From the NCBI RefSeq assembly GCF_900187365.1, contig NZ_FYDG01000006.1, forward strand, positions 1 through 64,000: a stretch of 64,000 nucleotides of DNA, read 5' to 3'. Both the position numbers and the translations under genes were made by a program. This DNA is from Rhodoblastus acidophilus (GTDB taxonomy: Bacteria > Pseudomonadota > Alphaproteobacteria > Rhizobiales > Beijerinckiaceae). This document shows, piece after piece, positions 1-64,000 of this stretch. The notes under the pieces are model-generated. The model did no database searches and was not told the DNA's origin. It worked only from the letters and a program-made list of their open reading frames with translations. The number at the start of each line of letters is the position of its first letter. Positions within the stretch are counted from its first letter, which is position 1.

Positions 1-49
1 GGCTCACCATAACCCTGTCGGCGGGTGCCCCATGGACGACAACGGAAGC

Positions 50-335
50 TCCCCTCAGCTCCACCACTCCTTCCAACATATTGATCTGCATCAGAATTCG
101 GCGACAGTTGCACCAGACTGTCGCACAACGGTGTCGCACATCGGCACGGACAAAGCGCGCGTAAGCGGTTGTAAAACCGTCGAAAACAGCCGCGCCGACT
201 GTCGCGCAAATCTGCTGCACAATGGTGTCGCACATCGTCGAAAACAGCGTCCGACCGGAATATGGCTGCGGGGCGCGGTCTGGCAGTTTCGGATGAGAGT
301 TCCGTCTAAGGTCGTGGCGAAGGTCGGGCGAGAGT
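50..335 (+). repeat. Left arm of 286-bp inverted repeat: tRNA-Ala 3' end plus truncated integrase start
   Basis: Read on the plus strand, this stretch matches the reverse complement of 4395-4680. The match is exact from 92 to 335, with three mismatches between 50 and 91. It holds the last 17 bases of tRNA-Ala including CCA, the integrase leader and about the first 67 integrase codons; homology then stops abruptly after 335. It is therefore an inverted, broken second copy of the att/int junction, not a normal direct-repeat attachment site. The integrase-like reading frame continues into unrelated sequence to 412 and is probably not functional. Confidence 0.85.
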
Positions 336-497
336 GGCGTGTGGCGGGGTTAGGGTGGACTATTCGCGGATGTTTTGGGCGTAACTGGGCGAGGGGGGGC
401 ACAAAAAAATGACCAGCACGTAAGAACGCTTGTTGCCTTCCAATCGAGCGTCTGCAAGAGTGCATTCGGAAGCCACGAATGCACGGATCTGGCCGCA

Positions 498-1508
498 ATG
501 AGCGCAAAGGACAAAAATCTTATCCCCGCTGAAGAGCGTCAGCTCCTCTATATTGAGTATGGGGGATATGACGGCGTTGAAAACATATTGCGCGAATTAT
601 GTGAGCGGCTGTCGGACTACCTGTCGGCGATTGCGCAGCCGGAAGTTGTAAATCAGGCGCTTATCAGAATTCTGGCCCCTGATCACGACCGAAAAGGAAC
701 AGAAATCCTGCCGTCTGTAGATTGGAGAAAGGTCTTAGACGATACTTCTGGACTGTGGTTTACAGAGTTACCGATTGGAGGTGTCCTATTTCAGCTCGGA
801 GCGTATGCGAACTATGGTATAGTGATGAGCAATACGGAGGGCCGCGTCGATGACGCGCATAAAAAACTCGAAGAGCTTATCGAGAGAGCTGAGACATTTT
901 ATAAGCTTTCGCCTTTGGATTTATGGGGAATCGAGCCAAACAATGACCTCCAGAAGCTTGTTCAGATAGCTTCCAATCGGTGGGCGCTCGATAACGGTCG
1001 TCCGGTCGAGCCAGTCGCTCTCGCCATTTTCGGCGGCGTCAGCGAAGGACGGATGCGCAACATGACGTCCGGTCAGAACAAGACGTTCTCGCTGGTGGAC
1101 GGACGTATCCCGGCGCAGGAAGCTCTAGCGTGGCTCAGCACCAGAGACGAGTTCTGGAATTCGATCTGGCGTGAGGACGCCCAACCGCAATATGGCATGA
1201 GCCGCGAAGCGCCGATCAAGGAAGCAATTTTTCTTCCCGTCGCGCGCGATGGCAGCGTGTTTCACCCCGGCCTGTATCGCGGTTCCGGCTACACTATTGG
1301 ACCCAAAGGCTCGGAAGATACGGTAGAGCATTTCGAAAATGCCCTGAAAACATTGCAAGAAATGCCCACCCCTTACTGGCGTCGCCCGAACGAGAAGGGA
1401 AACTGGGGCATTGTCGTGGGAATCGAGTGGGCACGGTTCGACGCATCCGAATTGGACGCAATCGCGCGGACGCCCGGCTATCGCGTTTCGGATCGTCGGA
1501 ACGCCTGA
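498..1508 (+). CDS. Hypothetical protein, first cargo gene of the tRNA-Ala element
   Basis: A 336-aa soluble protein that I cannot assign to a family. The ATG at 498 is preferred over upstream in-frame starts because the 41 extra codons would begin in the broken repeat arm. The protein is mixed alpha/beta in composition, with an acidic N-terminal half and a Trp-rich C-terminal half (two Trp near the stretch encoded at 1375-1432). It has no signal peptide or membrane segment. The gene is followed 65 bases later by a uracil-DNA-glycosylase-like gene and then an XRE regulator on the same strand, so the three probably form one cargo operon. Codon use is less GC-biased than in the nif genes, which fits horizontal acquisition. 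The function is unknown; a defence or element-maintenance role is only inferred from context. Confidence 0.7.
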   Translation: MSAKDKNLIPAEERQLLYIEYGGYDGVENILRELCERLSDYLSAIAQPEVVNQALIRILAPDHDRKGTEILPSVDWRKVLDDTSGLWFTELPIGGVLFQLGAYANYGIVMSNTEGRVDDAHKKLEELIERAETFYKLSPLDLWGIEPNNDLQKLVQIASNRWALDNGRPVEPVALAIFGGVSEGRMRNMTSGQNKTFSLVDGRIPAQEALAWLSTRDEFWNSIWREDAQPQYGMSREAPIKEAIFLPVARDGSVFHPGLYRGSGYTIGPKGSEDTVEHFENALKTLQEMPTPYWRRPNEKGNWGIVVGIEWARFDASELDAIARTPGYRVSDRRNA

Positions 1509-1573
1509 TCCCGTTGAGATCGCAGCTTCACGGTCGTTTTCGCGTCATCGTCTTTTCAGATGGAAGCAAGCTA

Positions 1574-2365
1574 ATGTCCAACGAACTATTTTCCGAATTC
1601 AAGAACGCCGTTTCCGAGCTGGCCGAAGCGGAACTTCTCGCCGAAGTCGCTCGTCCGCAGAGGCTTTTGATCGCCAGTGACCACGTGGGTGCTCGCACAC
1701 TCGACGTCGCCTACGCGCCCTTTGATCATGTTAACCTCGGCGCCGATATCGTGATTGTCGGGATCACGCCCGGTCGCCATCAGATGCAAAATGCCCTGCT
1801 TGAGGCGCGTAGATGCCTGAAGGCGGGCTTGAGTGATGAAGCGGCGAAGAGCGCCGCCAAAGTCTTCGCAAGCTTCTCGGGTCCGATGCGGACGAATCTT
1901 GTCTCGATGCTCGATAGCGTGGGCGTTAACCAAGCCCTTGGGCTGTCGTCTACCGCGACGCTTTGGGGTGCCGACGCCGCGCGCGTGCATTTCACCTCCG
2001 CCTTGCGATACCCGGTATTCATTGACAACGAGAATTACTCAGGCGCGCCTTCGATGCTCGCTACGCCTCTACTCAAAAAGCAACTGATGCAGTGGTTCGC
2101 GACCGAAATGGAGGCATTGCCGAACGCTGTGTTCGTTCCGCTCGGCCCCAAGGTTACTGAAGCGGTCGAGGTCGTCGCTTCCAAGCTCGGGATCGGTTCC
2201 GCGCGCATCCTTTCGGGCTTGCCCCATCCAAGTGGCGCGAACGCTGAGCGCATCGCCTTTTTTCTTGGGAGAAAAAAGCGCGCTGACGTTTCTGCCAAGG
2301 TGGATGCTGACCGTTTGTTGGCGTGCCGTGCCGAGTTGGAAACGAAAATCGGTTCTTGGCGGTAA
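1574..2365 (+). CDS. Uracil-DNA-glycosylase-superfamily-like protein
   Basis: A 263-aa protein. Residues about 56-70 form a hydrophobic strand followed by GITPGRHQ, resembling the GxxPG motif A loop of family 4/5 uracil-DNA glycosylases. Near residue 215 a GLPHPSGAN segment resembles the HPS motif B of the same fold. This suggests a UDG-like nucleotide- or base-recognition fold, but the catalytic acidic residue of motif A is not evident, so activity on uracil is uncertain. The start is the ATG at 1574; upstream in-frame codons overlap the preceding gene. It sits between an unknown protein and an XRE regulator within the integrated element. UDG-like proteins occur in phage and defence settings, but no specific role can be read from the sequence. 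Confidence 0.6.
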   Translation: MSNELFSEFKNAVSELAEAELLAEVARPQRLLIASDHVGARTLDVAYAPFDHVNLGADIVIVGITPGRHQMQNALLEARRCLKAGLSDEAAKSAAKVFASFSGPMRTNLVSMLDSVGVNQALGLSSTATLWGADAARVHFTSALRYPVFIDNENYSGAPSMLATPLLKKQLMQWFATEMEALPNAVFVPLGPKVTEAVEVVASKLGIGSARILSGLPHPSGANAERIAFFLGRKKRADVSAKVDADRLLACRAELETKIGSWR

Positions 2366-2411
2366 CCGCGAAACCAAACTCGCCGTCCGCGAGACGGAAA
2401 GGAATGCATCG

Positions 2412-2873
2412 ATGGAAGTTCTTGAAAAAACAAAAACTCGGCCCGGCATGTCTCACGCCGACACCCTAATGGCACGCTACCTCACGAAACGAATAGACGA
2501 GTTGTCTAAAGTTAAGACCCAGCGCCAGATCGCGGCGGAAATCGGCTACGACAAGCCGAACATGATTTCCATGTTCAAGCGGGGCGAGTCAAAGGTTCCA
2601 CTGGACAAGATTCCGGCTCTCGCCATGGCTCTGAATGTCGATCCTGCTCATTTGTTCCGGCTGGCTATGGAGCAGCAGTGGCCCGGCATGAAATCTACCG
2701 TGCACGAAATCTTCAAGAATATCGCCTCCGAAAACGAAGCGGAAATTTTGCTCAAGCCTTGGCGCGAATGGACGAAGGATCGCGACCCGTCTCCGACCGC
2801 GCGCGCGGCTGAAATCCTCGAACGTGCGTTCAAGGAAATCATGGGTGTCGCGCCTGAGGCGACAGGGCGCTGA
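2412..2873 (+). CDS. XRE-type helix-turn-helix regulator
   Basis: A 153-aa protein with a helix-turn-helix around residues 30-75. The segment TQRQIAAEIGYDKPNMISM, followed by a basic stretch and VPLDKIPALAMALNVD, is typical of the Cro/CI-XRE family. The C-terminal half is charged, mostly helical, and may dimerise or contact a partner. The ATG at 2412 follows a purine-rich stretch (GGAAAGGAATG) and gives a protein starting just before the HTH. It is the last of three co-directional cargo genes and may repress the operon or control the integrase. No operator was recognised. Family assignment is firm; the target is unknown. Confidence 0.75.
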   Translation: MEVLEKTKTRPGMSHADTLMARYLTKRIDELSKVKTQRQIAAEIGYDKPNMISMFKRGESKVPLDKIPALAMALNVDPAHLFRLAMEQQWPGMKSTVHEIFKNIASENEAEILLKPWREWTKDRDPSPTARAAEILERAFKEIMGVAPEATGR

Positions 2874-3078
2874 AATAGGCGACGTCGTTTAGGCGCTGTA
2901 GGCGGTCGCGAAAATCCTCTCGTGTTGAGCGCACGAAGCTTGATCAAATAACACCTACCTCTGGCGGGCGCTTTTGCTCGGCACCTGAGCCAGATCGGAC
3001 CGGGGATGCTGGTGACGGCGGGAGAGACCGCTTCTTCGTTGTGCAAACTTGCCCGGTGCCGCAAGGTGCCGGGCCTTT
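2874..3078. other. Intergenic region between cargo operon and integrase
   Basis: About 200 bases between convergent genes. It contains no supported gene. Near its right end a G+C-rich inverted repeat (GCCCGG at 3051-3056 with CCGGGC at 3069-3074) followed by CTTTT could act as a rho-independent terminator for the plus-strand cargo operon. Confidence 0.5.
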
Positions 3079-3079
3079 T
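3051..3079 (+). terminator. Possible terminator of the cargo operon
   Basis: A six-base-pair GC stem (3051-3056 / 3069-3074) with a 12-base loop precedes CTTTT at 3075-3079. The stem is short and the loop long, so the call is tentative. It would prevent readthrough into the convergent integrase gene, whose stop codon begins here. Confidence 0.35.
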
Positions 3080-4394
3080 CACGACGGGTCCAGCGACAGA
3101 TGCCTGAAACTGCATCCTTGATAATCGACCTTCGCAATCGCCTCCCGGAGAATGTTCACGCTGAAACCGCGTCCGTAATTTTCGGCGGTGTCATCGCAGT
3201 CGCTATTCTCGTTCGCCCACCCCCCGAGAGCGTAGGCGATATCCTTTCGCACTTTGGCTTCGCGCAGAGCATCGCGAAAATTGTGCCGGAAGCTATGAAA
3301 TGAGGTTCTTGGCGCCTTGGCCCCGGCCTTTTCAAGAAAATTCGCGAACCATTTGGAAAAATTGTCGCTGTAATAACCGGTCGAGGCGACCGAGAGATCA
3401 GAGAAAAGCTTCCCGCGACCTGACGCGCGGCGGCTGTTTACATATTGAAGTATGCCGATTTCAATCAAGGTTGGGTGGACTGGAACAAAACGTTCTGCGT
3501 TCTCGGTCTTCAGCTTCTTGTCAATTGCCCCAGACCCCGTCTCGCGGGTGATCACAAAGCATTCTACTTCATCGATCTTCTTGACGTCCGCGATCTCCAA
3601 CTGACAGATTTCATTCAAGCGCATCCCGCTAAAGAGGCCGATCAACGGAACCCAAAACCGGCCTCGGCGGGGCTTGCATTTCCCCGGATGAGCATATCCC
3701 GCTTCGTCATCCACGCACCCTTTATAAAGCGGCGCGTTGAATATCCGGGTCAATTGCTCGTTGGTGAACGGCTGACGCTTGTCCTTCTTCCTGACCGGAT
3801 CAACGACTCGCAAGCCGCGCGCCGGGTTTTTAAAGATATACCCTTCGTTTTCGGCCCAATTGAATAGGGCTGACAATTTGTTGAGGTAGCCGTTCACCGT
3901 CGTCGCGCTCATCGGGCGCCGACCCTCCGCTTTTGCGCGCTCCGCTGCTTCTCTGGCGCTTAGCTTTCCATACCGTTTAGTGGCGTTCGACGGCATAAAC
4001 CGCAGCGTGTCGAGCACGTCACGGCAAACATCACGTGTGATCGATTCAATGGGGGTGTCTTCGCCAACGAGTTCGGCGAGGCGATTGAAGGTCGAGTTGT
4101 AGGCCAGCATCGTCTTGGCCGAGCGTTCGGCGGCGGGGTCGCCAATGTAACGTTCATACACCAACTTCAGGGTCAGCTTTGGCTTTAATGGCGCGGCAAC
4201 CGTCTGGTGCTGCCTTTGCAGTTCGACCTGATGAATCGAAGTTGAAGGCGCTGGCACATGAACTGAAAAATGGTGCCCACTCCACTCGTTGTCGGCACGG
4301 ATGGCATCGAACGATTGCTGAAACTCGCTCGCGACGATCCGCGCCTGTCGAATCGCTTCCCGATAATCGGACGTTCGAAGCGACCGATTCACGA

Positions 4395-4739
<345 letters not shown>

Positions 4740-4863
4740 GCTCCGAGGCGGGTGTTTAGGGCCAGCGCGGCCTTCTGTCAATCGGCCTGTGAAAAAATCA
4801 CGCGCTTGTTTGCCGAAGCTCCAGGCCTTAAATCAAAAACACGCATTTCTCCGGGGAGACCCC

Positions 4864-5181
4864 ATGGCCGCCGCATTCATCATTCCGGTTTTCAAGGTCA
4901 TCAATATGGCCCTCGACCTCTATTGGTGGGTCATCATCATCATGGCGGTCATGTCCTGGCTGCTGGCGTTCGACGTCATCAACATGCGCAACGATCTCGT
5001 CCGTTCGCTGTGGAACATGTCCAACGCCCTCACCGAGCCGGTTCTGCGGCCGATTCGCCGCTTCCTGCCGCCGCTCGGCGGCATGGACATTTCGCCCATC
5101 GTCCTGCTGCTGCTGCTGTCCTTCGTCCAAATGGAGCTGGGCGAACTGGCCGCCGCCCTGATGCGCGCCTCCTATTCATGA
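4864..5181 (+). CDS. YggT family membrane protein
   Basis: A 105-aa integral membrane protein with two hydrophobic segments (about residues 3-36 and 70-95) separated by a loop containing LTEPVLRPIRRFLPP, the characteristic YggT signature. YggT proteins are small inner-membrane proteins linked to osmotic tolerance and cell-shape loci, with no defined biochemical activity. The ATG at 4864 follows GGGGAGA. Its stop overlaps the start of the DUF167 gene (ATGA), an arrangement commonly seen for yggT-yggU pairs, so the two are co-translated. It lies just outside the integrated element. Confidence 0.88.
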   Translation: MAAAFIIPVFKVINMALDLYWWVIIIMAVMSWLLAFDVINMRNDLVRSLWNMSNALTEPVLRPIRRFLPPLGGMDISPIVLLLLLSFVQMELGELAAALMRASYS

Positions 5182-5504
5182 CGCCTCCCTGGCGGGCGCG
5201 TTCCGATGGCCTCGAACTTTTCGTTCGCCTGACGCCCAAGAGCGCGCGCGACCGGCTTGAGGGCGTCGAAACGCTCGCCGACGGCCAGAACGTGCTGAAA
5301 TGCCGTGTCCGCGCGGTTCCCGAGGACGGCAAGGCCAACGCCGCCCTGATCGCCCTGGTCGCCAAACAGCTGAAAACGCCGGCCTCGCGCATTCGCCTCG
5401 CCGCCGGCGCCACGTCCCGCGTCAAGACCCTGCATCTGACCGGGGAGGCTGGCTTGCTGGCCGAACGGCTGGAAAAGCTCGTCGCGGAAGCCTCCCCCTC
5501 ATAG
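5178..5504 (+). CDS. DUF167 (YggU) family protein
   Basis: A 108-aa soluble protein with the DUF167/YggU signature: a FVRLTPKSARDRLEG strand near residue 20, then PEDGKANAALIALVAK and a C-terminal LAAGATSRVKTLHLTG region. The family is small, widespread and structurally characterised, but has no proven function. The ATG at 5178 overlaps the yggT stop by four bases, indicating translational coupling. An alternative later start is unlikely because the preceding residues fit the family. It ends 56 bases before the mesaconyl-CoA hydratase gene. Confidence 0.88.
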   Translation: MTPPWRARSDGLELFVRLTPKSARDRLEGVETLADGQNVLKCRVRAVPEDGKANAALIALVAKQLKTPASRIRLAAGATSRVKTLHLTGEAGLLAERLEKLVAEASPS

Positions 5505-5560
5505 TCGCATTGCCAAACGCCCTGGTTTCGGGCAGATGCCCGTCAAAAGCGGAGGCGTTT

Positions 5561-6610
5561 ATGAGCAAGACCAATTCAGGTAATTTTTTTGAGGATTTCA
5601 GGATCGGTCAGGTGATCGCCCATGCGACGCCGCGCACGGTCACAACGGGCGACATCGCGCTCTACACCGCGCTTTACGGCTCGCGTTTCGCCGTTCAGTC
5701 GTCCGACGCCTTCGCGCACCAGATCGGTTATTCGAAAAGCCCTGTCGACGATCTGCTGGTGTTCCATATCGTGTTCGGCAAGACGGTGCCCGACATTTCC
5801 CTCAATGCGGTGGCGAACCTCGGCTATGCCGATTGCCGTTTTCTCGCCCCGGTCTTTCCGGGCGACACCCTGTCGGCGACCTCTGAAGTCATCGGGCTCA
5901 AGGAAAATTCCAACGGCCAGACCGGCGTGGTCTATGTGCGCTCGCGCGGCTTCAATCAAAAAGGCGCGGTGGTTCTTGACTATGTGCGCTGGGTGATGGT
6001 GCGCAAGCGCGATCCGAAAAGCCCCGCGCCGGCGGAGGTTGTGCCGCAATTGCCGCGCGCTTTGGCGCCCGACCAACTCGGCGACGCGCTGCCGGTGATC
6101 GACGTGCGCAAGTACAATTTCGATCTGGCCGGCTCGAAGCACCGCTGGGGCGATTATCTGCCGGGCGAGCGCATCGACCATGTCGATGGCATGACGGTCG
6201 AGGAGGCCGAACACCAGCTCGCCACCCGACTCTACCAGAACACCGCCAAGGTGCATTTCAACCAGTTTTCCGAAGGGCACGGCCGGTTCGGCCGCCGCCT
6301 GATCTATGGCGGCCATGTCATCTCGCTCGCCCGCGCGCTCAGCTTCAACGGCCTGGGCAACGCCTTCCACATCGCGGCGATCAATGGCGGGCGCCATGTC
6401 AGCCCGCTGTTCGCGGGCCTGACCGTGTTCGCCTGGACGGAAGTGTTGGAGCGCGCCGAAATCGCCGGGCGCGAGGATGTCGGCGCGCTGCGCCTGCGCA
6501 CCATCGCGACCAAGGACCAGCCTTGCGCGGCCTATCCGTTGAAGGAGGGCGACGCCTATCACCCCAGCGTCATCCTCGATCTCGACTATTGGGCGCTTAT
6601 TCCGCGCTGA
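5561..6610 (+). CDS. mch: Mesaconyl-CoA hydratase (beta-methylmalyl-CoA dehydratase), MaoC family
   Basis: A 349-aa protein of two MaoC-like hot-dog halves. The N-terminal half starts with FFEDFRIGQVI and ATPRTVTTGDIALYTALYGSRFA, the C-terminal half has HRWGDYLPGERIDHVDGMTVEEAEH and the hydratase stretch NTAKVHFNQ. Length and layout match the mesaconyl-CoA hydratase of the ethylmalonyl-CoA pathway, which interconverts mesaconyl-CoA and beta-methylmalyl-CoA during acetyl-CoA assimilation or glyoxylate regeneration. The ATG at 5561 follows GGAGG. No other pathway gene is adjacent. The gene converges on, and overlaps by 14 bases, the ArsC-like gene of the nif region, marking the edge of the nif island. 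Confidence 0.85.
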   Translation: MSKTNSGNFFEDFRIGQVIAHATPRTVTTGDIALYTALYGSRFAVQSSDAFAHQIGYSKSPVDDLLVFHIVFGKTVPDISLNAVANLGYADCRFLAPVFPGDTLSATSEVIGLKENSNGQTGVVYVRSRGFNQKGAVVLDYVRWVMVRKRDPKSPAPAEVVPQLPRALAPDQLGDALPVIDVRKYNFDLAGSKHRWGDYLPGERIDHVDGMTVEEAEHQLATRLYQNTAKVHFNQFSEGHGRFGRRLIYGGHVISLARALSFNGLGNAFHIAAINGGRHVSPLFAGLTVFAWTEVLERAEIAGREDVGALRLRTIATKDQPCAAYPLKEGDAYHPSVILDLDYWALIPR

Positions 6611-7028
6611 CCTTCTCGGGCGTCGGGCAGGGCGTCCCGTCCGGCCGCGAGCAGGCGACGGTCGCGGACGGCTCCTTGTCGGGGCCGAGCAGCGCCTGAA
6701 CCAGCGGCCGGTCGAACCCCGAACATTTGTGTCCGTCGGCCTCGATCAGGGGCCGGCGGATCAACAGCGGCGCCGCCGTCATCGTCTCCAGCGCGAGATC
6801 GGCGTCGAAGGCGCGGGGATTGATCGCGCCGGATTTCACTTGGGGCGCGTTGGGGTTGAACCAGGTGTCCACCGCCGTGTCGCCGAAGAAGCTGCGCAGC
6901 CGGTCCGCCGTCCAACTTTCCGCGAGCAGGTCGCGCGCGACGACCTTATGTCCGGCCTCCGCCAACAGCGCCTTCTGCTTGCGGTTGGTGGCGCAGCCCG
7001 GTTTTTCGTAAAAGACAATCTCGGTCAT
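6597..7028 (-). CDS. Nitrogenase-associated ArsC/Spx-like protein
   Basis: A 143-aa thioredoxin-fold protein of the ArsC/Spx group. The N-terminus MTEIVFYEKPGCATNRKQKA carries a single Cys (residue 12) where ArsC has its catalytic Cys. The middle has the conserved helix and RRPLIEADGHKCSGFD, matching the RPLI motif of the family. It resembles proteins annotated as nitrogenase-associated protein in diazotroph nif clusters. A Cys-rich-tail residue pair (CSRPDGTPC) near the end is unusual for ArsC. It is the second gene of a minus-strand operon with the pseudo-receiver upstream (9-base gap), divergent from nifH. The biochemical role is not established. Confidence 0.8.
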   Translation of the reverse strand: MTEIVFYEKPGCATNRKQKALLAEAGHKVVARDLLAESWTADRLRSFFGDTAVDTWFNPNAPQVKSGAINPRAFDADLALETMTAAPLLIRRPLIEADGHKCSGFDRPLVQALLGPDKEPSATVACSRPDGTPCPTPEKVSAE

Positions 7029-7037
7029 TTCTCACCT

Positions 7038-7466
7038 TCATGTAATGGAGAGCTGGATCAGCGGCGCGGCGCCGCCGCGTCCCAGCACGACATCCACTTT
7101 CTTGCGAACATTTTCGATGGTGAGCGGCTTGACCAGCGCGCCGGCGGCGCCCTTGCGCATCGCCTCGACCGCGAGGCCCTCGTCGGCCTTGTCGCAGACT
7201 GTCAGGATTCGCACACCCGGAAATTTTCCGACAATTTCCGTCACCAGATCAAGGCCGCGCGCTTTCAGGAACGAGGCGCCGAGCAGGATGAGGGCGGGCG
7301 TCAGCCACGCGTCTTTCTCATAGGCCTCTTCGGGACTGGCCAGTTCGTGCGTCTCGATTTCGTCGTGCAGCATGAATTGCAGCGCGGCGCGGGTGATCTC
7401 GTCTTCGTCTATGACAAAGACGCGGCGCTGGTCGGTGGCCTTTGAGGATTCGACGCCAATCTGCAT
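7038..7466 (-). CDS. CheY-like receiver-domain protein lacking the phospho-acceptor Asp
   Basis: A 142-aa single receiver domain. The acidic pair in VFVIDEDEITR (about residues 17-26) and the conserved Lys in GALVKPLTIENV are present. At the phosphorylation position, however, the strand reads PALILLGASF, with Gly63 where the acceptor Asp is expected. It has no output domain. It is therefore either a pseudo-receiver or one that signals by binding a partner. The start at 7466 is preferred to upstream in-frame codons because the family begins here. It leads the operon with the ArsC-like gene and has a candidate RpoN promoter 39 bases upstream, divergent from nifH, so nif-coregulated expression is likely. 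Confidence 0.78.
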   Translation of the reverse strand: MQIGVESSKATDQRRVFVIDEDEITRAALQFMLHDEIETHELASPEEAYEKDAWLTPALILLGASFLKARGLDLVTEIVGKFPGVRILTVCDKADEGLAVEAMRKGAAGALVKPLTIENVRKKVDVVLGRGGAAPLIQLSIT

Positions 7467-7504
7467 GCGCGAGACTCCAGTTGAGGAAATTGCCTGAAGT
7501 TTTA

Positions 7505-7519
7505 GCAATTTCCGTTCCG
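7505..7519 (-). promoter_or_regulatory. Candidate RpoN (-24/-12) promoter for the receiver/ArsC-like operon
   Basis: The minus strand reads CGGAAC-N5-TTGC, with GG and GC at the exact RpoN spacing. It lies 39 bases before the start at 7466. The -24 half differs from TGGCAC at two positions. Confidence 0.5.
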
Positions 7520-7600
7520 AGACCGCCGCCGACACGACGGGCGCGCAAAAATCGCGACAATCATGTCTTGTTTGATCCAGCCGCGACTTGACTGTCGTTA

Positions 7601-7616
7601 TGCCGCCCGTCCGACA
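7601..7616 (+). promoter_or_regulatory. Degenerate NifA-type site upstream of nifH
   Basis: TGC-N10-ACA, one mismatch from TGT-N10-ACA, ending 60 bases before the nifH -24 element. The same spacing is seen at perfect sites before nifB and iscA, which is the main reason to believe it. No perfect site was seen in the 7500-7670 interval. Confidence 0.45.
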
Positions 7617-7676
7617 ACACGGAAGCGTGAACATAAAAACAATTTAAAAACAGCATCTTAAGAAGAAAGATCGGTC

Positions 7677-7691
7677 TGGCACACCGGTTGC
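7677..7691 (+). promoter_or_regulatory. RpoN (-24/-12) promoter of nifHDK
   Basis: TGGCAC-N5-TTGC, a perfect consensus match, followed by A. It lies 165 bases upstream of the nifH start, leaving a long untranslated leader. This is the main nif structural-gene promoter. Confidence 0.92.
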
Positions 7692-7724
7692 AACATCCTC
7701 TGCGGAACGGCGAGTGAGGGCTGA

Positions 7725-8732
<1,008 letters not shown>

Positions 8733-8740
8733 CACTGAAG

Positions 8741-8767
8741 GTCCGGCCGCTCATCGAGCGGCCGGAC
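8741..8767 (+). other. nifH-nifD intercistronic hairpin
   Basis: A perfect 12-bp stem (8741-8752 with 8756-8767) with a 3-base loop and no T-run, directly after the nifH stop. It probably stabilises the nifH 3' end or partly attenuates transcription, giving more NifH than NifDK; this is inference from position. Confidence 0.7.
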
Positions 8768-8828
8768 ATCCAGGCAAACAGAGGGCATGCGCCGCTTTCC
8801 CTAGGCGCGCGATTTTAGAGGTGGCGAC

Positions 8829-10328
8829 ATGAGCGTTGCGAACGAAGAAACTGTTGACGTCAAGGCGCGCAACAAGGACCTGATCAAGGAAGTCCTTGCC
8901 GTCTATCCCGAAAAGACGGCCAAGCGCCGCGCCAAGCATCTGAACGTCCACGAGCAGGGCAAGTCCGACTGCGGCGTGAAGTCCAACATCAAGTCCATCC
9001 CCGGCGTGATGACCATCCGCGGTTGCGCCTACGCCGGCTCCAAGGGCGTGGTGTGGGGCCCGATCAAGGACATGGTCCATATCTCCCACGGCCCCGTCGG
9101 CTGCGGTCAGTATTCCTGGTCCTCGCGCCGCAACTATTTCATCGGCGTCACCGGCGTCGACTCGTTCGGCACGATGCAGTTCACCTCCGACTTCCAGGAG
9201 AAGGACATCGTGTTCGGCGGCGACAAGAAGCTCGCCAAGCTGATGGACGAAATCCAGGAGCTGTTCCCGCTCAACAAGGGCATCACGGTTCAGTCGGAAT
9301 GCCCGATCGGCCTGATCGGCGACGACATCGAGGCAGTCTCCAAGGTCAAGTCGAAGGAATACGGCGGCAAGACCATCGTTCCCGTCCGCTGCGAAGGTTT
9401 CCGCGGCGTGTCCCAGTCGCTGGGCCACCACATCGCCAATGACGCGGTGCGCGACTACATCTTCGACAAGACCGACCCGTCCAAGCTCGCCGAGTTCGAG
9501 TCGACCCCTTACGACGTCGCGATCATCGGCGACTACAACATCGGCGGCGACGCCTGGGCCTCGCGCATCCTGCTCGAAGAGATGGGCCTGCGCGTGATCG
9601 CCCAGTGGTCGGGCGACGGCACCCTCGCGGAACTCGAAGCAACGCCGAAGGCGAAGCTGAACGTGCTGCACTGCTACCGTTCGATGAATTACATCTCCCG
9701 CCACATGGAAGAAAAGTTCGGCATTCCGTGGTGCGAATACAACTTCTTCGGCCCGACCAAGATCGTCGACAGCTTGCGCAAGATCGCCAGCTATTTCGAC
9801 GACAAGATCAAGGAAGGCGCCGAGCGCGTCATCGCCAAGTACCAGCCTCTGATGGACGCGGTCATCGCCAAGTACCGCCCGCGCCTCGAAGGCAAGAAGG
9901 TGATGCTCTACGTCGGCGGCCTGCGTCCGCGCCACGTCATTGGCGCGTATGAAGATCTCGGCATGGAAGTGGTCGGCACCGGCTACGAATTCGCGCACAA
10001 CGACGACTATCAGCGCACCGCCCAGCACTATGTGAAGGACGGCACCCTGATCTACGACGACGTCAACGGCTACGAATTCGAGAAGTTCGTCGAGAAGGTC
10101 CAGCCGGATCTCGTCGGTTCCGGCATCAAGGAAAAGTACGTGTTCCAGAAGATGGGCGTGCCGTTCCGCCAGATGCACAGCTGGGATTATTCCGGCCCGT
10201 ATCACGGCTATGACGGCTTCGCCATCTTCGCCCGCGACATGGACATGGCGATCAACGCGCCGGTCTGGAAAATGGCCAAGGCCCCCTGGAAGACGGACGC
10301 CGCCGCCACCGCCGTCGCGGCTGAGTAA
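8829..10328 (+). CDS. nifD: Nitrogenase molybdenum-iron protein alpha chain
   Basis: A 499-aa alpha subunit that holds FeMo-co. P-cluster ligands are Cys66 (RGCAYAG), Cys92 (GPVGCGQ) and the Cys in [12 protein letters not shown]. FeMo-co ligands are the Cys in [10 protein letters not shown] (near residue 280) and the His in [17 protein letters not shown] (near 450). The [18 protein letters not shown] stretch carries a conserved cofactor-pocket Arg. All expected residues are present, so this is a catalytic Mo-type NifD and not VnfD or AnfD. The ATG at 8829 follows AGAGGTGG. It is second in nifHDK. Confidence 0.98.
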
Positions 10329-10334
10329 TACGAC

Positions 10335-10367
10335 GGCCGGCTCCGCTTCCCACCGGCGGAGCCGGCC
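10335..10367 (+). other. nifD-nifK intercistronic hairpin
   Basis: A 12-bp perfect stem (10335-10346 with 10356-10367) around a 9-base loop, just after the nifD stop and with no T-run. It probably acts on mRNA processing or stability within the operon. Confidence 0.6.
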
Positions 10368-10399
10368 CCTCCCACACACCGACAGCAGAGGGCATCCCC

Positions 10400-11959
10400 A
10401 TGGCGCAGAACGCCGACAACGTACTTGACCACTTCGACCTGTTCCGTGGTCCCGAATACCAGGAAATGTTGGCCAACAAGAAGGCCAAGTTCGAGCATGG
10501 CCATGATCCGGCCGAAGTCGAGCGCGTCCGCGAATGGCTGAAGACCGAAGAGTACCAGGAAAAGAATTTCGCCCGCGAAGCCCTGACCGTCAATCCGGCC
10601 AAGGCCTGCCAGCCGCTCGGCGCGGTGTTCGTCGCGGTCGGCTTTAACGGCGCCATTCCCTTCGTCCACGGTTCGCAGGGCTGCGTCGCTTACTATCGCT
10701 CGCACTTCTCGCGTCACTTCAAGGAGCCGACCTCCTGCGTCTCCTCCTCGATGACCGAAGATGCGGCGGTGTTCGGCGGCCTCAACAACATGATTGACGG
10801 CCTGGCCAACACGTACAGCATGTACAAGCCGAAGATGATCGTCGTCTCCACCACCTGCATGGCGGAAGTCATCGGCGACGATTTGAACGCCTTCATCAAG
10901 ACCGCGAAGGAAAAGGGCTCGGTCCCGGCTGACTTCGACGTTCCCTTCTCCCACACCCCGGCCTTCGTCGGCAGCCACATCACCGGCTACGACAACGCCA
11001 TGAAGGGCGTGCTGGAGCATTTCTGGGACGGCAAGGCCGGCACGGCCGAGAAGTCCACGCCCGTCAAGAACGGCTCGATCAACTTCCTCGGCGGCTTCGA
11101 CGGCTACACCGTCGGCAACCTGCGCGAAATCAAGCGTATCTTCAACGAGATGGGCGTGAAGTACACCATCGTCGGCGACAATTCGGACGTGTGGGACACC
11201 CCCACCGACGGCGAATTCCGCATGTATGACGGCGGCACCACGATCGAGGAAGTGACCAATGCGGTCCACGCTTCCGCGACCATTTCGATGCAGGAATATT
11301 GCACCGAAAAAACGCTGCCCTTCATCGCCGATCACGGCCAGGAAGTCGCCGCCTTCAATCACCCGATCTCGGTGAAGGCGACCGACAAGTTCCTGATGAC
11401 TGTCGCCAAGCTCGCCGGCGTGGAAATCCCGGCTTCGCTCGAGAAGGAGCGCGGCCGCCTCGTGGACGCCATCGCCGACTCCAGCGCCCACATTCACGGC
11501 AAGAAGTTCGCCATCTACGGCGATCCCGACCTGTGCTACGGCCTTGCGGAATTCCTGCTTGAGCTGGGCGCCGAGCCGACCACCGTTCTCGCCACCAACG
11601 GCAACAAGCGTTGGGAAGAGAAGATGAAGGCCCTGTTCGCCTCCTCGCCGTTCGGCAAGGACTGCCAGGTCTATTCGCAGAAGGATCTGTGGCACCTTCG
11701 GTCGCTGCTGTTCACCCGCCCGGTGGACTTCCTGATCGGCAACACCTACGGCAAGTATCTGGAGCGCGACACCAACACCCCGTTGATCCGCATCGGCTTC
11801 CCGATCTTCGACCGTCACCACAAGCACCGCTATCCCGTGTGGGGCTACCAGGGCGGCCTGAACGTCCTCGTGACGATCCTCGACAAGATCTTCGACACGA
11901 TCGACGCCAACACGATGATCGCCGGCAAGACCGACTACTCGTTCGACATCATCCGCTGA
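10400..11959 (+). CDS. nifK: Nitrogenase molybdenum-iron protein beta chain
   Basis: A 519-aa beta subunit that pairs with NifD and shares the P-cluster. P-cluster Cys residues lie in [25 protein letters not shown] and [12 protein letters not shown]. The N-terminal extension ([20 protein letters not shown]) and [19 protein letters not shown] near the C-terminus are typical of NifK. The ATG at 10400 follows a short intercistronic hairpin. It is the last gene of nifHDK and is followed 34 bases later by a strong terminator. Confidence 0.98.
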
Positions 11960-11993
11960 TTTGTCGCGAAAGCGACATTGCAGCGAAACGCAG

Positions 11994-12022
11994 CCCGGGA
12001 GACGCAAGTCTCCCGGGTTTTT
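11994..12022 (+). terminator. Rho-independent terminator of nifHDK
   Basis: A 10-bp perfect stem (11994-12003 with 12008-12017), a GCAA tetraloop and a TTTTT tract. It ends the operon just before the convergent GST gene. Confidence 0.92.
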
Positions 12023-12028
12023 GCTTTT

Positions 12029-12688
12029 TCAAGCAAAAGAGTAGGGGCCGCCCTTCTCCAGCGCGCGTCGATAGGCGGGACGCCCGTGAATCGTTTGCAG
12101 CCATCCCTTGAGCTTTAAGCGGTCGCCGAGCCCCACGCGCTGGGCCGCCGCCTCCACCGGAAAACTCATCATCACGTCGGCGCCGGAAATTTCCGACCCG
12201 GCGAACCAGCCGCCGCGCGCGAGTTCGCTTTCCATCAGGTCGAGCTGGCGTTGAATTTGCGGCTCGAGATAGCTGGTCCGCACCGTGTTCGCGATGGCGC
12301 GGGCGATGGGCCGCACAAGCACTGGCGCGCGCTTGACGGTTTCGCCGAACAGCAGCGTCATGACCAGCGGCGGCATGGCGCTGCCTTCAGCGAAATGAAG
12401 CCAATAGGTGTAGCGCAGCCGGTCGATGGCGTCCGAGGGCGCAAGCCGGCCCTCGCCGTAGCGCGCCAGACTATATTCGACGATGGCGCCGGTCTCGGCC
12501 ACGGTCACGCCGTCGTCGGTGATGACCGGCGATTTGCCGAGCGGATGGACGGCGAGCAGTTCGGGCGGCGCCAGCATGGTCCTGGCGTCGCGCTGGTAAT
12601 GCTTGATCTCATAGGGAACGCCCAGCTCTTCGAGCAGCCACAGCACGCGCTGGGAGCGGGAATTGTTCAAGTGATGAACTGTCAGCAT
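12029..12688 (-). CDS. Glutathione S-transferase family protein
   Basis: A 219-aa GST. The N-terminal thioredoxin-like domain (residues 1-80) has MLTVHHLNNSRSQRVLWLLEELGVPYE and the cis-Pro/GSH-binding region HPLGKSPVITDDG followed by VAETGAIVEYSL. The C-terminal helical domain is complete. The Ser in NNSRSQR is the probable GSH-activating residue. The ATG at 12688 is chosen because the family N-terminus begins there. It lies antisense between nifK and nifE. The nifE promoter lies upstream of it on the other strand. The substrate is unknown; protection against reactive oxygen or electrophiles during nitrogen fixation is inferred. Confidence 0.85.
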   Translation of the reverse strand: MLTVHHLNNSRSQRVLWLLEELGVPYEIKHYQRDARTMLAPPELLAVHPLGKSPVITDDGVTVAETGAIVEYSLARYGEGRLAPSDAIDRLRYTYWLHFAEGSAMPPLVMTLLFGETVKRAPVLVRPIARAIANTVRTSYLEPQIQRQLDLMESELARGGWFAGSEISGADVMMSFPVEAAAQRVGLGDRLKLKGWLQTIHGRPAYRRALEKGGPYSFA

Positions 12689-12751
12689 TGACGTTTTCCG
12701 GAAGGGTTGGCCGAAACCCGTCATACCACGCTTTTGGACTGCGCGGCGGGG

Positions 12752-12766
12752 CGGCACGGCGCTTGC
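12752..12766 (+). promoter_or_regulatory. RpoN (-24/-12) promoter of nifEN operon
   Basis: CGGCAC-N5-TTGC, one mismatch from consensus, 76 bases before nifE. No convincing TGT-N10-ACA site was seen at the usual spacing. Confidence 0.75.
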
Positions 12767-12842
12767 TGCCTCTCTCACCAAAGCGCCTCAGGCGCGGCGG
12801 AAACCCGACAATTTTCGCGCGCCGAACACGACAGGAGGGCAG

Positions 12843-14522
12843 ATGTCCGTTTCCTCGAAAATCCAGGACGTGTTCAACGAGCCCGGTTGCAGCAAGAACG
12901 CCAACAAATCCGCCAAGGACAAGAAGAAGGGCTGCACCAAGGCTTTGCAGCCCGGCGGCGCCGCCGGCGGCTGCGCCTTCGACGGCGCCAAGATTGCGCT
13001 GCAACCCTTCGCCGACGTCGCCCATCTCGTCCACGGCCCCATCGCCTGCGAGGGCAATAGCTGGGATAACCGGGGATCGGCCAGCTCCGGCCCGACGCTG
13101 TGGCGCACCTCCTTCACCACCGATATGACCGAACAGGACGTGGTGTTCGGCGGCGAGAAAAAACTGTTCAAAGCGTGCAAGGAGATCATCGAGAAATACG
13201 ATCCCCCGGCGATCTTTGTGTATCAGACCTGCGTGCCCGCCATGATCGGCGACGACATTGGCGCGGTCTGCAAGGCGGCCTCGCAAAAGTTCGGCAAGCC
13301 GGTGATCCCGGTCAACGTGCCCGGCTTCGTCGGCCCGAAAAACCTCGGCAACAAGCTCGCGGGCGAAGCCTTGCTCGATTACGTGATCGGCACGGTCGAG
13401 CCGGAATACACCACGCCCTACGACATCAACATTATCGGCGAGTTCAATCTTGCGGGCGAGTTCTGGCAGGTCAAGCCGCTGCTCGACGAACTGGGCATCC
13501 GCATCCTCTCCTGCATTTCCGGCGACGGCCGCTACAATGAAGTGGCTTCCTCGCATCGCGCCCGCGCCACCATGATGGTCTGCTCCAAGGCCATGATCAA
13601 TGTCGCGCGCAAAATGGAGGAGCGTTACGGCATCCCGTTCTTCGAAGGCTCGTTCTACGGGATCGAGGACACGTCGGATTCGCTCAAGGAACTCGCCCGC
13701 CTGTTGATCGAGCGCGGCGCCGATCCCGAACTGATGGACCGCGTCAACGCTCTGTGCGAGCGCGAGGAGAAGCGCGCCTACGCCGCCATCGCCAAGCTGA
13801 AACCCCGTGTGCAAGGCAAGAAGGTGCTGCTCATCACCGGCGGCGTCAAAAGCTGGTCGGTCGTCGCCGCCCTGATGGAGGCCGGCTTTGAAATGGTCGG
13901 CACGTCGGTGAAGAAATCGACGCGCGAGGACAAGGAGCGCATCAAGGAGCTGATGGGCCAGGACGCGCACTTGATCGAGGATATGAAGCCGCGCGACATG
14001 TACAAGATGCTTCGGGATGCCCGCGCCGACATCATGCTGTCGGGCGGCCGTTCGCAGTTCGTCGCGCTGAAGGCGACCATGCCCTGGCTCGACATCAACC
14101 AGGAGCGCCACCAGTGTTATATGGGCTATGTCGGCATGGTGAACCTGGTCAAGGAGATCGACCGCACCCTGTCGAACCCGGTGTGGAAGAAGGTGCGCAA
14201 GCCCGCGCCCTGGGCCAAGGTTGGCGACAGCTGGCAGGAAAGAGCCCTCGCCCAGATCGCGCAGGAGCAAGCGGAACTTGCCGCCGACCCCGCCAAGGCT
14301 GAGGAAGTTCGTCGCGCGAAAGCGGTGTGCATGTGCAAGGGCGTGACGCTCGGCGCCATCGAGGACGCCATTCGCGGCGGGGCCGCTACAACCGAGGCGG
14401 TGAAGGAGAAAACCGCGGCGTCTGGCGGCTGCGGCGCCTGCGCCGTCCGCATCCAGGAAATCCTTGATCAGGGCGCGATTGTCGGACAGCCGACACAACA
14501 GATCAATGTCGCGGCGGAGTAA
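12843..14522 (+). CDS. nifE: FeMo-cofactor scaffold protein NifE with C-terminal [2Fe-2S] BFD-like domain
   Basis: A 559-aa protein. Residues about 30-470 are the NifD-like scaffold subunit that with NifN matures the NifB cofactor to FeMo-co; cluster Cys lie in GPIACEGNSWDN and YQTCVPAMIGDD. After the scaffold, a C-terminal extension (about 485-550) contains VCMCKGVTLGAIEDAI and GGCGACAVRIQEIL, the Cys pattern of a BFD-type [2Fe-2S] domain. This makes it roughly 90 residues longer than free-living enterobacterial NifE. The ATG at 12843 follows AGGAGGGCAG. It is first of nifE-nifN-nifX-DUF269-CCE_0567-fdxB-nifQ. Confidence 0.95.
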   Translation: MSVSSKIQDVFNEPGCSKNANKSAKDKKKGCTKALQPGGAAGGCAFDGAKIALQPFADVAHLVHGPIACEGNSWDNRGSASSGPTLWRTSFTTDMTEQDVVFGGEKKLFKACKEIIEKYDPPAIFVYQTCVPAMIGDDIGAVCKAASQKFGKPVIPVNVPGFVGPKNLGNKLAGEALLDYVIGTVEPEYTTPYDINIIGEFNLAGEFWQVKPLLDELGIRILSCISGDGRYNEVASSHRARATMMVCSKAMINVARKMEERYGIPFFEGSFYGIEDTSDSLKELARLLIERGADPELMDRVNALCEREEKRAYAAIAKLKPRVQGKKVLLITGGVKSWSVVAALMEAGFEMVGTSVKKSTREDKERIKELMGQDAHLIEDMKPRDMYKMLRDARADIMLSGGRSQFVALKATMPWLDINQERHQCYMGYVGMVNLVKEIDRTLSNPVWKKVRKPAPWAKVGDSWQERALAQIAQEQAELAADPAKAEEVRRAKAVCMCKGVTLGAIEDAIRGGAATTEAVKEKTAASGGCGACAVRIQEILDQGAIVGQPTQQINVAAE

Positions 14523-14526
14523 GACA

Positions 14527-15933
14527 ATGGCGATCGTCACCCATTCCCGAAAGAGCGCCGCCGTCAATCCGCTGAAGATGAGCCAGCCGATCGGCGCGGC
14601 GCTGGCGTTCATGGGCCTGCGCGGCTGCATGCCGCTGCTGCATGGCTCGCAGGGCTGCACCTCGTTCGGGCTGGTGCTGTTCGTCCGGCATTTCAAAGAA
14701 GCCATTCCGATGCAGACCACGGCCATGTCGGAAGTGGCGACCGTGCTCGGCGGCTTCGAGAATGTCGAACAGGCGGTGCTCAACATCGTCAATCGCACCA
14801 AGCCGGAAATCATCGGCATCGCTTCGACCGGCGTCACCGAGACCAAGGGCGACGATGTCGAGGGGTTTATTCGCCTGATCCGCCAGCGCCATCCCGAACT
14901 CAAGGATTTCCCGCTGGTCTATGTCTCCACCCCCGATTTCACCGGCGCCTTCCAGGACGGCTGGGAAAAGGCGGTGACCAATCTCGTTCGTGAACTCGTG
15001 CGCAAGCCCGAGAACGCCGCGCGAAAGGACATGAAGGCGGTGAACGTGCTGCCCGGCAGCCATCTCACCCCCGGCGACATCGAGGAGTTGCGCACCATCA
15101 TCGAGGACTTCGGACTGGAGCCGACCTTTTTGCCCGACATCGGCCAATCGCTCGATGGTCACATTCCCGACGATTTCACCCCCACCACCATCGGCGGCGT
15201 CGGCGTGGAAGAAGTCGCCGCCATGGGCAATGCGGGCTGGACGATTGCGGTCGGCGCGCAAATGCGCGCGGCGGCCGAGGCGATGCAGGAGAAGACCGGC
15301 GTTCCCTATCGCCTGTTCGAGAAATTGTGCGGCCTCGAAGCCGGCGACGAGCTGATCGCCTTCCTGACCGAAATTTCGGGCCGTCCGGCGCCGACCAAAT
15401 ACCGCCGCCAGCGCGGCCAATTGATCGACGCCATGCTCGACGGCCATTTCCATATTGGCGGGCGCAAACTGGCCATCGGCGCCGAACCGGACATGCTCTA
15501 CGACATTGGCTCGTTGCTGCACGACATGGGCGCGCAGATCGAGGCGGCGGTCACCACCACGCAATCGCCGGTGCTGGAAAAGCTCGAGACGCAAGAGGTC
15601 GTGATCGGCGATCTCGAAGATTTGGAGACGCTGGCGAAGGAACGGGCGTGCGACCTGCTGGTGACGCACGCGCACGGCCGGCAGGCGGCGGAGCGGTTGA
15701 AAATTCCGTTCCATCGCATGGGCATCCCCACCTTCGACCGCATTGGCGCGGCGCATGAGGTTTCCGTCGGCTATCGCGGCGCGCGCGACCTGATCTTCAA
15801 AATCGCCAACCTCATCATCGCCCACCGCGAGGCCAACGCCCACGTCACCCCGGACACCTGGCGCTATCCCTGGGGGGAACTTGCGGGCGCCGAAGAAAAT
15901 GGCGCCGCGATTGCAACGCCTGTCACGCACTGA
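14527..15933 (+). CDS. nifN: FeMo-cofactor scaffold protein NifN
   Basis: A 468-aa NifK-like scaffold subunit forming NifEN with NifE, where the 8Fe core is matured with Mo and homocitrate. The N-terminus has KMSQPIGAALAFMGLRGCMPLLHGSQGCTSFG and FVRHFKEAIPMQTTAMSEV, diagnostic of NifN. It lacks the extra P-cluster Cys of NifK. The ATG at 14527 lies four bases after the nifE stop, so translation is probably coupled. NifX follows 21 bases later. Confidence 0.96.
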   Translation: MAIVTHSRKSAAVNPLKMSQPIGAALAFMGLRGCMPLLHGSQGCTSFGLVLFVRHFKEAIPMQTTAMSEVATVLGGFENVEQAVLNIVNRTKPEIIGIASTGVTETKGDDVEGFIRLIRQRHPELKDFPLVYVSTPDFTGAFQDGWEKAVTNLVRELVRKPENAARKDMKAVNVLPGSHLTPGDIEELRTIIEDFGLEPTFLPDIGQSLDGHIPDDFTPTTIGGVGVEEVAAMGNAGWTIAVGAQMRAAAEAMQEKTGVPYRLFEKLCGLEAGDELIAFLTEISGRPAPTKYRRQRGQLIDAMLDGHFHIGGRKLAIGAEPDMLYDIGSLLHDMGAQIEAAVTTTQSPVLEKLETQEVVIGDLEDLETLAKERACDLLVTHAHGRQAAERLKIPFHRMGIPTFDRIGAAHEVSVGYRGARDLIFKIANLIIAHREANAHVTPDTWRYPWGELAGAEENGAAIATPVTH

Positions 15934-15954
15934 GATCGATCGAGAGGGCGAGTC

Positions 15955-16350
15955 ATGAAAGTCGCTTTTGCTACACAAGACCTGAAAAGGGTGGACGCCC
16001 ATTTCGGCTGGGCCAAGCAGATTTCCGTCTATGATCTGGACGAGAAAGGCTACAGCTTCGTCCAGACTTTCACTTTTGACGGCGATCTCCAGGAAGATGG
16101 CAACGAGGACAAGCTCGCCCCGAAGATCGAGGCGGTGAAGGACTGCGCCATTCTCTATGTTGCGGCCATCGGCGGTTCCGGCGCGGCGCGCGTCGTCGCC
16201 AACAACATTCATCCCATCAAGGTGCCGGAGCCCGAGGACATCGAGGCGCTGCTGAAGAAGCTGCAGGCCATGCTCAACGGCAATCCGCCGCCCTTCATCC
16301 GCAAGGCCTTGGCCAAGGGCAAGGAACGCGTTTTCGATTTCGAGGAGTGA
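15955..16350 (+). CDS. nifX: FeMo-cofactor carrier protein NifX
   Basis: A 131-aa protein of the dinitrogenase iron-molybdenum cofactor-binding family ([21 protein letters not shown], then [14 protein letters not shown]). NifX holds cofactor precursors and passes them between NifB and NifEN. A C-terminal basic tail is visible. It has the same fold as the C-terminal domain of NifB here. The next gene starts three bases after its stop. Confidence 0.95.
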
Positions 16351-16352
16351 GC

Positions 16353-16823
16353 ATGACTGAAGCCGCTGTGATCGACGACGACGCCCTCGTCGCCTCCAAC
16401 CCGTTCCTGAAAACGCTGGTCCAGGTCTGGCGCGCGCAGGACGCGCATGGGACCTGGGAGCGCAAGAGCGACGCCAAGCTGCTGTCCGAATATATCGTCA
16501 CCAAGGAAGAGCGGAAGAAGATTCCGATCATCGCCGATCCCGATCCGGACACGATCTGGCGGCTGGAGCTGTTCTACAACGCCATCGGCCTGTCGATCGA
16601 AGCCGAGAGCAAGGTGATGATCTCGCCCATGCTGAAGATGAGCCACGAAGGTTTTGGGCGCATGGTGTTGATCGGCGGCCGCCTGATCGTCGTCAACAAG
16701 CAGTTGCGCGACATTCATCGCTTCGGCTTCGAGACTTTCGCCAAGCTCGCCGAGGAAGGCGAAAAGATGGTGAAGGCCGGCGTCGAGATGATCGAGAAAT
16801 TCCCGGACGCCGCCCGGTATTGA
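16353..16823 (+). CDS. NifX-associated nitrogen fixation protein (DUF269)
   Basis: A 156-aa soluble protein matching the NifX-associated family: [23 protein letters not shown] near residue 20, [23 protein letters not shown] near 60 and the [21 protein letters not shown] strand. It always follows nifX in diazotrophs but has no defined activity. The ATG at 16353 is used; a GTG two codons earlier (16347) overlaps the nifX stop. Operon position supports a role in cofactor assembly. Confidence 0.9.
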
Positions 16824-16868
16824 CGACAGTTTTCGCGCCCGAAAAAAGAGGCGATGCACGAGGAAAAC

Positions 16869-17072
16869 ATGAGCGACGTTGAAGCCCTGAAGGCGGAGAT
16901 CAAAAAGCTCTCCGCCCGCGCCATGAACGCGAAAATGAACCTGCACGATCTCTCGGAGGAGCTTCCGATTGGCTGGGAGACCATCCTGGATATCGCGCAG
17001 AAAGCCCATGACGCCTTCGCCATTCTGGAGGCGAAGCGCGCCGAACTGAAAGCGGCGGAGGCCGCAGCCTGA
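16869..17072 (+). CDS. Small nif-operon metalloprotein of the CCE_0567 type
   Basis: A 67-aa helical protein (MSDVEALKAEIKKLSARAMNAKM, then LHDLSEELP-IGWETI, A-K-A-H-DAF). The pattern matches the CCE_0567 family, small helical proteins of nif clusters that can bind metal. The start at 16869 has a good GAGG ribosome site; an in-frame ATG at 16854 would add five residues. It lies between the DUF269 gene and fdxB. The role is unproven; family confidence is good. Confidence 0.8.
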   Translation: MSDVEALKAEIKKLSARAMNAKMNLHDLSEELPIGWETILDIAQKAHDAFAILEAKRAELKAAEAAA

Positions 17073-17124
17073 CAGGCGAGCCTGAGAGGCTAGCCTTAAC
17101 GGGCCGAAATCTGGAGAGAGAGTA

Positions 17125-17412
17125 ATGGCGCAGACACGTGACGGCCGCGATTGGAAGCCGGAATATCTCGTTGCGATCGACCCCGCCAAATGCATCGGCT
17201 GCGGCCGCTGCTACAAGGTGTGCGGCCGCGACGTCATGACGCTCAAGGGCATCAATGACGAAGGCGAATATATCGACGACGATGACGAGGACGCCGACGA
17301 AATCGAGAAGAAGGTGATGGTGATGGCGGATTCCGGCGCCTGCGTCGGCTGCGGCGCCTGCGCCCGCGTCTGCCCGTCGAGCTGTCAGAAGCACGAGGCG
17401 GCCGCCGCATGA
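17125..17412 (+). CDS. fdxB: Nif-specific ferredoxin III (2[4Fe-4S])
   Basis: A 95-aa ferredoxin. The first Cys motif is CIGCGRCYKVC, the second CVGCGACARVC, with an acidic insertion (about 50-62, EGEYIDDDDEDADE) between them and a third C-terminal Cys. The long acidic spacer is typical of the nif-specific FdxB group, which supplies electrons to cofactor-assembly or nitrogenase partners. The ATG at 17125 follows GGAGAGAG. The stop overlaps the nifQ start (ATGA), indicating coupling. Confidence 0.93.
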   Translation: MAQTRDGRDWKPEYLVAIDPAKCIGCGRCYKVCGRDVMTLKGINDEGEYIDDDDEDADEIEKKVMVMADSGACVGCGACARVCPSSCQKHEAAAA

Positions 17413-18020
17413 GCCCCGACCGGACCTATCGCTGGTTGATCGAGGCCTCCGCGCCAAACGCCGGCGACGGGTTCGACGCGCATGTCTGCGCCTCCATGCT
17501 CGCGCTTGCCATCGCGCAGGCGCGGGAGGAGAACACGACTCTCGCCGCCACCAGCGGCCTCGACGCCGCCGCGCTGTCCGCGCTGGCGGCGCGGCTGTTC
17601 CCTGGCGCGGCCCGCCCGCTCGCCGCCATGGCCGGCGCCGCCGCGCCCGCGCCTTCGGCTGAAGAAGAATCGGCCCGCGATTTGTTGCTGATGTATGGCA
17701 ATGGCGATTACGCCTTGCTGCGTCCGCTCGCCGTGATGATCGCGCGGCGCTGCCAGGAGCCGCATCATCTCTGGCAGGATCTCGGCCTGCGCAATCGCGG
17801 CGAATTGTCGGAGCTGATGACCCGCCATTTCACCCGGCTGAAGCAGAAAAACTCCGCCGACATGAAGTGGAAGAAATTCATCTCGCGCATGGTCTGCGCC
17901 TCCGAGGGGTTTTCCCTCTGCCCGGCGCCGGTGTGCAGCGATTGCGACGATTTCGCCTCCTGCTTCGGTTCGGAGGAGGGGATTTCGCGGCTCGCTCATA
18001 TTTACGAGCAGCGGGCGTAA
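17409..18020 (+). CDS. nifQ: Molybdenum-handling protein NifQ
   Basis: A 203-aa protein. The C-terminal motif CPAPVCSDCDDFASCFG carries the conserved Cys set that binds the Mo-Fe-S cluster passed to NifEN. The middle region (WQDLGLRNRGELSELMTRHFTRLKQKN and DMKWKKFISRMVCASEGF) also matches NifQ. The N-terminal about 80 residues are Ala-rich and variable. It is the last gene of the nifE operon. It converges on an unrelated minus-strand gene with only seven bases between. Confidence 0.92.
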   Translation: MSPDRTYRWLIEASAPNAGDGFDAHVCASMLALAIAQAREENTTLAATSGLDAAALSALAARLFPGAARPLAAMAGAAAPAPSAEEESARDLLLMYGNGDYALLRPLAVMIARRCQEPHHLWQDLGLRNRGELSELMTRHFTRLKQKNSADMKWKKFISRMVCASEGFSLCPAPVCSDCDDFASCFGSEEGISRLAHIYEQRA

Positions 18021-18027
18021 TTTCGCT

Positions 18028-18246
18028 TCAGCACCGGTCAGGCCCCCAGCGCCACGTTTGCGTCACGCCCCAAGGGAACAGCGGCTTGGTCGTGTGTTCC
18101 CCGCACGGCCCGACCTCCGTTTCGACCTTGGCGAGAAACGACCAGATCACCAAAGCCAACGCCAAGCCCGCCAGCGGGAAATAGAGAATGTTGCGGATGA
18201 ACACCCAGCTCATCCGCGCCTTTTCGCGGTCGCGCGGCGAGGTCAT
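18028..18246 (-). CDS. Small single-pass membrane protein, hypothetical
   Basis: A 72-aa protein with one transmembrane helix at about residues 17-39 (FIRNILYFPLAGLALALVIW) and a short extramembrane tail containing one Cys. The ATG at 18246 overlaps the stop of the threonine aldolase gene (ATGA), so the two are translationally coupled. I recognise no family. It is among a small group of minus-strand genes inserted between nifQ and the Rieske gene. Confidence 0.6.
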   Translation of the reverse strand: MTSPRDREKARMSWVFIRNILYFPLAGLALALVIWSFLAKVETEVGPCGEHTTKPLFPWGVTQTWRWGPDRC

Positions 18247-19289
18247 GGCGTGATCGTCCGGCTGACCTCGACAATATCCTGGGCCAGCGCCTCGACCTGC
18301 GCGGGATCGGCGTCCCACGCGAACATGAAGCGGGCGGCGGCGCCGATGAACGTATAGAAGAGCCAGCCTTTTTCGCGCAAGGCGTCGAGCATCGCCGGCG
18401 GCGCGCTGAGGAAGACGGCGTTGGCCTCGACCGGGAAGGTCAGCGACACGCCGGGCGACGCCTCGACCGCATCGGCCAGTTTGCGTGCGCAAAAATTGGC
18501 GTGGCGGGCGTTGCGCAGCCAGGCGCCGCTTTCGAGCAGGCCGAGCCAGGGCGCCGACAGAAAACGCATTTTCGACGCCAGTTGTCCCGCCTGCTTGCAG
18601 CGATATTCGAAATCCGCCGCCAGCGCCCGGTCGAAAAAGATCACGGCTTCGCCGAGGCCGAGGCCGTTCTTGGCGCCGCCGAAACACAGCACGTCGACGC
18701 CGGCCCGCCACGACAGATCGGCCGGCGCGCAATCGAGGCGGGCGCAGGCGTTGGCGAAACGCGCTCCATCCATGTGCAGTTTCAAGCCGAGATTGCGCGC
18801 GGCGAAGGAGATCGCGCGCACTTCGTCGATGGAATAGACCCGCCCGGTCTCCGTGGCCTGGGTGATCGAAACGACGCTGGGCTTGGGAAAATGAATGTCG
18901 CTGCGGCTGGTCGCCAGCGCGCGCAAAATTTCGGGGGTGAGCCGGCCGTCGGGACTCGCCGCGGTCAGCAGCTTGGCGCCGTTGGAGAAAAATTCCGGTG
19001 CGCCGCATTCGTCGGTTTCGACATGGGCGGCGGTCGAACAGATCACGGAATGAAAGCTTTGGCACAGAGCCGACAAAGCCAGCGCATTGGCCGCCGTGCC
19101 GTTGAAGACGAAGAAAATTTCGCAATCCGTCTCGAACAGGTCGCGGAAGGCGTCGCAGGCGCGTTTCGTCCAGACATCCTCGCCATAGGCGCTGGCCGAG
19201 CCGTCATTGGCGCGCGCCATCGCTTCGAAAGCTTCGGGACAGATGCCGGCGTAATTGTCGCTGGCGAATTGCTGCGGTCTGTGCGTCAT
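18243..19289 (-). CDS. ltaE: Low-specificity L-threonine aldolase
   Basis: A 348-aa PLP enzyme of the beta-eliminating lyase family that cleaves threonine or allo-threonine to glycine and acetaldehyde. The N-terminus has FASDNYAGICPEAFEAM, the PLP Lys is in CFGGAKNGLGLGEAV, and the Asp/His cluster includes HMDGARFANA. Length is normal and the catalytic residues are present. It is not a nitrogen-fixation gene and probably arrived as part of a small insertion. The gene overlaps the downstream small membrane protein by four bases. Confidence 0.88.
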   Translation of the reverse strand: MTHRPQQFASDNYAGICPEAFEAMARANDGSASAYGEDVWTKRACDAFRDLFETDCEIFFVFNGTAANALALSALCQSFHSVICSTAAHVETDECGAPEFFSNGAKLLTAASPDGRLTPEILRALATSRSDIHFPKPSVVSITQATETGRVYSIDEVRAISFAARNLGLKLHMDGARFANACARLDCAPADLSWRAGVDVLCFGGAKNGLGLGEAVIFFDRALAADFEYRCKQAGQLASKMRFLSAPWLGLLESGAWLRNARHANFCARKLADAVEASPGVSLTFPVEANAVFLSAPPAMLDALREKGWLFYTFIGAAARFMFAWDADPAQVEALAQDIVEVSRTITP

Positions 19290-19349
19290 GGCGAGCCGGC
19301 GAATCCATTCCTGAAAACCGATCTCGCCAGTAGAGTTCTATCGGGCGCG

Positions 19350-19688
19350 TCAGTCAAATCGGGCGAAGGCGACGACCAGTCCGCCGGCCACGATCAACGC
19401 GCCGCCGGTGAGCGTCGCGGCGTCGGGCCGCGCGCCAAAGACGAAGAAATTGACGATTTGCGCCACCACGAAGAACAGGCTGACGTAAACGCCGAGCAGT
19501 TTGCCGAAATCCCACGCCGGGGCGTTGACCGTCAGTCCGTAAGCGAACAGCACGGTCGCGCCGGCGAGGAAAAAGCCGATCCGCGCGCCAACGCCGCCGG
19601 CGATCAGGCCGTGGCGCACCAGAGCGTCGCCGCTGGCTTCGAGCGCGGCGGCGACCAGCAGCGCCAGATAGCCGGCGGCCGCGCCCAT
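19350..19688 (-). CDS. Small four-helix membrane protein, DMT/EamA-like
   Basis: A 112-aa protein with four hydrophobic helices (about residues 3-20, 30-50, 60-82 and 90-108), the layout of half a drug/metabolite transporter. The second half has GKLLGVYVSLFFVVAQIVNFFVFGARPD followed by TLTGGALIVAGGLVVAF, as in small multidrug or EamA-like proteins. The ATG at 19688 overlaps the stop of the preceding gene by one base. The substrate is unknown. Operon with the 104-aa protein. Confidence 0.65.
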   Translation of the reverse strand: MGAAAGYLALLVAAALEASGDALVRHGLIAGGVGARIGFFLAGATVLFAYGLTVNAPAWDFGKLLGVYVSLFFVVAQIVNFFVFGARPDAATLTGGALIVAGGLVVAFARFD

Positions 19689-20002
19689 CAGTCCAGGCCG
19701 GGATCGCGCTGCCGCTTCCACGCGAGACGGCGGAACCTCTCCTCGATCAGCCGGGGATCGGTGAGATGGCGCGCCTCCGCCTCCTCCAGCGCCTTCAGCG
19801 CGATTTCGGCCTCAGTGGCGTTGAGCGGCACGCGTCCCGCCATATAGATCGCGTCGGGCGCGACTTCGAGGATTTTGGCGCGATTGGGGTGTTCGGCGAC
19901 CGCGACGAGTTCGCGCGCCTCCAGCACGCCGCCGAGGGTGAGGCCCTGATCGAACACTTCCAGCTTGCGGCCGTCCAGCGTCGTTTTCACGAGAACCGAC
20001 AT
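19688..20002 (-). CDS. Hypothetical 104-aa protein
   Basis: A 104-aa soluble protein, acidic and mostly helical in the C-terminal half (SLNATEAEIALKALEEAE-type helix and RRLAWKRQRDP tail). I recognise no family. The gene heads a two-gene minus-strand operon with the DMT-like protein. A TGGCAC-N5-TTGA site 34 bases upstream is close to a RpoN promoter, so nif co-regulation is possible but unproven. Confidence 0.6.
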   Translation of the reverse strand: MSVLVKTTLDGRKLEVFDQGLTLGGVLEARELVAVAEHPNRAKILEVAPDAIYMAGRVPLNATEAEIALKALEEAEARHLTDPRLIEERFRRLAWKRQRDPGLD

Positions 20003-20035
20003 GATTTCTCCTGTGCGACAATCAGAGGTGAAATT

Positions 20036-20050
20036 TCAAAACTCGTGCCA
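20036..20050 (-). promoter_or_regulatory. Possible RpoN promoter for the 104-aa/DMT-like operon
   Basis: The minus strand reads TGGCAC-N5-TTGA. The -24 half is perfect but the -12 half ends in A, not C, which usually weakens RpoN binding. No activator site was seen at the usual distance. Confidence 0.3.
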
Positions 20051-20087
20051 GCATTGCGCGCTTCTTGCTACAATCGTGAAGGATCAG

Positions 20088-20483
20088 ATGGAGTTGCGCA
20101 TGTCGGAAGAAGCCTATGTCATTTGCGCGCTGAGCGATATTCCCAGCCAGAAGGCCAGGGGATTTCATCTCGGAATCGTCAACGAGAAGGGCGAGCCGGA
20201 ATCCTTTCCTCTCGTCGTCGTGCGCTGGGGCAAGAACGTTTTCGGCTATCGCAACAAATGCCCGCATCACGGCGTGCATCTCGACTGGGAGTCCGGCAGT
20301 TTCCTCGACGATTCCGGCCAAAGGCTCTTGTGCGGCAAGCACGGCTCGCTGTTCGAGATCGGCACGGGGCGCTGTTCCTCCGGCCCGTGCAAGGGCGAGC
20401 ATCTGGAGAAGGTGCGGCTGGAAGTGATCGACGGCGACATTTGCGTGCTCGGGCTGACGCTGATCGAGGACGAGAACGCCTGA
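20088..20483 (+). CDS. Nif-associated Rieske [2Fe-2S] protein
   Basis: A 131-aa Rieske ferredoxin-type protein. Ligands are CPHHG (Cys and His) and CGKHG (Cys and His), separated by about 16 residues; a second pair of Cys (RCSSGPCKG) follows. The ATG at 20088 has an AAGGA site; an alternative ATG lies 12 bases on. It is paralogous to the Rieske protein at 34520, and both lie beside small helper proteins, so they may feed electrons to an unidentified nif oxidoreductase. No oxygenase or membrane partner is adjacent. Confidence 0.85.
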   Translation: MELRMSEEAYVICALSDIPSQKARGFHLGIVNEKGEPESFPLVVVRWGKNVFGYRNKCPHHGVHLDWESGSFLDDSGQRLLCGKHGSLFEIGTGRCSSGPCKGEHLEKVRLEVIDGDICVLGLTLIEDENA

Positions 20484-20491
20484 AACGAAAA

Positions 20492-20519
20492 ACCCTTTCG
20501 CGGTCGCCCGCGAAAGGGT
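20492..20519 (-). terminator. Terminator, mainly for the 195-aa minus-strand gene
   Basis: A 12-bp perfect stem (20492-20503 with 20508-20519) with a 4-base loop. On the minus strand it is followed by five T; on the plus strand by no T-run. It would end the minus-strand 195-aa gene and may also block readthrough from the Rieske gene. Confidence 0.8.
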
Positions 20520-20624
20520 CAAGGCGCGACGATGACCTTGGCGTGTTGCGCATGTTTCGTTCCGAACCTCCGCGCATGATCCTGGCGATATGCGCGGAAA
20601 ATTTCGGGACCATGCGCGAAAAAA

Positions 20625-21212
20625 TCAGACCGGACGGTTCTCGTTGCGGTTGCGCACCGGCAGGGCCTTGGTCAGGAAGTCCTCGAAGCTGATCTTCTCA
20701 TAGGTGTCCTTGGACTCGGCGGCCTTGTCGAGCATGAGCTGCACCTTGCCGCCGCCGTCGAGCTTCTTGAAATCGTTCTTGTCGAGGCCGGACAGGTCGG
20801 ACAATTCCTTCCACACGGTGGATTCTTCCAGCGGGAACACGGTCAGGGTCGCGTCGCCGAAGGAGACGGTGTATTTGGCCAGGAAGTCGATATTGCCGGC
20901 GAAGATGATGTAGTTGCCGGTCGACGACAGCAGCGAGCCCATCACTTCCTTGAAAGTTTTGAGATTGTTGATGTCGTGGATGTAGCCGGCCAGCGCGTCA
21001 ATGCTGGTTCCGCCGTCCTTGACGATGGCGAGGCCCTGTTCCAGGCAATATTCCGGCGGGCGCTTCTCGTCGGCCTTGGTTTCCTGGAATTTCAGGGCGA
21101 AGTCGCCGCGAAACGCCAGATAGCCGCTCTTGTCGCTGGGGCCCTTGTAGACGGCGTTGATCAGGCGGCCCGCGGTTTCAAGGCCGGCGAGGGCGGTCGT
21201 TTCAAAAGTCAT
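20625..21212 (-). CDS. Hypothetical 195-aa protein divergent from the AAA+ ATPase
   Basis: A 195-aa soluble protein with no signal peptide or transmembrane segment. I recognise no family. It has a conserved-looking stretch near residues 36-60 (FALKFQETKADEKRPPEYC), a hydrophobic strand NYIIFAGNIDFLAKYTVSFGD near 100-125, and an acidic region (LDKNDFKKLDGGGKVQ) near 145. A single Cys lies in EYCLEQG. It is divergently placed from the AAA+ ATPase with 143 bases between; the intergenic region carries RpoN-type promoters for both directions. Partner of the AAA+ protein is the likely role by context only. Confidence 0.75.
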   Translation of the reverse strand: MTFETTALAGLETAGRLINAVYKGPSDKSGYLAFRGDFALKFQETKADEKRPPEYCLEQGLAIVKDGGTSIDALAGYIHDINNLKTFKEVMGSLLSSTGNYIIFAGNIDFLAKYTVSFGDATLTVFPLEESTVWKELSDLSGLDKNDFKKLDGGGKVQLMLDKAAESKDTYEKISFEDFLTKALPVRNRNENRPV

Positions 21213-21264
21213 TTTCTTCTCCGCTTCAGAAATCGTCGCGCGTCGTCGCGCCGCTGAAGCTCAT

Positions 21265-21279
21265 GCAAATGGTTTGCCG
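21265..21279 (-). promoter_or_regulatory. Candidate RpoN promoter for the 195-aa gene
   Basis: The minus strand reads CGGCAA-N5-TTGC with correct GG/GC spacing, 52 bases before the start at 21212. A TGA-N10-ACA site (21341-21356), one mismatch from the NifA consensus, lies 61 bases upstream of the -24 element. Confidence 0.6.
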
Positions 21280-21300
21280 AAATTTTCGCCACAAAATGTC

Positions 21301-21315
21301 TGGCCTGGTCCCTGC
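21301..21315 (+). promoter_or_regulatory. Candidate RpoN promoter for the AAA+ ATPase gene
   Basis: TGGCCT-N5-CTGC, with correct GG/GC spacing but two mismatches to the -24/-12 consensus, 40 bases before the start at 21356. Weaker than the divergent minus-strand site. Confidence 0.4.
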
Positions 21316-21340
21316 TTGTCGCAAAACCGGATTGAAACGG

Positions 21341-21356
21341 TGAACGGAAGGCGACA
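21341..21356 (-). promoter_or_regulatory. Degenerate NifA-type site for the 195-aa promoter
   Basis: TGA-N10-ACA on the plus strand, that is TGT-N10-TCA on the minus strand. It ends at the AAA+ start codon and lies 61 bases upstream of the minus-strand -24 element, the spacing seen at other nif promoters here. Confidence 0.35.
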
Positions 21357-23059
21357 TGAGCGTCAAGATTCACATCGGCAGGCCCTTCGTGGAGGCGCTG
21401 GCCCAGGATTTTCCCGAACTCGAATCCCTGAAGCAGCAATTGCTGTTCGGCGACAAGGTCGAGGTCTCCTTCCTCGACCTCTCCGCGCCCCAGGTCGATC
21501 GCCTGCATGCGCTCTATGACGAGGCGGGGCCGGCGCTGCAAAACCAGCAGGCGCAGATCGCCACCTTGCGCCGCGCCTTTTCCGGCGCCGGCGAGCGTTT
21601 CGCCGCCGACGATCTGGAGGCGGTGGTGCCCGCGCTGGGCCGCTTTCTGATCGAGGACGCCCAGCGCGGCTGGTTGTTCACCCTGAGCGCAAAGCGACGT
21701 CCGCTGCCCTGGGTGGTCGCGCGCATCGACTACACGCCGGCCAATAATGACGAGACCGGCCGCATCCTTCTTGAGTTGAAGGCCAATTCCAAAGGCGAGT
21801 TGGCCACGGCGCAATTGCGCATTTCCGCCGGCGATGTCGAGGGCAAGACGATCGCGGAAATCCTGGCGTCAAAAGGGTTTTTGCATGAGACGCCGGAACT
21901 GGTCGCCGCCTATGACGCCAATGCCGACAAATACTTCGAATGGCGCGCGCATTACGGCGCCCAGTTTTCCGGCGTCGGCCTCGGCTATTTCGCGGAGGAT
22001 CCGGCCTCGACCCATCGCAACACCGATTGGGCGCGCAAGGACAGCGTCATCCTGTCGTCGGGCGGCGCCCCCGCGCGTCTCGTCAACGACGAAAGCCTGC
22101 TGGCCAATCGCGCGTTGACGCTCGAACTCACCGGCGATCTGCTCGGCGCCTATCTGCGCAAGGCCGCCAAGAGCAACAATTTCGCCGAGGAGGACGAGGT
22201 CGCCGCCGTCAACGAAACCAAGGGCCGCGATCTGTTTCGCAAGATCCCGGTGCATCCGTTCATCCTGATGTTCCACCTCGACCTGCACCATTATGTCTGG
22301 GCGCATGTCGAGGATCTCACGCCCTACGCCTACCAGCCCGATCTCAAGCAGAAACTGGTGCTGCCGGAGGAGCAGACCGACCTGATCGACATCCTCACCG
22401 CCGAAATGGACGTGCTGATGGACGACATTGTCGCGGGCAAGTCCGGCGGCACCACGGTTTTGTGCGCGGGACCGCCCGGCGTGGGAAAGACTTTGACCGC
22501 CGAAGTCTATTCGGAGATCGTGAAGCGCCCGCTCTACCGCGTCCATTCCGGCCAGCTCGGTCTCAATGTCGCGGCCATGGAGACCTCTTTGAAAGAGGCT
22601 CTGTTGCGCGCGCAACGCTGGGGCGCGGTGATGCTGATCGACGAGGCTGACGTCTATATCAAGCGCCGCCAGGACGACATGACCATGAACGCGGTCGTCG
22701 GCGTGTTCCTGCGCGTGCTCGAATATTTCAACGGCCTGCTGTTCCTCACCACCAACCGTATCGACGATATCGACGAGGCCATCGTCTCGCGCTGCATCGC
22801 GCTGATCCGCTTCCATGCGCCCGATGAGGACGCGCGGCGGCGCATCTGGGGCGTGATGGCCGAACAATTCGGCCTGAACCTGAGCGACGATCTGATCGGC
22901 CAACTGGTCACGCTTTATCCGCAGACCAGCGGGCGCGACATCAAGGGGCTGGCGAAACTGGTCGCGAAATATTGTCGCCATCGCGACACGCCCGCCGATC
23001 TCGACGTGTTCAAGCGTTGCGCCCTGTTCCGCGGCCTCGATCAAGGCGCCGCAGCGTAA
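21356..23059 (+). CDS. AAA+ ATPase with novel N-terminal region, nif-associated
   Basis: A 567-aa protein. Residues about 1-350 have no family I recognise (a small beta/alpha region, then FILMFHLDLHHYVWAHVEDLTPY near 300). Residues about 370-560 are an AAA+ module: Walker A GPPGVGKT, Walker B VMLIDEADVYI, sensor-1 region FLTTNRIDDIDEAI, and Arg residues in SRCIALIRF for the arginine-finger area, with a C-terminal lid (SGRDIKGLAKLVAKY). A hexameric remodelling ATPase is likely. It is not one of the standard nif proteins. It is divergent from the 195-aa gene and directly precedes iscA with RpoN-type promoters on both sides, so a chaperone or remodelling role for a nif protein is inferred. Confidence 0.85.
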   Translation: MSVKIHIGRPFVEALAQDFPELESLKQQLLFGDKVEVSFLDLSAPQVDRLHALYDEAGPALQNQQAQIATLRRAFSGAGERFAADDLEAVVPALGRFLIEDAQRGWLFTLSAKRRPLPWVVARIDYTPANNDETGRILLELKANSKGELATAQLRISAGDVEGKTIAEILASKGFLHETPELVAAYDANADKYFEWRAHYGAQFSGVGLGYFAEDPASTHRNTDWARKDSVILSSGGAPARLVNDESLLANRALTLELTGDLLGAYLRKAAKSNNFAEEDEVAAVNETKGRDLFRKIPVHPFILMFHLDLHHYVWAHVEDLTPYAYQPDLKQKLVLPEEQTDLIDILTAEMDVLMDDIVAGKSGGTTVLCAGPPGVGKTLTAEVYSEIVKRPLYRVHSGQLGLNVAAMETSLKEALLRAQRWGAVMLIDEADVYIKRRQDDMTMNAVVGVFLRVLEYFNGLLFLTTNRIDDIDEAIVSRCIALIRFHAPDEDARRRIWGVMAEQFGLNLSDDLIGQLVTLYPQTSGRDIKGLAKLVAKYCRHRDTPADLDVFKRCALFRGLDQGAAA

Positions 23060-23069
23060 GCGAGCGACC

Positions 23070-23085
23070 TGTCGCTTTGCCGACA
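23070..23085 (+). promoter_or_regulatory. NifA upstream activator site for the iscA-nfu-nifP-nifW operon
   Basis: A perfect TGT-N10-ACA, 62 bases before the -24 element at 23148 and just after the AAA+ stop codon. Confidence 0.8.
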
Positions 23086-23147
23086 GTCGCAACGCCGACA
23101 CAATAAAAAATCAAGCGATAACAATGAGAAAACAAGGGTCGCGCCTT

Positions 23148-23162
23148 TGGCGCGGCTCTTGC
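23148..23162 (+). promoter_or_regulatory. RpoN promoter of the iscA-nfu-nifP-nifW operon
   Basis: TGGCGC-N5-TTGC, one mismatch from the consensus, 40 bases before the iscA start, with a perfect activator site upstream. Confidence 0.82.
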
Positions 23163-23202
23163 TTCTTTGTTGGGCAAAAGCTTCTCTTGATTGGAGGACG
23201 GA

Positions 23203-23523
23203 ATGATCCATCTCACCGACAGCGCGCTCGACGCCGTGCGCAACGCGATCAGCTCGGCGCCGGAGCCGGTGCAGGGCCTGCGGCTCAAGGTCGAGACCGG
23301 AGGCTGCGCCGGCAACAAATATCTGATGGGCCTGGTCCGCACGGCGGAAGAGGACGACGAGGTGGTCGAGCGCGACGGCGTCAAGGTGTTCCTCGAACAT
23401 GACAGCCTGCCGCTGCTTTACGGCACGACCATCGATTTCGTCGTCGCCATCGAGGGCGCCGGCTTCACCTTCGACAATCCCAACGCCACGCACTCCTGCT
23501 CCTGCGGCAAGAGCTTCGGCTGA
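23203..23523 (+). CDS. IscA/HesB-type iron-sulfur assembly protein
   Basis: A 106-aa A-type carrier. Three conserved Cys are in ETGGCAGNKY and HSCSCGKSF. It receives or delivers Fe-S clusters for nitrogenase or other nif proteins. The start at 23203 follows TTGGAGGACGGA; an in-frame ATG at 23191 would add four residues. It is the first gene of the iscA-nfu-nifP-nifW operon and one of three IscA paralogues in this window (others at 28809 and 39077). Confidence 0.9.
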   Translation: MIHLTDSALDAVRNAISSAPEPVQGLRLKVETGGCAGNKYLMGLVRTAEEDDEVVERDGVKVFLEHDSLPLLYGTTIDFVVAIEGAGFTFDNPNATHSCSCGKSFG

Positions 23524-23547
23524 TCTCATTTACCAGAGGGGTTCATC

Positions 23548-23847
23548 ATGACCATGCACACCGGAGCCGTCGTCGCCGATACGCCCGTCGCCGTCGAGGA
23601 TCGCCGCGAGCAGCTCGTGCGCGAGGCGATCGAGGAAATCCGCCCGGCTCTCAAGCGGGACGGCGGCGATTGCGAATTGCTGTCGATTGAAGGCAAGATC
23701 GTCAATGTCAAGCTGACGGGCGCCTGCATCTTCTGCAGCCTGGCCAGCGCCACGCTCGAAGGCATCCAGAGCCGCATCGTCGAAAAGCTCGGCGAACTCG
23801 TCCGCGTCGTTCCGGCCCCCACCGGCCTTCGGCGTTCGGGGCACTGA
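23548..23847 (+). CDS. Nfu-type protein (NifU C-terminal domain)
   Basis: A 99-aa protein with the Nfu fold: [26 protein letters not shown] then the cluster-binding [15 protein letters not shown] (CxxC). It matches only the C-terminal third of NifU; the scaffold (IscU-like) and [2Fe-2S] central domains are absent, here and elsewhere in the window. It probably transfers Fe-S clusters together with IscA. Start at 23548 or six bases later. Confidence 0.88.
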
Positions 23848-23872
23848 GACGGCCGTGACCGAGGGCGCGACC

Positions 23873-24608
<736 letters not shown>

Positions 24609-24625
<17 letters not shown>

Positions 24626-24959
24626 CCTGGGCCGTCTGTCTTCGGCGGAAGATTTCTTTTCCTATCTCGGCGTCGCGTTCGATCCGGCGGTGGTGCGGGT
24701 GTCGCGCCTGCACATCATGCGCCGCATGGGCCAATATCTGAAGGGGCTTGAACTCGACGGCGCCTTCGCGGGCAAGAGCGACGACGAGGTCAGGGCGCTG
24801 TGCGCCGAACATCTGGCGCTGGCCTATCAGGATTTCGTCGAGAGCTCGCCGATTCAGGAGCGCCTGTTCAAGGTGCACAAGGACGCGGTCGCGCCCAAGA
24901 CTGAGGAGCCGAAGCCGAACAACGCCTTCGTGCCGCTGTCGTCGCTGACCGTGGTTTGA
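24609..24959 (+). CDS. nifW: Nitrogenase-stabilising protein NifW
   Basis: A 116-aa protein ([35 protein letters not shown], then [24 protein letters not shown]), matching NifW, which protects or helps assemble the MoFe protein, especially under oxygen. The ATG at 24609 lies within nifP; an in-frame TTG at 24603 is less likely. It is the last gene of the iscA operon, followed by a second RpoN promoter for fdxN. Confidence 0.93.
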
Positions 24960-24962
24960 CGC

Positions 24963-24978
24963 TGTCGGTTTCGCAACG
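24963..24978 (+). promoter_or_regulatory. Degenerate NifA-type site upstream of fdxN
   Basis: TGT-N10-ACG, one mismatch from the consensus, ending 60 bases before the -24 element at 25039. Confidence 0.4.
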
Positions 24979-25038
24979 CCGACGTTGCGAAACGCGCAAA
25001 TTTCGCCGCCGGGGGCGCGCAAGATCAGGTGAAACCGC

Positions 25039-25053
25039 TGGCACAGGCCTTGC
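25039..25053 (+). promoter_or_regulatory. RpoN promoter of fdxN-nifT-SIR2
   Basis: TGGCAC-N5-TTGC followed by T, a perfect match, 56 bases before fdxN. Confidence 0.9.
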
Positions 25054-25109
25054 TCAACTCCAATGCGTTCAATGCTCGGCCCGGACAGGCCGATTGAGGA
25101 GAGAAGACC

Positions 25110-25304
25110 ATGGCCTACAAAATCATCGCTTCGCAGTGCACGGGATGCTCGGCCTGCGAGTTCGAGTGCCCCAATGCGGCGATTTCGATGAAGGGCGACA
25201 GCTTTGTCATCGACCCCAAGAAGTGCACGGAGTGCGAAGGCCACTTCGACACCGCCAAATGCGACGAAGTCTGCCCGGTGCCGAATACCTGCGTGAAGGC
25301 CTGA
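25110..25304 (+). CDS. fdxN: 2[4Fe-4S] ferredoxin FdxN-type
   Basis: A 64-aa ferredoxin with [11 protein letters not shown] and the longer [17 protein letters not shown] Cys motifs, including the extended loop typical of FdxN-like proteins. It is an electron donor to nitrogenase or NifB-type radical enzymes. A paralogue lies at 28363 after nifB. The ATG at 25110 follows GAGAGAAG. The following gene nifT starts 55 bases later. Confidence 0.92.
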
Positions 25305-25359
25305 CTATATTCTGCGCCGGCGTTTCTCGCCGGCGCTTCTCCCCCGCCTTGAGGTTTCC

Positions 25360-25572
25360 ATGAAAATCATGATCCGCAAGTCCGACGATTTCGGGCTCTC
25401 CATCTATGTGCCCAAGAAGGATCTGGAAGAGCCGATCGTCGAAAAGGAGCATGAGACGCTTTGGGGCGGGTGGATCAAGATCGCCAACGGCTGGACTCTC
25501 GACCTGCCGGACATGCCCGCCGACACCCGCCTGCCGATCACGGTCGAGGCCAAAAAGCGCGCGGAGGATTGA
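25360..25572 (+). CDS. nifT: NifT/FixU family protein
   Basis: A 70-aa protein (MKIMIRKSDDFGLSIYVPKKDLEE, then WGGWIKIANGWTLDLPDMP) matching NifT/FixU. Its function is undefined, but it is conserved in nif clusters. The ATG at 25360 follows GAGG. Just two bases separate its stop from the SIR2-like gene, so these are co-translated. Confidence 0.92.
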   Translation: MKIMIRKSDDFGLSIYVPKKDLEEPIVEKEHETLWGGWIKIANGWTLDLPDMPADTRLPITVEAKKRAED

Positions 25573-25574
25573 TC

Positions 25575-26459
25575 ATGGCGACAGCAGCCCTGCTTGCCGA
25601 CGCGCTCGCTGACGAGGCGATTCTTTCTGGAGACGAAGCCGAAAAGGTTTTGGGCGAAGTGGCGGCGCGGCTGCGCGCCGGCGAAGTGGTTCCCTATCTC
25701 GGCGCGGCCGTGGTGGGCATGTCCCAACCCGACATCCCGCTCGGGCCAGAAGGCCTCGCCGAATTCTTCGGCAAGAAGGTGGCGCTGCCGCGTCGTGCGC
25801 GCGGAAACGCCTGGGCCTCCGCGCAATATATCGAAGGCTACAAGCTGCGCCCGACCGTGGTCGCCTTCATGACGGAAGCGTTTTCGGCGCCGATCAAGCC
25901 CGCGCCGCTGCAAAGCTGGCTGGCCTCGCTTGGCCTGCCGCTGATCGTCGACACCTGGTACGATGGCGCGATGCGCAAGGCTTTGTCCGACCAGGGCGAC
26001 TGGGGCGAGGTTCAGGGCATTTCCCGCGCCGGCATCGGCGAGAACCGCTGGTTCCGCTTCTACGATTCCACGGGCGGCGAAGCCAAGGCCGCCGATGCGG
26101 CAGGCTGGAAAACGCTGCTTTACAAGCCGCACGGCGCGGCGGCGCCGGCGAAGAACTATCTCATCTCCGACGCGGATTATGTCGAGGTTTTGACCGAGAT
26201 CGACATCCAGACGCCGATCCCCGACGCGGTGAAGGACCGTCGTGGCGGCCGCGCCTTTCTCTATCTCGGCTGCCGTTTCCACGACCAGATGCTGCGCACC
26301 TACGCCCGGCAGGTGTCCAAGCGCTCGGCGCCGCCGCATTATGCGGTGATCGAGCCGGACCAGGAATTGTCGCTGAACGAGAAGCGTTTCTACGCGGCGG
26401 AAAACATTGTTCCGCTGGCGATCCCGCTGGCGCGGGCCTGCGACATTCTCATGGGGTGA
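25575..26459 (+). CDS. SIR2-like domain protein of the nif cluster
   Basis: A 294-aa protein. Residues about 34-60 (LRAGEVVPYLGAAVVGMSQPDIP) resemble the glycine-rich nucleotide loop of SIR2-like proteins, and VDTWYDGAMRKAL resembles their N/D motif. It lacks the zinc Cys and the HG catalytic motif of true deacylase sirtuins, so NAD binding or hydrolysis is possible but not shown. The C-terminal region (FLYLGCRFHDQMLRTYARQVSKRSAPPHYAVIEPD) is consistent with the SIR2-like group. It follows nifT closely and ends with a strong terminator, so belongs to the fdxN operon. Confidence 0.75.
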   Translation: MATAALLADALADEAILSGDEAEKVLGEVAARLRAGEVVPYLGAAVVGMSQPDIPLGPEGLAEFFGKKVALPRRARGNAWASAQYIEGYKLRPTVVAFMTEAFSAPIKPAPLQSWLASLGLPLIVDTWYDGAMRKALSDQGDWGEVQGISRAGIGENRWFRFYDSTGGEAKAADAAGWKTLLYKPHGAAAPAKNYLISDADYVEVLTEIDIQTPIPDAVKDRRGGRAFLYLGCRFHDQMLRTYARQVSKRSAPPHYAVIEPDQELSLNEKRFYAAENIVPLAIPLARACDILMG

Positions 26460-26490
26460 ATCGCCGTTTTCGGTCAGCTTGCGGCGAGAC

Positions 26491-26519
26491 TGGGGAGCCT
26501 TCGGGCTCCCCATTTTTTT
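26491..26519 (+). terminator. Terminator of the fdxN-nifT-SIR2 operon
   Basis: A 9-bp perfect stem (26491-26499 with 26504-26512), a short loop and a T7 tract. It separates this operon from nifB. Confidence 0.92.
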
Positions 26520-26549
26520 GCGCCGGCGCGGGGAGCAGGGCTGCTCTTT

Positions 26550-26565
26550 TGTCAGCTTTGCAACA
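26550..26565 (+). promoter_or_regulatory. Distal NifA upstream activator site of nifB
   Basis: A perfect TGT-N10-ACA. It lies exactly 40 bases upstream of a second perfect site (26590), so the two are on the same DNA face by helical repeat (about four turns). Confidence 0.8.
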
Positions 26566-26589
26566 GGTCGAGAATCGCACTCGGCTCCC

Positions 26590-26605
26590 TGTTCCCTCTG
26601 CGACA
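26590..26605 (+). promoter_or_regulatory. Proximal NifA upstream activator site of nifB
   Basis: A perfect TGT-N10-ACA ending 62 bases before the nifB -24 element. Confidence 0.85.
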
Positions 26606-26667
26606 ATCGCGTCGATAAAAATCAACCATGCAATTGATCTTAAACAAGAAAGACCTGGCGTGGCCCG

Positions 26668-26682
26668 TGGCGCGACTCTTGC
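26668..26682 (+). promoter_or_regulatory. RpoN promoter of nifB
   Basis: TGGCGC-N5-TTGC, one mismatch from the consensus, 40 bases before nifB, with two perfect activator sites upstream. Confidence 0.88.
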
Positions 26683-26722
26683 TGCCTATGCCGCAGGTTT
26701 GAATTGCTGAGAGGCACGGTCA

Positions 26723-28291
26723 ATGGAATCTTTGACGAATCAAGAGTCGGCCACGCCCGAGGGCGCGGACATGGACGCCATCATGCAGCAGGTCGCCGAG
26801 CACAAGGGCTGTGGAACGTCCGGCGGCTCCGGCAAGTCGAGCTGCGGCTCCTCCGCCGGCTCCGGCGATCTTCCCCCCGATATCTGGGAGAAGGTGAAGA
26901 ACCATCCCTGCTATTCCGAAGAGGCGCATCACCATTTCGCCCGCATGCATGTCGCCGTGGCGCCCGCGTGCAACATTCAGTGCAATTACTGCAACCGCAA
27001 ATATGACTGCGCCAATGAGAGCCGCCCCGGCGTGGTGTCCGAGCGCCTGACGCCGGAACAGGCCGCCAAGAAAGTGGTGGCGGTGGCCTCGACCATCCCG
27101 CAAATGACCGTGCTCGGCATCGCCGGCCCCGGCGATCCGCTCGCCAATCCGGCCAAGACGTTCAAGACCTTCGAGCTGATCTCGAAAACGGCGCCGGACA
27201 TCAAGCTCTGTCTGTCCACCAACGGCCTTGCGCTGCCGGAGCATATCGACACGATCGCCAAATATAACGTCGATCACGTCACCATCACCATCAACATGGT
27301 GGACCCGGAAGTCGGCGCGAAAATCTATCCGTGGATTTTCTACAACCACAAGCGCATCGAGGGCGTCGAGGCGGCGCGCATCCTGTCCGAGCACCAGCTG
27401 CGCGGCCTGGAAATGCTCACCGAGCGCGGCATCCTGTGCAAGGTCAATTCGGTGATGATCCCCGGGATCAACGACCAGCATCTGGTCGAGGTCAACAAGG
27501 CGGTGAAGTCGCGCGGCGCCTTCCTGCACAACATCATGCCGCTGATCTCCGCGCCCGAGCACGGCACGGTGTTCGGCCTCAACGGCCAGCGCGGCCCCTC
27601 CGCGCAGGAGCTGAAGGCGCTGCAGGACGCCTGCGAAGGCGAGATGAACATGATGCGGCATTGCCGCCAGTGCCGCGCCGACGCCGTCGGTCTGCTGGGC
27701 GAGGATCGCTCGGCGGAATTCACCACCGACAAGATCATGGACATGGAGGTGAACTACGACATCGAGGCGCGCCAGGCCTATCAGGCCGTGGTCGAGCAGG
27801 AGCGCCAGGCCAAGGTCGAGGCCAAGAAGGAGGAGTTGGCGTCGCTGGCTGAAGCGCAAAGCGACATCAAGGTGCTGGTCGCCGTCGCCACCAAGGGCTC
27901 GGGCCTGATCAACGAGCATTTCGGCCACGCCAAGGAGTTCCAGATCTACGAACTCTCCACCTCCGGCTCGAAATTCGTCGGTCATCGCCGCGTCGATCTG
28001 TACTGCCAGGGCGGCTTTGGCGACGAGGATTCGCTGGAGACGGTGATCCGCGCCATCAACGACTGTCATGCGGTGTTCGTCGCCAAGATCGGCGCCTGCC
28101 CGAAGGGCGATCTGATCAAGGCCGGCATCCAGCCGGTCGACGAATTCGCCCATGAGTTCATCGAGAAGTCGGCGATCTCCTGGTTCAAGGCCTATCTGGA
28201 GAAGGTGAGCTCCGGCGAGATCGAGCATGCCGCGCGCGGCGACGCCGAAATCCGCCAGGGCGCGTTGATCGCCGCCGAACCCGCGGAATAA
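26723..28291 (+). CDS. nifB: NifB, FeMo-co biosynthesis radical SAM protein
   Basis: A 522-aa protein that makes the 8Fe-9S-C core (NifB-co) by radical SAM carbide insertion. The radical SAM cluster motif CNIQCNYC is at about 83-90 and is followed by the SAM-binding [12 protein letters not shown] region. Additional Cys for the K clusters lie near CKGNSV-type sequence (ILCKVNS) and [10 protein letters not shown] near 310-320. The C-terminal 130 residues ([25 protein letters not shown]) form a NifX-like cofactor-binding domain. The ATG at 26723 follows GAGAGGCACGG. Confidence 0.97.
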
Positions 28292-28362
28292 TCCGGCCGA
28301 TGTGATGGACCGCGCCGGTCGCCGCAGGGCGCCCGGCGCCGCCTGAAGAAGGAAGTTTGACG

Positions 28363-28584
28363 ATGGCTTACAAGATCGTCGGTTCGCAATGCACCAATTG
28401 CTCGGCCTGCGAAGCGGAATGTCCGAACCTCGCCATTTCGGAAAAGGGCGGAACCTTTGTCATCGACCCCGCCAAATGCACGGAGTGCATCGGGCATTTC
28501 GACACCGCGCAATGCGTAGCGGTTTGCCCGGTCGACAATACGTGCGTGATTGACACGAGCTACCCGCGCTACCAGCCGGCGTGA
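28363..28584 (+). CDS. 2[4Fe-4S] ferredoxin, second FdxN-type copy
   Basis: A 73-aa ferredoxin very close to FdxN at 25110 ([11 protein letters not shown] then [17 protein letters not shown]), with a slightly longer tail. It is directly downstream of nifB, the usual site of the ferredoxin needed for NifB radical chemistry. The ATG at 28363 follows AAGAAGGAAG. An in-frame TTG at 28357 is an unlikely start. Confidence 0.92.
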
Positions 28585-28591
28585 CGGGATC

Positions 28592-28771
28592 GTCCCCTCT
28601 CCCCGTTCACGGGGAGAGGGTTAGGGTGAGGGGCCGGGGCGTTGGCCTCGACGTCATCAGGAAAGCCCCCTCCAAACTGCTTCCCTGACAGCTTTGTAGA
28701 CAGCGCCCCGCCCCTCATCCGTCTCGCCGCCCGCCGGCGGCGATCCACCTTCTCCCGCAAGGGGAGAAGGA
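28592..28771. repeat. Intergenic imperfect dispersed-repeat-like element
   Basis: The stretch has two hairpins: CCCCTCTCCCC...GGGGAGAGGG near 28593-28621 and CCTTCTCCCGCAAGGGGAGAAGG near 28748-28770, with GTGAGGGG / CCCCTCATCC between. This is the layout of short interspersed palindromic elements common in alphaproteobacteria. It sits between the ferredoxin and iscA genes. A function in mRNA folding or as a mobile relic is not known. Confidence 0.65.
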
Positions 28772-28808
28772 AGTCCCGGCCCCTTCCCGCAAATTGAAGG
28801 ACTCCTCC

Positions 28809-29123
28809 ATGACCGCTTTCACCGTCACCCCAAAAGCCCACCGCTTCATGCGCATGATGGTCATGAGCGACGGCGGCCCCGGCGCGGGCTTCCGCCTCGC
28901 CGTGACGCCGGGCGGATGCTCCGGCCTGTCCGCCGACATCGCCGTGCTCGCCGAGCCGCTGCCGGGCGACGCCACGGTCGTGCATGAAGGCGTCAAACTG
29001 TTCCTGCCAGCCGAAAGCCGGATGCTGTTGCAGGGCGTCACCATCGACTTCGCGGACACCCCGACCTCCAGCGGCCTCGTGTTCCACGACCCCAAGCAAC
29101 AGGCTTGCTGCAGCTCGCATTGA
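28809..29123 (+). CDS. IscA/HesB-type protein with variant Cys spacing
   Basis: A 104-aa A-type Fe-S carrier. The first Cys is in TPGGCSGLSAD; the C-terminal pair is QACCSSH, where typical IscA has CxC followed by Gly. This makes the C-terminus a CC-S-S-H variant. It is second of three IscA paralogues in the window. The ATG at 28809 follows AAGGACTCC. Its product likely supplies Fe-S to nif proteins, but the variant C-terminus could alter cluster binding. Confidence 0.85.
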   Translation: MTAFTVTPKAHRFMRMMVMSDGGPGAGFRLAVTPGGCSGLSADIAVLAEPLPGDATVVHEGVKLFLPAESRMLLQGVTIDFADTPTSSGLVFHDPKQQACCSSH

Positions 29124-29124
29124 C

Positions 29125-29661
29125 ATGATCGAGACCGCGTCGCGTCAGACCGAGGTTTTGATCGCCGAAGAGGGGGTGTTGTCGCACCCGCTCTTCGGCG
29201 GCGGTCTTTCAGGGGAAGCCGAACGCGCGCTGGCGCAGGCGGGGTCAAACTACGCGGACGCGCCGACCGCCGAAGCTTTTTTGCGCGAGGCCGAAGCGGC
29301 GGCGCCCGACCATTTCGCGGTGCTGATCGGCTGGTATCGCTATTATTTCTACAAGGGCCGGCTTGAGGAAGCCCTCGCCGTGGGCCAGCGCTGCCTGATC
29401 AAGGTCGCGCGCGAAAAGAATTTTGCGACGGACTGGCGCGAGGTGCGCGCCGACGACGCTGCCTTCGGCTCCTACGACGACGTAATGGCGCGGTTTTTCA
29501 TGTTCTGTCTCAAGGGCTACGCCTATCTGCACATGCGCCTGGGCGATCTGGCGGAAGGCCGCGCCGCCGCCGAAAAACTCCTGACCCTCGATCCCACCGA
29601 CCGCATCAACGCCCGGCTGCTGCTGGACGTGCTCCAGCGCGCGGAGAGCGACGATGAATGA
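29125..29661 (+). CDS. TPR-type helical repeat protein
   Basis: A 178-aa helical protein with TPR-like repeats: SEAERALAQAG-type, FAVLIGWYRYYFYKGRLEEALAVGQ and KGYAYLHMRLGDLAEGRAAAEKLLTLDP. TPR proteins mediate protein-protein contacts. It starts one base after the iscA stop and overlaps the next gene by eight bases, so it is part of a tightly coupled operon. It has no defined role in nitrogen fixation that I know. Confidence 0.75.
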   Translation: MIETASRQTEVLIAEEGVLSHPLFGGGLSGEAERALAQAGSNYADAPTAEAFLREAEAAAPDHFAVLIGWYRYYFYKGRLEEALAVGQRCLIKVAREKNFATDWREVRADDAAFGSYDDVMARFFMFCLKGYAYLHMRLGDLAEGRAAAEKLLTLDPTDRINARLLLDVLQRAESDDE

Positions 29662-30436
29662 CGACATTGACGAAACCATCGACTGGCGCGGCCAACAGGT
29701 CGATTGTCGCGCGTGTCGGCATCAGGACATGCTCGCCGAGGGCAAATGTCGGCTTTCCCACGCCTGCGTCAACGACCGTTACGCCCGGCGCATCGACCGC
29801 TTCTTCAACTGGAATCCGCAGCTCGCCAACGACTATCTCCAGCACGAGCATTTCGAGGTGCGCGCCATCGCCACGAAGCACGCGGCGGTGTTCCTGCTGG
29901 TTCCGCTGCTCGACGATCCCGAGGAGACCGTGCGCTGGAACGCCGCGCGGCGCCTGCCGAAAAAGCACATTTTGAAGCTGCGTCACGACCCGCATCGCGA
30001 GGTGCGCATCCGCATCGTTTCGCTGCTGGAGGACGGCGATCTGGTCCCGATGTTGCAGGATGAAGATTACTATGTCCGTCAGGTGATTGCGCGGAAACTG
30101 GCGCCAAACCTGCTGGAGTGGCTTGTCGGCGATCCCGAGCCGGAAGTGCGCCGGGTGGTCGCGCAGCGCGCGGAGGAAAAACTGCTGCTGCGCATGATGA
30201 TCGACCCGGAGGCGCGGGTGCGGATCGAGGTTTCCAAACGTCTGGCGCCGGAGTTTCTGGCGCGGATGCGGGGGGACGAGGACTGGCGCGTGCGCCACGA
30301 GGCGGCGAACCGGATCGATGTAAAACTGCTGGCGGAGCTGGCGGAGGACGAGGACGAAATGGTGCGCGAGACGGCGCGGGCGCGCCTCGCGCAGGACGGA
30401 ACAAGGGAGCGCGCAAGTGAGCAACATCGTTCGTGA
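29654..30436 (+). CDS. Leucine-rich-variant (LRV) 4Fe-4S repeat protein
   Basis: A 260-aa protein. The N-terminal Cys set (Cys18, 21, 32 and 38) is a 4Fe-4S binding domain; the remainder is a series of short helical repeats (DDPEETVRWNAARRLPKKH, DPHREVRIRIVSLLEDG, DEDYYVRQVIARKLAP and so on), each about 24 residues. This is the LRV protein described in the Azotobacter nif region. Function: probable protein docking surface with a redox or structural Fe-S cluster. It overlaps the TPR gene and the nifZ gene, so translation of the operon is coupled. Confidence 0.9.
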   Translation: MNDDIDETIDWRGQQVDCRACRHQDMLAEGKCRLSHACVNDRYARRIDRFFNWNPQLANDYLQHEHFEVRAIATKHAAVFLLVPLLDDPEETVRWNAARRLPKKHILKLRHDPHREVRIRIVSLLEDGDLVPMLQDEDYYVRQVIARKLAPNLLEWLVGDPEPEVRRVVAQRAEEKLLLRMMIDPEARVRIEVSKRLAPEFLARMRGDEDWRVRHEAANRIDVKLLAELAEDEDEMVRETARARLAQDGTRERASEQHRS

Positions 30437-30737
30437 CAGCGACGTCAATGAACTCGTTGGGTCGCCCTATTTCAATTACGGCGCGAAGGTGCGCGCCCGC
30501 CGCCTCGTCCGCAACGACGGCACTTACGCCGGCAAGGAAATCGGCGAGCTGCTCGTGAAAAAAGGCGAGGTCGGCTATGTCGTGAGCATCGGCACCTTCC
30601 TGCAGCAATTTTATATCTACGGCGTCGAATTTCTCGAAAGCGGCAACCGCGTCGGGATGAAGCGCCGCGAACTCGAACTGGCCGACGCGCTCGGCGACGA
30701 CGAAGACCTTCCCCTGCCGCAGGAGCTGGACGCATGA
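30417..30737 (+). CDS. nifZ: NifZ
   Basis: A 106-aa protein (YFNYGAKVRARRLVRNDGTYAGKEIGELLVKKGEVGYVVSIGTFLQQFYIYGVEFLESG) matching NifZ, involved in P-cluster maturation of the MoFe protein. It begins with GTG at 30417 and overlaps the LRV gene by 20 bases. The next gene is a second NifZ-like protein. Confidence 0.93.
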   Translation: MSNIVRDSDVNELVGSPYFNYGAKVRARRLVRNDGTYAGKEIGELLVKKGEVGYVVSIGTFLQQFYIYGVEFLESGNRVGMKRRELELADALGDDEDLPLPQELDA

Positions 30738-30973
30738 TTGATCCGCGTGAACCGAAATACCAGTGGGGCATGCGCGTGCGCTGCCTGATCGATCTGGTCA
30801 ACGACGGCTCCTTCCCGGACGCCGAGGAGGACGCGGTGCTGGCGCCCGAAGGGACGCTGGGCGAGATCGTCCAGGTCGGCTCGCATGTCGAGAGCAGCAC
30901 GCCGGTCTATATGGTCGAGTTCGAACAGAAATATGTGGTCGGCTGCCTCGAGGAAGAGATCGAGCCGGTTTGA
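30734..30973 (+). CDS. Second NifZ-like protein
   Basis: A 79-aa protein with WGMRVRCLIDLVNDGSFPDAEEDAVLAPEGTLGEIVQVGSHVE, the shared NifZ barrel-like core, and VEFEQKYVVGCLEEEIE. It is shorter than NifZ and starts within the nifZ stop (ATGA). It is probably a paralogue that acts with NifZ or on a different maturation step. It is a distinct gene, not a broken nifZ. Confidence 0.83.
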   Translation: MIDPREPKYQWGMRVRCLIDLVNDGSFPDAEEDAVLAPEGTLGEIVQVGSHVESSTPVYMVEFEQKYVVGCLEEEIEPV

Positions 30974-30986
30974 CGGGAGTTTTGTG

Positions 30987-31241
30987 ATGGGCATTGACGA
31001 AGCCGTCCTGCAGGACGTTGAGGCGACCGTCGCGGCGGCGCAATCGCCGGCGGTGCTGGCCGAATTGCGGCAAAAATATCCGCGCATGGCCTGGCTGCGC
31101 TGCGACGCCCTCGACGTCGACGAGGCGCCGTGGAAGACGGTTGGGCTGTTCGACCTGCATCTGGTTGGCGGCGATCATTGCCCCGGAGTCGTGAAAAATC
31201 CGGCGCAGGCGACCGGCTTCATCCTGGCGCGGCGGGCCTGA
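30987..31241 (+). CDS. Small nif-operon protein (possible DUF6129)
   Basis: An 84-aa protein. It resembles small nif proteins associated with nifZ (possibly DUF6129) but I am not certain. A hydrophobic strand and His in GGDHCPGVVKNP are visible; single Cys residues are near the middle (WLRCDALDVDE) and in DHCPG. The ATG at 30987 follows GGGAG. It is followed three bases later by the DegT-like gene, so the two are co-translated. Confidence 0.65.
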   Translation: MGIDEAVLQDVEATVAAAQSPAVLAELRQKYPRMAWLRCDALDVDEAPWKTVGLFDLHLVGGDHCPGVVKNPAQATGFILARRA

Positions 31242-31243
31242 CC

Positions 31244-32440
31244 ATGACCGAATACGATTACAGCGACGAAGGCGAAGGCCAGTATATCGAGATCCCCGAC
31301 GAGCCGATCCCGATGTCGGATCCCGATCTGACGGCGGAGGAGTTGAAGGCGGTCGAGGCGGTGCTGCGTTCGCCCTTCCTCGGCGCCGGGCCGGTGGTCG
31401 ATGAATTTGAAAAGGCGTTCGCCGCTTATCTGGGCCGCCGCTACGCCATAGCTGTCCCGAGCGGCGCGCTCGGCCTCGCGCTGATCCTGCTGGCGCAGGG
31501 CGTCGGCCCTGGCGACGAGGTGATCGCGCCGTCCTATTCGTTCCGCGAATGTGCGCAGGCCATCGCCGCCATCGGCGCGACGCCGGTTTTCGCCGACATC
31601 GACTATTGGTCGGGCTGCGTCACCGCGAAAAAGGTCGAAGCCAAGCTCACCGACAAGACCAAGGCCATCGTTGTCCTCAACGCCAACGGCCACCCCGCCG
31701 ACTGGACTGTTCTGCGCGACCTCGCCGCCGCCAAAAGCCTGCCGCTGATCGAGGATTGCACGGAATCGCTCGGCTCCCGCTACAAGGGCGAACTGGTCGG
31801 CACGTTCGGCGACGCCAGCTTCTTCGACTTTTCGCAGCCGTGTCCGCTCACCTGCGGCGAGGGCGGCATGATCGTCACCGACAATGTCGATCTGGCCATG
31901 GCGGTCCGCCGCCGCCGTTCTCACGCTTTGGAGGAGCGCGGCTCCGTCGCCGTGACCAGCGCGCCGGCTTTGCAGGCCAAAATGAGCGACATCACCGCCG
32001 CGCTCGGCCTGGTGCAATTGTCGCGTCTCGGCGAAATCCTGGAGAAGCGCCGCGAGACCGAGGAAACCTACGCCAAATTCGTCCAGGCGTTCGAGGGCAT
32101 CAAGCCGCCCTATGTCGGGCCTGACGTCACCGAACTGCACTGGTTCGTCTATGTCGTGCATCTCGGCACGCGCTACGACCGCAAGAGCCGGGACTCCATC
32201 GTCGAGGATTTGGCCACCGAACAGGTTGAGGCCGCGCCCTATAGCGCGCCGCTGCATTTGCAGCGTCATTATTTCGAGCGCGGCTGGCGTCGCGGCGATC
32301 TGCTCGTCACCGAAAAGGTGGCCGATCGCGCCGTCGCCCTGCCGTTTCACTGTCACCTCAGCGCGGAGCAGATCGAGTTCATCGTCGCGACCATGAAGGA
32401 TTCCGTGGCGAATGTGGGCGCCGGCGCCGCCATCTATTGA
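31244..32440 (+). CDS. DegT/DnrJ/EryC1/StrS aminotransferase-fold protein, active-site Lys replaced by Cys
   Basis: A 398-aa fold-type I protein of the DegT/DnrJ family. N-terminal region: PIPMSDPDLTAEELKAVEAVLRSPFLGAGPVVDEFEKAFAAYLG. PLP-pocket residues GALGLALILL, IEDCTESLGSRYKG and GEGGMIVTDN are recognisable. The position of the Schiff-base Lys (normally K-N-L-T-T-G-E-G-G) reads C-P-L-T-C-G-E-G-G, with Cys200 in place of Lys. Aminotransferase activity through a Lys aldimine is thus unlikely. It is nif-operon encoded, between the 84-aa protein and a [2Fe-2S] ferredoxin. Confidence 0.85.
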   Translation: MTEYDYSDEGEGQYIEIPDEPIPMSDPDLTAEELKAVEAVLRSPFLGAGPVVDEFEKAFAAYLGRRYAIAVPSGALGLALILLAQGVGPGDEVIAPSYSFRECAQAIAAIGATPVFADIDYWSGCVTAKKVEAKLTDKTKAIVVLNANGHPADWTVLRDLAAAKSLPLIEDCTESLGSRYKGELVGTFGDASFFDFSQPCPLTCGEGGMIVTDNVDLAMAVRRRRSHALEERGSVAVTSAPALQAKMSDITAALGLVQLSRLGEILEKRRETEETYAKFVQAFEGIKPPYVGPDVTELHWFVYVVHLGTRYDRKSRDSIVEDLATEQVEAAPYSAPLHLQRHYFERGWRRGDLLVTEKVADRAVALPFHCHLSAEQIEFIVATMKDSVANVGAGAAIY

Positions 32441-32504
32441 GGCCGGGGCCGGAGCAAAAGGCGACCGCAAAAAGCGGCGTCAAAAAATAATGGAGTTGGG
32501 AAGA

Positions 32505-32804
32505 ATGGCATCTGTGACTTTGGCGCCTTCCGGCCAGGTGGTCGAGGCGAATGAGGGCGAGTCCCTTCTGTCGGTGATCCTTAAGGCGATCCCCGGTTTC
32601 TCGCATAAATGCGACGGCAAGGCCCAATGCGGCTCCTGCCACATTTTCGTGCTCGAAGGCCGCAAGGGCCTGTCCAAAACCACGCGGGAAGAAAATTCCA
32701 AGCTCGACACGATCGTCGGCGTCAGCGCCAAGTCGCGGCTGGCCTGCCAGAGCAGCGTGCTCGGCACGGAAAACGTCAAGGTCGAAATTCTGAGCTTCGT
32801 CTGA
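32505..32804 (+). CDS. Plant-type [2Fe-2S] ferredoxin
   Basis: A 99-aa ferredoxin with CDGKAQCGSC and a distal Cys in SRLACQSSV, the plant/adrenodoxin-type [2Fe-2S] set. It resembles nif-associated 2Fe-2S ferredoxins of the FdxD class. The start at 32505 has a GGGAAGA ribosome site; an in-frame ATG at 32490 would add five residues without a good site. It ends the nifZ operon. Role: electron transfer to nif proteins or oxidoreductases. Confidence 0.9.
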   Translation: MASVTLAPSGQVVEANEGESLLSVILKAIPGFSHKCDGKAQCGSCHIFVLEGRKGLSKTTREENSKLDTIVGVSAKSRLACQSSVLGTENVKVEILSFV

Positions 32805-33011
32805 TCGTCTTTTCAAGGTCAGACGCAGAAACCTGCGCGGCGGGCGGCCGCGCGGGAAGGGAGTCGGCTTGCCTTTTTCGACAAGCCGGCGACGCGCGCG
32901 GAGGGACCGTCCCCGGCCTCCGCCTGTGCGCGAACGCCCAGGCCTTCTCCGGGATTCGGGCGAAGCGGGAGAAGGTTTGGGATCGGGGGCTTATTGTCAG
33001 GGAGTTCTCAA
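32805..33011. other. Intergenic stretch, no gene seen
   Basis: About 200 bases with no supported CDS or RpoN site. A short inverted repeat near 32863-32893 lacks a T-run, so is not a convincing terminator. Confidence 0.5.
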
Positions 33012-33224
33012 ATGACGACGCAAGTTATCGTCCACGCCTGCTACTATCCCGACGGCACGATCAAGGAGATCGGCGAGCGTCCCGCCAGCATGACGGGTCA
33101 GCAATGGTTCAACTTCCTCTGCCAGAAGGTTCCGCACGCCGGCGCGGCGCTGTCGGGCGGCCGTCACATTTTCCGTCTGACGGCGGGCGACCTCGACGCG
33201 CTCAAGGCGGAGGCCGGCGCGTAA
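33012..33224 (+). CDS. Small 70-aa nif-region protein, unknown
   Basis: A 70-aa protein (CYYPDGTIKEIGERPASMTGQQWFNFLCQKVP then GGRHIFRLTAGDLDALKA). I recognise no family. It has a good ribosome site (GGGAG) and ends before a strong terminator. Two Cys residues are present near each end of the first half. It is in the nif region and likely conserved with it, but this is inference. Confidence 0.65.
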   Translation: MTTQVIVHACYYPDGTIKEIGERPASMTGQQWFNFLCQKVPHAGAALSGGRHIFRLTAGDLDALKAEAGA

Positions 33225-33247
33225 ATCGGTTCAATCGGGCAAGCAAA

Positions 33248-33279
33248 ACCCGCCGGAGGCGTCTCCGGCGGGTCTTTTT
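33248..33279 (+). terminator. Terminator after the 70-aa protein gene
   Basis: An 11-bp perfect stem (33248-33258 with 33263-33273), a GCGT loop and a T5 tract. It ends the plus-strand nif operon before the convergent sufE gene. Confidence 0.92.
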
Positions 33280-33292
33280 ATCGGTGGAAATT

Positions 33293-33718
33293 TCAGGCGG
33301 CGGCGAGGGCGGCGGCGGCGTCGCGCTTGATGCGCTCGACCATGGAGCGCAGACCGTTGGAGCGCTGCGGCGTCAAATGCTGCTCGAAGCCGAGGCGCTT
33401 GAACAAGGCGGGGGCGTCGGCCGCGATGATTTCTTTCGCGGTATGGCCGGAGAAGAAGGCGAGCGTCAGCGCCACCAGCCCGCGCACGATATGGGCGTCG
33501 CTGTCGCCCAGAAAATTCAGAACGGGGACGCCGTCGGCGTTGCGCGCGATGCTGGTTTGCAGCCAGACCTGGCTGGCGCAGCCGCGCACCTTGTTTTCTT
33601 CGGTATGGGCCGCCTCGGGCAACGGGTCGAGGCTGCGGCCGAGTTCGATCAGATAGCGGTAGCGGTCGTCCCAATCGTCGAGGAACTCGAAGCTTTCGAT
33701 GATTTCGTCCAGCGTCAT
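33293..33718 (-). CDS. sufE: SufE family sulfur-acceptor protein
   Basis: A 141-aa SufE. The active-site Cys is in NKVRGCASQVWL (about residue 47); FEFLDDWDDRYRYLIELG is typical of the family. SufE accepts persulfide from a cysteine desulfurase; NifS or SufS could be the partner. The minus-strand promoter candidate at 33756-33770 and a perfect TGT-N10-ACA site at 33787 suggest it is part of the nif regulon. It converges on the 70-aa gene. Confidence 0.92.
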   Translation of the reverse strand: MTLDEIIESFEFLDDWDDRYRYLIELGRSLDPLPEAAHTEENKVRGCASQVWLQTSIARNADGVPVLNFLGDSDAHIVRGLVALTLAFFSGHTAKEIIAADAPALFKRLGFEQHLTPQRSNGLRSMVERIKRDAAAALAAA

Positions 33719-33755
33719 GTCAAACCTTCTCGCTTGCGCGTGTCGCGCCGCCGAT

Positions 33756-33770
33756 GCAAGAAACGCGCGA
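33756..33770 (-). promoter_or_regulatory. Weak RpoN-like site upstream of sufE
   Basis: The minus strand reads TCGCGC-N5-TTGC. The -12 half is perfect, but the invariant GG at -24 is CG, so the site may be inactive or degenerate. It is 37 bases before the sufE start. Confidence 0.3.
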
Positions 33771-33786
33771 CTCCTATTTCGCGCGT

Positions 33787-33802
33787 TGTCGCCTGTCAGA
33801 CA
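33787..33802 (-). promoter_or_regulatory. NifA-type site between sufE and GST gene
   Basis: A perfect TGT-N10-ACA (palindromic) only 16 bases upstream of the weak sufE -24 element, closer than usual. Confidence 0.4.
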
Positions 33803-33807
33803 AGCCC

Positions 33808-34452
33808 TCAGGCGCCTTTCGCCAGGGTTTCCGGCCTGTACCCTTCCTCGCGCAGCACCTGATTGACCGCCGGGCGCGCCAGCATGGCCCGGTAATGCCG
33901 CAAAAGATTGGCCGGCAGTTTCATCCCGACCTTGTCGGCCCAGAACGTCACATAGAACAGCACGGGATCGGCGGCGGAAAATTTGTCCGCGATCCAGTCG
34001 CGGCCTTCCAACTGCTTATCGACCAGAGCGAGGGCCTTTTGCGCCATCGCCAGGCCCTGCGCCTTGACGCTCTCATGCAGCGAAGAATCCGGGCAAAAAT
34101 TGCCCGGCGCGAAATAGCGGGCGAAAGCCTGGCCGTGAATCGCCGAAGTGACGAAAATCATGGTTTCCAACGCCCGCGTCTCTTCCTCGGGGTCGGCGGG
34201 CCACAACTTGCCCTTGCGGCGGGTTTTGGCCAGCCAGAAGGCGATGGCCGCGACCTCCGTCAGCGCGGAGCCGTCCGGGCGCACCAAAGCGGGAATGTTG
34301 GCCTTGGGGTTGATGGCTAGAAATTCGGGTTTGAACTGGTCGCCGGCCGGCAGGTTGACGATATGGGCCTCGAAAACCTCCTCCAACTCCTCCAGCAGAA
34401 TGTGGATGGCGGTCGAGCAGGACCCCGGCGTCATATAGAGTTTCATGGGCAT
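33808..34452 (-). CDS. Glutathione S-transferase family protein, second copy
   Basis: A 214-aa GST. N-terminal domain: MKLYMTPGSCSTAIHILLEELEEVFEAHIVN, INPKANIPALV (cis-Pro) and ALTEVAAIAFWLA. The C-terminal helical domain is complete. It lies in a nif region between sufE and a Rieske gene. It has an in-frame ATG two codons later (34446). Role in redox protection is inferred; substrate unknown. Confidence 0.85.
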   Translation of the reverse strand: MPMKLYMTPGSCSTAIHILLEELEEVFEAHIVNLPAGDQFKPEFLAINPKANIPALVRPDGSALTEVAAIAFWLAKTRRKGKLWPADPEEETRALETMIFVTSAIHGQAFARYFAPGNFCPDSSLHESVKAQGLAMAQKALALVDKQLEGRDWIADKFSAADPVLFYVTFWADKVGMKLPANLLRHYRAMLARPAVNQVLREEGYRPETLAKGA

Positions 34453-34469
34453 TGGCGGATCTCCGACAC

Positions 34470-34484
34470 TGGCGCGTTTCTTGC
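34470..34484 (+). promoter_or_regulatory. RpoN promoter of the Rieske/haemoglobin operon
   Basis: TGGCGC-N5-TTGC followed by A, one mismatch from consensus, 35 bases before the Rieske start. No activator site was found at the usual distance. Confidence 0.75.
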
Positions 34485-34519
34485 AATTTTTATGCGTTTC
34501 CAATTGCAGAGAGACCGCC

Positions 34520-34966
34520 ATGAGCGTCAGCGCGGACAAGCCCCGCCCGGTGGAATATTTCGCCATTTGTGAAGTGGAGGAGATTCCGCGCGGCGGCGCT
34601 CGCGCCTTCGATCTCGCCGAACCGGACGGCGAGGGGCAGAAGCCATTTCGGATCGTCATCGCCCGCAACGCCCGCGGCGATCATTTCGCCTATCGCAACG
34701 CCTGTCCGCACCAGGGCGTGTGGCTGAATGTCGGCTCGGGGACGTTTTTCGACGACAGCGGCGCGTTGCGCTGCGGTCGTCACGGTTCGCGGTTCGATCT
34801 GGAAAGCGGAACCTGCGTCTCCGGTCCCTGCGAGGGCGCGCAGCTCGAAAAGATCGGCGTGGCCGTCGTCACCGGCGACGTGTGCATTCACGGCGTCAAA
34901 CTGGTGGAGGAGCCGCGCAACTGGGACGACGACGAGACCATGGACATCACCATACCCCAAGGCTGA
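34520..34966 (+). CDS. Nif-associated Rieske [2Fe-2S] protein, second copy
   Basis: A 148-aa Rieske ferredoxin-like protein. Ligands are in CPHQGVWLN and CGRHGSRFD, followed by CVSGPCEGAQLEK. It is a close paralogue of the protein at 20088 with an added acidic C-terminal tail (NWDDDETMDI). It heads an operon with an 88-aa protein and a truncated haemoglobin. An electron-transfer role is implied by the fold only. Confidence 0.85.
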   Translation: MSVSADKPRPVEYFAICEVEEIPRGGARAFDLAEPDGEGQKPFRIVIARNARGDHFAYRNACPHQGVWLNVGSGTFFDDSGALRCGRHGSRFDLESGTCVSGPCEGAQLEKIGVAVVTGDVCIHGVKLVEEPRNWDDDETMDITIPQG

Positions 34967-34968
34967 AT

Positions 34969-35235
34969 GTGACCACCCGCTATTTCCTCGCCACCAATGG
35001 CGTCAAGCTGCCGCTCAAACTCGTCAACGAGATCGAACCGGAGGCGCTGACCAATCGCAACACGTTCATCCGCGCCGATTACGACGACGCCGGCCAATTG
35101 CTGCGGTTCGACAAGCTCGTCTATGGCGACGTCGAGCTGACCCATGTTTACGATTATCACGCCAGTGGCGCGCTGCGCCGGGCGGAGATCGTCATGCTCG
35201 ACGAAGACCCGACCGTGCTGGACTTTCCCGCGTGA
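34969..35235 (+). CDS. Small nif-region protein (possible DUF6156)
   Basis: An 88-aa protein (RYFLATNGVKLPLKLVNEIEPEALTNRNTFIRADYD then YGDVELTHVYDYHASGALRRAEI). It resembles small proteins of the DUF6156 kind found in nif clusters; my confidence in that name is moderate. It begins with GTG at 34969, two bases after the Rieske stop, and its stop overlaps the haemoglobin start (GTGA), so the genes are coupled. Confidence 0.65.
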   Translation: MTTRYFLATNGVKLPLKLVNEIEPEALTNRNTFIRADYDDAGQLLRFDKLVYGDVELTHVYDYHASGALRRAEIVMLDEDPTVLDFPA

Positions 35236-35612
35236 GCGAGGGCGTTTACCAGCGCATCGGCGGCGCCGCGACCATCGACCGGGTGGTCGAAAGCTTTTAC
35301 GCCGCCATGGAGACCTTGCCGCAGGCGAAAACCATCCGCGCCATGCACGCCGACAATCTCGACGGCGTGAAAAAGGTGTTGAAGAAATATTTGAGCGAAT
35401 GGACCGGCGGCCCCGCGCTCTATTCGCCGGAACGCGGCGCGCCGCGCATGCGCCAGCGCCATATGGGCTTTTCCATCGACAACGCCGCCCGCGACGCCTG
35501 GATGGCGTGCATGGACGCGGCGCTGGACGCGCATATCGCCGATCTCCAGGCGCGCGCCGAGTTGCGCGCCGCCATGAAGAAACTGGCGGATTGGATGCGC
35601 AACGCCGAATGA
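35232..35612 (+). CDS. Truncated haemoglobin
   Basis: A 126-aa globin of the truncated family (group II-like): YQRIGGAATIDRVVESFYAAMETL, then KKYLSEWTGGPALYS with Trp-Gly-Gly and MRQRHMGFSIDNAARDAWMACMDAAL, with His in RQRHMGF as the proximal haem ligand. Starts with GTG. Role: probable NO or O2 scavenging or O2 handling near nitrogenase. The gene is followed by a second haemoglobin gene 143 bases later. Confidence 0.92.
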   Translation: MSEGVYQRIGGAATIDRVVESFYAAMETLPQAKTIRAMHADNLDGVKKVLKKYLSEWTGGPALYSPERGAPRMRQRHMGFSIDNAARDAWMACMDAALDAHIADLQARAELRAAMKKLADWMRNAE

Positions 35613-35755
35613 GGCGCCGTTCGCCTGTTGCAGTGCGCAAAGATCGTTTATGATGACATCGAATTGACGCAAGGCGCCGACTATGAGTTGGGCGGCGCAT
35701 GGCGTCGAAAGGATTTGGCCGGGCGAGAGCCTGGCCGTAATGGAGTGTGGATGAA

Positions 35756-36151
35756 ATGAACGACACGGCGGCTGGCAGCATGTATGAGCGCATCGGCGGC
35801 GCCGCGACGATCGAGCGGGTGGTCGAGAGTTTCTATCGCAATATGAACCTGATGCCGCAGGCGCAGACCATCCGCGCCATGCACGGCGACGGTCTCACCG
35901 GCATGAAGATCGCGCTGAAGAAATATTTGACCGAATGGACCGGCGGCCCCGGCGTTTATTCGTCGGAAAAGGGCCATCCGCCGCACATGCGCGAACGGCA
36001 CGCGACCTTTCCCATCGACAATTACGCCCGCGACATCTGGATGGACTGCATGGACCAGGCGCTGGAGGAGCACATCACGGACGAAGGCGTCCGCGCGCAA
36101 CTGCGTGAAAATGTGAAGACGCTCGCGGATCAGATGCGCAACACCAAATAA
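35756..36151 (+). CDS. Truncated haemoglobin, tandem copy
   Basis: A 131-aa globin paralogous to the previous gene (YERIGGAATIERVVESFYRNMNLMPQAQTIRAMHGDG, KKYLTEWTGGPGVYS, MRERHATFPIDNYARDIWMDCMDQAL). The proximal His is in RERHATF. The ATG at 35756 is used; a GTG lies three codons earlier. The intergenic region from 35613 has no RpoN consensus; it may be read through or have its own promoter. It is followed by a terminator. Confidence 0.92.
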   Translation: MNDTAAGSMYERIGGAATIERVVESFYRNMNLMPQAQTIRAMHGDGLTGMKIALKKYLTEWTGGPGVYSSEKGHPPHMRERHATFPIDNYARDIWMDCMDQALEEHITDEGVRAQLRENVKTLADQMRNTK

Positions 36152-36178
36152 GCTTTTTCCGCATTCTGCGGATATTCC

Positions 36179-36212
36179 GCCGCCGTCAGCCCCCGCGCCG
36201 ACGGCGGCTTTT
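36179..36212 (+). terminator. Terminator after the second truncated haemoglobin
   Basis: A 9-bp perfect stem (36179-36187 with 36200-36208) with a 12-base loop and TTTT. It ends the Rieske/haemoglobin transcript before convergent minus-strand genes. Confidence 0.75.
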
Positions 36213-36225
36213 CATTGCGCTTATG

Positions 36226-36459
36226 TCACGCCAGCGGCGTGCCGAAAAAATCCTCGTCCTCGCCACCGGCGATTCCATGCAGGCCGCGTGCGTTCTCCCA
36301 CACGGCGCGCTCGGCCTCGTCCGCCTCGCGGTGGGCCAGCTTTCCTTCCGGCGCATCAGCCAGCAGCCAGGGTTTTCCGGTGCGCAGGAAGCGTTGCAAA
36401 TGTTTGAGGTCATTGGGGCGGACCACGCATTTCGGCTTGTCGTCGACAAGAATGGTCAT
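36226..36459 (-). CDS. Small nif-region protein, unknown
   Basis: A 77-aa protein (MTILVDDKPKCVVRPNDLKHLQRFLRTGKPWLLADAPEGK). I recognise no family. The start at 36459 begins the conserved-looking strand. It lies 19 bases downstream of another small gene in the nifV operon and is the last gene there. Its function is unknown; operon context suggests involvement in nitrogen fixation. Confidence 0.65.
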   Translation of the reverse strand: MTILVDDKPKCVVRPNDLKHLQRFLRTGKPWLLADAPEGKLAHREADEAERAVWENARGLHGIAGGEDEDFFGTPLA

Positions 36460-36478
36460 GGGAACCAACGCCGCCCTC

Positions 36479-36715
36479 CTAATAACCTTCCTTGGGACTG
36501 CCCCAGGATTTCGAGCCGGGAACCAGCGTCGCCGTGATCCTGGCTTTGTCCAGATCGGCCTGGTTGCGATAAAGCGTCGCCTCGTGAATGGTGACGCCGA
36601 TCTTGTTCTTCACCGCGACATAGCGCACGGGCAGGTCGATTTCGCAACTATAGCCGCCGCCGGGATCGTCGGTCGAACGCAGGTCGCCGTTCCAGTCGAC
36701 AAAAAAGCCGCTCAT
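36479..36715 (-). CDS. Small nif-region protein, unknown
   Basis: A 78-aa protein (MSGFFVDWNGDLRSTDDPGGGYSCEIDLPVRYVAVKNKIGVTIHEAT). It has a beta-rich composition and one Cys. I recognise no family. Its start overlaps the nifV stop by four bases (ATGA), so it is translationally coupled to nifV. Between nifV and the 77-aa gene it forms a compact operon tail. Confidence 0.7.
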   Translation of the reverse strand: MSGFFVDWNGDLRSTDDPGGGYSCEIDLPVRYVAVKNKIGVTIHEATLYRNQADLDKARITATLVPGSKSWGSPKEGY

Positions 36716-37911
36716 GGCTGCAGCCTCATTTCCGGCTGAACCCGCGCATTGGCGCCGGCCTCCTCGCCCTGCCGGCGGGCGATTTCCTCGCGGGCGACGC
36801 GGCGCACGCGGGCGTCCGGCACCAGCGTCTTGGTCATTTTGGCGATGGCTTTCACGCGCGACAAAACTGCCGCGGCGGTGGGGTGGTCGAGGTCGAGGCC
36901 GATCGCCGCGCAGACCGAGCGCACCGCCGCGAGACCGGAATGTTTGCCGATGACCACTTTGTGGCTGCGGCCGAGCAGCGCGGGGTCGAGGCCCTGATAA
37001 GTGCGCACGTCGGTCAGCAGACCGGCGACATGGATGCCGGATTCGTGGGTGAAAATATCGGCGCCGACAATGGGTTTGGCGCGGGGAATCGAATCGCGCG
37101 AAGCATGGGCGACCAATTCGCACAGGCGCATCAAACGCGTCGGATCGACGCCGCTGCGCGCGTCGGCGGTGCGGGGCAGGGCGACGGCGATTTCCTCCAG
37201 CGGCGCATTGCCGGCGCGCTCGCCCAGGCCGAGCACGGTGACGCTGGCGTGACTGGCGCCGGCGCGAATCGCGGCGAGCGTGTTGGCGGTGGCGAGGCCG
37301 AGATCGTTGTGGCCGTGGAACTCGACCGGCAAATCGGTCTCGTCGCGCAGCCGCTTGATATATTCATAGGTCGAGAACGGATCGAGCAGCCCAAGCGTGT
37401 CGGCGAAGCGGAAGCGGAACACGCCGAGCTTAGCCGCCGCGCCGGCGATCAGCCCGATGTCGCGCAAATCGGCGCGCGACGAATCCTCGCCGCCGAGGGC
37501 GACTTCCAGGCCCTTGTCGCGGGCGTAGCCGATCACCCGAGTCACGCGCGACGCCACCTCGTCGGGCTCGGCCTTCAACTTCACGCGCATCTGCAACCGC
37601 GACATCGGCGCGGAAATGTTGACGTGCTTGACCCCGGCCCGCAGCGCGGCGTCGACATCGGCCTCGTTGAGCCGGCACCAAGCGGTGACGCGGGGGCGGA
37701 GGTTCTGCCCGACAATGGCGGCGATGCCCTCGACTTCCTCATCCCCCATGGCCGGCGTGCCGGCTTCGATCTCATCGACGCCGGTCTCGGCCAGTTCGCG
37801 GGCGATGGCGACCTTTTCGGCGAGTGTGAAGACAACGCCCGGCGCCTGTTCGCCGTCGCGTAGGGTGGTGTCGTTGATCTGGATACGGTGGGAGGCTTCC
37901 ATGGCGGTCAC
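36712..37911 (-). CDS. nifV: Homocitrate synthase NifV
   Basis: A 399-aa enzyme that condenses acetyl-CoA and 2-oxoglutarate to homocitrate for FeMo-co. Motifs: NDTTLRDGEQAPGV near the N-terminus, the metal-binding EFHGHNDLGLA and the catalytic HGHN, and TFHESG-type IFTHESGIHV. The GTG start at 37911 overlaps the nifS stop (GTGA); an ATG at 37902 is an alternative that shortens it by three residues. It is in the minus-strand operon iscA-nifS-nifV. Confidence 0.95.
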   Translation of the reverse strand: MTAMEASHRIQINDTTLRDGEQAPGVVFTLAEKVAIARELAETGVDEIEAGTPAMGDEEVEGIAAIVGQNLRPRVTAWCRLNEADVDAALRAGVKHVNISAPMSRLQMRVKLKAEPDEVASRVTRVIGYARDKGLEVALGGEDSSRADLRDIGLIAGAAAKLGVFRFRFADTLGLLDPFSTYEYIKRLRDETDLPVEFHGHNDLGLATANTLAAIRAGASHASVTVLGLGERAGNAPLEEIAVALPRTADARSGVDPTRLMRLCELVAHASRDSIPRAKPIVGADIFTHESGIHVAGLLTDVRTYQGLDPALLGRSHKVVIGKHSGLAAVRSVCAAIGLDLDHPTAAAVLSRVKAIAKMTKTLVPDARVRRVAREEIARRQGEEAGANARVQPEMRLQP

Positions 37912-39077
37912 GCAGTCTTTTTCAGCATTTCAGCCCAGAGCGGCGATTTCTCGCGCACTGAGGCGACGATAGCGGGGAGTTTTTCGAGCACGAGGTCGAT
38001 TTCGGCGTCGCTGGTTTCGCGCGACAGCGAGAAGCGCAGCGCGCCCTGCAGATAGAGCGGCGGAACTTTCATGGCGCGCAGCACGTGGCTCGGCTCCATG
38101 GTTCCCGAAGCGCAGGCCGAGCCGGAGGAGGCGGCGATTCCCGCCTGGTCGAGCTTGTGCAGCACCGCCTCGCTGTCGGCGCAGGCGAAGGCGATGTTCA
38201 AGGTGTTCGGCGCGCGTGCGCCAGAGCCATTGACGCGGGCGTCGGGAATCGCGGCGAGCAGGCCGGCTTGCAGGCGGTCGCGCAAAGCGGCGATACGGGC
38301 GCGATCGGCCTCCAGCGCCAGTTTCGCGGCCACGCCCAGCCCGACGACGCCCGGCGCGTTTTCGGTGCCGGCGCGGCGGCCGCGCTCCTGCTTGCCGCCG
38401 CGAAACAGCGGCGAGAATTTCACGCCCTTCTTCAGATAAAGCGCGCCAATGCCCTTGGGCCCGTGGATTTTATGGCCCGACAGCGACAGCATGTCGACGC
38501 CGGCGTCGCGCACGTTCAGCGCGATCTTGCCCGCCGCCTGAACGGCGTCGCTGTGGAACAGGGCGCCGCAGCCCCTGGCCAGCGCCGCCAGTTCCGCGAT
38601 CGGGAAAATCTTGCCGGTTTCGTTGTTGGCCCACATGATCGAGACGACCGCCGTCTTGTCGGACAACGCGGCTTGGTAGGCGTCGAGGTCCAGATCGCCG
38701 GCTTCGTCCACCGCGATGACATGAACTTTGGCGCGGCCGGTCCTTTCAAGATGCTGGCAGAGATTGAGTACGGCGGGATGCTCGACCGCGCTCGTGACGA
38801 TCTCGTTGCGCCCGGCCTGCGTCTCCAGCGCCGACAGGATCGCGGTCGCGTCCGATTCGGTGCCGCCGCTGGTGAAGATGACTTCGTGGTCGAATTCCGC
38901 GCCGATCAGCGCCTGAACCGCCTGCCGCGCCGCCTTCAGCGCCGGGGCGACCGCCGCGCCATAATCGTGCGTGGACGAGGCGTTGCCGAAACTCTCGGTG
39001 AACAACGGCAGCAGCGCCGCCACCACCTGCGGATCGACCCGCGTGGTGGCGTTATTGTCGAGATAGGCCGGGGCCAT
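37908..39077 (-). CDS. nifS: Cysteine desulfurase NifS
   Basis: A 389-aa PLP enzyme that mobilises sulfur from cysteine. N-terminus YLDNNATTRVDP; PLP Lys in SLSGHKIHGPKGIG; the active-site Cys in SSGSACASG. HSDAVQAAGK and RRAGTENAPGVVGLG complete the pattern of NifS/IscS. The ATG at 39077 overlaps the iscA stop by one base. It is the second gene of the iscA-nifS-nifV operon. Confidence 0.95.
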   Translation of the reverse strand: MAPAYLDNNATTRVDPQVVAALLPLFTESFGNASSTHDYGAAVAPALKAARQAVQALIGAEFDHEVIFTSGGTESDATAILSALETQAGRNEIVTSAVEHPAVLNLCQHLERTGRAKVHVIAVDEAGDLDLDAYQAALSDKTAVVSIMWANNETGKIFPIAELAALARGCGALFHSDAVQAAGKIALNVRDAGVDMLSLSGHKIHGPKGIGALYLKKGVKFSPLFRGGKQERGRRAGTENAPGVVGLGVAAKLALEADRARIAALRDRLQAGLLAAIPDARVNGSGARAPNTLNIAFACADSEAVLHKLDQAGIAASSGSACASGTMEPSHVLRAMKVPPLYLQGALRFSLSRETSDAEIDLVLEKLPAIVASVREKSPLWAEMLKKTA

Positions 39078-39397
39078 CAGGCGAAACTCTTGCCGCAGCC
39101 GCAAGAGGCGGTGGCGTTGGGATTCTGGAACACGAAGCCGGAATGTTCGAGCGAGCTGGCGTAATCGACCACCATGCCGGCCACCATCGGCTGCGACAGG
39201 TCGTCGATGAAGATCTGCACGCCATCGGCCTCGACCACGGCGTCGCCGTCGCGCTGTTCGGGCGCCAGCTCCAGCTTGTACATGAAGCCCGAGCAGCCGC
39301 CGGCCTCGACCAGGATGCGCAGGCCGCGCGCGGGTTCTTTCGCCGTGGCGACAATGGTTTTGGCGGCGGAAACGGCGCTGGGCGTCAATTGGATCAT
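39077..39397 (-). CDS. IscA/HesB-type protein, nifS-linked
   Basis: A 106-aa A-type Fe-S carrier with Cys in AGGCSGFMYK and ASCGCGKSF. It is the first gene of the nifS-nifV operon and probably accepts clusters built with NifS sulfur. It is the third IscA in the window. The start at 39397 follows the RpoN promoter by about 31 bases. Confidence 0.92.
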   Translation of the reverse strand: MIQLTPSAVSAAKTIVATAKEPARGLRILVEAGGCSGFMYKLELAPEQRDGDAVVEADGVQIFIDDLSQPMVAGMVVDYASSLEHSGFVFQNPNATASCGCGKSFA

Positions 39398-39427
39398 GGC
39401 AGGACTCCGCTGTTCGGCAGGAGTCGA

Positions 39428-39442
39428 GCAAGTCCGGCGCCA
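39428..39442 (-). promoter_or_regulatory. RpoN promoter of the iscA-nifS-nifV operon
   Basis: The minus strand reads TGGCGC-N5-TTGC followed by T, one mismatch from consensus, 30 bases before the iscA start. Confidence 0.8.
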
Positions 39443-39449
39443 GCCTCCG

Positions 39450-39465
39450 TGTCGGAGACGCGACA
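39450..39465 (-). promoter_or_regulatory. NifA-type site near the iscA-nifS-nifV promoter
   Basis: A perfect TGT-N10-ACA (palindromic) only 7 bases upstream of the -24 element, closer than usual for NifA. It may be fortuitous or may act from the other side. Confidence 0.4.
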
Positions 39466-39555
39466 GAGATCAAAGCGTGACGCTTAAGGAGGGATTATCA
39501 AGCCTTCTCTGAAGCGCGGCCTTGCCGCGAATCGGTTTTTCAAGAGGGCGAATTG

Positions 39556-39762
39556 ATGAAAATTTCAGCGCGCAACGTCTTCCCGGGCAAGATCATCGAG
39601 ATCAAGAAGGGCGCCACGACGGCCCATGTTCAGCTTAACGTCAACGGCCTGATCGTCACCGCCGCGATCACCAATGAGGCGGTTGAGGAACTCGGCCTCA
39701 AGGTTGGCGGCGAGGCTTCGGCGGTGGTGAAGTCCTCGGATGTGATGGTGATGGTCGGCTGA
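39556..39762 (+). CDS. Molbindin (Mop-type molybdopterin/molybdate-binding protein)
   Basis: A 68-aa Mop-domain protein (MKISARNVFPGKIIEIKKGATTAHVQLNVNGLIVTAAITNEAVEELGLKVG). Molbindins store or buffer molybdate, fitting the demand for Mo in nitrogenase. The ATG at 39556 follows GAGGGCG. It is divergent from iscA-nifS-nifV, and ends before a strong terminator. No Mo transporter gene is nearby. Confidence 0.92.
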   Translation: MKISARNVFPGKIIEIKKGATTAHVQLNVNGLIVTAAITNEAVEELGLKVGGEASAVVKSSDVMVMVG

Positions 39763-39802
39763 CGCCGCACCCTTCGCATTGTCTTGTTTGCGACAGCAAA
39801 GC

Positions 39803-39834
39803 AAAAGCCCCGCAGGCGCGCCTGCGGGGCTTTT
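39803..39834 (+). terminator. Bidirectional terminator between molbindin and the 80-aa membrane protein
   Basis: A perfect palindrome (AAAAGCCCCGCAGGCG and its complement) with T-runs on both strands. It ends the molbindin gene and the convergent 80-aa gene. Confidence 0.92.
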
Positions 39835-39849
39835 TGAGGTGGGATCGGT

Positions 39850-40092
39850 TCAGCCGGCGGTCAGCAGCAGGCAGACCACGATCATGGAGAACGCTTCGAT
39901 AATCGCGATCATGCCGACGCCGGCCATGCCGACCGTCAAGGCGGCCGCGACCATTGCGCCGACCAGGGCGAAAGCGAACACGAAGAAAATGATGGCGTCG
40001 CGCCGCTCGGTATTGGCGGGGACGGCGGAGGACTCGGCGGGGACGGCTTCGACGGTTTCGTACGTGCCGGCGACAGTGGCGTTCAGCGTCAT
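39850..40092 (-). CDS. Small two-helix membrane protein, hypothetical, under FNR-like control
   Basis: An 80-aa protein with two hydrophobic helices (about residues 33-50, IIFFVFAFALVGAMVAAA, and 55-78, VGMAGVGMIAIIEAFSMIVVCLLL) and a Thr/Ala-rich N-terminus. I recognise no family. The start at 40092 has GAGGTTACC before it. Upstream are two FNR/FixK boxes, so microaerobic expression is likely. It may be an accessory to low-oxygen respiration or nitrogen fixation. Confidence 0.7.
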   Translation of the reverse strand: MTLNATVAGTYETVEAVPAESSAVPANTERRDAIIFFVFAFALVGAMVAAALTVGMAGVGMIAIIEAFSMIVVCLLLTAG

Positions 40093-40197
40093 GGTAACCT
40101 CGGACTGGGAGTCAGCCGGACGGATTGGCGAGGGGGTGGACATTCCTCGCCAATCCGTTGAATCGAAGGCCTGGGCATCCGAGTCGCGCGGCGTTCT

Positions 40198-40211
40198 TTG
40201 ATTTAGATCAA
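40198..40211 (-). promoter_or_regulatory. FNR/FixK-type box (perfect)
   Basis: TTGAT-N4-ATCAA, a perfect match to the FNR/Anr/FixK consensus, 106 bases before the start of the 80-aa membrane protein gene. Confidence 0.85.
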
Positions 40212-40220
40212 AGCCTGCTC

Positions 40221-40234
40221 ATGATCTAGATCAA
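40221..40234 (-). promoter_or_regulatory. FNR/FixK-type box (one mismatch)
   Basis: ATGAT-N4-ATCAA, one mismatch from consensus, 23 bases from the perfect site (about two helical turns), so the two sites could work in tandem. Confidence 0.7.
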
Positions 40235-40320
40235 AGCCGTTGCGGACGCAAGCGATTTTCTTCGCCTGCCTCTGCGACAGCCGTACGGTTTGGTTACGAG
40301 AGCTTGAAACCCCGCCGGGG

Positions 40321-41250
40321 TCAGGCGCCGTTGCGCTGCAGGAATTCCCAGACGGCGTGATTGGCGTCGAAATCTTCCGGCGCGCCTTCGCCGTTGTCCG
40401 GCGCGCGGCCCGGCAGGCGATGGCTGGCGGAGTCGATTCGGATCAGTTCCGTCGGCGCCTTGCATCCGCTGAAGCCCAGCACCGCGCTATGCGCCGAGCC
40501 CTTGCGCTCGGGCAGGCGCTTGTCGTCGCGCCGGGCGCCGCAGCCGTTGATCTTCGCGAAGGCCTGCAGGCTCTGCTCGGCGCCAGCGGCGTCGAACTGA
40601 ACGTCGCCGGCGGTGGCCGTTCCGCCGGCATAGGGAATCTTCGGGTCTTGCGAGGCGTTGACGGCGATATAGGCCAGCGGGGCGGCGGGCGCGCAGGCGT
40701 TGAGGTCTTTCGGCATGGCTGAGATGAGGGCCGCGAGTCCGGCGATGGGGCGTCCGATTCCGGCGCAGGCGGCGCGATAGGCGAGCGGGCCGCCGGAGCC
40801 GATTCCCACCACGAAAATACGGCGCGGATCCGCGCGCCCTTGATCGACCAGGTGATCCGTCAGACGGTGCAGGAAGTGCAGCTCATGGTCGGTTTCGGGG
40901 CCGGGCGTCAACGGCCAGCGTCCGCCGAGCGCCTCGGGATAGACGAAAATGGGTTTCGCGCCGGCGATATGTTCAAGGCCGTGATGGCGGCGGCCGCGCA
41001 CGCCGAGCCCGCCCGACCGCTGCAGCACGATGATCAGCGGGCGCCGCCGCAATTTGAGGCGGTCGCGCTGGACGATCACGGCGGCGCGGGAAAGTCCGTC
41101 GGAGGAAATGGACAGACGCGCTCCGGCTTCGGCGGGCGCGGCGCCGAACAGGAGGAGAGCGGCGAGCCCAGGCGCCAAGGCGGCCCGCGCCGCCCGGAAC
41201 AGATTATTCACATGCAAGAGACAATCTCCGAAACCGTGCGGAGCTTGCAT
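40321..41250 (-). CDS. LpqC/PHB-depolymerase-like secreted esterase with altered nucleophile motif
   Basis: A 309-aa protein with a hydrophobic signal region (about residues 22-42, APGLAALLLFGAAPAEAGA). The rest resembles polyhydroxybutyrate-depolymerase/feruloyl-esterase-like alpha/beta hydrolases, with a likely Asp in ASQDPKIPYAGG and His in DSASHRLPG. The usual nucleophile G-x-S-x-G reads GIGSGG, so Ser is shifted by one and the canonical position is Gly. It may be inactive or differently folded. The start is uncertain: ATG at 41250, or GTG at 41211 that gives a cleaner signal peptide. Confidence 0.7.
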   Translation of the reverse strand: MQAPHGFGDCLLHVNNLFRAARAALAPGLAALLLFGAAPAEAGARLSISSDGLSRAAVIVQRDRLKLRRRPLIIVLQRSGGLGVRGRRHHGLEHIAGAKPIFVYPEALGGRWPLTPGPETDHELHFLHRLTDHLVDQGRADPRRIFVVGIGSGGPLAYRAACAGIGRPIAGLAALISAMPKDLNACAPAAPLAYIAVNASQDPKIPYAGGTATAGDVQFDAAGAEQSLQAFAKINGCGARRDDKRLPERKGSAHSAVLGFSGCKAPTELIRIDSASHRLPGRAPDNGEGAPEDFDANHAVWEFLQRNGA

Positions 41251-41459
41251 CGCGCCCAAGGCGAAAACAAGGCGGGCCGACGAAATTGCGCCGCAATTGT
41301 CTGTGCGTTCCTCAGCGGCGCCAGGGCGTCATAATTCTAAGGGTTGACGCCGGCCGCATTGCGCCGACGGCGGCTTTCCATTATCGAGACCGTCAACCTG
41401 AAGGCGGCGCCGCGCTCAATCGTCGCAGACGCGCCAGCGGACCAACAGAAAGGCATCTC

Positions 41460-41870
41460 ATGGCCGAGGCCAATTCCAGCCCGCTGCCGATCGAGCAGCG
41501 CCGTCCTCTTTCGCCGCACGTCCAGATCTACCGCTGGTCTGCCACCATGGCGATGTCGATCCTTCATCGCGTGACCGGCGTGGCCCTCTACGCCGGCACC
41601 CTGCTGCTCACCGTCTATCTGGTGACGGCGGCCGGCGGCGGCGTCGCTTTCGCGCAAGTCTCCCGCTTCTTCGGCTCGGCCCTCGGCCAGGTCATCCTGT
41701 TCGGCTACACGTTCGCGCTGATGCTGCATGTGTGCGGCGGTCTGCGCCACGCGGTCTGGGAGGCCGCGCGCGGGTTCGATCCGGTCAGCCGCAATCTGTT
41801 GGCCTGGAGCTCGCTGATCGGGGCCGTCGTCCTCACCGCGCTGGTCTGGGCCGGCGCCGCCATGCTCTGA
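41460..41870 (+). CDS. sdhC: Succinate dehydrogenase cytochrome b556 subunit
   Basis: A 136-aa membrane subunit with three helices. RPLSPHVQIYRWSATMAMSILHRVTGVALY carries the Ser and Arg of the quinone site, and the haem-binding His is in MLHVCGGLRHAVWE. It anchors the complex to the membrane and passes electrons to ubiquinone. It starts sdhCDAB. No nif-type promoter was seen upstream; constitutive expression is expected. Confidence 0.95.
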   Translation: MAEANSSPLPIEQRRPLSPHVQIYRWSATMAMSILHRVTGVALYAGTLLLTVYLVTAAGGGVAFAQVSRFFGSALGQVILFGYTFALMLHVCGGLRHAVWEAARGFDPVSRNLLAWSSLIGAVVLTALVWAGAAML

Positions 41871-41880
41871 GGAGGCGTAT

Positions 41881-42276
41881 ATGCCCAAACACGATTCCAT
41901 TCTCCAGACCCCTCGCGCCCGCGTCAAACATCTCGGGACGGCCAGAGCCGGCACCCGGGATCTCTGGGAGATTCGTCTGACCTCGTTCGCCCTGCTGCCG
42001 TTGACGGTGGGCTTCGTGGCGATCGTGGCCATGCTCGCCAAGTCCGATCTCGCCGAGGCGCGCGCGCTGCTCGGCGCGCCGATCCCCGCCATGATCATGG
42101 TTCTGTTCGTGCTCGCCAGCATCTGGCACATGGCGGTCGGCCTGCGCTCGGTGATCGTGGATTACATCCGCCACCAGCACATGCGCGAATTGGCGCTGAT
42201 GGCGAATCTCTGCTTCGCCATCGGCGTGGGGCTGGTCTGCACCTATTCGGTGATGCGCCTCAGTTTCATTCAGTAA
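41881..42276 (+). CDS. sdhD: Succinate dehydrogenase hydrophobic membrane anchor subunit
   Basis: A 131-aa membrane subunit with three helices (about 33-55, 65-85 and 100-125). The conserved haem His is in SIWHMAVGLRSVIVDY. It pairs with SdhC to bind quinone and haem. The ATG at 41881 follows GAGGCG with a 10-base gap after sdhC. Confidence 0.95.
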   Translation: MPKHDSILQTPRARVKHLGTARAGTRDLWEIRLTSFALLPLTVGFVAIVAMLAKSDLAEARALLGAPIPAMIMVLFVLASIWHMAVGLRSVIVDYIRHQHMRELALMANLCFAIGVGLVCTYSVMRLSFIQ

Positions 42277-42324
42277 TGCGCGAGATCTCTCGCGCTGTCG
42301 TTCCAGATTTCAAGGGCATGAACC

Positions 42325-44157
42325 ATGGCTTCTTCTGACGCGCCGGCGAACCCGGCCCTTGGCGGCAAGGCCTATCCGATCGTCGACCACACGTTCGACG
42401 TGGTGGTGGTCGGCGCCGGCGGCGCGGGCTTGCGCGCCACTGTCGGCTGCTCGCAGGCCGGTCTGCGCACCGCCTGCATTTCCAAGGTGTTTCCGACCCG
42501 GTCCCACACGGTCGCGGCGCAGGGCGGCGTCGCCGCCTCGCTGGCGAACATGGGGCCGGACAATTGGAAATGGCACATGTACGACACCGTCAAGGGCTCC
42601 GACTGGCTCGGAGACCAGGACGCGATCGAATATCTCTGCCGCAACGCCCCTGACGCCGTTTACGAGCTGGAGCATTGGGGCGTGCCCTTCTCCCGCACGG
42701 CCGAGGGAAAAATCTACCAGCGCCCGTTCGGCGGCATGACCACCGACTTCGGCAAGGGCCCGCCGGCCCAGCGCACCTGCGCCGCCGCCGACCGCACCGG
42801 CCATGCGATGCTTCACACGCTTTACGGTCAGGCGCTGAAGAATTCGACCGAGTTCTTCATCGAATATTTCGCCATCGACCTGATCATGGACGCGGAAGGC
42901 AAGTGCCGCGGCGTGGTCTGCCTGAAGCTGGACGACGGCACCATCCACCGGTTCCGCTCGCAACTGGTCATTCTGGCCACCGGCGGCTACGGCCGCGCCT
43001 ATTTCTCCGCCACTTCGGCCCATACCTGCACTGGCGACGGCGGCGGCATGATTCTCCGCGCCGGCCTGCCGATTCAGGATCTGGAATTCGTGCAATTCCA
43101 CCCGACCGGCATTTATGGCGCAGGCTGCCTGATCACCGAGGGCGCGCGCGGCGAAGGCGGCTATCTCACCAACGCCAAGGGCGAGCGCTTCATGGAGCGT
43201 TACGCGCCGTCGGTGAAGGATCTGGCGCCGCGCGACATGGTCTCGCGCGCCATGACCATGGAAATCCGCGAGGGACGCGGCGTCGGCAAGAATGCGGACC
43301 ATATCTATCTGCATCTCGACCACCTCGACCCGGCGATCCTGCACGAGCGTCTGCCCGGCATTTCGGAAAGCGCCAAGATTTTCGCCGGCGTCGACGTGAC
43401 CCGCGAGCCGATCCCGGTGCTGCCGACCGTCCACTACAATATGGGCGGCATCCAGACCAACTATCACGGCGAAGTGCTGACCAAGAAGGGCGACAATCCC
43501 GACGTGGTGGTGCCCGGCCTGATGGCGCTCGGCGAAGCGGCCTGCGTGTCGGTCCATGGCGCCAATCGTCTCGGCTCCAACTCGCTGATCGACCTGGTGG
43601 TGTTCGGCCGCGCCGCCGGCCTGCAGGCCGCCGAGATCGTCAAGCCCGGCGCCAAGCAGCCGGAACTGCCGGCCAATTCGGCGGAACTGGCGCTGTCGCG
43701 CCTCGACCGCTACCGCCACGCCAATGGCGCCACGCCGACGGCCGACCTGCGCCTGCGGATGCAGAAGGTGATGCAGAACAATTGCGCGGTGTACCGCACC
43801 GGCGAAGTGCTGCAGGAGGGATGCCGGCTGATCCACGACGTCTGGTCGGGCCGCGACGACATCAAGGTCACCGACCGCTCGCTGATTTGGAACTCCGATC
43901 TGATCGAGACGCTGGAGTTCGACAATCTCATCGTTCAGGCGGTGGTCACCATGGTTGGCGCGGAAAACCGCAAGGAATCGCGCGGCGCCCACGCCCGCGA
44001 GGATTTCGCGCAACGCGACGACGCCAACTGGATGAAGCACACGCTGGCGACCATTGACGATGACGCCAAGAAGGTGTCGATCGATTATCGCCCGGTCCAC
44101 AGCTACACCATGACCGACGAGGTTTCGTATATCGAGCCCAAGGCTCGCGTGTACTGA
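42325..44157 (+). CDS. sdhA: Succinate dehydrogenase flavoprotein subunit
   Basis: A 610-aa flavoprotein that oxidises succinate to fumarate. The dinucleotide-binding GAGGAGLRA lies near 36; the covalent FAD His is in [11 protein letters not shown]. Substrate residues lie in HPTGIYGAG and HYNMGGI, and AREAPIDRR-type C-terminal residues ([14 protein letters not shown]) complete the pattern. Full length. Confidence 0.97.
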
Positions 44158-44170
44158 TCGAGGATTTAAA

Positions 44171-44950
44171 ATGGTCGAACTCGCCCTACCTAAAAACTCG
44201 GTCTATGGACCCGGCAAGATCTGGCCCAAGCCGGCCCATGCGACGAAGCTCACCGAATTCCGCATCTATCGCTGGAATCCGGACGACGGGCGCAACCCCC
44301 AGATCGACACCTTTTTTGTCGATCGCGAGGATTGCGGCCCGATGGTGCTCGACGCGCTGCTCTACATCAAGAACAAGATCGATCCGACCTTGACGCTGCG
44401 CCGCTCCTGCCGCGAAGGCATTTGCGGCTCCTGCGCCATGAACATCGACGGTCAGAACACCCTGGCCTGCACCAAGGCCATCGACGACGTGAACGCGCCG
44501 GTGAAAATCTTCCCGCTGCCGCACATGCCGGTGGTGAAGGATCTGGTGCCGGATCTGACCCATTTCTACGCCCAGCACGCCTCGATCGAGCCCTGGCTCA
44601 AGACGGAGACGCCGGCGCCGGAAAAGGAATGGCTGCAATCGCCGGTCGATCGCGCCAAGCTCGACGGCCTCTACGAGTGCATCCTTTGCGCCTGCTGCTC
44701 GACGTCGTGTCCGTCCTACTGGTGGAACGGCGACCGCTATCTCGGTCCGTCCGCTCTGCTGCAGGCCTATCGCTGGCTGATCGATTCGCGCGACGAAGGC
44801 ACTGGCGAGCGCCTCGACGATCTGGAAGATCCGTTCCGGCTCTACCGCTGCCACACCATCATGAACTGCGCCCGCGCCTGCCCCAAGGGTCTGAACCCCG
44901 CCAAGGCCATCGCGGAAATCAAGAATCTGATGGTGGCGCGTCAGGCGTAA
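44171..44950 (+). CDS. sdhB: Succinate dehydrogenase iron-sulfur subunit
   Basis: A 259-aa subunit with three Fe-S clusters. [2Fe-2S]: CREGICGSC and NTLAC. [4Fe-4S]: CILCACC with SCP. [3Fe-4S]: [17 protein letters not shown]. Electrons pass from SdhA to the membrane quinone. It is the last gene of sdhCDAB and is followed by a terminator. Confidence 0.97.
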
Positions 44951-44971
44951 TCCGCCGCCCCCGTTTACAAC

Positions 44972-45004
44972 AAGGGCGCGTCCCCGCGGGGGACGCGCCC
45001 TTTT
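44972..45004 (+). terminator. Terminator of sdhCDAB
   Basis: A 14-bp stem (44972-44985 with 44989-45002) with a 3-base loop and a T-run. Confidence 0.9.
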
Positions 45005-45122
45005 GTTTGGCCGGTCAGGCGGCGTCGGTTTCGACCGGCTTGAGCTTGCCCGACGGACGCTTTCGCGCGTCAATCGCAGGGCAGGGCGCCCTCGCCGCCA
45101 TTGCGGGAGCCTGGCGACGCGC

Positions 45123-45150
45123 AAAAAAGCGCGCCCCGAAGGACGCGCTC
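45123..45150 (-). terminator. Terminator of the GNAT gene
   Basis: The minus strand shows a stem of about 9 bp with a TTCG loop and a T6-7 tract. A T-run on the plus side makes it partly bidirectional. Confidence 0.7.
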
Positions 45151-45176
45151 TTTTATCGTTCGATGGTGCGGGCGCC

Positions 45177-45770
45177 TCAGGCGACCCGGCGCTGCTGCAG
45201 CGAGAAAACCCGAGTTTGCAGATCCAGCATGGCCGTGGCGAAGCTGGTGGCGTTGTCGGCGAATTCGCCCCACACCGTGGCGGCGTCGGGGGCGCGAGCC
45301 ACCAACTTGCCGGTGCTGTCGTCGGTCTCGAAATGCAGGTCGGCGGAGAATTTCCGCGCCAGCGCTTGCATCGCCACATTGCTGGCGAGGCAGGTCATGT
45401 AGAGGGCGTCGGCGCGGCGGTTGCGCGCCGCCCGCACGATGCGCGACATCAGTTCGGTGCCCACCCCGCGCCGGCGCCATTCCTTCTCAACGGAAAACGC
45501 CGCCTCGACGGAGCCGCCGATGATGTTGTTGCCGACCGAGCGCAGTTCGCCCGCGCCGCGCAGCACGCCATCCACGTAATAGCCATAGATCACGTCGTCG
45601 ATGCCGAAGCAGCGCTCCGCGTAGCGGGTGAGAAAATCGTCGTTGACCGCCATTGCGTAGCGGTCGTAACGGCTTTGCGCGTCCAGACGGAGAAGGTGGT
45701 CCCGGAACGCCGGCAGGTCGGCCGGCCACAGTCTGCGAACTACGCCGCCATGGATCATCGCCTGTTCCAT
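45177..45770 (-). CDS. GNAT family N-acetyltransferase
   Basis: A 197-aa protein. The acetyl-CoA binding motif is EKEWRRRGVGTELMSRIVRAAR (about residues 96-117). The N-terminus (VRRLWPADLPAFRDHLLRLDAQSRYDRY) and GYYVDGVLRGAGELR fit the family. The substrate is unknown. The start at 45770 is used; MIHGG four codons later is an alternative. Upstream is a palindromic region that may be an operator. Confidence 0.85.
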   Translation of the reverse strand: MEQAMIHGGVVRRLWPADLPAFRDHLLRLDAQSRYDRYAMAVNDDFLTRYAERCFGIDDVIYGYYVDGVLRGAGELRSVGNNIIGGSVEAAFSVEKEWRRRGVGTELMSRIVRAARNRRADALYMTCLASNVAMQALARKFSADLHFETDDSTGKLVARAPDAATVWGEFADNATSFATAMLDLQTRVFSLQQRRVA

Positions 45771-46053
45771 GTGGTCTTCCTATTCCTCTGCGCGGCGGTA
45801 CAGCCGCTGTTGAAGCTCACCCCCCTCGGCGAACGTTTCCTCGATTATTATTATTATGGTGCACTGCAGCAATTAGTTCAAGGGCAGTTCGCCTGCAAAT
45901 GACATTTATCAGGTGATAAAATGACTTTTGTCATCTTATCACAAAAAGCGCACAACTTTCAGCAAGCACGACGTGAAATCGTTCCATCACAATATATTGC
46001 AGTGCAACATGTTTGGGCGACGCTTCCGCCGAAGCGCGCTACTTTTTACGCGG
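45771..46053. other. Intergenic region with palindromic operator-like sequence
   Basis: About 280 bases between two minus-strand genes, more AT-rich than its surroundings, with no supported CDS. It contains the palindromes at 45906-45942. Confidence 0.55.
45906..45942. promoter_or_regulatory. Overlapping palindromes, candidate operator for the GNAT gene
   Basis: TTATCA-GG-TGATAA (45906-45919) overlaps GTGATAAAATGAC-TTTT-GTCATCTTATCAC (45913-45942; 13-bp arms, one mismatch). Three TTATCA-type half-sites in 37 bases suggest cooperative binding of a dimeric regulator. No T-run makes a terminator unlikely. The site is 136-172 bases upstream of the GNAT start. Confidence 0.5.
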
Positions 46054-46455
46054 TCAAGCCAGCAATTCAACCAAGGCGGGAATCAATGGCTCATCCGCTG
46101 GCGGCATCGAATAGTCCCGCAGCTTGGTCGCCGCAACCCATTTCAGCGTTTGACCTTCGCGTGCGGCAATATGTCCTTCCCACCGACGGCACACATACAA
46201 TGGCATCAAAAGATGAAAATCCGGATAACCATGACTGGCGAAGGTCAAAGGGGCGAGACAGGCCGCCTTTACGGAGATCCCCAGTTCTTCTTGCAACTCG
46301 CGGATCAAGGCTTGTTCGGGGCGTTCGCCGGCGTCGATCTTCCCGCCGGGAAATTCCCACAGGCCGGCGAGCGACTTGCCTTCCGGCCTCTGCGCGATCA
46401 GCACGCGATTGTCGGCGTCCACCAGCGCAGCCGCGACGACGAGCAGCAGCTTCAT
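46054..46455 (-). CDS. mutT: Nudix hydrolase, MutT type (8-oxo-dGTP diphosphatase)
   Basis: A 133-aa Nudix protein. The Nudix box GGKIDAGERPEQALIRELQEELGI (G-x5-E-x7-REUXEEXGU pattern) is complete. RVLIAQRPEGKSLAGLWEFPGGK is typical of MutT, which removes oxidised dGTP. It lies downstream of argJ in the same direction, 84 bases away. Confidence 0.92.
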   Translation of the reverse strand: MKLLLVVAAALVDADNRVLIAQRPEGKSLAGLWEFPGGKIDAGERPEQALIRELQEELGISVKAACLAPLTFASHGYPDFHLLMPLYVCRRWEGHIAAREGQTLKWVAATKLRDYSMPPADEPLIPALVELLA

Positions 46456-46539
46456 GTCGGCTCCTTGCGGCGAGCGTCGTCGAGGACGCGCCGTTTCCGT
46501 TTCGATGATCGAGAGAGGGCGTCCGGAGACGCCCAGGAT

Positions 46540-47787
46540 TTATGACCGGTAATCGCCGTTGATGGCGACATATTCCTTGGTCAGGTCGCAGGTCCAGACG
46601 GTCGCCGCGCCATCGCCGATGTCGAGGTCGGCGCGGATCACGATCGTGTCCTTTTTCATTTCGGTCGTCACCGCCGCCTCGTCATAATCGGGGTCGCGCA
46701 ACCCGTTATGCGCCACGCGGATGCCGTTGAACCAGATCGACAGGCGGTCGCGGTCGGCCTTTTCGCCGGCCTTGCCGACGGCCATGACCACGCGGCCCCA
46801 ATTGGCGTCCTCGCCGGCCACCGCCGTCTTCACCAGCGGGGAATTGGCGATGGAGAAGGCGATGCGCTTCGCCGCCTTGTCGCTGTCGGCGCCGGTCACC
46901 TGCACTTCAATGAAATGCCGGGCGCCCTCGCCGTCGCGCGCCACCTGCTGCGCCAGATCGACCAGCAGGGCGTCGAGTTTTTCGGCGAAATCCTCGAGAT
47001 CCTCGTCGCGGGCCTTCTTGACCTTCCTCTGGCCGCGCGCTTCCGCCGCGCCGGTGGCGAACAGCATCAGCGTGTCGGAGGTGGAGGTGTCGCTGTCCAC
47101 CGTCAGCGAATTGAACGAATCCTTCACGCCCCTGGACAGCAGTTTTTGCAGCGCTTCGGAGGAAATGGCGGCGTCGGTGAAGACATAGGCCAGCATGGTC
47201 GCCATATCCGGCGCGATCATGCCGGCGCCTTTGGCGATGCCGTTGATCGTGACCTCGACGCCGTCGATCATGGCTTTAGCCGTGGCGACTTTCGGGAACG
47301 TGTCGGTCGTCATGATGGCGCGGGCGGCGTCGATCCAGGCGTCGGCGCGGGCGTCGGCGGCGAGGCGCTCAAGCACGCCTTCAAATTTCCGGGCGTCGAG
47401 CGGTTCGCCGATCACGCCGGTCGAGGCGAGGAAAATCTCGCTTTCGTCGGCGCCGACGGCCTTTGCCGCCAGTTTCGCCGTCAGTTCGGTCGCCTCGCGG
47501 CCGACCTTGCCGGTGAAGGCGTTGGCGTTGCCGGAATTGACCACCAGCGCGCGGGCCGTGCCGCCTTCGAGATTGTCGCGGCACCAGTCCACCGGCGCGG
47601 ACGGGCACCGGGAGGTGGTGAAGACGCCGGCCACGGCGGCCGGCTTGTCGAACACGGCGAGAACCACGTCGGTGCGGCCCTGGTAGCGAATGCCCGCTGC
47701 GCCGGCGGCGAGGCGCACGCCGTCGATCGGCGGCAGTTCGGCGTAGAATTTGGGCGCAAGGGGGGAGAGCGGGGCGGGCGCGGCCAT
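46540..47787 (-). CDS. argJ: Bifunctional ornithine acetyltransferase/N-acetylglutamate synthase
   Basis: A 415-aa ArgJ that transfers the acetyl group from acetylornithine to glutamate in arginine synthesis. The self-cleavage site is in [15 protein letters not shown] (Thr of ATM-L). GSGNANA-type motif ([11 protein letters not shown]) and [19 protein letters not shown] fit the family. The ATG at 47787 is used. It is followed by mutT. Confidence 0.94.
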
Positions 47788-47906
47788 CGGATAAGTCCTC
47801 GTGCTTTTTGGAAGCCGTCTTCGTTTGCGTCGCCGAAGCGTCGCCGTCAAGGCGCAATCCTGGCGGAAAGCGGGCGCGCCGCCGTCCGTCACGACTGAAA
47901 TGGCAA

Positions 47907-47932
47907 GAAAAAGCCCCGCAGAAGCGGGGCTT
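47907..47932 (-). terminator. Terminator of the PPIase gene
   Basis: A 9-bp stem (47911-47919 with 47924-47932) with a 4-base loop; the minus strand continues with a T-run (TTTTTCTTG). Confidence 0.85.
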
Positions 47933-47944
47933 TGAAGCTCTGCC

Positions 47945-48778
47945 TTATTTCTTGGCGGGCTCGTCCGCGCGGGTGATCTTGGCGGCGTCGCGCAGCTTCA
48001 TGATGGCTTCGCTCTGCACCTTCTGCTGCACGAAATGCTCGACCTGGTCCTTGACCTGATCGAAGGGCGGGAAGGCCTTCTGGCGCTTTTCCAGCACCTT
48101 GATCACATGCCAGCCGAACTGCGTCTTGACCGGGTCGGACACCTTGCCCGCTTCGGTCTTGAACGCGACGTCGGCGAATTCCGGCACCATGCGGTCCTTG
48201 GTGAACCAGCCGAGATCGCCGCCCTTGGACCCCGGGTCCTTGGAGAGTTCGTCGGCCAGCTTGCCGAAATCCTCGCCTTTCTTCAGGCGCTCCTCGACCT
48301 TCTTGGCCTCGTCCTCGGTGGGGACGAGAATATGCAGCGCGTGAATCTCGTCTTCCGGCTTCTGCGCCTTGGCGGCCTCGTCATAGACCTGCTTTTCGGC
48401 GGCGGGCGTGACGCCTTCCTTGGTGACCTTGCCGAGATAGGTCTCCATGAGCAGCTTCTGGCGGAAATAGGCGAGTTTCTTGGCGAAATCCTGGCTCTGG
48501 TCGAGCTTGTCGGCCGTGGCCTTCTGGTTCACCAGCGTGATGTCGATGAGATAGTCGAGCAGGGCCTTCTGGCGGGCCGACTCGTCCATCTGCTTGGGCA
48601 GGGCGTTGCCGACGTCGGCGCTCGCCGCCTCGACGTCCGCGTCAGTGATCTCCGCGCCATTGACGGTGGCCAGCACCTTGGCGGCGGCGGGGTACGAAGC
48701 GAGGGCCAGCGCGCCGGCGCAAAGGGGAAGGGCGAGAGCGGCGCGGCGCAAGGCCGCGAGGGCGGGAGAAAATGCCAT
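47945..48778 (-). CDS. Parvulin-type peptidyl-prolyl isomerase, exported
   Basis: A 277-aa protein with a signal peptide (about 1-33, [20 protein letters not shown]). The N-terminal SurA/PrsA-like chaperone helices include [13 protein letters not shown]; the parvulin domain starts at [30 protein letters not shown] and includes [23 protein letters not shown] and GWHVIKV. It assists folding of periplasmic or outer-membrane proteins. A Lys-rich end follows. The ATG at 48778 is chosen to begin the signal peptide. Confidence 0.92.
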
Positions 48779-48922
48779 TGGGGGTGCAAGCTCCAAGAGT
48801 GAAACGGCGGGCGGTGACCTTTTGCCCGAAATCATGCGTCATCACAAGTTCTCGCCGCGATTGCGCCGGGCCGTGTCATGGTCTAGACCGGAGAAGAGGA
48901 GCGCGATTTCGCGAATAACGAT

Positions 48923-49156
48923 ATGGCCGAGAAGAAGATCATCTGGACCAACGCCGGAACCTTGATCGCGCTGGCGATCCTCGTCGGCACCGAACTGGTC
49001 GGCGCCTCCTGGGCGGCGGGCTGGGCCCTCAGCGGCCTGTTCCAGCTGGGATCGACCATCGGCCGGGCGATGGAGCTGGTTTTCATCGCGATCGGCTTCG
49101 TCGGTCTCTATTACTTCATGCGCAAGGCTGTCGCGCACGAGCCTTTCCGCCACTGA
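48923..49156 (+). CDS. Small two-helix membrane protein, hypothetical
   Basis: A 77-aa protein with two hydrophobic helices (about 10-35 and 47-66). MAEKKIIWTNAGTLIALAILVGTELVG is the N-terminus. I recognise no family. It is just upstream of the opgG-like gene on the same strand, 16 bases away, so probably an operon with it. Confidence 0.65.
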   Translation: MAEKKIIWTNAGTLIALAILVGTELVGASWAAGWALSGLFQLGSTIGRAMELVFIAIGFVGLYYFMRKAVAHEPFRH

Positions 49157-49172
49157 CCCCCCAGGCCTTTCC

Positions 49173-50780
49173 ATGACATCAACCTTTGATCGCAGGGCTT
49201 TCTGCAAGAGCTTCGCCCTCTCCGCAGCCGCCGGACTCGCCGGCGCGGGCGGCGGCGCCGCGCTCGCCGCCACGCCGGGCCTGAAGCTCGGACCCGAGAA
49301 ACCGTTCACCTTCGAGGCGCTGCAGGCGCAGGCCAAGAAAATGTCGGGCGAGTCCTATGTCGGCCCAGGCGCGCCCGCGCCCGACATCCTCGACAAGATC
49401 GACTATGACGCCTGGGGCAAGATTCGCTTCAACAACGATTTCGCGCTCAACGCCACCGGGCCGAACCGGTTCCCGGTGACCTTTTTCCACCTCGGCCGCT
49501 TCTTCAAGAAGGCGGTGGCGATCCATGTCGTCGAGAACGGCAAGGCGCGCGAGATCATCTACGACCAGTCCTATTTCGACATGCCCGCGGATTCGCCGGC
49601 CAAGGCCCTGCCGAAGGGCGTGGGTTTCGCCGGTTTCCGCTTCCAGGAGCCGAAGGACGGGACGAAATACGACTGGCATGGGAATGATTGGGTCGCGTTC
49701 CTCGGCGCCTCCTATTTCCGCGCCATCGGCTCGCTGCACCAATACGGCCTTTCGGCGCGAGGGGTCGCGCTGGACACGGCGGTGGCGGATCGCAACGAGG
49801 AATTCCCGGATTTCACCAAAATCTACATCGGGCCGCAGGAGGGCGATTCCGTCACCATCTTCGCGCTGCTGGAAGGTCCGAAAATCGTCGGCGCCGTCAA
49901 GTTCGTGATGGCGCGCGGCGAGGGCGTGGTGATGGACATCGACCAGGCCTTCTACCTGCGCGGCAATGTCGCGCGGTTCGGCGTGGCGCCGCTCACCTCG
50001 ATGTACTGGTTCTCGGAGACCGCCAAGCCGACCATGATCGACTGGCGCCCGGAAGTGCATGATTCCGACGGTCTGGCGATGTGGACCGGCTGGGGCGGCC
50101 GGCTCTGGCGCCCGCTCAACGATCCGCCGCATATCATGGCCTCGGCTTTTTCCGACATCAACCCCAAGGGGTTCGGCCTGCTGCAACGCGACCGCGTGTT
50201 CGACCACTATATCGACGGCGTGAATTACGAGAAGCGCCCCAGCCTGTGGGTCGAGCCGAAGGGCGAGTGGGGCAAGGGCGCCATCCATCTGGTGGAGTTG
50301 ACGACCGACGACGAGATTCACGACAATATCGTGGCCATGTGGGTGCCCGACGCGCCCGCCGTGGCCGGTTCGGAATTCCATTTCTCCTATCGGCTGCACT
50401 GGCAGGCCGACGAGCCGTTCTTTCCCGCCAATCTCGCGCGTGTGGTCGCCACCCGCCTGGGTCGGGGCGGGCAGCCGGGCCAGCCGCGCCCGCCGGGCGT
50501 GCGCAAGTTCCTGATCGAGTTTTTGGGCGGCCCGCTGGCCGATCTGCCCAAGGGCGTGATGCCGGAGCTGGACGTCTCGGCCTCGCGCGGCACGTTCGGC
50601 GCGTACCGGCTGATGGAGGCCGTGCCCGATGACGTGCCGGGCCATTGGCGGGTGCAGTTCGACCTCGCCAATATCGAAGGCAACGATCCCGTGGAGTTGC
50701 GCGCCTTCCTGAAACTCGGCGACCGCGCCCTGTCGGAGACCTGGATGTTCCAGTATCATCCGATGCAGCCGGGAACCTAG
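49173..50780 (+). CDS. Periplasmic glucan biosynthesis protein OpgG/MdoG
   Basis: A 535-aa protein. A signal peptide is at about 1-32 (DRRAFCKSFALSAAAGLAGAGGG; one Arg pair suggests the Tat route). The rest is the OpgG/MdoG fold (FTFEALQAQAKKMSGESYVGPGAPAPDILDKIDYDAWGKIRF, GFRFQEPKDGTKYDW, ASYFRAIG, GRGGQPGQP and so on). OpgG helps build osmoregulated periplasmic glucans. No opgH gene was found in the window. Confidence 0.92.
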   Translation: MTSTFDRRAFCKSFALSAAAGLAGAGGGAALAATPGLKLGPEKPFTFEALQAQAKKMSGESYVGPGAPAPDILDKIDYDAWGKIRFNNDFALNATGPNRFPVTFFHLGRFFKKAVAIHVVENGKAREIIYDQSYFDMPADSPAKALPKGVGFAGFRFQEPKDGTKYDWHGNDWVAFLGASYFRAIGSLHQYGLSARGVALDTAVADRNEEFPDFTKIYIGPQEGDSVTIFALLEGPKIVGAVKFVMARGEGVVMDIDQAFYLRGNVARFGVAPLTSMYWFSETAKPTMIDWRPEVHDSDGLAMWTGWGGRLWRPLNDPPHIMASAFSDINPKGFGLLQRDRVFDHYIDGVNYEKRPSLWVEPKGEWGKGAIHLVELTTDDEIHDNIVAMWVPDAPAVAGSEFHFSYRLHWQADEPFFPANLARVVATRLGRGGQPGQPRPPGVRKFLIEFLGGPLADLPKGVMPELDVSASRGTFGAYRLMEAVPDDVPGHWRVQFDLANIEGNDPVELRAFLKLGDRALSETWMFQYHPMQPGT

Positions 50781-50844
50781 GGAGACATCGCGTCTCCCTT
50801 TCTTCTCCCGCCTGCCGGGGGATGAGCAGGAAGAAGGCGGCGGC

Positions 50845-51009
50845 ATGGCCTCGGACACACGCTTGCATCGTCACGGTCACACGCATGCGCCCGCGCCGCG
50901 GCGCGAGGCGGGCTTCTCGCTTTTGCGCCTGTCCGCCGCGCGCCGCATCGGCCTGGCGCTGATTGTCGTGGCGCTGTTGTGGGGAGGGGTGCTTTGGGCG
51001 CTGTCCTGA
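50845..51009 (+). CDS. Small His-rich single-pass protein upstream of an ABC ATPase
   Basis: A 54-aa ORF found by reading the sequence. The N-terminal part is His-rich (LHRHGHTHAP), followed by basic residues and one transmembrane helix (IGLALIVVALLWGGVLWAL). The His-rich segment could bind zinc or another metal. The stop at 51007 overlaps the ATPase start, so the two are coupled. No family is recognised. Confidence 0.5.
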   Translation: MASDTRLHRHGHTHAPAPRREAGFSLLRLSAARRIGLALIVVALLWGGVLWALS

Positions 51010-51752
51010 CGCCGCCGACCATCCGGCTGCGCGATCTCACGCTCGGCTACGACCGCCATCCCGCCGTTCATCATCTCGACGGCGCCATCGCGCCCGGCGC
51101 TCTGCTGGCGATTTGCGGCCCCAACGGCGCCGGCAAATCGACGCTGATCAAATCCATTGTCGGGATCGTCAAGCCGATGGGCGGCGCCGTCGATTTCGGC
51201 GGCGCGCGGGCGCGCGAAACCATCGCTTATCTGCCGCAGGCGGCGCAGATCGACCTGAGCTTTCCCATCAACGTGTTCGACATGGCCGCGATGGGCCTGT
51301 GGCGCGACATCGGGCCGTTCGGGGGCGTGTGCGCGGCGGGCGCGCGCAAGGCGCATGAGGCGCTGGCCGCGGTCGGACTCACCGGCTTTGAGCGCCGCCA
51401 GATCGGCGCGCTGTCCGGCGGGCAGACGCAACGCCTGCTGTTCGCGCGGCTTATGTTGCAAGACGCGCCCGTCATCCTGCTCGACGAGCCGTTTTCCGGC
51501 ATCGACGAGCGCACCGTCGGCGATCTTCTGGCCCTGATGGCGCGCTGGCGCGGCGAAGGCCGCACCATCGTCGCCGTGCTGCACGATTTCGACATGGTGC
51601 GGCGGCGTTTTCCCGAAACGCTGCTGCTGGCGCGCGAGAAAATCTATTGGGGGCCGACCGAGGCGGCGCTGTCGCCCGACAATCTGGCGCGCGCGCGCCA
51701 GATGATCGAGGCGTTCGACGATCAGGCCCAGGCGTGCGCGCGCGCGCTTTGA
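50994..51752 (+). CDS. Metal-type ABC transporter ATPase
   Basis: A 252-aa ATPase. Walker A GPNGAGKST is near residue 42; signature LSGGQ; Walker B VILLDEPFSGID; His in VLHDFD. FPINVFDMAAMGLWRDIGPFGG resembles the Zn/Mn (ZnuC/MntB-like) ATPases. Start is uncertain: TTG at 50994 with a good GGAGG site, or GTG at 50979. No permease or binding-protein gene is adjacent, so it is an orphan ATPase in this window. Confidence 0.82.
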   Translation: MGAVLTPPTIRLRDLTLGYDRHPAVHHLDGAIAPGALLAICGPNGAGKSTLIKSIVGIVKPMGGAVDFGGARARETIAYLPQAAQIDLSFPINVFDMAAMGLWRDIGPFGGVCAAGARKAHEALAAVGLTGFERRQIGALSGGQTQRLLFARLMLQDAPVILLDEPFSGIDERTVGDLLALMARWRGEGRTIVAVLHDFDMVRRRFPETLLLAREKIYWGPTEAALSPDNLARARQMIEAFDDQAQACARAL

Positions 51753-51849
51753 CCGGGGGCGCGCCCGCCGGGCGCTTTGGTTAACGATAAGCTTTCCATC
51801 GGTTTTTGCGAGGCCTATACTCGCGACGCTTTGATGAGGGAGTTTTGTC

Positions 51850-52281
51850 ATGAATGTCTGGCGTCGTGTTTTGGGTGCGCTGATCGTTGCGGTCGGCGTC
51901 GGCGCTGCCTCCACCGCTTTCGCCGACAGCGGCTCCATTCGTCTCACGGTGGTCAAGGGCGGCTGGTTCCTCGGCGCCAACGGCGGCTCGGGCGTGCTGG
52001 TTTATCACGGCAAGCGCTACCCGCTCTCGGTCGGCGGCATCGACGCGGGGCTGGTGTTCGGCGTCTCCAAGACCGAGTTTCACGGTCGGGTCAGCCGCAT
52101 CAACCGCCCCTCGGACGTCGCCGGCGTTTATGGCGCGGGTGGGGCGGGCGCCGCTTTGGGCATGGGCGCCCGCGTGATCGCGCTGACCAACGAAAAAGGC
52201 GCCGTTTTGGAGCTGCAGGGCCGGCAAATCGGGCTGATCGCCAATCTCGACCTCAGCGGACTGGTCATTTCGCTGCGCTAG
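51850..52281 (+). CDS. Hypothetical exported protein
   Basis: A 143-aa protein with a signal peptide at about 1-25 (MNVWRRVLGALIVAVGVGAASTAFA). The mature part is rich in Gly, Val and Leu and looks beta-barrel or beta-sandwich-like (GGWFLGANGGSGVLVYHGKRYPLSVGGID, YGAGGAGAALGMGA). I recognise no family. The ATG at 51850 follows GAGGGAGTTTT. Confidence 0.7.
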   Translation: MNVWRRVLGALIVAVGVGAASTAFADSGSIRLTVVKGGWFLGANGGSGVLVYHGKRYPLSVGGIDAGLVFGVSKTEFHGRVSRINRPSDVAGVYGAGGAGAALGMGARVIALTNEKGAVLELQGRQIGLIANLDLSGLVISLR

Positions 52282-52423
52282 CGCGCGGCGCCATACCTTG
52301 CTTGTGGCTTGCGTTGGGCGAAATTGCAGCAACTTTAAGTTGTAAAATGTTTGGCCGGGACTCGCGGATTTGTTAACTATTGATTCATAAATATCGTTAC
52401 TGATTCGCTGCGAGGGGCGCAAA

Positions 52424-52624
52424 ATGCCGGCCAACTCATCAAACGCCGCCGAGGCGGTCTTGATCGATCTGTCATTCGCCTTGGCCGAAATCGCCCTGTC
52501 CGACCTCAAGACCGAGCACGCCATTCGCGCCGCCGCACGGATCAGGAGCGCCATGACCGAGATCCGGCTGCTCGCGCCCGCGCAGCCCTATGAGCCGGAG
52601 CCGGACGAGATCGCCGCGGCATAG
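52424..52624 (+). CDS. Hypothetical 66-aa protein
   Basis: A 66-aa acidic helical protein (AEAVLIDLSFALAEIALSDLKTEHAIRAAARIRSAM). No family is recognised. The upstream intergenic region is AT-rich, suggesting a promoter. The ATG at 52424 is preceded by GAGGGGC. Confidence 0.55.
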   Translation: MPANSSNAAEAVLIDLSFALAEIALSDLKTEHAIRAAARIRSAMTEIRLLAPAQPYEPEPDEIAAA

Positions 52625-52670
52625 CGGCGGGGTCTTTGTCTTTCGACAGGCTTCGGCCATAATCGGCGGC

Positions 52671-53309
52671 ATGGACCCACGTCAGACCGCGCCCGCCGTC
52701 GCGCGCAACCGCGACGCTCTTCTCGTCTTGCTGCGCTACGTGTTGCCGCGCGAGGGGCGCGTGCTGGAAATCGCCAGCGGCACGGGCGAGCATGTCGTCC
52801 ATTTCGCCCGCAACCTGCCGGGTGTGAGCTTCCAGCCCTCCGATCCCGATGCGGCGGCCCGCGCCAGCATCGCGGCCTGGACCGCTGCGGAGCGTCTCGC
52901 CAATGTGGCGGCACCGCTGGCGCTGGATGCCGCCGCGCCGGATTGGCCGATCGCGCGCGCCGACGCGGCGCTCTGCATCAATATGGTCCATATCTCGCCG
53001 TGGCGGGCGACCCTCGGCCTGTTCGCCGGCGCGCGAAAAATCCTCTCCGTCGGGGCGCCGCTGTTTCTCTATGGCGCCTACAAGCGCGGCGGCGCCCATA
53101 CCGCGCCGAGCAATGTCGCCTTCGACGAATGGTTGCGCGCGAAAAACCCGGAATTCGGCGTGCGCGATCTCGAGTCGGTGGTCGCGGCGGCGGCGGCGAA
53201 CGGGTTTGGGCCGCCTGAGATTTTTGAAATGCCGGCGAACAATCTGAGCCTGGTTTTCAGAGCGTCCTCGCCAGTCCCCACAACAGCAGCATCACCAGCG
53301 GGGCGCTGA
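52671..53309 (+). CDS. DUF938 family SAM-dependent methyltransferase-like protein
   Basis: A 212-aa protein with SAM-binding motifs: RVLEIASGTGEHVVHFAR (motif I) and NMVHISPWRATLGLFAGA. The N-terminus (APAVARNRDALLVLLRYVLP) matches the DUF938 family. Substrate unknown. The gene converges on and overlaps the AtoE gene by 53 bases at its 3' end. Confidence 0.87.
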   Translation: MDPRQTAPAVARNRDALLVLLRYVLPREGRVLEIASGTGEHVVHFARNLPGVSFQPSDPDAAARASIAAWTAAERLANVAAPLALDAAAPDWPIARADAALCINMVHISPWRATLGLFAGARKILSVGAPLFLYGAYKRGGAHTAPSNVAFDEWLRAKNPEFGVRDLESVVAAAAANGFGPPEIFEMPANNLSLVFRASSPVPTTAASPAGR

Positions 53310-54675
53310 ACAGCAGCTGCGTGAAGCAGAAGCCGACGATGTCCTTGGCTTTCAAGCCGAGCACCCCGAGCAGCGGCAGCATCCAGAACGGATTGATCAG
53401 GTTGGGCAGAGCCTCGGCGGCGTTATAGACCTCGACCGCCCAGCCCATATGCGCGTGAAGATCCTTGGCCGCCTGCATCACATAAGGCGCCTCGATGATC
53501 CATTTGCCGCCGCCCGAAGGCACGAGAAAGCCGAGGAAGGCCGAATAGACGCCGATCACGATCGGGAATGTGTCTGCTGTGGCGATGGAGACGAACAGGT
53601 TGGAGATGTAGTGCGAGATGGAATGGCCGCTCGCCCCGTTCACATGGGTCAGCAGGCCGGCGATGGCGCCGTAGAAGGGAAACTGGATCAGAACGCCGGC
53701 GCAGGCCGGCACGGCTTTCGTCACCGCGCGCAGGAAACTGCGGATGGTCCGGTGCAGCAGCAGGCCGATCATCAGAAAAATGAAATTGTAGGTGTTGAGG
53801 TTGGAAATGGCGTTGAGCGGCCCCTTGCTGGAAAATTCGCTGAAGATGAAGCCGGCCGCCAGCAGCGCGATCAGGATGGGCAGGACCGGGCTGAATTCGA
53901 ACCAGTCGCCCGGCCGGGTCTGGGTCTCGGCCATTTGCACATCCGCCGAGATGTCGCAGCCGAGGTCGGCGGCGGTTCGGACCCTGTCGCCGCGCGGCGC
54001 GGAGAAATAGGAGATCAGCACGGCGCAGACGAGCAGGATCGCCGCCATCAGCATGGATTGCGGCAGGAAGATCGTCTGGCTGAGCGGGATGACGCCGGTA
54101 ATGTCGGCGATGGCTTTGGGCATGGAGGCGGCGTTGGCCTGCAGCATGGCCGACGAGGAGGAGAGGCCCAGCGCCCAGGTGGCGCCGAGGCCGAGATAGG
54201 CGGCGGCGCCGGCGGCGCGATAGTCGAGGTTCAAATCGGCCCGGCGCGCCAGCGCGCGCGTCAGCAGCCCGCCCAGCACAAGGCTTAGCGCCCAGTTGAA
54301 AAAGGACGACGCCATCGAGATGAAGGCCACCCAGGCCACGGCCTGCGCGCCATTTCGGGGAACGAGGGCGAGGCGGCCGATCAGCCGGGCGCAGGGCGGG
54401 GAGGCCGCGACGACATAGCCGGCGATCACCACCATGGCCATCTGCATGGTGAAGGGGATCAACGACCAGAAGCCGGCGCCGAATTCATTGGCGATGGCGA
54501 GCGGGGCGGCTCCCATGGCGAGATCGGCGGCGACCACCGCCAGCAGCGTCAGCACGACGAAGACGAAGGCGTCGGGAAACCATTTTTCCGCCCAGGCCGT
54601 GAAGCCATAAGCGAGGCGCTCCAGGCCGCTCAGCCGCGCCGGCGGGGTCGGATTCGGTCGAGCGGCTTGGGTCAT
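53257..54675 (-). CDS. Short-chain fatty acid transporter (AtoE family)
   Basis: A 472-aa membrane protein with about 12 helices. FPDAFVFVVLTLLAVVAADLAMGA, SFFNWALSLVLGG, TWALGLSSSSAMLQANAASMP and GFLVPSGGGKWIIEAP are typical of the AtoE short-chain fatty acid transporter family. The ATG at 54675 is chosen to begin the conserved region. Probable substrate acetoacetate or butyrate; no ato catabolic genes are adjacent. Confidence 0.88.
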   Translation of the reverse strand: MTQAARPNPTPPARLSGLERLAYGFTAWAEKWFPDAFVFVVLTLLAVVAADLAMGAAPLAIANEFGAGFWSLIPFTMQMAMVVIAGYVVAASPPCARLIGRLALVPRNGAQAVAWVAFISMASSFFNWALSLVLGGLLTRALARRADLNLDYRAAGAAAYLGLGATWALGLSSSSAMLQANAASMPKAIADITGVIPLSQTIFLPQSMLMAAILLVCAVLISYFSAPRGDRVRTAADLGCDISADVQMAETQTRPGDWFEFSPVLPILIALLAAGFIFSEFSSKGPLNAISNLNTYNFIFLMIGLLLHRTIRSFLRAVTKAVPACAGVLIQFPFYGAIAGLLTHVNGASGHSISHYISNLFVSIATADTFPIVIGVYSAFLGFLVPSGGGKWIIEAPYVMQAAKDLHAHMGWAVEVYNAAEALPNLINPFWMLPLLGVLGLKAKDIVGFCFTQLLFSAPLVMLLLWGLARTL

Positions 54676-54850
54676 TTCGGCCTCCGGATGGTTTTGGCGC
54701 AAGCTGCGCAACGCGGGCGGGAGTTGACAGATTACAAGGACGAAACGGCTCTCGGTCAAGCCAACGGCGCCGCGGATTTCGGACTCGCCCTTGCCAAATC
54801 CGGACGGCCGTTTCAAATGGTCTCAGACGACCCCGTCCGCGGAACGATTC

Positions 54851-55849
54851 ATGACGACCTCCCTCACCGAACACGTCACTCTCATCGAGGCGCAAGCCGA
54901 AGTGGTCGGCGCCTTTTTCCTCGGCCGCCTGCCGGTTCTCGCCTTGGCCAATGGCGAGGCGATCCTGGCGGAAATCGGCGCGGAAACGCGGCTGAAGGTC
55001 CACGAGGACGGCGCCATTCTGACCGCCGCCAGCGACGGCCGCAAGGTCTATACCGGCGGCGACGACGGCAAGGCGTTCGCCCTCGACGCGACCGGCAAGA
55101 TCGAGGCGCTGGCGCAGGAAAAAGGTTGGATCGACGCGCTCGCCGCGCGCGACGGCGCCGTGGCCTGGTCGTCGGGCAAAACCGTTCGCGCCCGCGACGC
55201 CAAAGGCGAAGTGAAGACATTTACGGCCCCGTCCTCGGTGCGCGGGCTCGGCTTCTTCCCCAAGGGCTATCGCCTCGCCGTCGCGCATTACGGCGGCGCG
55301 TCGCTGTGGTTTCCCAATGTCCAGGGCGAGCCGGACTCGCTGAACTGGAAGGGCTCGCATCTCGACGTCACCGTCGCGCCCGACGCCCGTTTCGTCGTCA
55401 CCTCCATGCAGGAAAACGCCCTGCACGGCTGGCGCCTCGCCGACAAGAACGACATGCGCATGACCGGCTATCCCGCCAAGACGCGCAGCTTCGCCTGGTC
55501 GCATGACGGAAACTGGCTGGCGACCTCCGGCGCGGAAGGCTGCATCGTCTGGCCCTTCGCTGGCAAGGACGGCCCGATGGGCAAGGCGCCGCGCGAATGC
55601 GGCGTGCGGTCGGACGCGCTGGTGACGGCCGTCGCCTTTCATCCCGGCGCCCTGGTCGTGGCCATCGGCTATGACGACGGCTGGGTGCTGCTGGTGCGTA
55701 TGGTCGATGCGGCGGAAATCCTGGCCCGGCGCACGCCGGCCGGGGAGGCCGACGCGATTTCGGCATTGGCGTTCGACGCCAAGGGGGCGCGCCTCGCTTT
55801 CGGCACCCGCGGCGGCGTCGCCGGCGTGCTCGATTTTCCCAAGGGATAA
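54851..55849 (+). CDS. WD40-repeat protein
   Basis: A 332-aa beta-propeller protein. Repeats of about 40 residues are visible, e.g. DGAILTAASDGRKVYTGGDDGKAFALD, VRGLGFFPKGYRLAVAHYGGASLW, TRSFAWSHDGNWLATSGAEGCIVWPF and ISALAFDAKGARLAFGTRGGVAGVLDF. A scaffold function is likely; no catalytic domain is seen. It is not linked to nearby genes. The ATG at 54851 is used. Confidence 0.85.
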   Translation: MTTSLTEHVTLIEAQAEVVGAFFLGRLPVLALANGEAILAEIGAETRLKVHEDGAILTAASDGRKVYTGGDDGKAFALDATGKIEALAQEKGWIDALAARDGAVAWSSGKTVRARDAKGEVKTFTAPSSVRGLGFFPKGYRLAVAHYGGASLWFPNVQGEPDSLNWKGSHLDVTVAPDARFVVTSMQENALHGWRLADKNDMRMTGYPAKTRSFAWSHDGNWLATSGAEGCIVWPFAGKDGPMGKAPRECGVRSDALVTAVAFHPGALVVAIGYDDGWVLLVRMVDAAEILARRTPAGEADAISALAFDAKGARLAFGTRGGVAGVLDFPKG

Positions 55850-55917
55850 AAATGCTGCGTTTTGCGCCCAAGTTCGGCTAAGATGTGTGCAAGCTCCTTT
55901 TTTCGACAGTCGAAAGC

Positions 55918-57501
55918 GTGACCGATACTCTTCCTGACACGACCGCAGGCGACTCCGCCGATGCGCCAGTCGAACCCGCGCCCGCGGATCCGCGCGAAAT
56001 CGAACTGAAATTCACCCTCGACGCGGCGGCGTTCGCCGCCGCGTTGGACTCGCCGCTGTTGCGTCGCGACGGGCAGAAGAGCCCGGCCAAAAAGCTGGTG
56101 TCGATCTATTTCGATACGCCGGACTGGGATCTGCTGCGCCGTAAGATCGCGTTGCGTGTGCGGCGCTCCGGCCGCAGCCTGCCGTTGATGACGCTGAAAT
56201 GGCGGCCTGAGGCGGAGAGCCTGTTCTCGCGCGGCGAAATCGAGCACGCGGTGCGCGCGCTTGAGCCGGACCTGTCCCTGTTCGACGGCGAAACTGGCGA
56301 AACCCTGCGCGCGCTCGTCGGCGCCAAGCCGCTGGAGCCGAAATACGAGACGCGCGTGCAGCGGACGATCCGACTGATCACGGCGGGGTCGGCGGTGATC
56401 GAGGCGGCGTTCGACGCCGGCGAGATTGTCGCGGGCGCGGCCAGTCTTCCCTTGCGCGAACTCGAGCTTGAACTCAAAAGCGGCGCCGAGGCGGATTTTT
56501 ATGGTTTCGCCGCGCGGCTGGTGCAAGAGCTGCCGTTGCGGCTCGACGCGGTCAGCAAGGCCGAGCGCGCCAGCCATTTGGCGCTGCAAACGTCTCCGAC
56601 GCCGGTCAAGGCCAAGATCGCCGCGCTGCCCGGCGACCTCAATCTCGACGCCGCCATCGCCCAGGTCATTCTCTCGACCCGCGATCATTTCCTCGCCAAT
56701 TGGGCGAGCTTGCGCGAAAGCGACGACCCCGAAGCCATCCATCAGATGCGCGTCGCGCTGCGCCGGCTGAGGGCGGCGTTGGGCATGTTCAAACGCGCCA
56801 TTCCCTGCGCCGAGCTGGAGGCGTTCCGCACGCGCGCCAAGGATCTGGCGAGCGCGTTTGGCCCGGCGCGCGACTGCGACGCGTTGCGCGAGCTGGTCGA
56901 AACCGGCCCCTTGCCCCATGCGCGGGCCGGCGATTTCGCCCCGCTGATGCAGGCGCTGGACCAGCGTCGGGGCGAGGCCTATGCACAAGCGCGCGCCCTG
57001 CTCGAAAGCGTCGAGCCGACCTTGTTCGCGCTCGACCTCGGCGCGTTCGTCGCCCGGCGCGGCTGGCGCAACGCGCTCACCGCCGAAAATCTCGGCGGCC
57101 TGACTGAAAAAGTCGGCCTGTTCGCGGCTGAGGCGCTGGAGCGGCTGCACAATCGCGCGCTCAAGCGGGGCCGCAAGCTGACGAGCCTGCCGGACGAACA
57201 GCGCCATCAATGCCGCATCGCGCTGAAAAACCTGCGCTACGCCGCCGAATTCTTCGCCGGCGCCTTTGACGCCGAGGCGGCGTCGGACTTCATCCGCGCC
57301 ACGGCGCAGCTTCAGGCGCTGCTCGGCGCCCATAACGATGTCGCCACCGCCGAACACTTCCTCAGCCAGACCAACGAGGCGCAGGCGGCGCGGGCGGCCG
57401 GCGTGGTGCTGGGATGGTATGCGCGCGAGGCGATCGAGGCCGACAAGCATCTGGCCAAGGCCTGGAAGACTTTTAAGCAGGCCGATCCGTTCTGGGGGTG
57501 A
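55918..57501 (+). CDS. CYTH-CHAD domain protein
   Basis: A 527-aa protein. The N-terminal CYTH domain (about 20-215) starts with EIELKFTLD and has Arg/Lys-rich strands including KLVSIYFDTPDWDLL and ALRVRRSGRSLPLMTLKW. The CHAD domain (about 235-525) is helical with conserved His (EAIHQMRVALRRLRAAL, DEQRHQCRIALKNLRYAAEFF). CYTH is a triphosphate/polyphosphate tunnel fold and CHAD binds polyphosphate. The start is uncertain: GTG at 55918, or GTG at 55885. Confidence 0.88.
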   Translation: MTDTLPDTTAGDSADAPVEPAPADPREIELKFTLDAAAFAAALDSPLLRRDGQKSPAKKLVSIYFDTPDWDLLRRKIALRVRRSGRSLPLMTLKWRPEAESLFSRGEIEHAVRALEPDLSLFDGETGETLRALVGAKPLEPKYETRVQRTIRLITAGSAVIEAAFDAGEIVAGAASLPLRELELELKSGAEADFYGFAARLVQELPLRLDAVSKAERASHLALQTSPTPVKAKIAALPGDLNLDAAIAQVILSTRDHFLANWASLRESDDPEAIHQMRVALRRLRAALGMFKRAIPCAELEAFRTRAKDLASAFGPARDCDALRELVETGPLPHARAGDFAPLMQALDQRRGEAYAQARALLESVEPTLFALDLGAFVARRGWRNALTAENLGGLTEKVGLFAAEALERLHNRALKRGRKLTSLPDEQRHQCRIALKNLRYAAEFFAGAFDAEAASDFIRATAQLQALLGAHNDVATAEHFLSQTNEAQAARAAGVVLGWYAREAIEADKHLAKAWKTFKQADPFWG

Positions 57502-57513
57502 GACGACGGCCGA

Positions 57514-59919
57514 TTACGGCCGCGTCGTCAGCGCGACGATATCGTTGATCGAGCGGCGGTTGGCGGCGTCGCAGAATTGCGCGTCGAGTTCTGCCTGAAC
57601 CGAGGCCGACAGCCACCAGCTCATCGACACCTTGCTCATCGCGGGCTTTTTGCGCGCGAGGCTGGCGCATTGGGCGGCGAATAAGGCGTCGCCCGGCGCG
57701 GCGGGGCCGATGGTCGGCGTCTCGTTCATCAGGATTTTGAAAAAGCCCAGCGTTTCCGTCCCGTTGATGCGCGCCAGCGCGCGCACCGCCAGATCCGCAG
57801 CCTCCTCGCCATGGCCTTGCCGCGTGGCGATGAGCGTTCCCACCGGCGCGGACAGCGGGCCGGCAACCTCGACGCCGAGGCTTTGGTCCAGCGGCGCGAT
57901 CTGCGGGGTGGCGGCGGGGCGGGGCGGCGTCTTCTTGGCGGCGCGGTCGATGTTGGGGTCGTTCTGCACCCAGACCAGCGCCGGCTTGAGGCCGAGGCCA
58001 TGCAGCGCCTCGGCGAGATCGAGCGCCGTGCTGAGGCCGGAGTTCTCGAAATAGCCGCCATCGACCACGCGATCGCCATAGGACGGGTCGGCGTCGTTGC
58101 GGATCACGCCGGCCGGCGAAATGATCGGAAAGCGCGCGCTGAGCAGGGCCGCCGTCGACAGCCGCAGGTCGGGCGCGTCGCGCAGGGCCGGCGCGTCGGC
58201 GGCCCCCTGGCCGGGCGCCGCGCAGGCGCCGCCATTGTCCTGGCAGGACCGCGACATCATCTCGAACACGTCGTACGCCTGCGACGACAGGGCGATGCGG
58301 CCAGGCTTGCCGTCCGGGCTGGCGTAGGTCGAGACCAGATCCGAGGCGATGATGCGGCGTCCGGTCGTAACCGACGTGCCGTTCAGCAGCAGCAGCGGCA
58401 GCCAGCCGTCTTTGGCGCCGGCGTAGCCGAACGGCCGGCACAGCCCCTTGCCGGCGCGCGCGCCGCACGGATGCGGCGCCCGGGTGATGTCGGCGATATA
58501 ATTGTAGTGCCGCTCCCAGCTTTGCTCCAGCAGGGCGGCCCGGTCGAGGATCAGCGATCCCGCGCCGAACGGATTCGCCGGCGCGAGAATGTCGCGGAAG
58601 CCGAGGCCGATGAAGCCGCTCGACAGATAGTCGCCCGACACCAGCAATTGCAGGCACGACCGCCAGGACAGCCGATAATCCGGCGCGTCGCGGGACTCCA
58701 TCCCGAACCATGTACGGTCGCCGCGCACGCAGGGCGGGGCGCTGGCGCCGCGCTCCTCCGCGTCGGCCAGGGCGGCGCGGATCGCCGCCGCGCCGAAGGC
58801 GCCGCCGGACACGCCCGAGAGCGCGAAAATCTTGCGGCCGGGCGCGCCGCCGGGACCGGTGCGGTCGATGATCTCGCCCGCCAGCGTCGCAGCCATGAAG
58901 GCGGCGCGGCTGGCGCCGCCCTCGGCGGCGAGGATCAGCGCGGCCGGGCATTTGGCGAGGTCGTCCGCGCAGGCGTTGGCGCGGCGCCATTTCTCCACCG
59001 CCGCGGCCAGTTCCACCTGGCGGCCGGCGCGCTGCTCCGCCGACGGGGCGGGCAGCAGGCGAATGTCGTTCAAATGCCTGTTCGCGCCGGTGACCACAAC
59101 GCAGAGCGCGACCAGCGACGCCAGCGCCGGCCAGCCGCTGCGGTGGCCGAGCCGCGCCAGCAGGCTGAAGGTCAGCACCAGCGAGCCGAGCAGAAAGGGA
59201 ATCAACAGCGCGCGGTCGAACAGCGCGGCCAGTTCGTGGGGCCGCAGATAGGCCGCCACGAACACCAGCCCGGTGCCGATCAGCGAGAGGCGCGCGAACA
59301 GGGCCAGGCCGGCGTGAAGCCGCGCCGCGCCGCCGTCCGCGCGCAGGTTGGCGCGATGGCCGAGCCAGCGCAGCAGGTCGCGGCGCCAGATGACGAAGAG
59401 CGCGAACAGAACGGCGGCGATCGCATCGCCGACCGCAATGAGAAGGATCTGGTCGTGGGCGCGCTTCACTTCGTCGAGGTCGCGCGCCGCCTCCATAGAC
59501 GCGTCGCAGAAGGCCAGCCCCACGGCGACGGCGAAGAAGGGCAGGAGGCCGAGGATGCGCGGGGTCCAGCGGATCGCTCCCGCCAGCTCCTGGCGCAATT
59601 CGTCTTCCAGCGCGGCGCGCGCCTTGGGCGGCAGGCTGCGGCGGGTGTGAACGGAAACCAGCCAGTCCGGCTCCTCCAGCACGCGGCGCGCGCCATAATG
59701 AACGGGAAAGGCCCAGACGAAAAACACCGCCAGCAGGAACAGCAGCCAATGGCCGATCTGGGCGAGGGAATCGGAAAAGGCGAGATCGGCGAACAGGTTT
59801 TGCGCCTGCACCACGCCGCCGAGCAGGGCGAGGCCGGCCAGCGCGGACAGGAGGGAGAAGCGGCAGGCGGCGAGGAGGCGGCCAAACAACGCCCATTTGC
59901 GCCAGATTTGCGCCAACAT
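57514..59919 (-). CDS. Large patatin-like membrane protein
   Basis: An 801-aa protein. The N-terminal third has several hydrophobic helices (about 15-40, 55-75, 125-145, 165-180 and 205-285). The C-terminal part resembles patatin-like phospholipase: nucleophile GVSGG (G-x-S-x-G) in ALSGVSGGAFGA and DGG in VVDGGYFENSG, with a likely oxyanion Gly-rich stretch AAEGGASRAAF. A membrane lipase/esterase is implied; substrate unknown. The start at 59919 is chosen as the first Met before the helices. Confidence 0.8.
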   Translation of the reverse strand: MLAQIWRKWALFGRLLAACRFSLLSALAGLALLGGVVQAQNLFADLAFSDSLAQIGHWLLFLLAVFFVWAFPVHYGARRVLEEPDWLVSVHTRRSLPPKARAALEDELRQELAGAIRWTPRILGLLPFFAVAVGLAFCDASMEAARDLDEVKRAHDQILLIAVGDAIAAVLFALFVIWRRDLLRWLGHRANLRADGGAARLHAGLALFARLSLIGTGLVFVAAYLRPHELAALFDRALLIPFLLGSLVLTFSLLARLGHRSGWPALASLVALCVVVTGANRHLNDIRLLPAPSAEQRAGRQVELAAAVEKWRRANACADDLAKCPAALILAAEGGASRAAFMAATLAGEIIDRTGPGGAPGRKIFALSGVSGGAFGAAAIRAALADAEERGASAPPCVRGDRTWFGMESRDAPDYRLSWRSCLQLLVSGDYLSSGFIGLGFRDILAPANPFGAGSLILDRAALLEQSWERHYNYIADITRAPHPCGARAGKGLCRPFGYAGAKDGWLPLLLLNGTSVTTGRRIIASDLVSTYASPDGKPGRIALSSQAYDVFEMMSRSCQDNGGACAAPGQGAADAPALRDAPDLRLSTAALLSARFPIISPAGVIRNDADPSYGDRVVDGGYFENSGLSTALDLAEALHGLGLKPALVWVQNDPNIDRAAKKTPPRPAATPQIAPLDQSLGVEVAGPLSAPVGTLIATRQGHGEEAADLAVRALARINGTETLGFFKILMNETPTIGPAAPGDALFAAQCASLARKKPAMSKVSMSWWLSASVQAELDAQFCDAANRRSINDIVALTTRP

Positions 59920-60135
59920 CCGCGCCTCCCGCCATTCATGCGACGCAACGATAAGCCTCAGTTTGCGACAAAGCGCCGGGGACGGCAATCGCTTCCATTG
60001 AGGCGACTTGCCGCAGGCCGCGCCCGGTTTCGCGCCGGGCGGCGGCCTTGGGGAAAAAAGCGGGGCCGGGCGCGCGGTGTCATGGAGTTTCCGTATTGGG
60101 CGGAGTAGAATCGGGAGAAAATTAGAGGCTCGCGA
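59920..60135. other. Intergenic region, no gene seen
   Basis: About 216 bases between divergent genes. It probably holds promoters for both; no specific motif was assigned. Confidence 0.5.
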
Positions 60136-60855
60136 ATGCGGCAATTTGTTCTTTTGACCGGCAGCGGCATTTCCGCCGATTCCGGCCTCGATACGTTCAG
60201 ATCTTCGGGAGGCCAGAGTCTTTGGGCGCGGTACGATCCCGATGTCGTCTGCAATTTCGACGTCTGGGAGGAGAATTTCGAGTTGGTGCACGAATTCTAT
60301 TCGAAGCGCCGCATGGAATTGGCCGATGTCGAGCCCAACGCCGCGCATAAAATGGCGGCCGAGTGGCAAAAAAAATACGGCGCCGAGCTGATCACGCAGA
60401 ATGTCGACGATCTGTTCGAGCGCGCCGGCGCCCGTAACGTGCTTCATGTTCACGGCCGGCTGACGGCGCTGCGCTGCCTGGCCTGCGAGACGGAATGGGA
60501 ATGGGGCTACCAGGCCTTCGAGCCGGCCCGGGATCGCTGCCCGCATTGCGGCGGCCTGCATGAGGTCAAGCCGGATGTGGTGTTCTTCAACGAAAAGGCG
60601 CCGCTTTACCAGAAATTATGGGAGCGGCTGGATTCGCTGAGTCATGACGACCTGCTGGTGATCATCGGCACCTCCGGCAATGTGTTGCCGATCGCCGGCA
60701 TCGCGCGCCACAGCCGGGCGGTCACCATCCTGTCGAATCTCGCCTCCGAGCCGGCCATTCCCGAAGATTTTTTCGACCACGTGCTGCATGGCCGCGCGGC
60801 GGAAACCGCGCCGCGTCTCGACGCGCTGGTGGCGCGGATCCTGTCGGAGTCCTAG
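60136..60855 (+). CDS. NAD-dependent protein deacylase (sirtuin, CobB type)
   Basis: A 239-aa true sirtuin. NAD-binding GSGISADSGLDTFR, catalytic HVHG (His), zinc ligands CLAC and CPHC, and QNVDDL are all present. It removes acyl groups from lysines using NAD. It is canonical and unlike the SIR2-like protein in the nif region (25575). It converges on a hypothetical gene with a four-base overlap. Confidence 0.93.
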   Translation: MRQFVLLTGSGISADSGLDTFRSSGGQSLWARYDPDVVCNFDVWEENFELVHEFYSKRRMELADVEPNAAHKMAAEWQKKYGAELITQNVDDLFERAGARNVLHVHGRLTALRCLACETEWEWGYQAFEPARDRCPHCGGLHEVKPDVVFFNEKAPLYQKLWERLDSLSHDDLLVIIGTSGNVLPIAGIARHSRAVTILSNLASEPAIPEDFFDHVLHGRAAETAPRLDALVARILSES

Positions 60856-61313
60856 GCTTTTCCAACCCGGGCGCGCCGCGATTCGATTTCGGCGCCCATG
60901 GCGCGGACCAGACAGGCGCGGGCGAAAGCGAGCAATTCGTCCGGGCAGCTCTCAAGATTTTCCAGCACCTGCATCAGCAGGCGGAATTGCGCCGTGGTGA
61001 GATCGGAGCCTTCGCCGCCGAGATAGTCGATCAGCCAGCGCGCCTGATCCAGGCTGGGGGCGCGGCTGGCGAAGCCGTCGAGATACCAGGCGCCGACCTT
61101 GTCGGCGAAGAATTTGCCCCAATCCGGACAGGCGGGCAGACGCGCGCGCGCCAAGGCGCCGAGCGCCTCCACTTCACTTTCCGTCAGGGCGCTGTCAGGT
61201 TTGGGCAAGTGCGACAGGATGCCGACGTCATCGGGCAGAATTTGGCCGCGACGGGCGATGGCTGCGCAGATCTGCGGCGCCAGATCGAGAGAAACGAGCG
61301 TGCCGGAGGTCAT
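60852..61313 (-). CDS. Hypothetical 153-aa protein
   Basis: A 153-aa soluble helical protein (LAPQICAAIARRGQILPDDVGILSHLPKPDSALTESEVEALGALARARL; DWGKFFADKVGAWYLDGF). I recognise no family with confidence. Cys residues are few. No operon partner is apparent. Confidence 0.65.
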   Translation of the reverse strand: MTSGTLVSLDLAPQICAAIARRGQILPDDVGILSHLPKPDSALTESEVEALGALARARLPACPDWGKFFADKVGAWYLDGFASRAPSLDQARWLIDYLGGEGSDLTTAQFRLLMQVLENLESCPDELLAFARACLVRAMGAEIESRRARVGKA

Positions 61314-61442
61314 GGTTCCCCTTCCTGAACGAGGAAGCCGACTTTAGACGCGGCGCGCTGATCAAAGGCTTAACGCGGGTTATGCTTGAGGATGACTTGT
61401 CGCCTATGGTTAAACGCCCGTAAAAATGGCGCCGCGCCGGTC

Positions 61443-61979
61443 TCAGCAGGCGACCAGCTCCGCCGCCTGATCCAGCGTCAGATCGACCATCAGCTCGCTG
61501 GCGAGCGCTTCGAGCGACTGGCGGAGATCGTCGATCGCAAGGCCGTCCGGCAGCAGCAGACGGGCGGTGGCCTTGAACATCGCCTCGCCGGAAAAGGCCC
61601 CGCTCACCAACTCGCTCTCGAGTTCGGCGATGCTGACATGCTGTGCGGCGAGAACATGGGAAATGTCGCGGATGATGCCGGGCCGGTCGAGGCCGATCAG
61701 CTCAAGCCGCGCCGCCCGCCCTCCGATCGGCGCCTGTTCGTCGGTGCGCTGGATCACCAGGCGCAAGCCGTAGGCTTCGAGGTCGCGCAGCGAAGCGGCC
61801 AGCGCGTCGGCCTTGTCGGCCGCGACCGCGACCAGAATCATGCCGGCGAACTGGCCGGACAGGCTCGCCATGCGCGTGTCGAGCCAATTGCCGCCGCCGG
61901 CGGCGATGGTGTCGGACACCGCGCTCACCAGACCCGGCCGGTCGGGGCCAATCACGGTCAAAACGAGATGAATTTGCAT
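61443..61979 (-). CDS. ACT-domain protein, GcvR-like
   Basis: A 178-aa protein with two ACT domains (HLVLTVIGPDRPGLVSAVSDTIAAGGGNWLDTRM at the N-terminus and LELIGLDRPGIIRDISHVLAAQHVSI in the second half). The layout matches the glycine cleavage repressor-type (GcvR) ACT proteins. Ligand and role are unknown; probable amino-acid sensing. The start at 61979 begins the first ACT domain. Confidence 0.87.
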   Translation of the reverse strand: MQIHLVLTVIGPDRPGLVSAVSDTIAAGGGNWLDTRMASLSGQFAGMILVAVAADKADALAASLRDLEAYGLRLVIQRTDEQAPIGGRAARLELIGLDRPGIIRDISHVLAAQHVSIAELESELVSGAFSGEAMFKATARLLLPDGLAIDDLRQSLEALASELMVDLTLDQAAELVAC

Positions 61980-62068
61980 GACGCGCTCCTCATGCGGCCG
62001 AACATACGCCAAGCCGGCCGCCGCCGATAGGCGGCTTTCGCGTGCGCAGGAGCGCCGAAATGTCGCCC

Positions 62069-63307
62069 TCAGGCCGCCCCGCCGGTCCGCGCCGCGCGCC
62101 GGGCGATCGCCGCCAGCAGCGCCGCCATCGACAGCGCGCCCAGCGGAATCGGCGCGGCGGAGCCGAGCGGCCGCGCCAGCAGCGGCGCGACGAAGGCCAG
62201 CGCCATGATGGATTTCTCATAGGGCAGGGCGCCGCGCTCCATCACGACGGCGGCGAGCAGCGCCAGCGCCGGCGCAATCGCCAGCATGTCGTAATCCATG
62301 CAATAGGGCGTCGAGAGCAGCGCGCCGGTCAGCAAGGCGGCGCCGGCCAGCCGGGGGTCGGCCCGCCGCGCGTAAAGCCAGACCACCACCGCGGCGCAGA
62401 CCAGCGCGGCCGCCGTCTGCCCGGCATAGGCGAGGGGAACCGCGCCGCCCAGCGCCCGGATCGCGGCGAACACGCTCTGCATCTTCGCCCAGCCCGCGCC
62501 GCCCTGCTCGATCACCGCCTCGCGCGAGAAAGCCAGCGATCCCAGAAAGGCGCGCCAGACGTCCAGGCCGAACAGCGCCGTCGCGCCGGCGCATTCGACG
62601 AGAACGGTCGCGGTCGCCGCCAGCAGCGCGCGCCAGTTCCGCGCGGCGAGCAGCGCCAGCGGGACGAGCAGCCCGAATTGCGGCTTGTAGGCGACAAGGC
62701 CGAAGCATACGCCCGCAACGAGGGGGCGCGTCGGCAGCAACAGCGCCCCGGCGCCCATGGCGGCGGCCGTGGCCAAACCATTCTGGCCATGCATGAGATT
62801 GATGGCGACGGCCGGAAAGGCGAGCCCCGCCATCAGCACGGGTCCCTGTCCCTGCGGCCAAATGGCGCGAAGCACGGCGAGATAGGCCGCAAGGCCGAGG
62901 CCCTGCCACAAAACGAGCGCGCCGAGATATGGCAAAAACGCCAGCAGCGCCGCCACCACCAGGAACAAGGGCGGATAGCCCCAGGGATAAAACGGCGTGG
63001 CCGGTCCGAACACGGCTTTTTGATGGGCGGCGTGCGCGGCGTTGTCATAGGCGAGGGCCGGCGCGCCTTCATGAACGGACAGGCCGGCGACATAAACCTG
63101 GCTGAAATCGGTCCCGAGCGGCTGGCCGTCGAATCCCACATTTCCATGCGCGGTTGCGAGCAGCGCCAGGATCATGGTGAAGCCGAAAGCGATCAGGATC
63201 CACGCATAGGCGCGGCATCGCGCCGGCGTGAGAAAAGCGCCGGAGCGAAGGGCCGCGCGCCAGCTTGTGGGCGTCGAGTCCACGAAAGAGTCTTGCGATG
63301 ACGGCAC
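62069..63307 (-). CDS. GT87-type membrane glycosyltransferase (DUF2029)
   Basis: A 412-aa polytopic membrane protein (about 10 helices). The N-terminal first helix is followed by GTDFSQVYVAG and AHQKAVFGPATPFYPWGYPPLFLVVAAL, with an Asp-Phe pair typical of the DUF2029/GT87 mannosyltransferases that use polyprenyl-phosphate donors. The start is uncertain; GTG at 63307 is preferred with a GGGGA site. Role in cell-envelope glycan synthesis is inferred. Confidence 0.78.
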   Translation of the reverse strand: MPSSQDSFVDSTPTSWRAALRSGAFLTPARCRAYAWILIAFGFTMILALLATAHGNVGFDGQPLGTDFSQVYVAGLSVHEGAPALAYDNAAHAAHQKAVFGPATPFYPWGYPPLFLVVAALLAFLPYLGALVLWQGLGLAAYLAVLRAIWPQGQGPVLMAGLAFPAVAINLMHGQNGLATAAAMGAGALLLPTRPLVAGVCFGLVAYKPQFGLLVPLALLAARNWRALLAATATVLVECAGATALFGLDVWRAFLGSLAFSREAVIEQGGAGWAKMQSVFAAIRALGGAVPLAYAGQTAAALVCAAVVVWLYARRADPRLAGAALLTGALLSTPYCMDYDMLAIAPALALLAAVVMERGALPYEKSIMALAFVAPLLARPLGSAAPIPLGALSMAALLAAIARRAARTGGAA

Positions 63308-63526
63308 GGTTGTTTCCCCAGCGGAACGGGATGATGCCGGGGCGGGGTTAACAATCGCGCAACGCGCCGGGACGTCCGTTTTGCCGATTTGGCGGCCTAT
63401 CCCACGCGAATCGCGCGCTTCTTCGAACATTTGCGCGCGGAACCATCGAAAATGGCGGGCGTTCTCATCCAAAGCGAGGGCGCGGTGCGCGTCAGCGCAG
63501 CCCCCGTATTTCTTGGGAGATACAAG

Positions 63527-64000
63527 ATGCGATTCACATCCGCCGCAGCACTAGCCGGCGCATTGCTGGCCACGACCAGCGCGAGCGTATCGGCGCGCCC
63601 GGCCGTGATCACCACCAACGCCAACCTGCGCAGCGGGCCGAGCGTGGCGAGCCCGGTCGTCGGCATCGTTCTCGCCGGCGCCGCCATTGATGTCGGCCGG
63701 TGTCGCGGCTCCTGGTGCCGCGTGAGCGCCAATGGCGGAGCTGGATATGTGTCGAGCACGCTGATCGCCTTCGGCGGCGGCGGCGTTTCCGTCGCCACGC
63801 TTCCGCCCAGCGGCGTGGTTGGCGTCAGCTCCGGCTATCCTTCCGGCGGCTATTATAACGACTACGCCTATAACGACTATGGCTGGTCGGATTACGGTCC
63901 CGGTTACAGCTATTACGGCTCCGGCTGGGGGCCCGGCATTGGCGTGGGCTTCTATAGCGGCGGCTATTATGGCGGCGGTTATTATGGCGGTCGCGGCTGG
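63527..64000 (+). CDS. Exported bacterial SH3-domain protein, partial (runs off window)
   Basis: At least 158 aa; the window ends before its stop. A signal peptide (about 1-23) is followed by an SH3-like domain (VITTNANLRSGPSVASPVVGIVLAGAAIDVG and GSWCRVSANGGAGYVSS), with a Cys pair (CRGSWC). The C-terminal part is very rich in Gly and Tyr (repeats of GGYY and NDY) and likely disordered. The function is probably cell-wall or surface binding. Confidence 0.8.
   Translation, partial: MRFTSAAALAGALLATTSASVSARPAVITTNANLRSGPSVASPVVGIVLAGAAIDVGRCRGSWCRVSANGGAGYVSSTLIAFGGGGVSVATLPPSGVVGVSSGYPSGGYYNDYAYNDYGWSDYGPGYSYYGSGWGPGIGVGFYSGGYYGGGYYGGRGW

Follow-up and report, generated by a model that had tools for sequence, protein, structure and literature searches.

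An AAA+ ATPase gene and the gene of a 195-residue protein, P195, lie divergently inside the nif cluster of Rhodoblastus acidophilus, in the window studied here (the whole stretch of DNA that was analysed, 64,000 nucleotides). Our preferred reading, to which we give a probability of about 0.5, is that these are two separate accessory nif genes which in this lineage have a divergent promoter region in common, the ATPase being a nif-dedicated, non-proteolytic AAA+ remodeller and P195 a NifA-regulated accessory or protective protein.

Gene layout and promoter region

The two genes are 143 bp apart, as a preliminary description of this DNA had it; nif assembly genes (iscA-type, nifU C-domain, cysE and nifW) surround the ATPase gene, and a Rieske protein gene is convergent with that of P195. 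The features of the locus are as follows.

20100..20483, forward strand: gene of a Rieske [2Fe-2S] protein (PF00355, E 3e-10; the start codon is our choice)
20625..21212, reverse strand: P195 gene, an ORF of 195 aa, belonging to an unnamed nif-associated family
21264..21279, reverse strand: sigma54-like -24/-12 site toward P195, CGGCAAACCATTTGCA, score 18.5 of 22
21301..21316, forward strand: sigma54-like -24/-12 site toward the ATPase, TGGCCTGGTCCCTGCT, 39 bp before the ATG, score 18 of 22
21356..23059, forward strand: gene of the nif-clade AAA+ ATPase, an ORF of 567 aa with an N-domain (residues 1-330) and one AAA module

The RpoN-type sites first reported in both directions are upheld: with scoring weights of our own, all 10 head-to-head intergenic regions examined, those of the window and of nine relatives, reach a sigma54-like score of at least 18 both ways. 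When the 143 bp were shuffled 5000 times by mononucleotide, such a double site arose in 0.02% of the shuffles; it is found in 0.12% of the window's sliding 143-bp stretches. A site in one direction is not rare, since a score of 18 is reached within 300 bp in 38 of 283 control ORFs, a comparison for which 29 nif-linked loci were listed by hand. The two sites score below those of nifH, nifE, nifB, iscA (23203) and nifX (19.5-21), though above the best ones upstream of the Rieske, nifQ and DegT genes (14.5-17.5). The intergenic region of the window has no exact NifA site (TGT-N10-ACA).

For comparison across genomes we used the best 80 of 248 confirmed ATPase loci, so that the counts describe close homologues. 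Under a strict rule, 49 of these loci have no nif gene, 13 have one and 18 have at least two. A sigma54-like site with TGT-N10-ACA 50-180 bp upstream was found for 15 of the 62 ATPase genes in loci with one nif gene or none, versus 7 of 395 control ORFs (Fisher test, 1.6e-9, the rows being related), and for 0 of the 18 nif-linked loci with two or more nif genes.

The ATPase

The only Pfam match of the ATPase above cut-off is an AAA domain (PF00004, residues 368-486, E 2e-16), which scores 61 bits against a gathering score of 21.2 and has both Walker motifs intact. An alignment of 53 homologues (the window protein and those of 52 of the best 80 loci) bears out the intact Walker A, Walker B and sensor region noted at the outset: Walker A reads GP(P/A)GVGKT, with I for V in a single row, and Walker B (VMLIDEAD), sensor 1 (TTN), a single arginine finger (R479) and the motif GRDIK are invariant in all 53. 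The aromatic-hydrophobic-Gly pore loop 1, which is the canonical mark of threading unfoldases of the ClpX/FtsH/CDC48 type, is absent; at its position the ATPase has GLNVA, aligned with KWVG in an archaeal VCP-like chain, and N404 and V405 are each kept in 51 of the 53 proteins. There is no protease domain among the Pfam matches, and Pfam and NCBIfam scans gave no sigma54-activator AAA domain of the NifA/NtrC type.

The N-terminal part, for which no family had been recognised, still has none: residues 1-330 of the window protein have no Pfam match up to E 0.1 and, used as a profile, no PDB sequence at E<=1, and the N-terminal ~330 residues belong to no NCBIfam family. The AF2 model built from the 53 rows is fair for the N-domain (pLDDT 74-93 in blocks within residues 1-210) and poor for the AAA domain, and Foldseek with the N-domain model returned nothing at E<=0.001. 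In a tree of 58 hand-picked rows, for part of which nif status was tested, the nif-type ATPases form one group with a long stem, separated by a 100/100 branch from ten distant homologues.

Within the samples searched, the ATPase is almost restricted to diazotrophs, though often distant from nif. In the family sample (n = 89) it is present in 11 genomes, nifD over cut-off in 11 and both in 9 (Fisher test, 4.5e-9; rows not phylogenetically independent). Of the two ATPase genomes without nifD over cut-off, G518 has a nifD-family fragment of 165 bits where a contig ends and G512 has no match; the ATPase is missing from two nifD-positive genomes, one of them in the same genus. Among 398 Pseudomonadota genomes, the full-type ATPase occurs in 5; nifD is over cut-off in 4 of these, and G124, the fifth, has a 310-bit nifE-like match. 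Just 4 of the 41 nifD-positive genomes of this sample have the ATPase, which is therefore not required for nitrogen fixation in general. Among 49 genomes whose ATPase had at first been put down as unlinked to nif, nifD is over cut-off in 41 and some nifD match is present in 46; the other three have no such match in the assembly, namely M. sporium (G474, apparently identical to G512), which has both the ATPase and P195, and two more. A further sample of 199 genomes gave ATPase matches in 27, of which 20 were full-type at E<1e-50, two of these 20 being within the 49 searched for nifD.

Thirty-two plasmid records contain distant homologues, at 22-29% over the N-domain, that are not of the nif type; the four examined lie in non-nif settings, so the fold itself is not nif-specific. 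Two of the distant homologues on plasmids adjoin DNA methyltransferase or Cas genes. The neighbours of the ATPase gene vary from clade to clade: in 11 methanotroph loci it overlaps the end of a nitroreductase-family gene by 4 nt, and in G579 it lies within an apparent hydrogenase (hup/hyp) cluster, the genes of which were named by eye.

P195 and its possible link to the ATPase

P195, likewise unassigned in the preliminary description, belongs to no NCBIfam family and has Pfam matches at chance level only. Its AF2 model is a compact alpha/beta body (pLDDT 89.8), with residues 192-195 below 50. Foldseek against the PDB found no fold at E<=0.001; the top match, McrC (E 0.014, TM 0.27), is non-significant and does not make P195 a member of that family, and the best E of a profile search against the PDB, 0.011, was taken as chance. 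The C-terminal tail is ENRPV, of which NRPV is invariant in 18 of 18 aligned proteins, those of the window and of 17 of the 20 P195-bearing loci (L006, L019 and L039, cut or frame-broken, were excluded). That this tail might be a tag for the ATPase was considered and rejected, because it is retained in five genomes and three plasmid records in which no nif-type ATPase was detected. Four short-type P195s that we examined have different C-terminal ends, two of them coming from ATPase-carrying genomes (G064 and G132).

All 13 of the 398 Pseudomonadota genomes that have P195 are nifD-positive. In this sample P195 accompanies nifD in 4 of 4 genomes with the ATPase versus 9 of 37 without it (Fisher test, 0.007, the rows not being phylogenetically independent). 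It is present in 42 of 50 ATPase-bearing genomes, a set of our choosing that includes 10 hand-listed nif-linked loci and leaves outside 18 other P195-bearing loci of the best 80. The co-occurrence with nif that had been proposed as a check thus holds for each gene (P195 as above; the ATPase in the family sample), but adjacency does not extend as far: the two genes are head to head with a gap below 1 kb in 10 of the best 80 loci (contig ends truncate some of the 80). The ten belong to Rhodoblastus, Bradyrhizobium, Azorhizobium, Afipia and other Rhizobiales or Beijerinckiaceae.

The commonest neighbours of P195 are truncated haemoglobin, the Rieske protein and nifH, in 54 loci made up of 15 of the 20 P195-bearing loci of the best 80, 35 from other genomes and 4 from plasmids. 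Rieske is at most 1.5 kb away in 21 of the 54. Five loci (L002, L003, L006, L033 and L039) were excluded because they nearly copied others, were cut by a contig end or, in one case, duplicated L154; the ATPase is within 1.5 kb of P195 in 4 of these, and when all but the duplicate are added it is so in 11 of 58. Methylococcus sp. EFPC2 has a plasmid rich in nif genes on which both genes are present and apart, the ATPase co-directional with nifV-nifW with seven genes between, and P195 flanked by Rieske and truncated haemoglobin genes near nifH.

Published data on orthologues

The NifA dependence of orthologues, or their NifA and RpoN sites, is taken from published tables. Bphy_7752, a P195 orthologue, is listed with a log2 fold change of -11.54 in nifA nodules (PMC8305402). 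The protein of bll1754, matched to P195 by gene order and not by sequence, is listed at a log2 fold change of +6.2 under microoxic conditions and at 120.9-fold in bacteroids, and is marked "-" for NifA+RpoN1 targets (PMC6515984); a nifA/nifH nodule table gives it a single value of -4.8, which we took as the nifA column (PMC4926349). On the ATPase side, azo3791, a "conserved hypothetical ATPase", is given among 8 genes that have RpoN sites as well as NifA sites (PMC3916325); it is probably the orthologue, by its gene order in G579 and not by sequence. Both genes look nif-regulated while outside the standard nif set, as had been suggested. To call them undescribed was nearly right: the titles and abstract openings of the literature searched showed no functional study of either protein, and the locus-tag search yielded expression or gene-list papers only, but in the tables seen the orthologues do figure, as hypothetical proteins.

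Proposed roles and alternatives

For the ATPase we infer a nif-dedicated and probably hexameric remodeller that works without proteolysis. Its N-domain would bind a client that is produced or comes under stress while nitrogen is being fixed, candidates being a component of nitrogenase, an Fe-S or cofactor-assembly protein and an electron carrier, and ATP hydrolysis would extract this client from a dead-end or damaged state. P195 would act under NifA control as an accessory or protective protein beside truncated haemoglobin, the Rieske protein and nitrogenase, and may dock onto a partner through its exposed C-terminal NRPV. One might speculate further, by analogy with Rubisco activase and Rubisco, that the ATPase is a nitrogenase activase, a dedicated AAA+ machine of proteobacterial diazotrophs, which would release nitrogenase, its Fe protein or one of its redox partners from complexes that are inhibited, damaged by oxygen or locked, and that P195 is an independent nitrogenase-associated protein whose NRPV would insert into a conserved pocket on nitrogenase or the adjacent truncated haemoglobin; we hold this conjunction to be doubtful.

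Set against two separate genes is the suggestion, made in the preliminary description, of a single remodelling system in which P195 would be the adaptor, activator or substrate, its tail entering the ATPase. The part of it that concerns the ATPase stands, as a plausible remodeller with a family-less N-domain. The single machine is unlikely: the high share of ATPase genomes that have P195, its enrichment among nifD-positive genomes with the ATPase and the promoter region common to both in 10 of the best 80 loci point towards it, as does the non-significant match to McrC, which is the partner of the AAA+ protein McrB, but P195 is often present where the ATPase is not, has other neighbours more commonly, adjoins it in one group only, keeps its tail in the five ATPase-less genomes and has differing ends in the short types, two of these in ATPase genomes.

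It is somewhat less doubtful, though still rather improbable, that the ATPase is a maturation factor of a MoxR- or chelatase-like kind, which would drive the insertion of a metal cluster or cofactor into nitrogenase or a nif-linked redox enzyme instead of repairing the finished enzyme. The assembly genes around it in the window, the 4-nt overlap with the nitroreductase-family gene in methanotrophs and the apparent hup/hyp setting in G579 are consistent with this; against it, the ATPase is missing from 37 of 41 nifD-positive genomes and so is not needed for core cofactor assembly, its neighbours differ between clades, no MoxR, NorQ or CbbQ model is among its NCBIfam matches, and chelatase-like matches are far under cut-off (YifB, 14.8 bits against 530; Mg_chelatase, 11.9 against 20.3). 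That the ATPase serves defence or general stress and is only a passenger on nif islands is very improbable. The AAA domain does weakly match the IetA/IteA anti-phage and TRIP13-like ATPases, and the two plasmid homologues beside DNA methyltransferase or Cas genes would suit such a role, but the IteA score (NF042959) is 32.7 bits against a cut-off of 510, over residues 331-533 only, the nif-type group tracks nifD also where the two are unlinked, and some of its members show the geometry of a sigma54-like site with a NifA site.

Significance and comparison with known systems

Nitrogenase engineering depends on a known list of parts, and the ATPase and P195 are two conserved nif-linked families without assigned function. 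The ATPase, judged by its sequence an ATP-driven remodeller, and P195 could be missing parts that aerobic diazotrophs use for stability, maturation or recovery from oxygen, and their orthologues exist in culturable strains in which they can be deleted directly.

With its Walker motifs, sensor 1 and arginine finger, the ATPase resembles remodellers of the AAA family (PF00004) on the CDC48/VCP/proteasomal side, and VCP-like ATPases are its best PDB sequence matches; unlike them, it has a single AAA module, a family-less N-domain, one conserved arginine finger and a pore loop of another kind. Its AAA core is also similar to that of the anti-phage ATPase IteA/IetA, in the AAA part only and far under cut-off, whereas its setting is nif and not defence. 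Azotobacter encodes an AAA+ ATPase, ClpX2, in its nif cluster; our ATPase is likewise AAA+ and encoded with nif genes but of a different AAA+ family, as no ClpX model is among its 20 NCBIfam matches up to E 1, and the EFPC2 nif plasmid carries clpP, clpX and lon besides it. Rubisco activase and CbbX are AAA+ remodellers dedicated to one metabolic enzyme, and they act without a protease. No NCBIfam model of that kind matched the ATPase, and the likeness that we see in them is a functional analogy of our own.

Two conserved genes in the nif region

The nif cluster of the window comprises nifHDK, nifEN, nifX, nifQ, nifW, nifT, nifB and nifZ (several of these names were assigned by eye from the sequence). 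Two divergent genes lie in this region, 143 bp apart:

20625-21212, minus strand, P195, a 195-aa protein
21356-23059, plus strand, ATPase, a 567-aa AAA+ protein

The coordinates, motifs and promoters of the preliminary description were borne out by the ORFs, the alignment and the intergenic sites. All 10 head-to-head intergenic regions examined, that of the window among them, had sigma54-like sites in both directions that reached our own threshold (18 of a maximum of 22). Chance seldom yields such a pair, but a site in a single direction is not rare (38 of 283 control ORFs). The sites of the pair score below those of nifH, nifE, nifB, iscA and nifX. The stretch between the two genes holds no exact NifA site (TGT-N10-ACA).

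The AAA domain is the sole Pfam match of the ATPase above the cut-off, and no protease domain figures among its Pfam matches. For the N-domain (330 residues), the window protein had no Pfam match, its 17 relatives had chance-level matches only, and the PDB sequences gave none at E<=1. An alignment of 53 homologues shows no variation in the Walker motifs, sensor 1, one Arg finger and GRDIK, apart from a Walker A position that is P or A and a single V/I change. In a 58-row tree, 48 nif-type ATPases fall on one side of a 100/100 branch; the ten distant relatives, some of them with very long branches, fall on the other; the plasmid-borne distant relatives examined were all in non-nif settings (4/4). 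The nearest named homologues, among the best 80 of 248 loci, are from R. acidophilus and R. sphagnicola (90-91%).

P195 ends in NRPV in 18 of 18 aligned proteins, and in ENRPV in 9 of 9 further full-type proteins. This tail is missing from all five shorter paralogues and all four short-type relatives, which end in GAV, GAI or GPV. The predicted fold is confident except for the last residues, and its comparison with the PDB gave no significant match. The window's own genome also encodes a 173-aa paralogue without the tail (G000:C29:472189-472707), on a contig other than the nif contig and divergent from a triosephosphate isomerase gene (PF00121).

A SIR2_2-domain protein of the window (25575-26459) has counterparts close to nif genes in several lineages and on the nif plasmid of Methylococcus sp. 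EFPC2, there named a SIR2 family protein. A small TPR protein of the window (29125-29661, PF13428) lies downstream of nifB between iscA-like and HEAT-like genes; a relative with 31% identity (E 2e-14) ends on the ATPase gene start in Rhodopila, as does the same ORF group in Thiothrix and Novosphingobium.

Distribution and nitrogen fixation

The ATPase tracks nitrogen fixation, not the nif cluster as such. Among the best 80 of 248 ATPase loci, the fetched stretch held at least two nif genes in 18, one in 13 and none in 49. A separate search of 49 genomes from loci first sorted as nif-unlinked gave nifD over the NCBIfam cut-off in 41, a weaker or partial match in 5 and none in 3. Of the 11 ATPase genomes in the window's family (89 genomes), 9 had nifD over the cut-off; of the other two, G518 had a nifD-family fragment of 165 bits at the end of a contig, and G512 had no match. 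The nifD-positive genomes G003 (same genus) and G027 lacked the ATPase. G512 is apparently the Methylosinus sporium DSM 17706 record (G474), whose assembly holds the ATPase, P195 and a P195 paralogue and no nifD match, by either nif loss or an assembly gap.

Among 398 Pseudomonadota genomes, the full-type ATPase (E<1e-30) was present in five, four of them with nifD over the cut-off; the fifth, G124, with a broken gene, has a 310-bit, nifE-like match. The same sample has three weak relatives (E 3e-9 to 1e-4), all from genomes in which nifD had no match. Another 199 genomes yielded 20 full-type matches, nif status being covered for two. Because it co-occurs with nifD and is present in just 4 of the 41 nifD-positive genomes among the 398, the ATPase looks like a diazotroph accessory and not a core part. 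Profile A1, which represents the P195 family, matched in 13 of the 398 genomes, all nifD-positive over the cut-off.

The window's own genome has two further nifD-family genes outside the window (G000:C38:249085-250416 and G000:C39:75639-76970; 369 and 357 bits), which suggest alternative nitrogenases, and more nitrogenase-like matches on C29, C57, C54 and C24.

Regulation and neighbourhood

Of 62 loci with at most one nif gene, 15 combine a sigma54-like site before the ATPase gene with a TGT-N10-ACA motif lying 50-180 bp upstream; among control ORFs the combination is seen in 7 of 395, a contrast whose p-value is optimistic because most of the 15 are related betaproteobacteria; the same geometry occurs in none of 18 nif-linked loci. 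Both sites also precede the ATPase gene of G579 (4.45 Mb), which is flanked by hydrogenase-like structural genes and hyp-like genes (named by eye). In Azoarcus BH72, azo3791, a "conserved hypothetical ATPase", is one of 8 genes that have an RpoN site as well as a NifA site, and hoxB is azo3807 (PMC3916325); azo3791 is likely the ATPase orthologue, since gene order agrees. In 11 methanotroph loci (L055, L057 and L024 among them) a gene of the nitroreductase family (PF00881, tested on L055) runs 4 nt into the start of the ATPase gene, and in one other locus it runs in further; its product is a possible client or partner.

Published expression is available for P195 orthologues. Bphy_7752 of P. 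phymatum (hit H7 among P195 homologues) is, at -11.54 log2, the last numeric row of the nifA-down list, the rows below being NA with zero reads in the mutant (PMC8305402). The Bradyrhizobium orthologue bll1754 was assigned by gene order (blr1753, Rieske-type; bll1754; blr1755, iscN), the neighbouring locus tags being given in PMC8632152. Under microoxia its protein is tabulated as rising about as much as NifD (6.2 vs 6.0 log2), with a 120.9-fold increase in bacteroids, but the same table gives it the entry "-" for NifA+RpoN1 targets (PMC6515984). A nodule table gives a drop of log2 4.8, a value taken as nifA vs wild type (PMC4926349).

Within 1.5 kb of P195, 54 loci had truncated haemoglobin (23), Rieske (21), nifH (17), NifS-like (14), iscA-like (11), nifU-like (10) and ATPase (8) genes, the globin identity resting on PF01152 in the query proteins, those of the window and EFPC2. 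The window globin (35747-36151, bacterial-like) does not adjoin P195; its relatives do so directly in other diazotrophs. Ten plasmid records carry P195, from Bradyrhizobium, Paraburkholderia, Cupriavidus and Methylococcus. On the four plasmids examined, P195 is on the Methylococcus nif plasmid, near nif genes on one Bradyrhizobium and one Paraburkholderia plasmid, and near nod genes on that of Cupriavidus. The EFPC2 plasmid (NZ_CP070492.1, 89.6 kb) carries a large complement of nif, isc and rnf genes, nifA and nifL among them.

One system or two

The pair had been proposed to form one remodelling machine with its partner or adaptor. Of 50 ATPase genomes 42 do have P195, full type in 27 and short type in 15, and nifD-positive genomes of the phylum sample had it in 4/4 cases with the ATPase vs 9/37 without. 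Those nine ATPase-less genomes argue against a joint machine, as does the head-to-head arrangement, seen in just 10 of the best 80 loci, from Rhodoblastus and other Rhizobiales or Beijerinckiaceae, and so does the P195 tail, identical with and without the ATPase. Two further observations count against it. P195 directly faces an iscA-like gene at about 275 bp in five loci of the Methylocystis group (L155-L158, L160), the ATPase being elsewhere. Bradyrhizobium sp. 187 keeps P195 at the same place with no ATPase among the genes listed, and an N-domain search of plasmids found none there either. Both genes are real and conserved and their nif assignment is solid; the joint-machine reading is not, and we take them for two accessories that serve the same process and lie side by side in one group.

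No functional study of either protein was found in the open-access literature searched. P195 may protect nitrogenase or support its electron transfer, which would fit its place beside truncated haemoglobin and Rieske protein, and its tail suggests docking. The distribution of the ATPase is easier to reconcile with repair or rescue than with core assembly, because it is near nif-only and the gene is present in few diazotrophs. Named hosts among the best 80 of 248 loci are proteobacteria, many of them aerobic or microaerobic; this fits oxygen-related damage, a fit confounded by descent and by the restriction to those 80. The ATPase is equipped like a remodeller, lacks a recognisable protease, and might act as a hexamer on a client. 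Its pore-loop-1 region differs from that of a VCP-like ATPase, reading GLNVA where the latter has KWVG.
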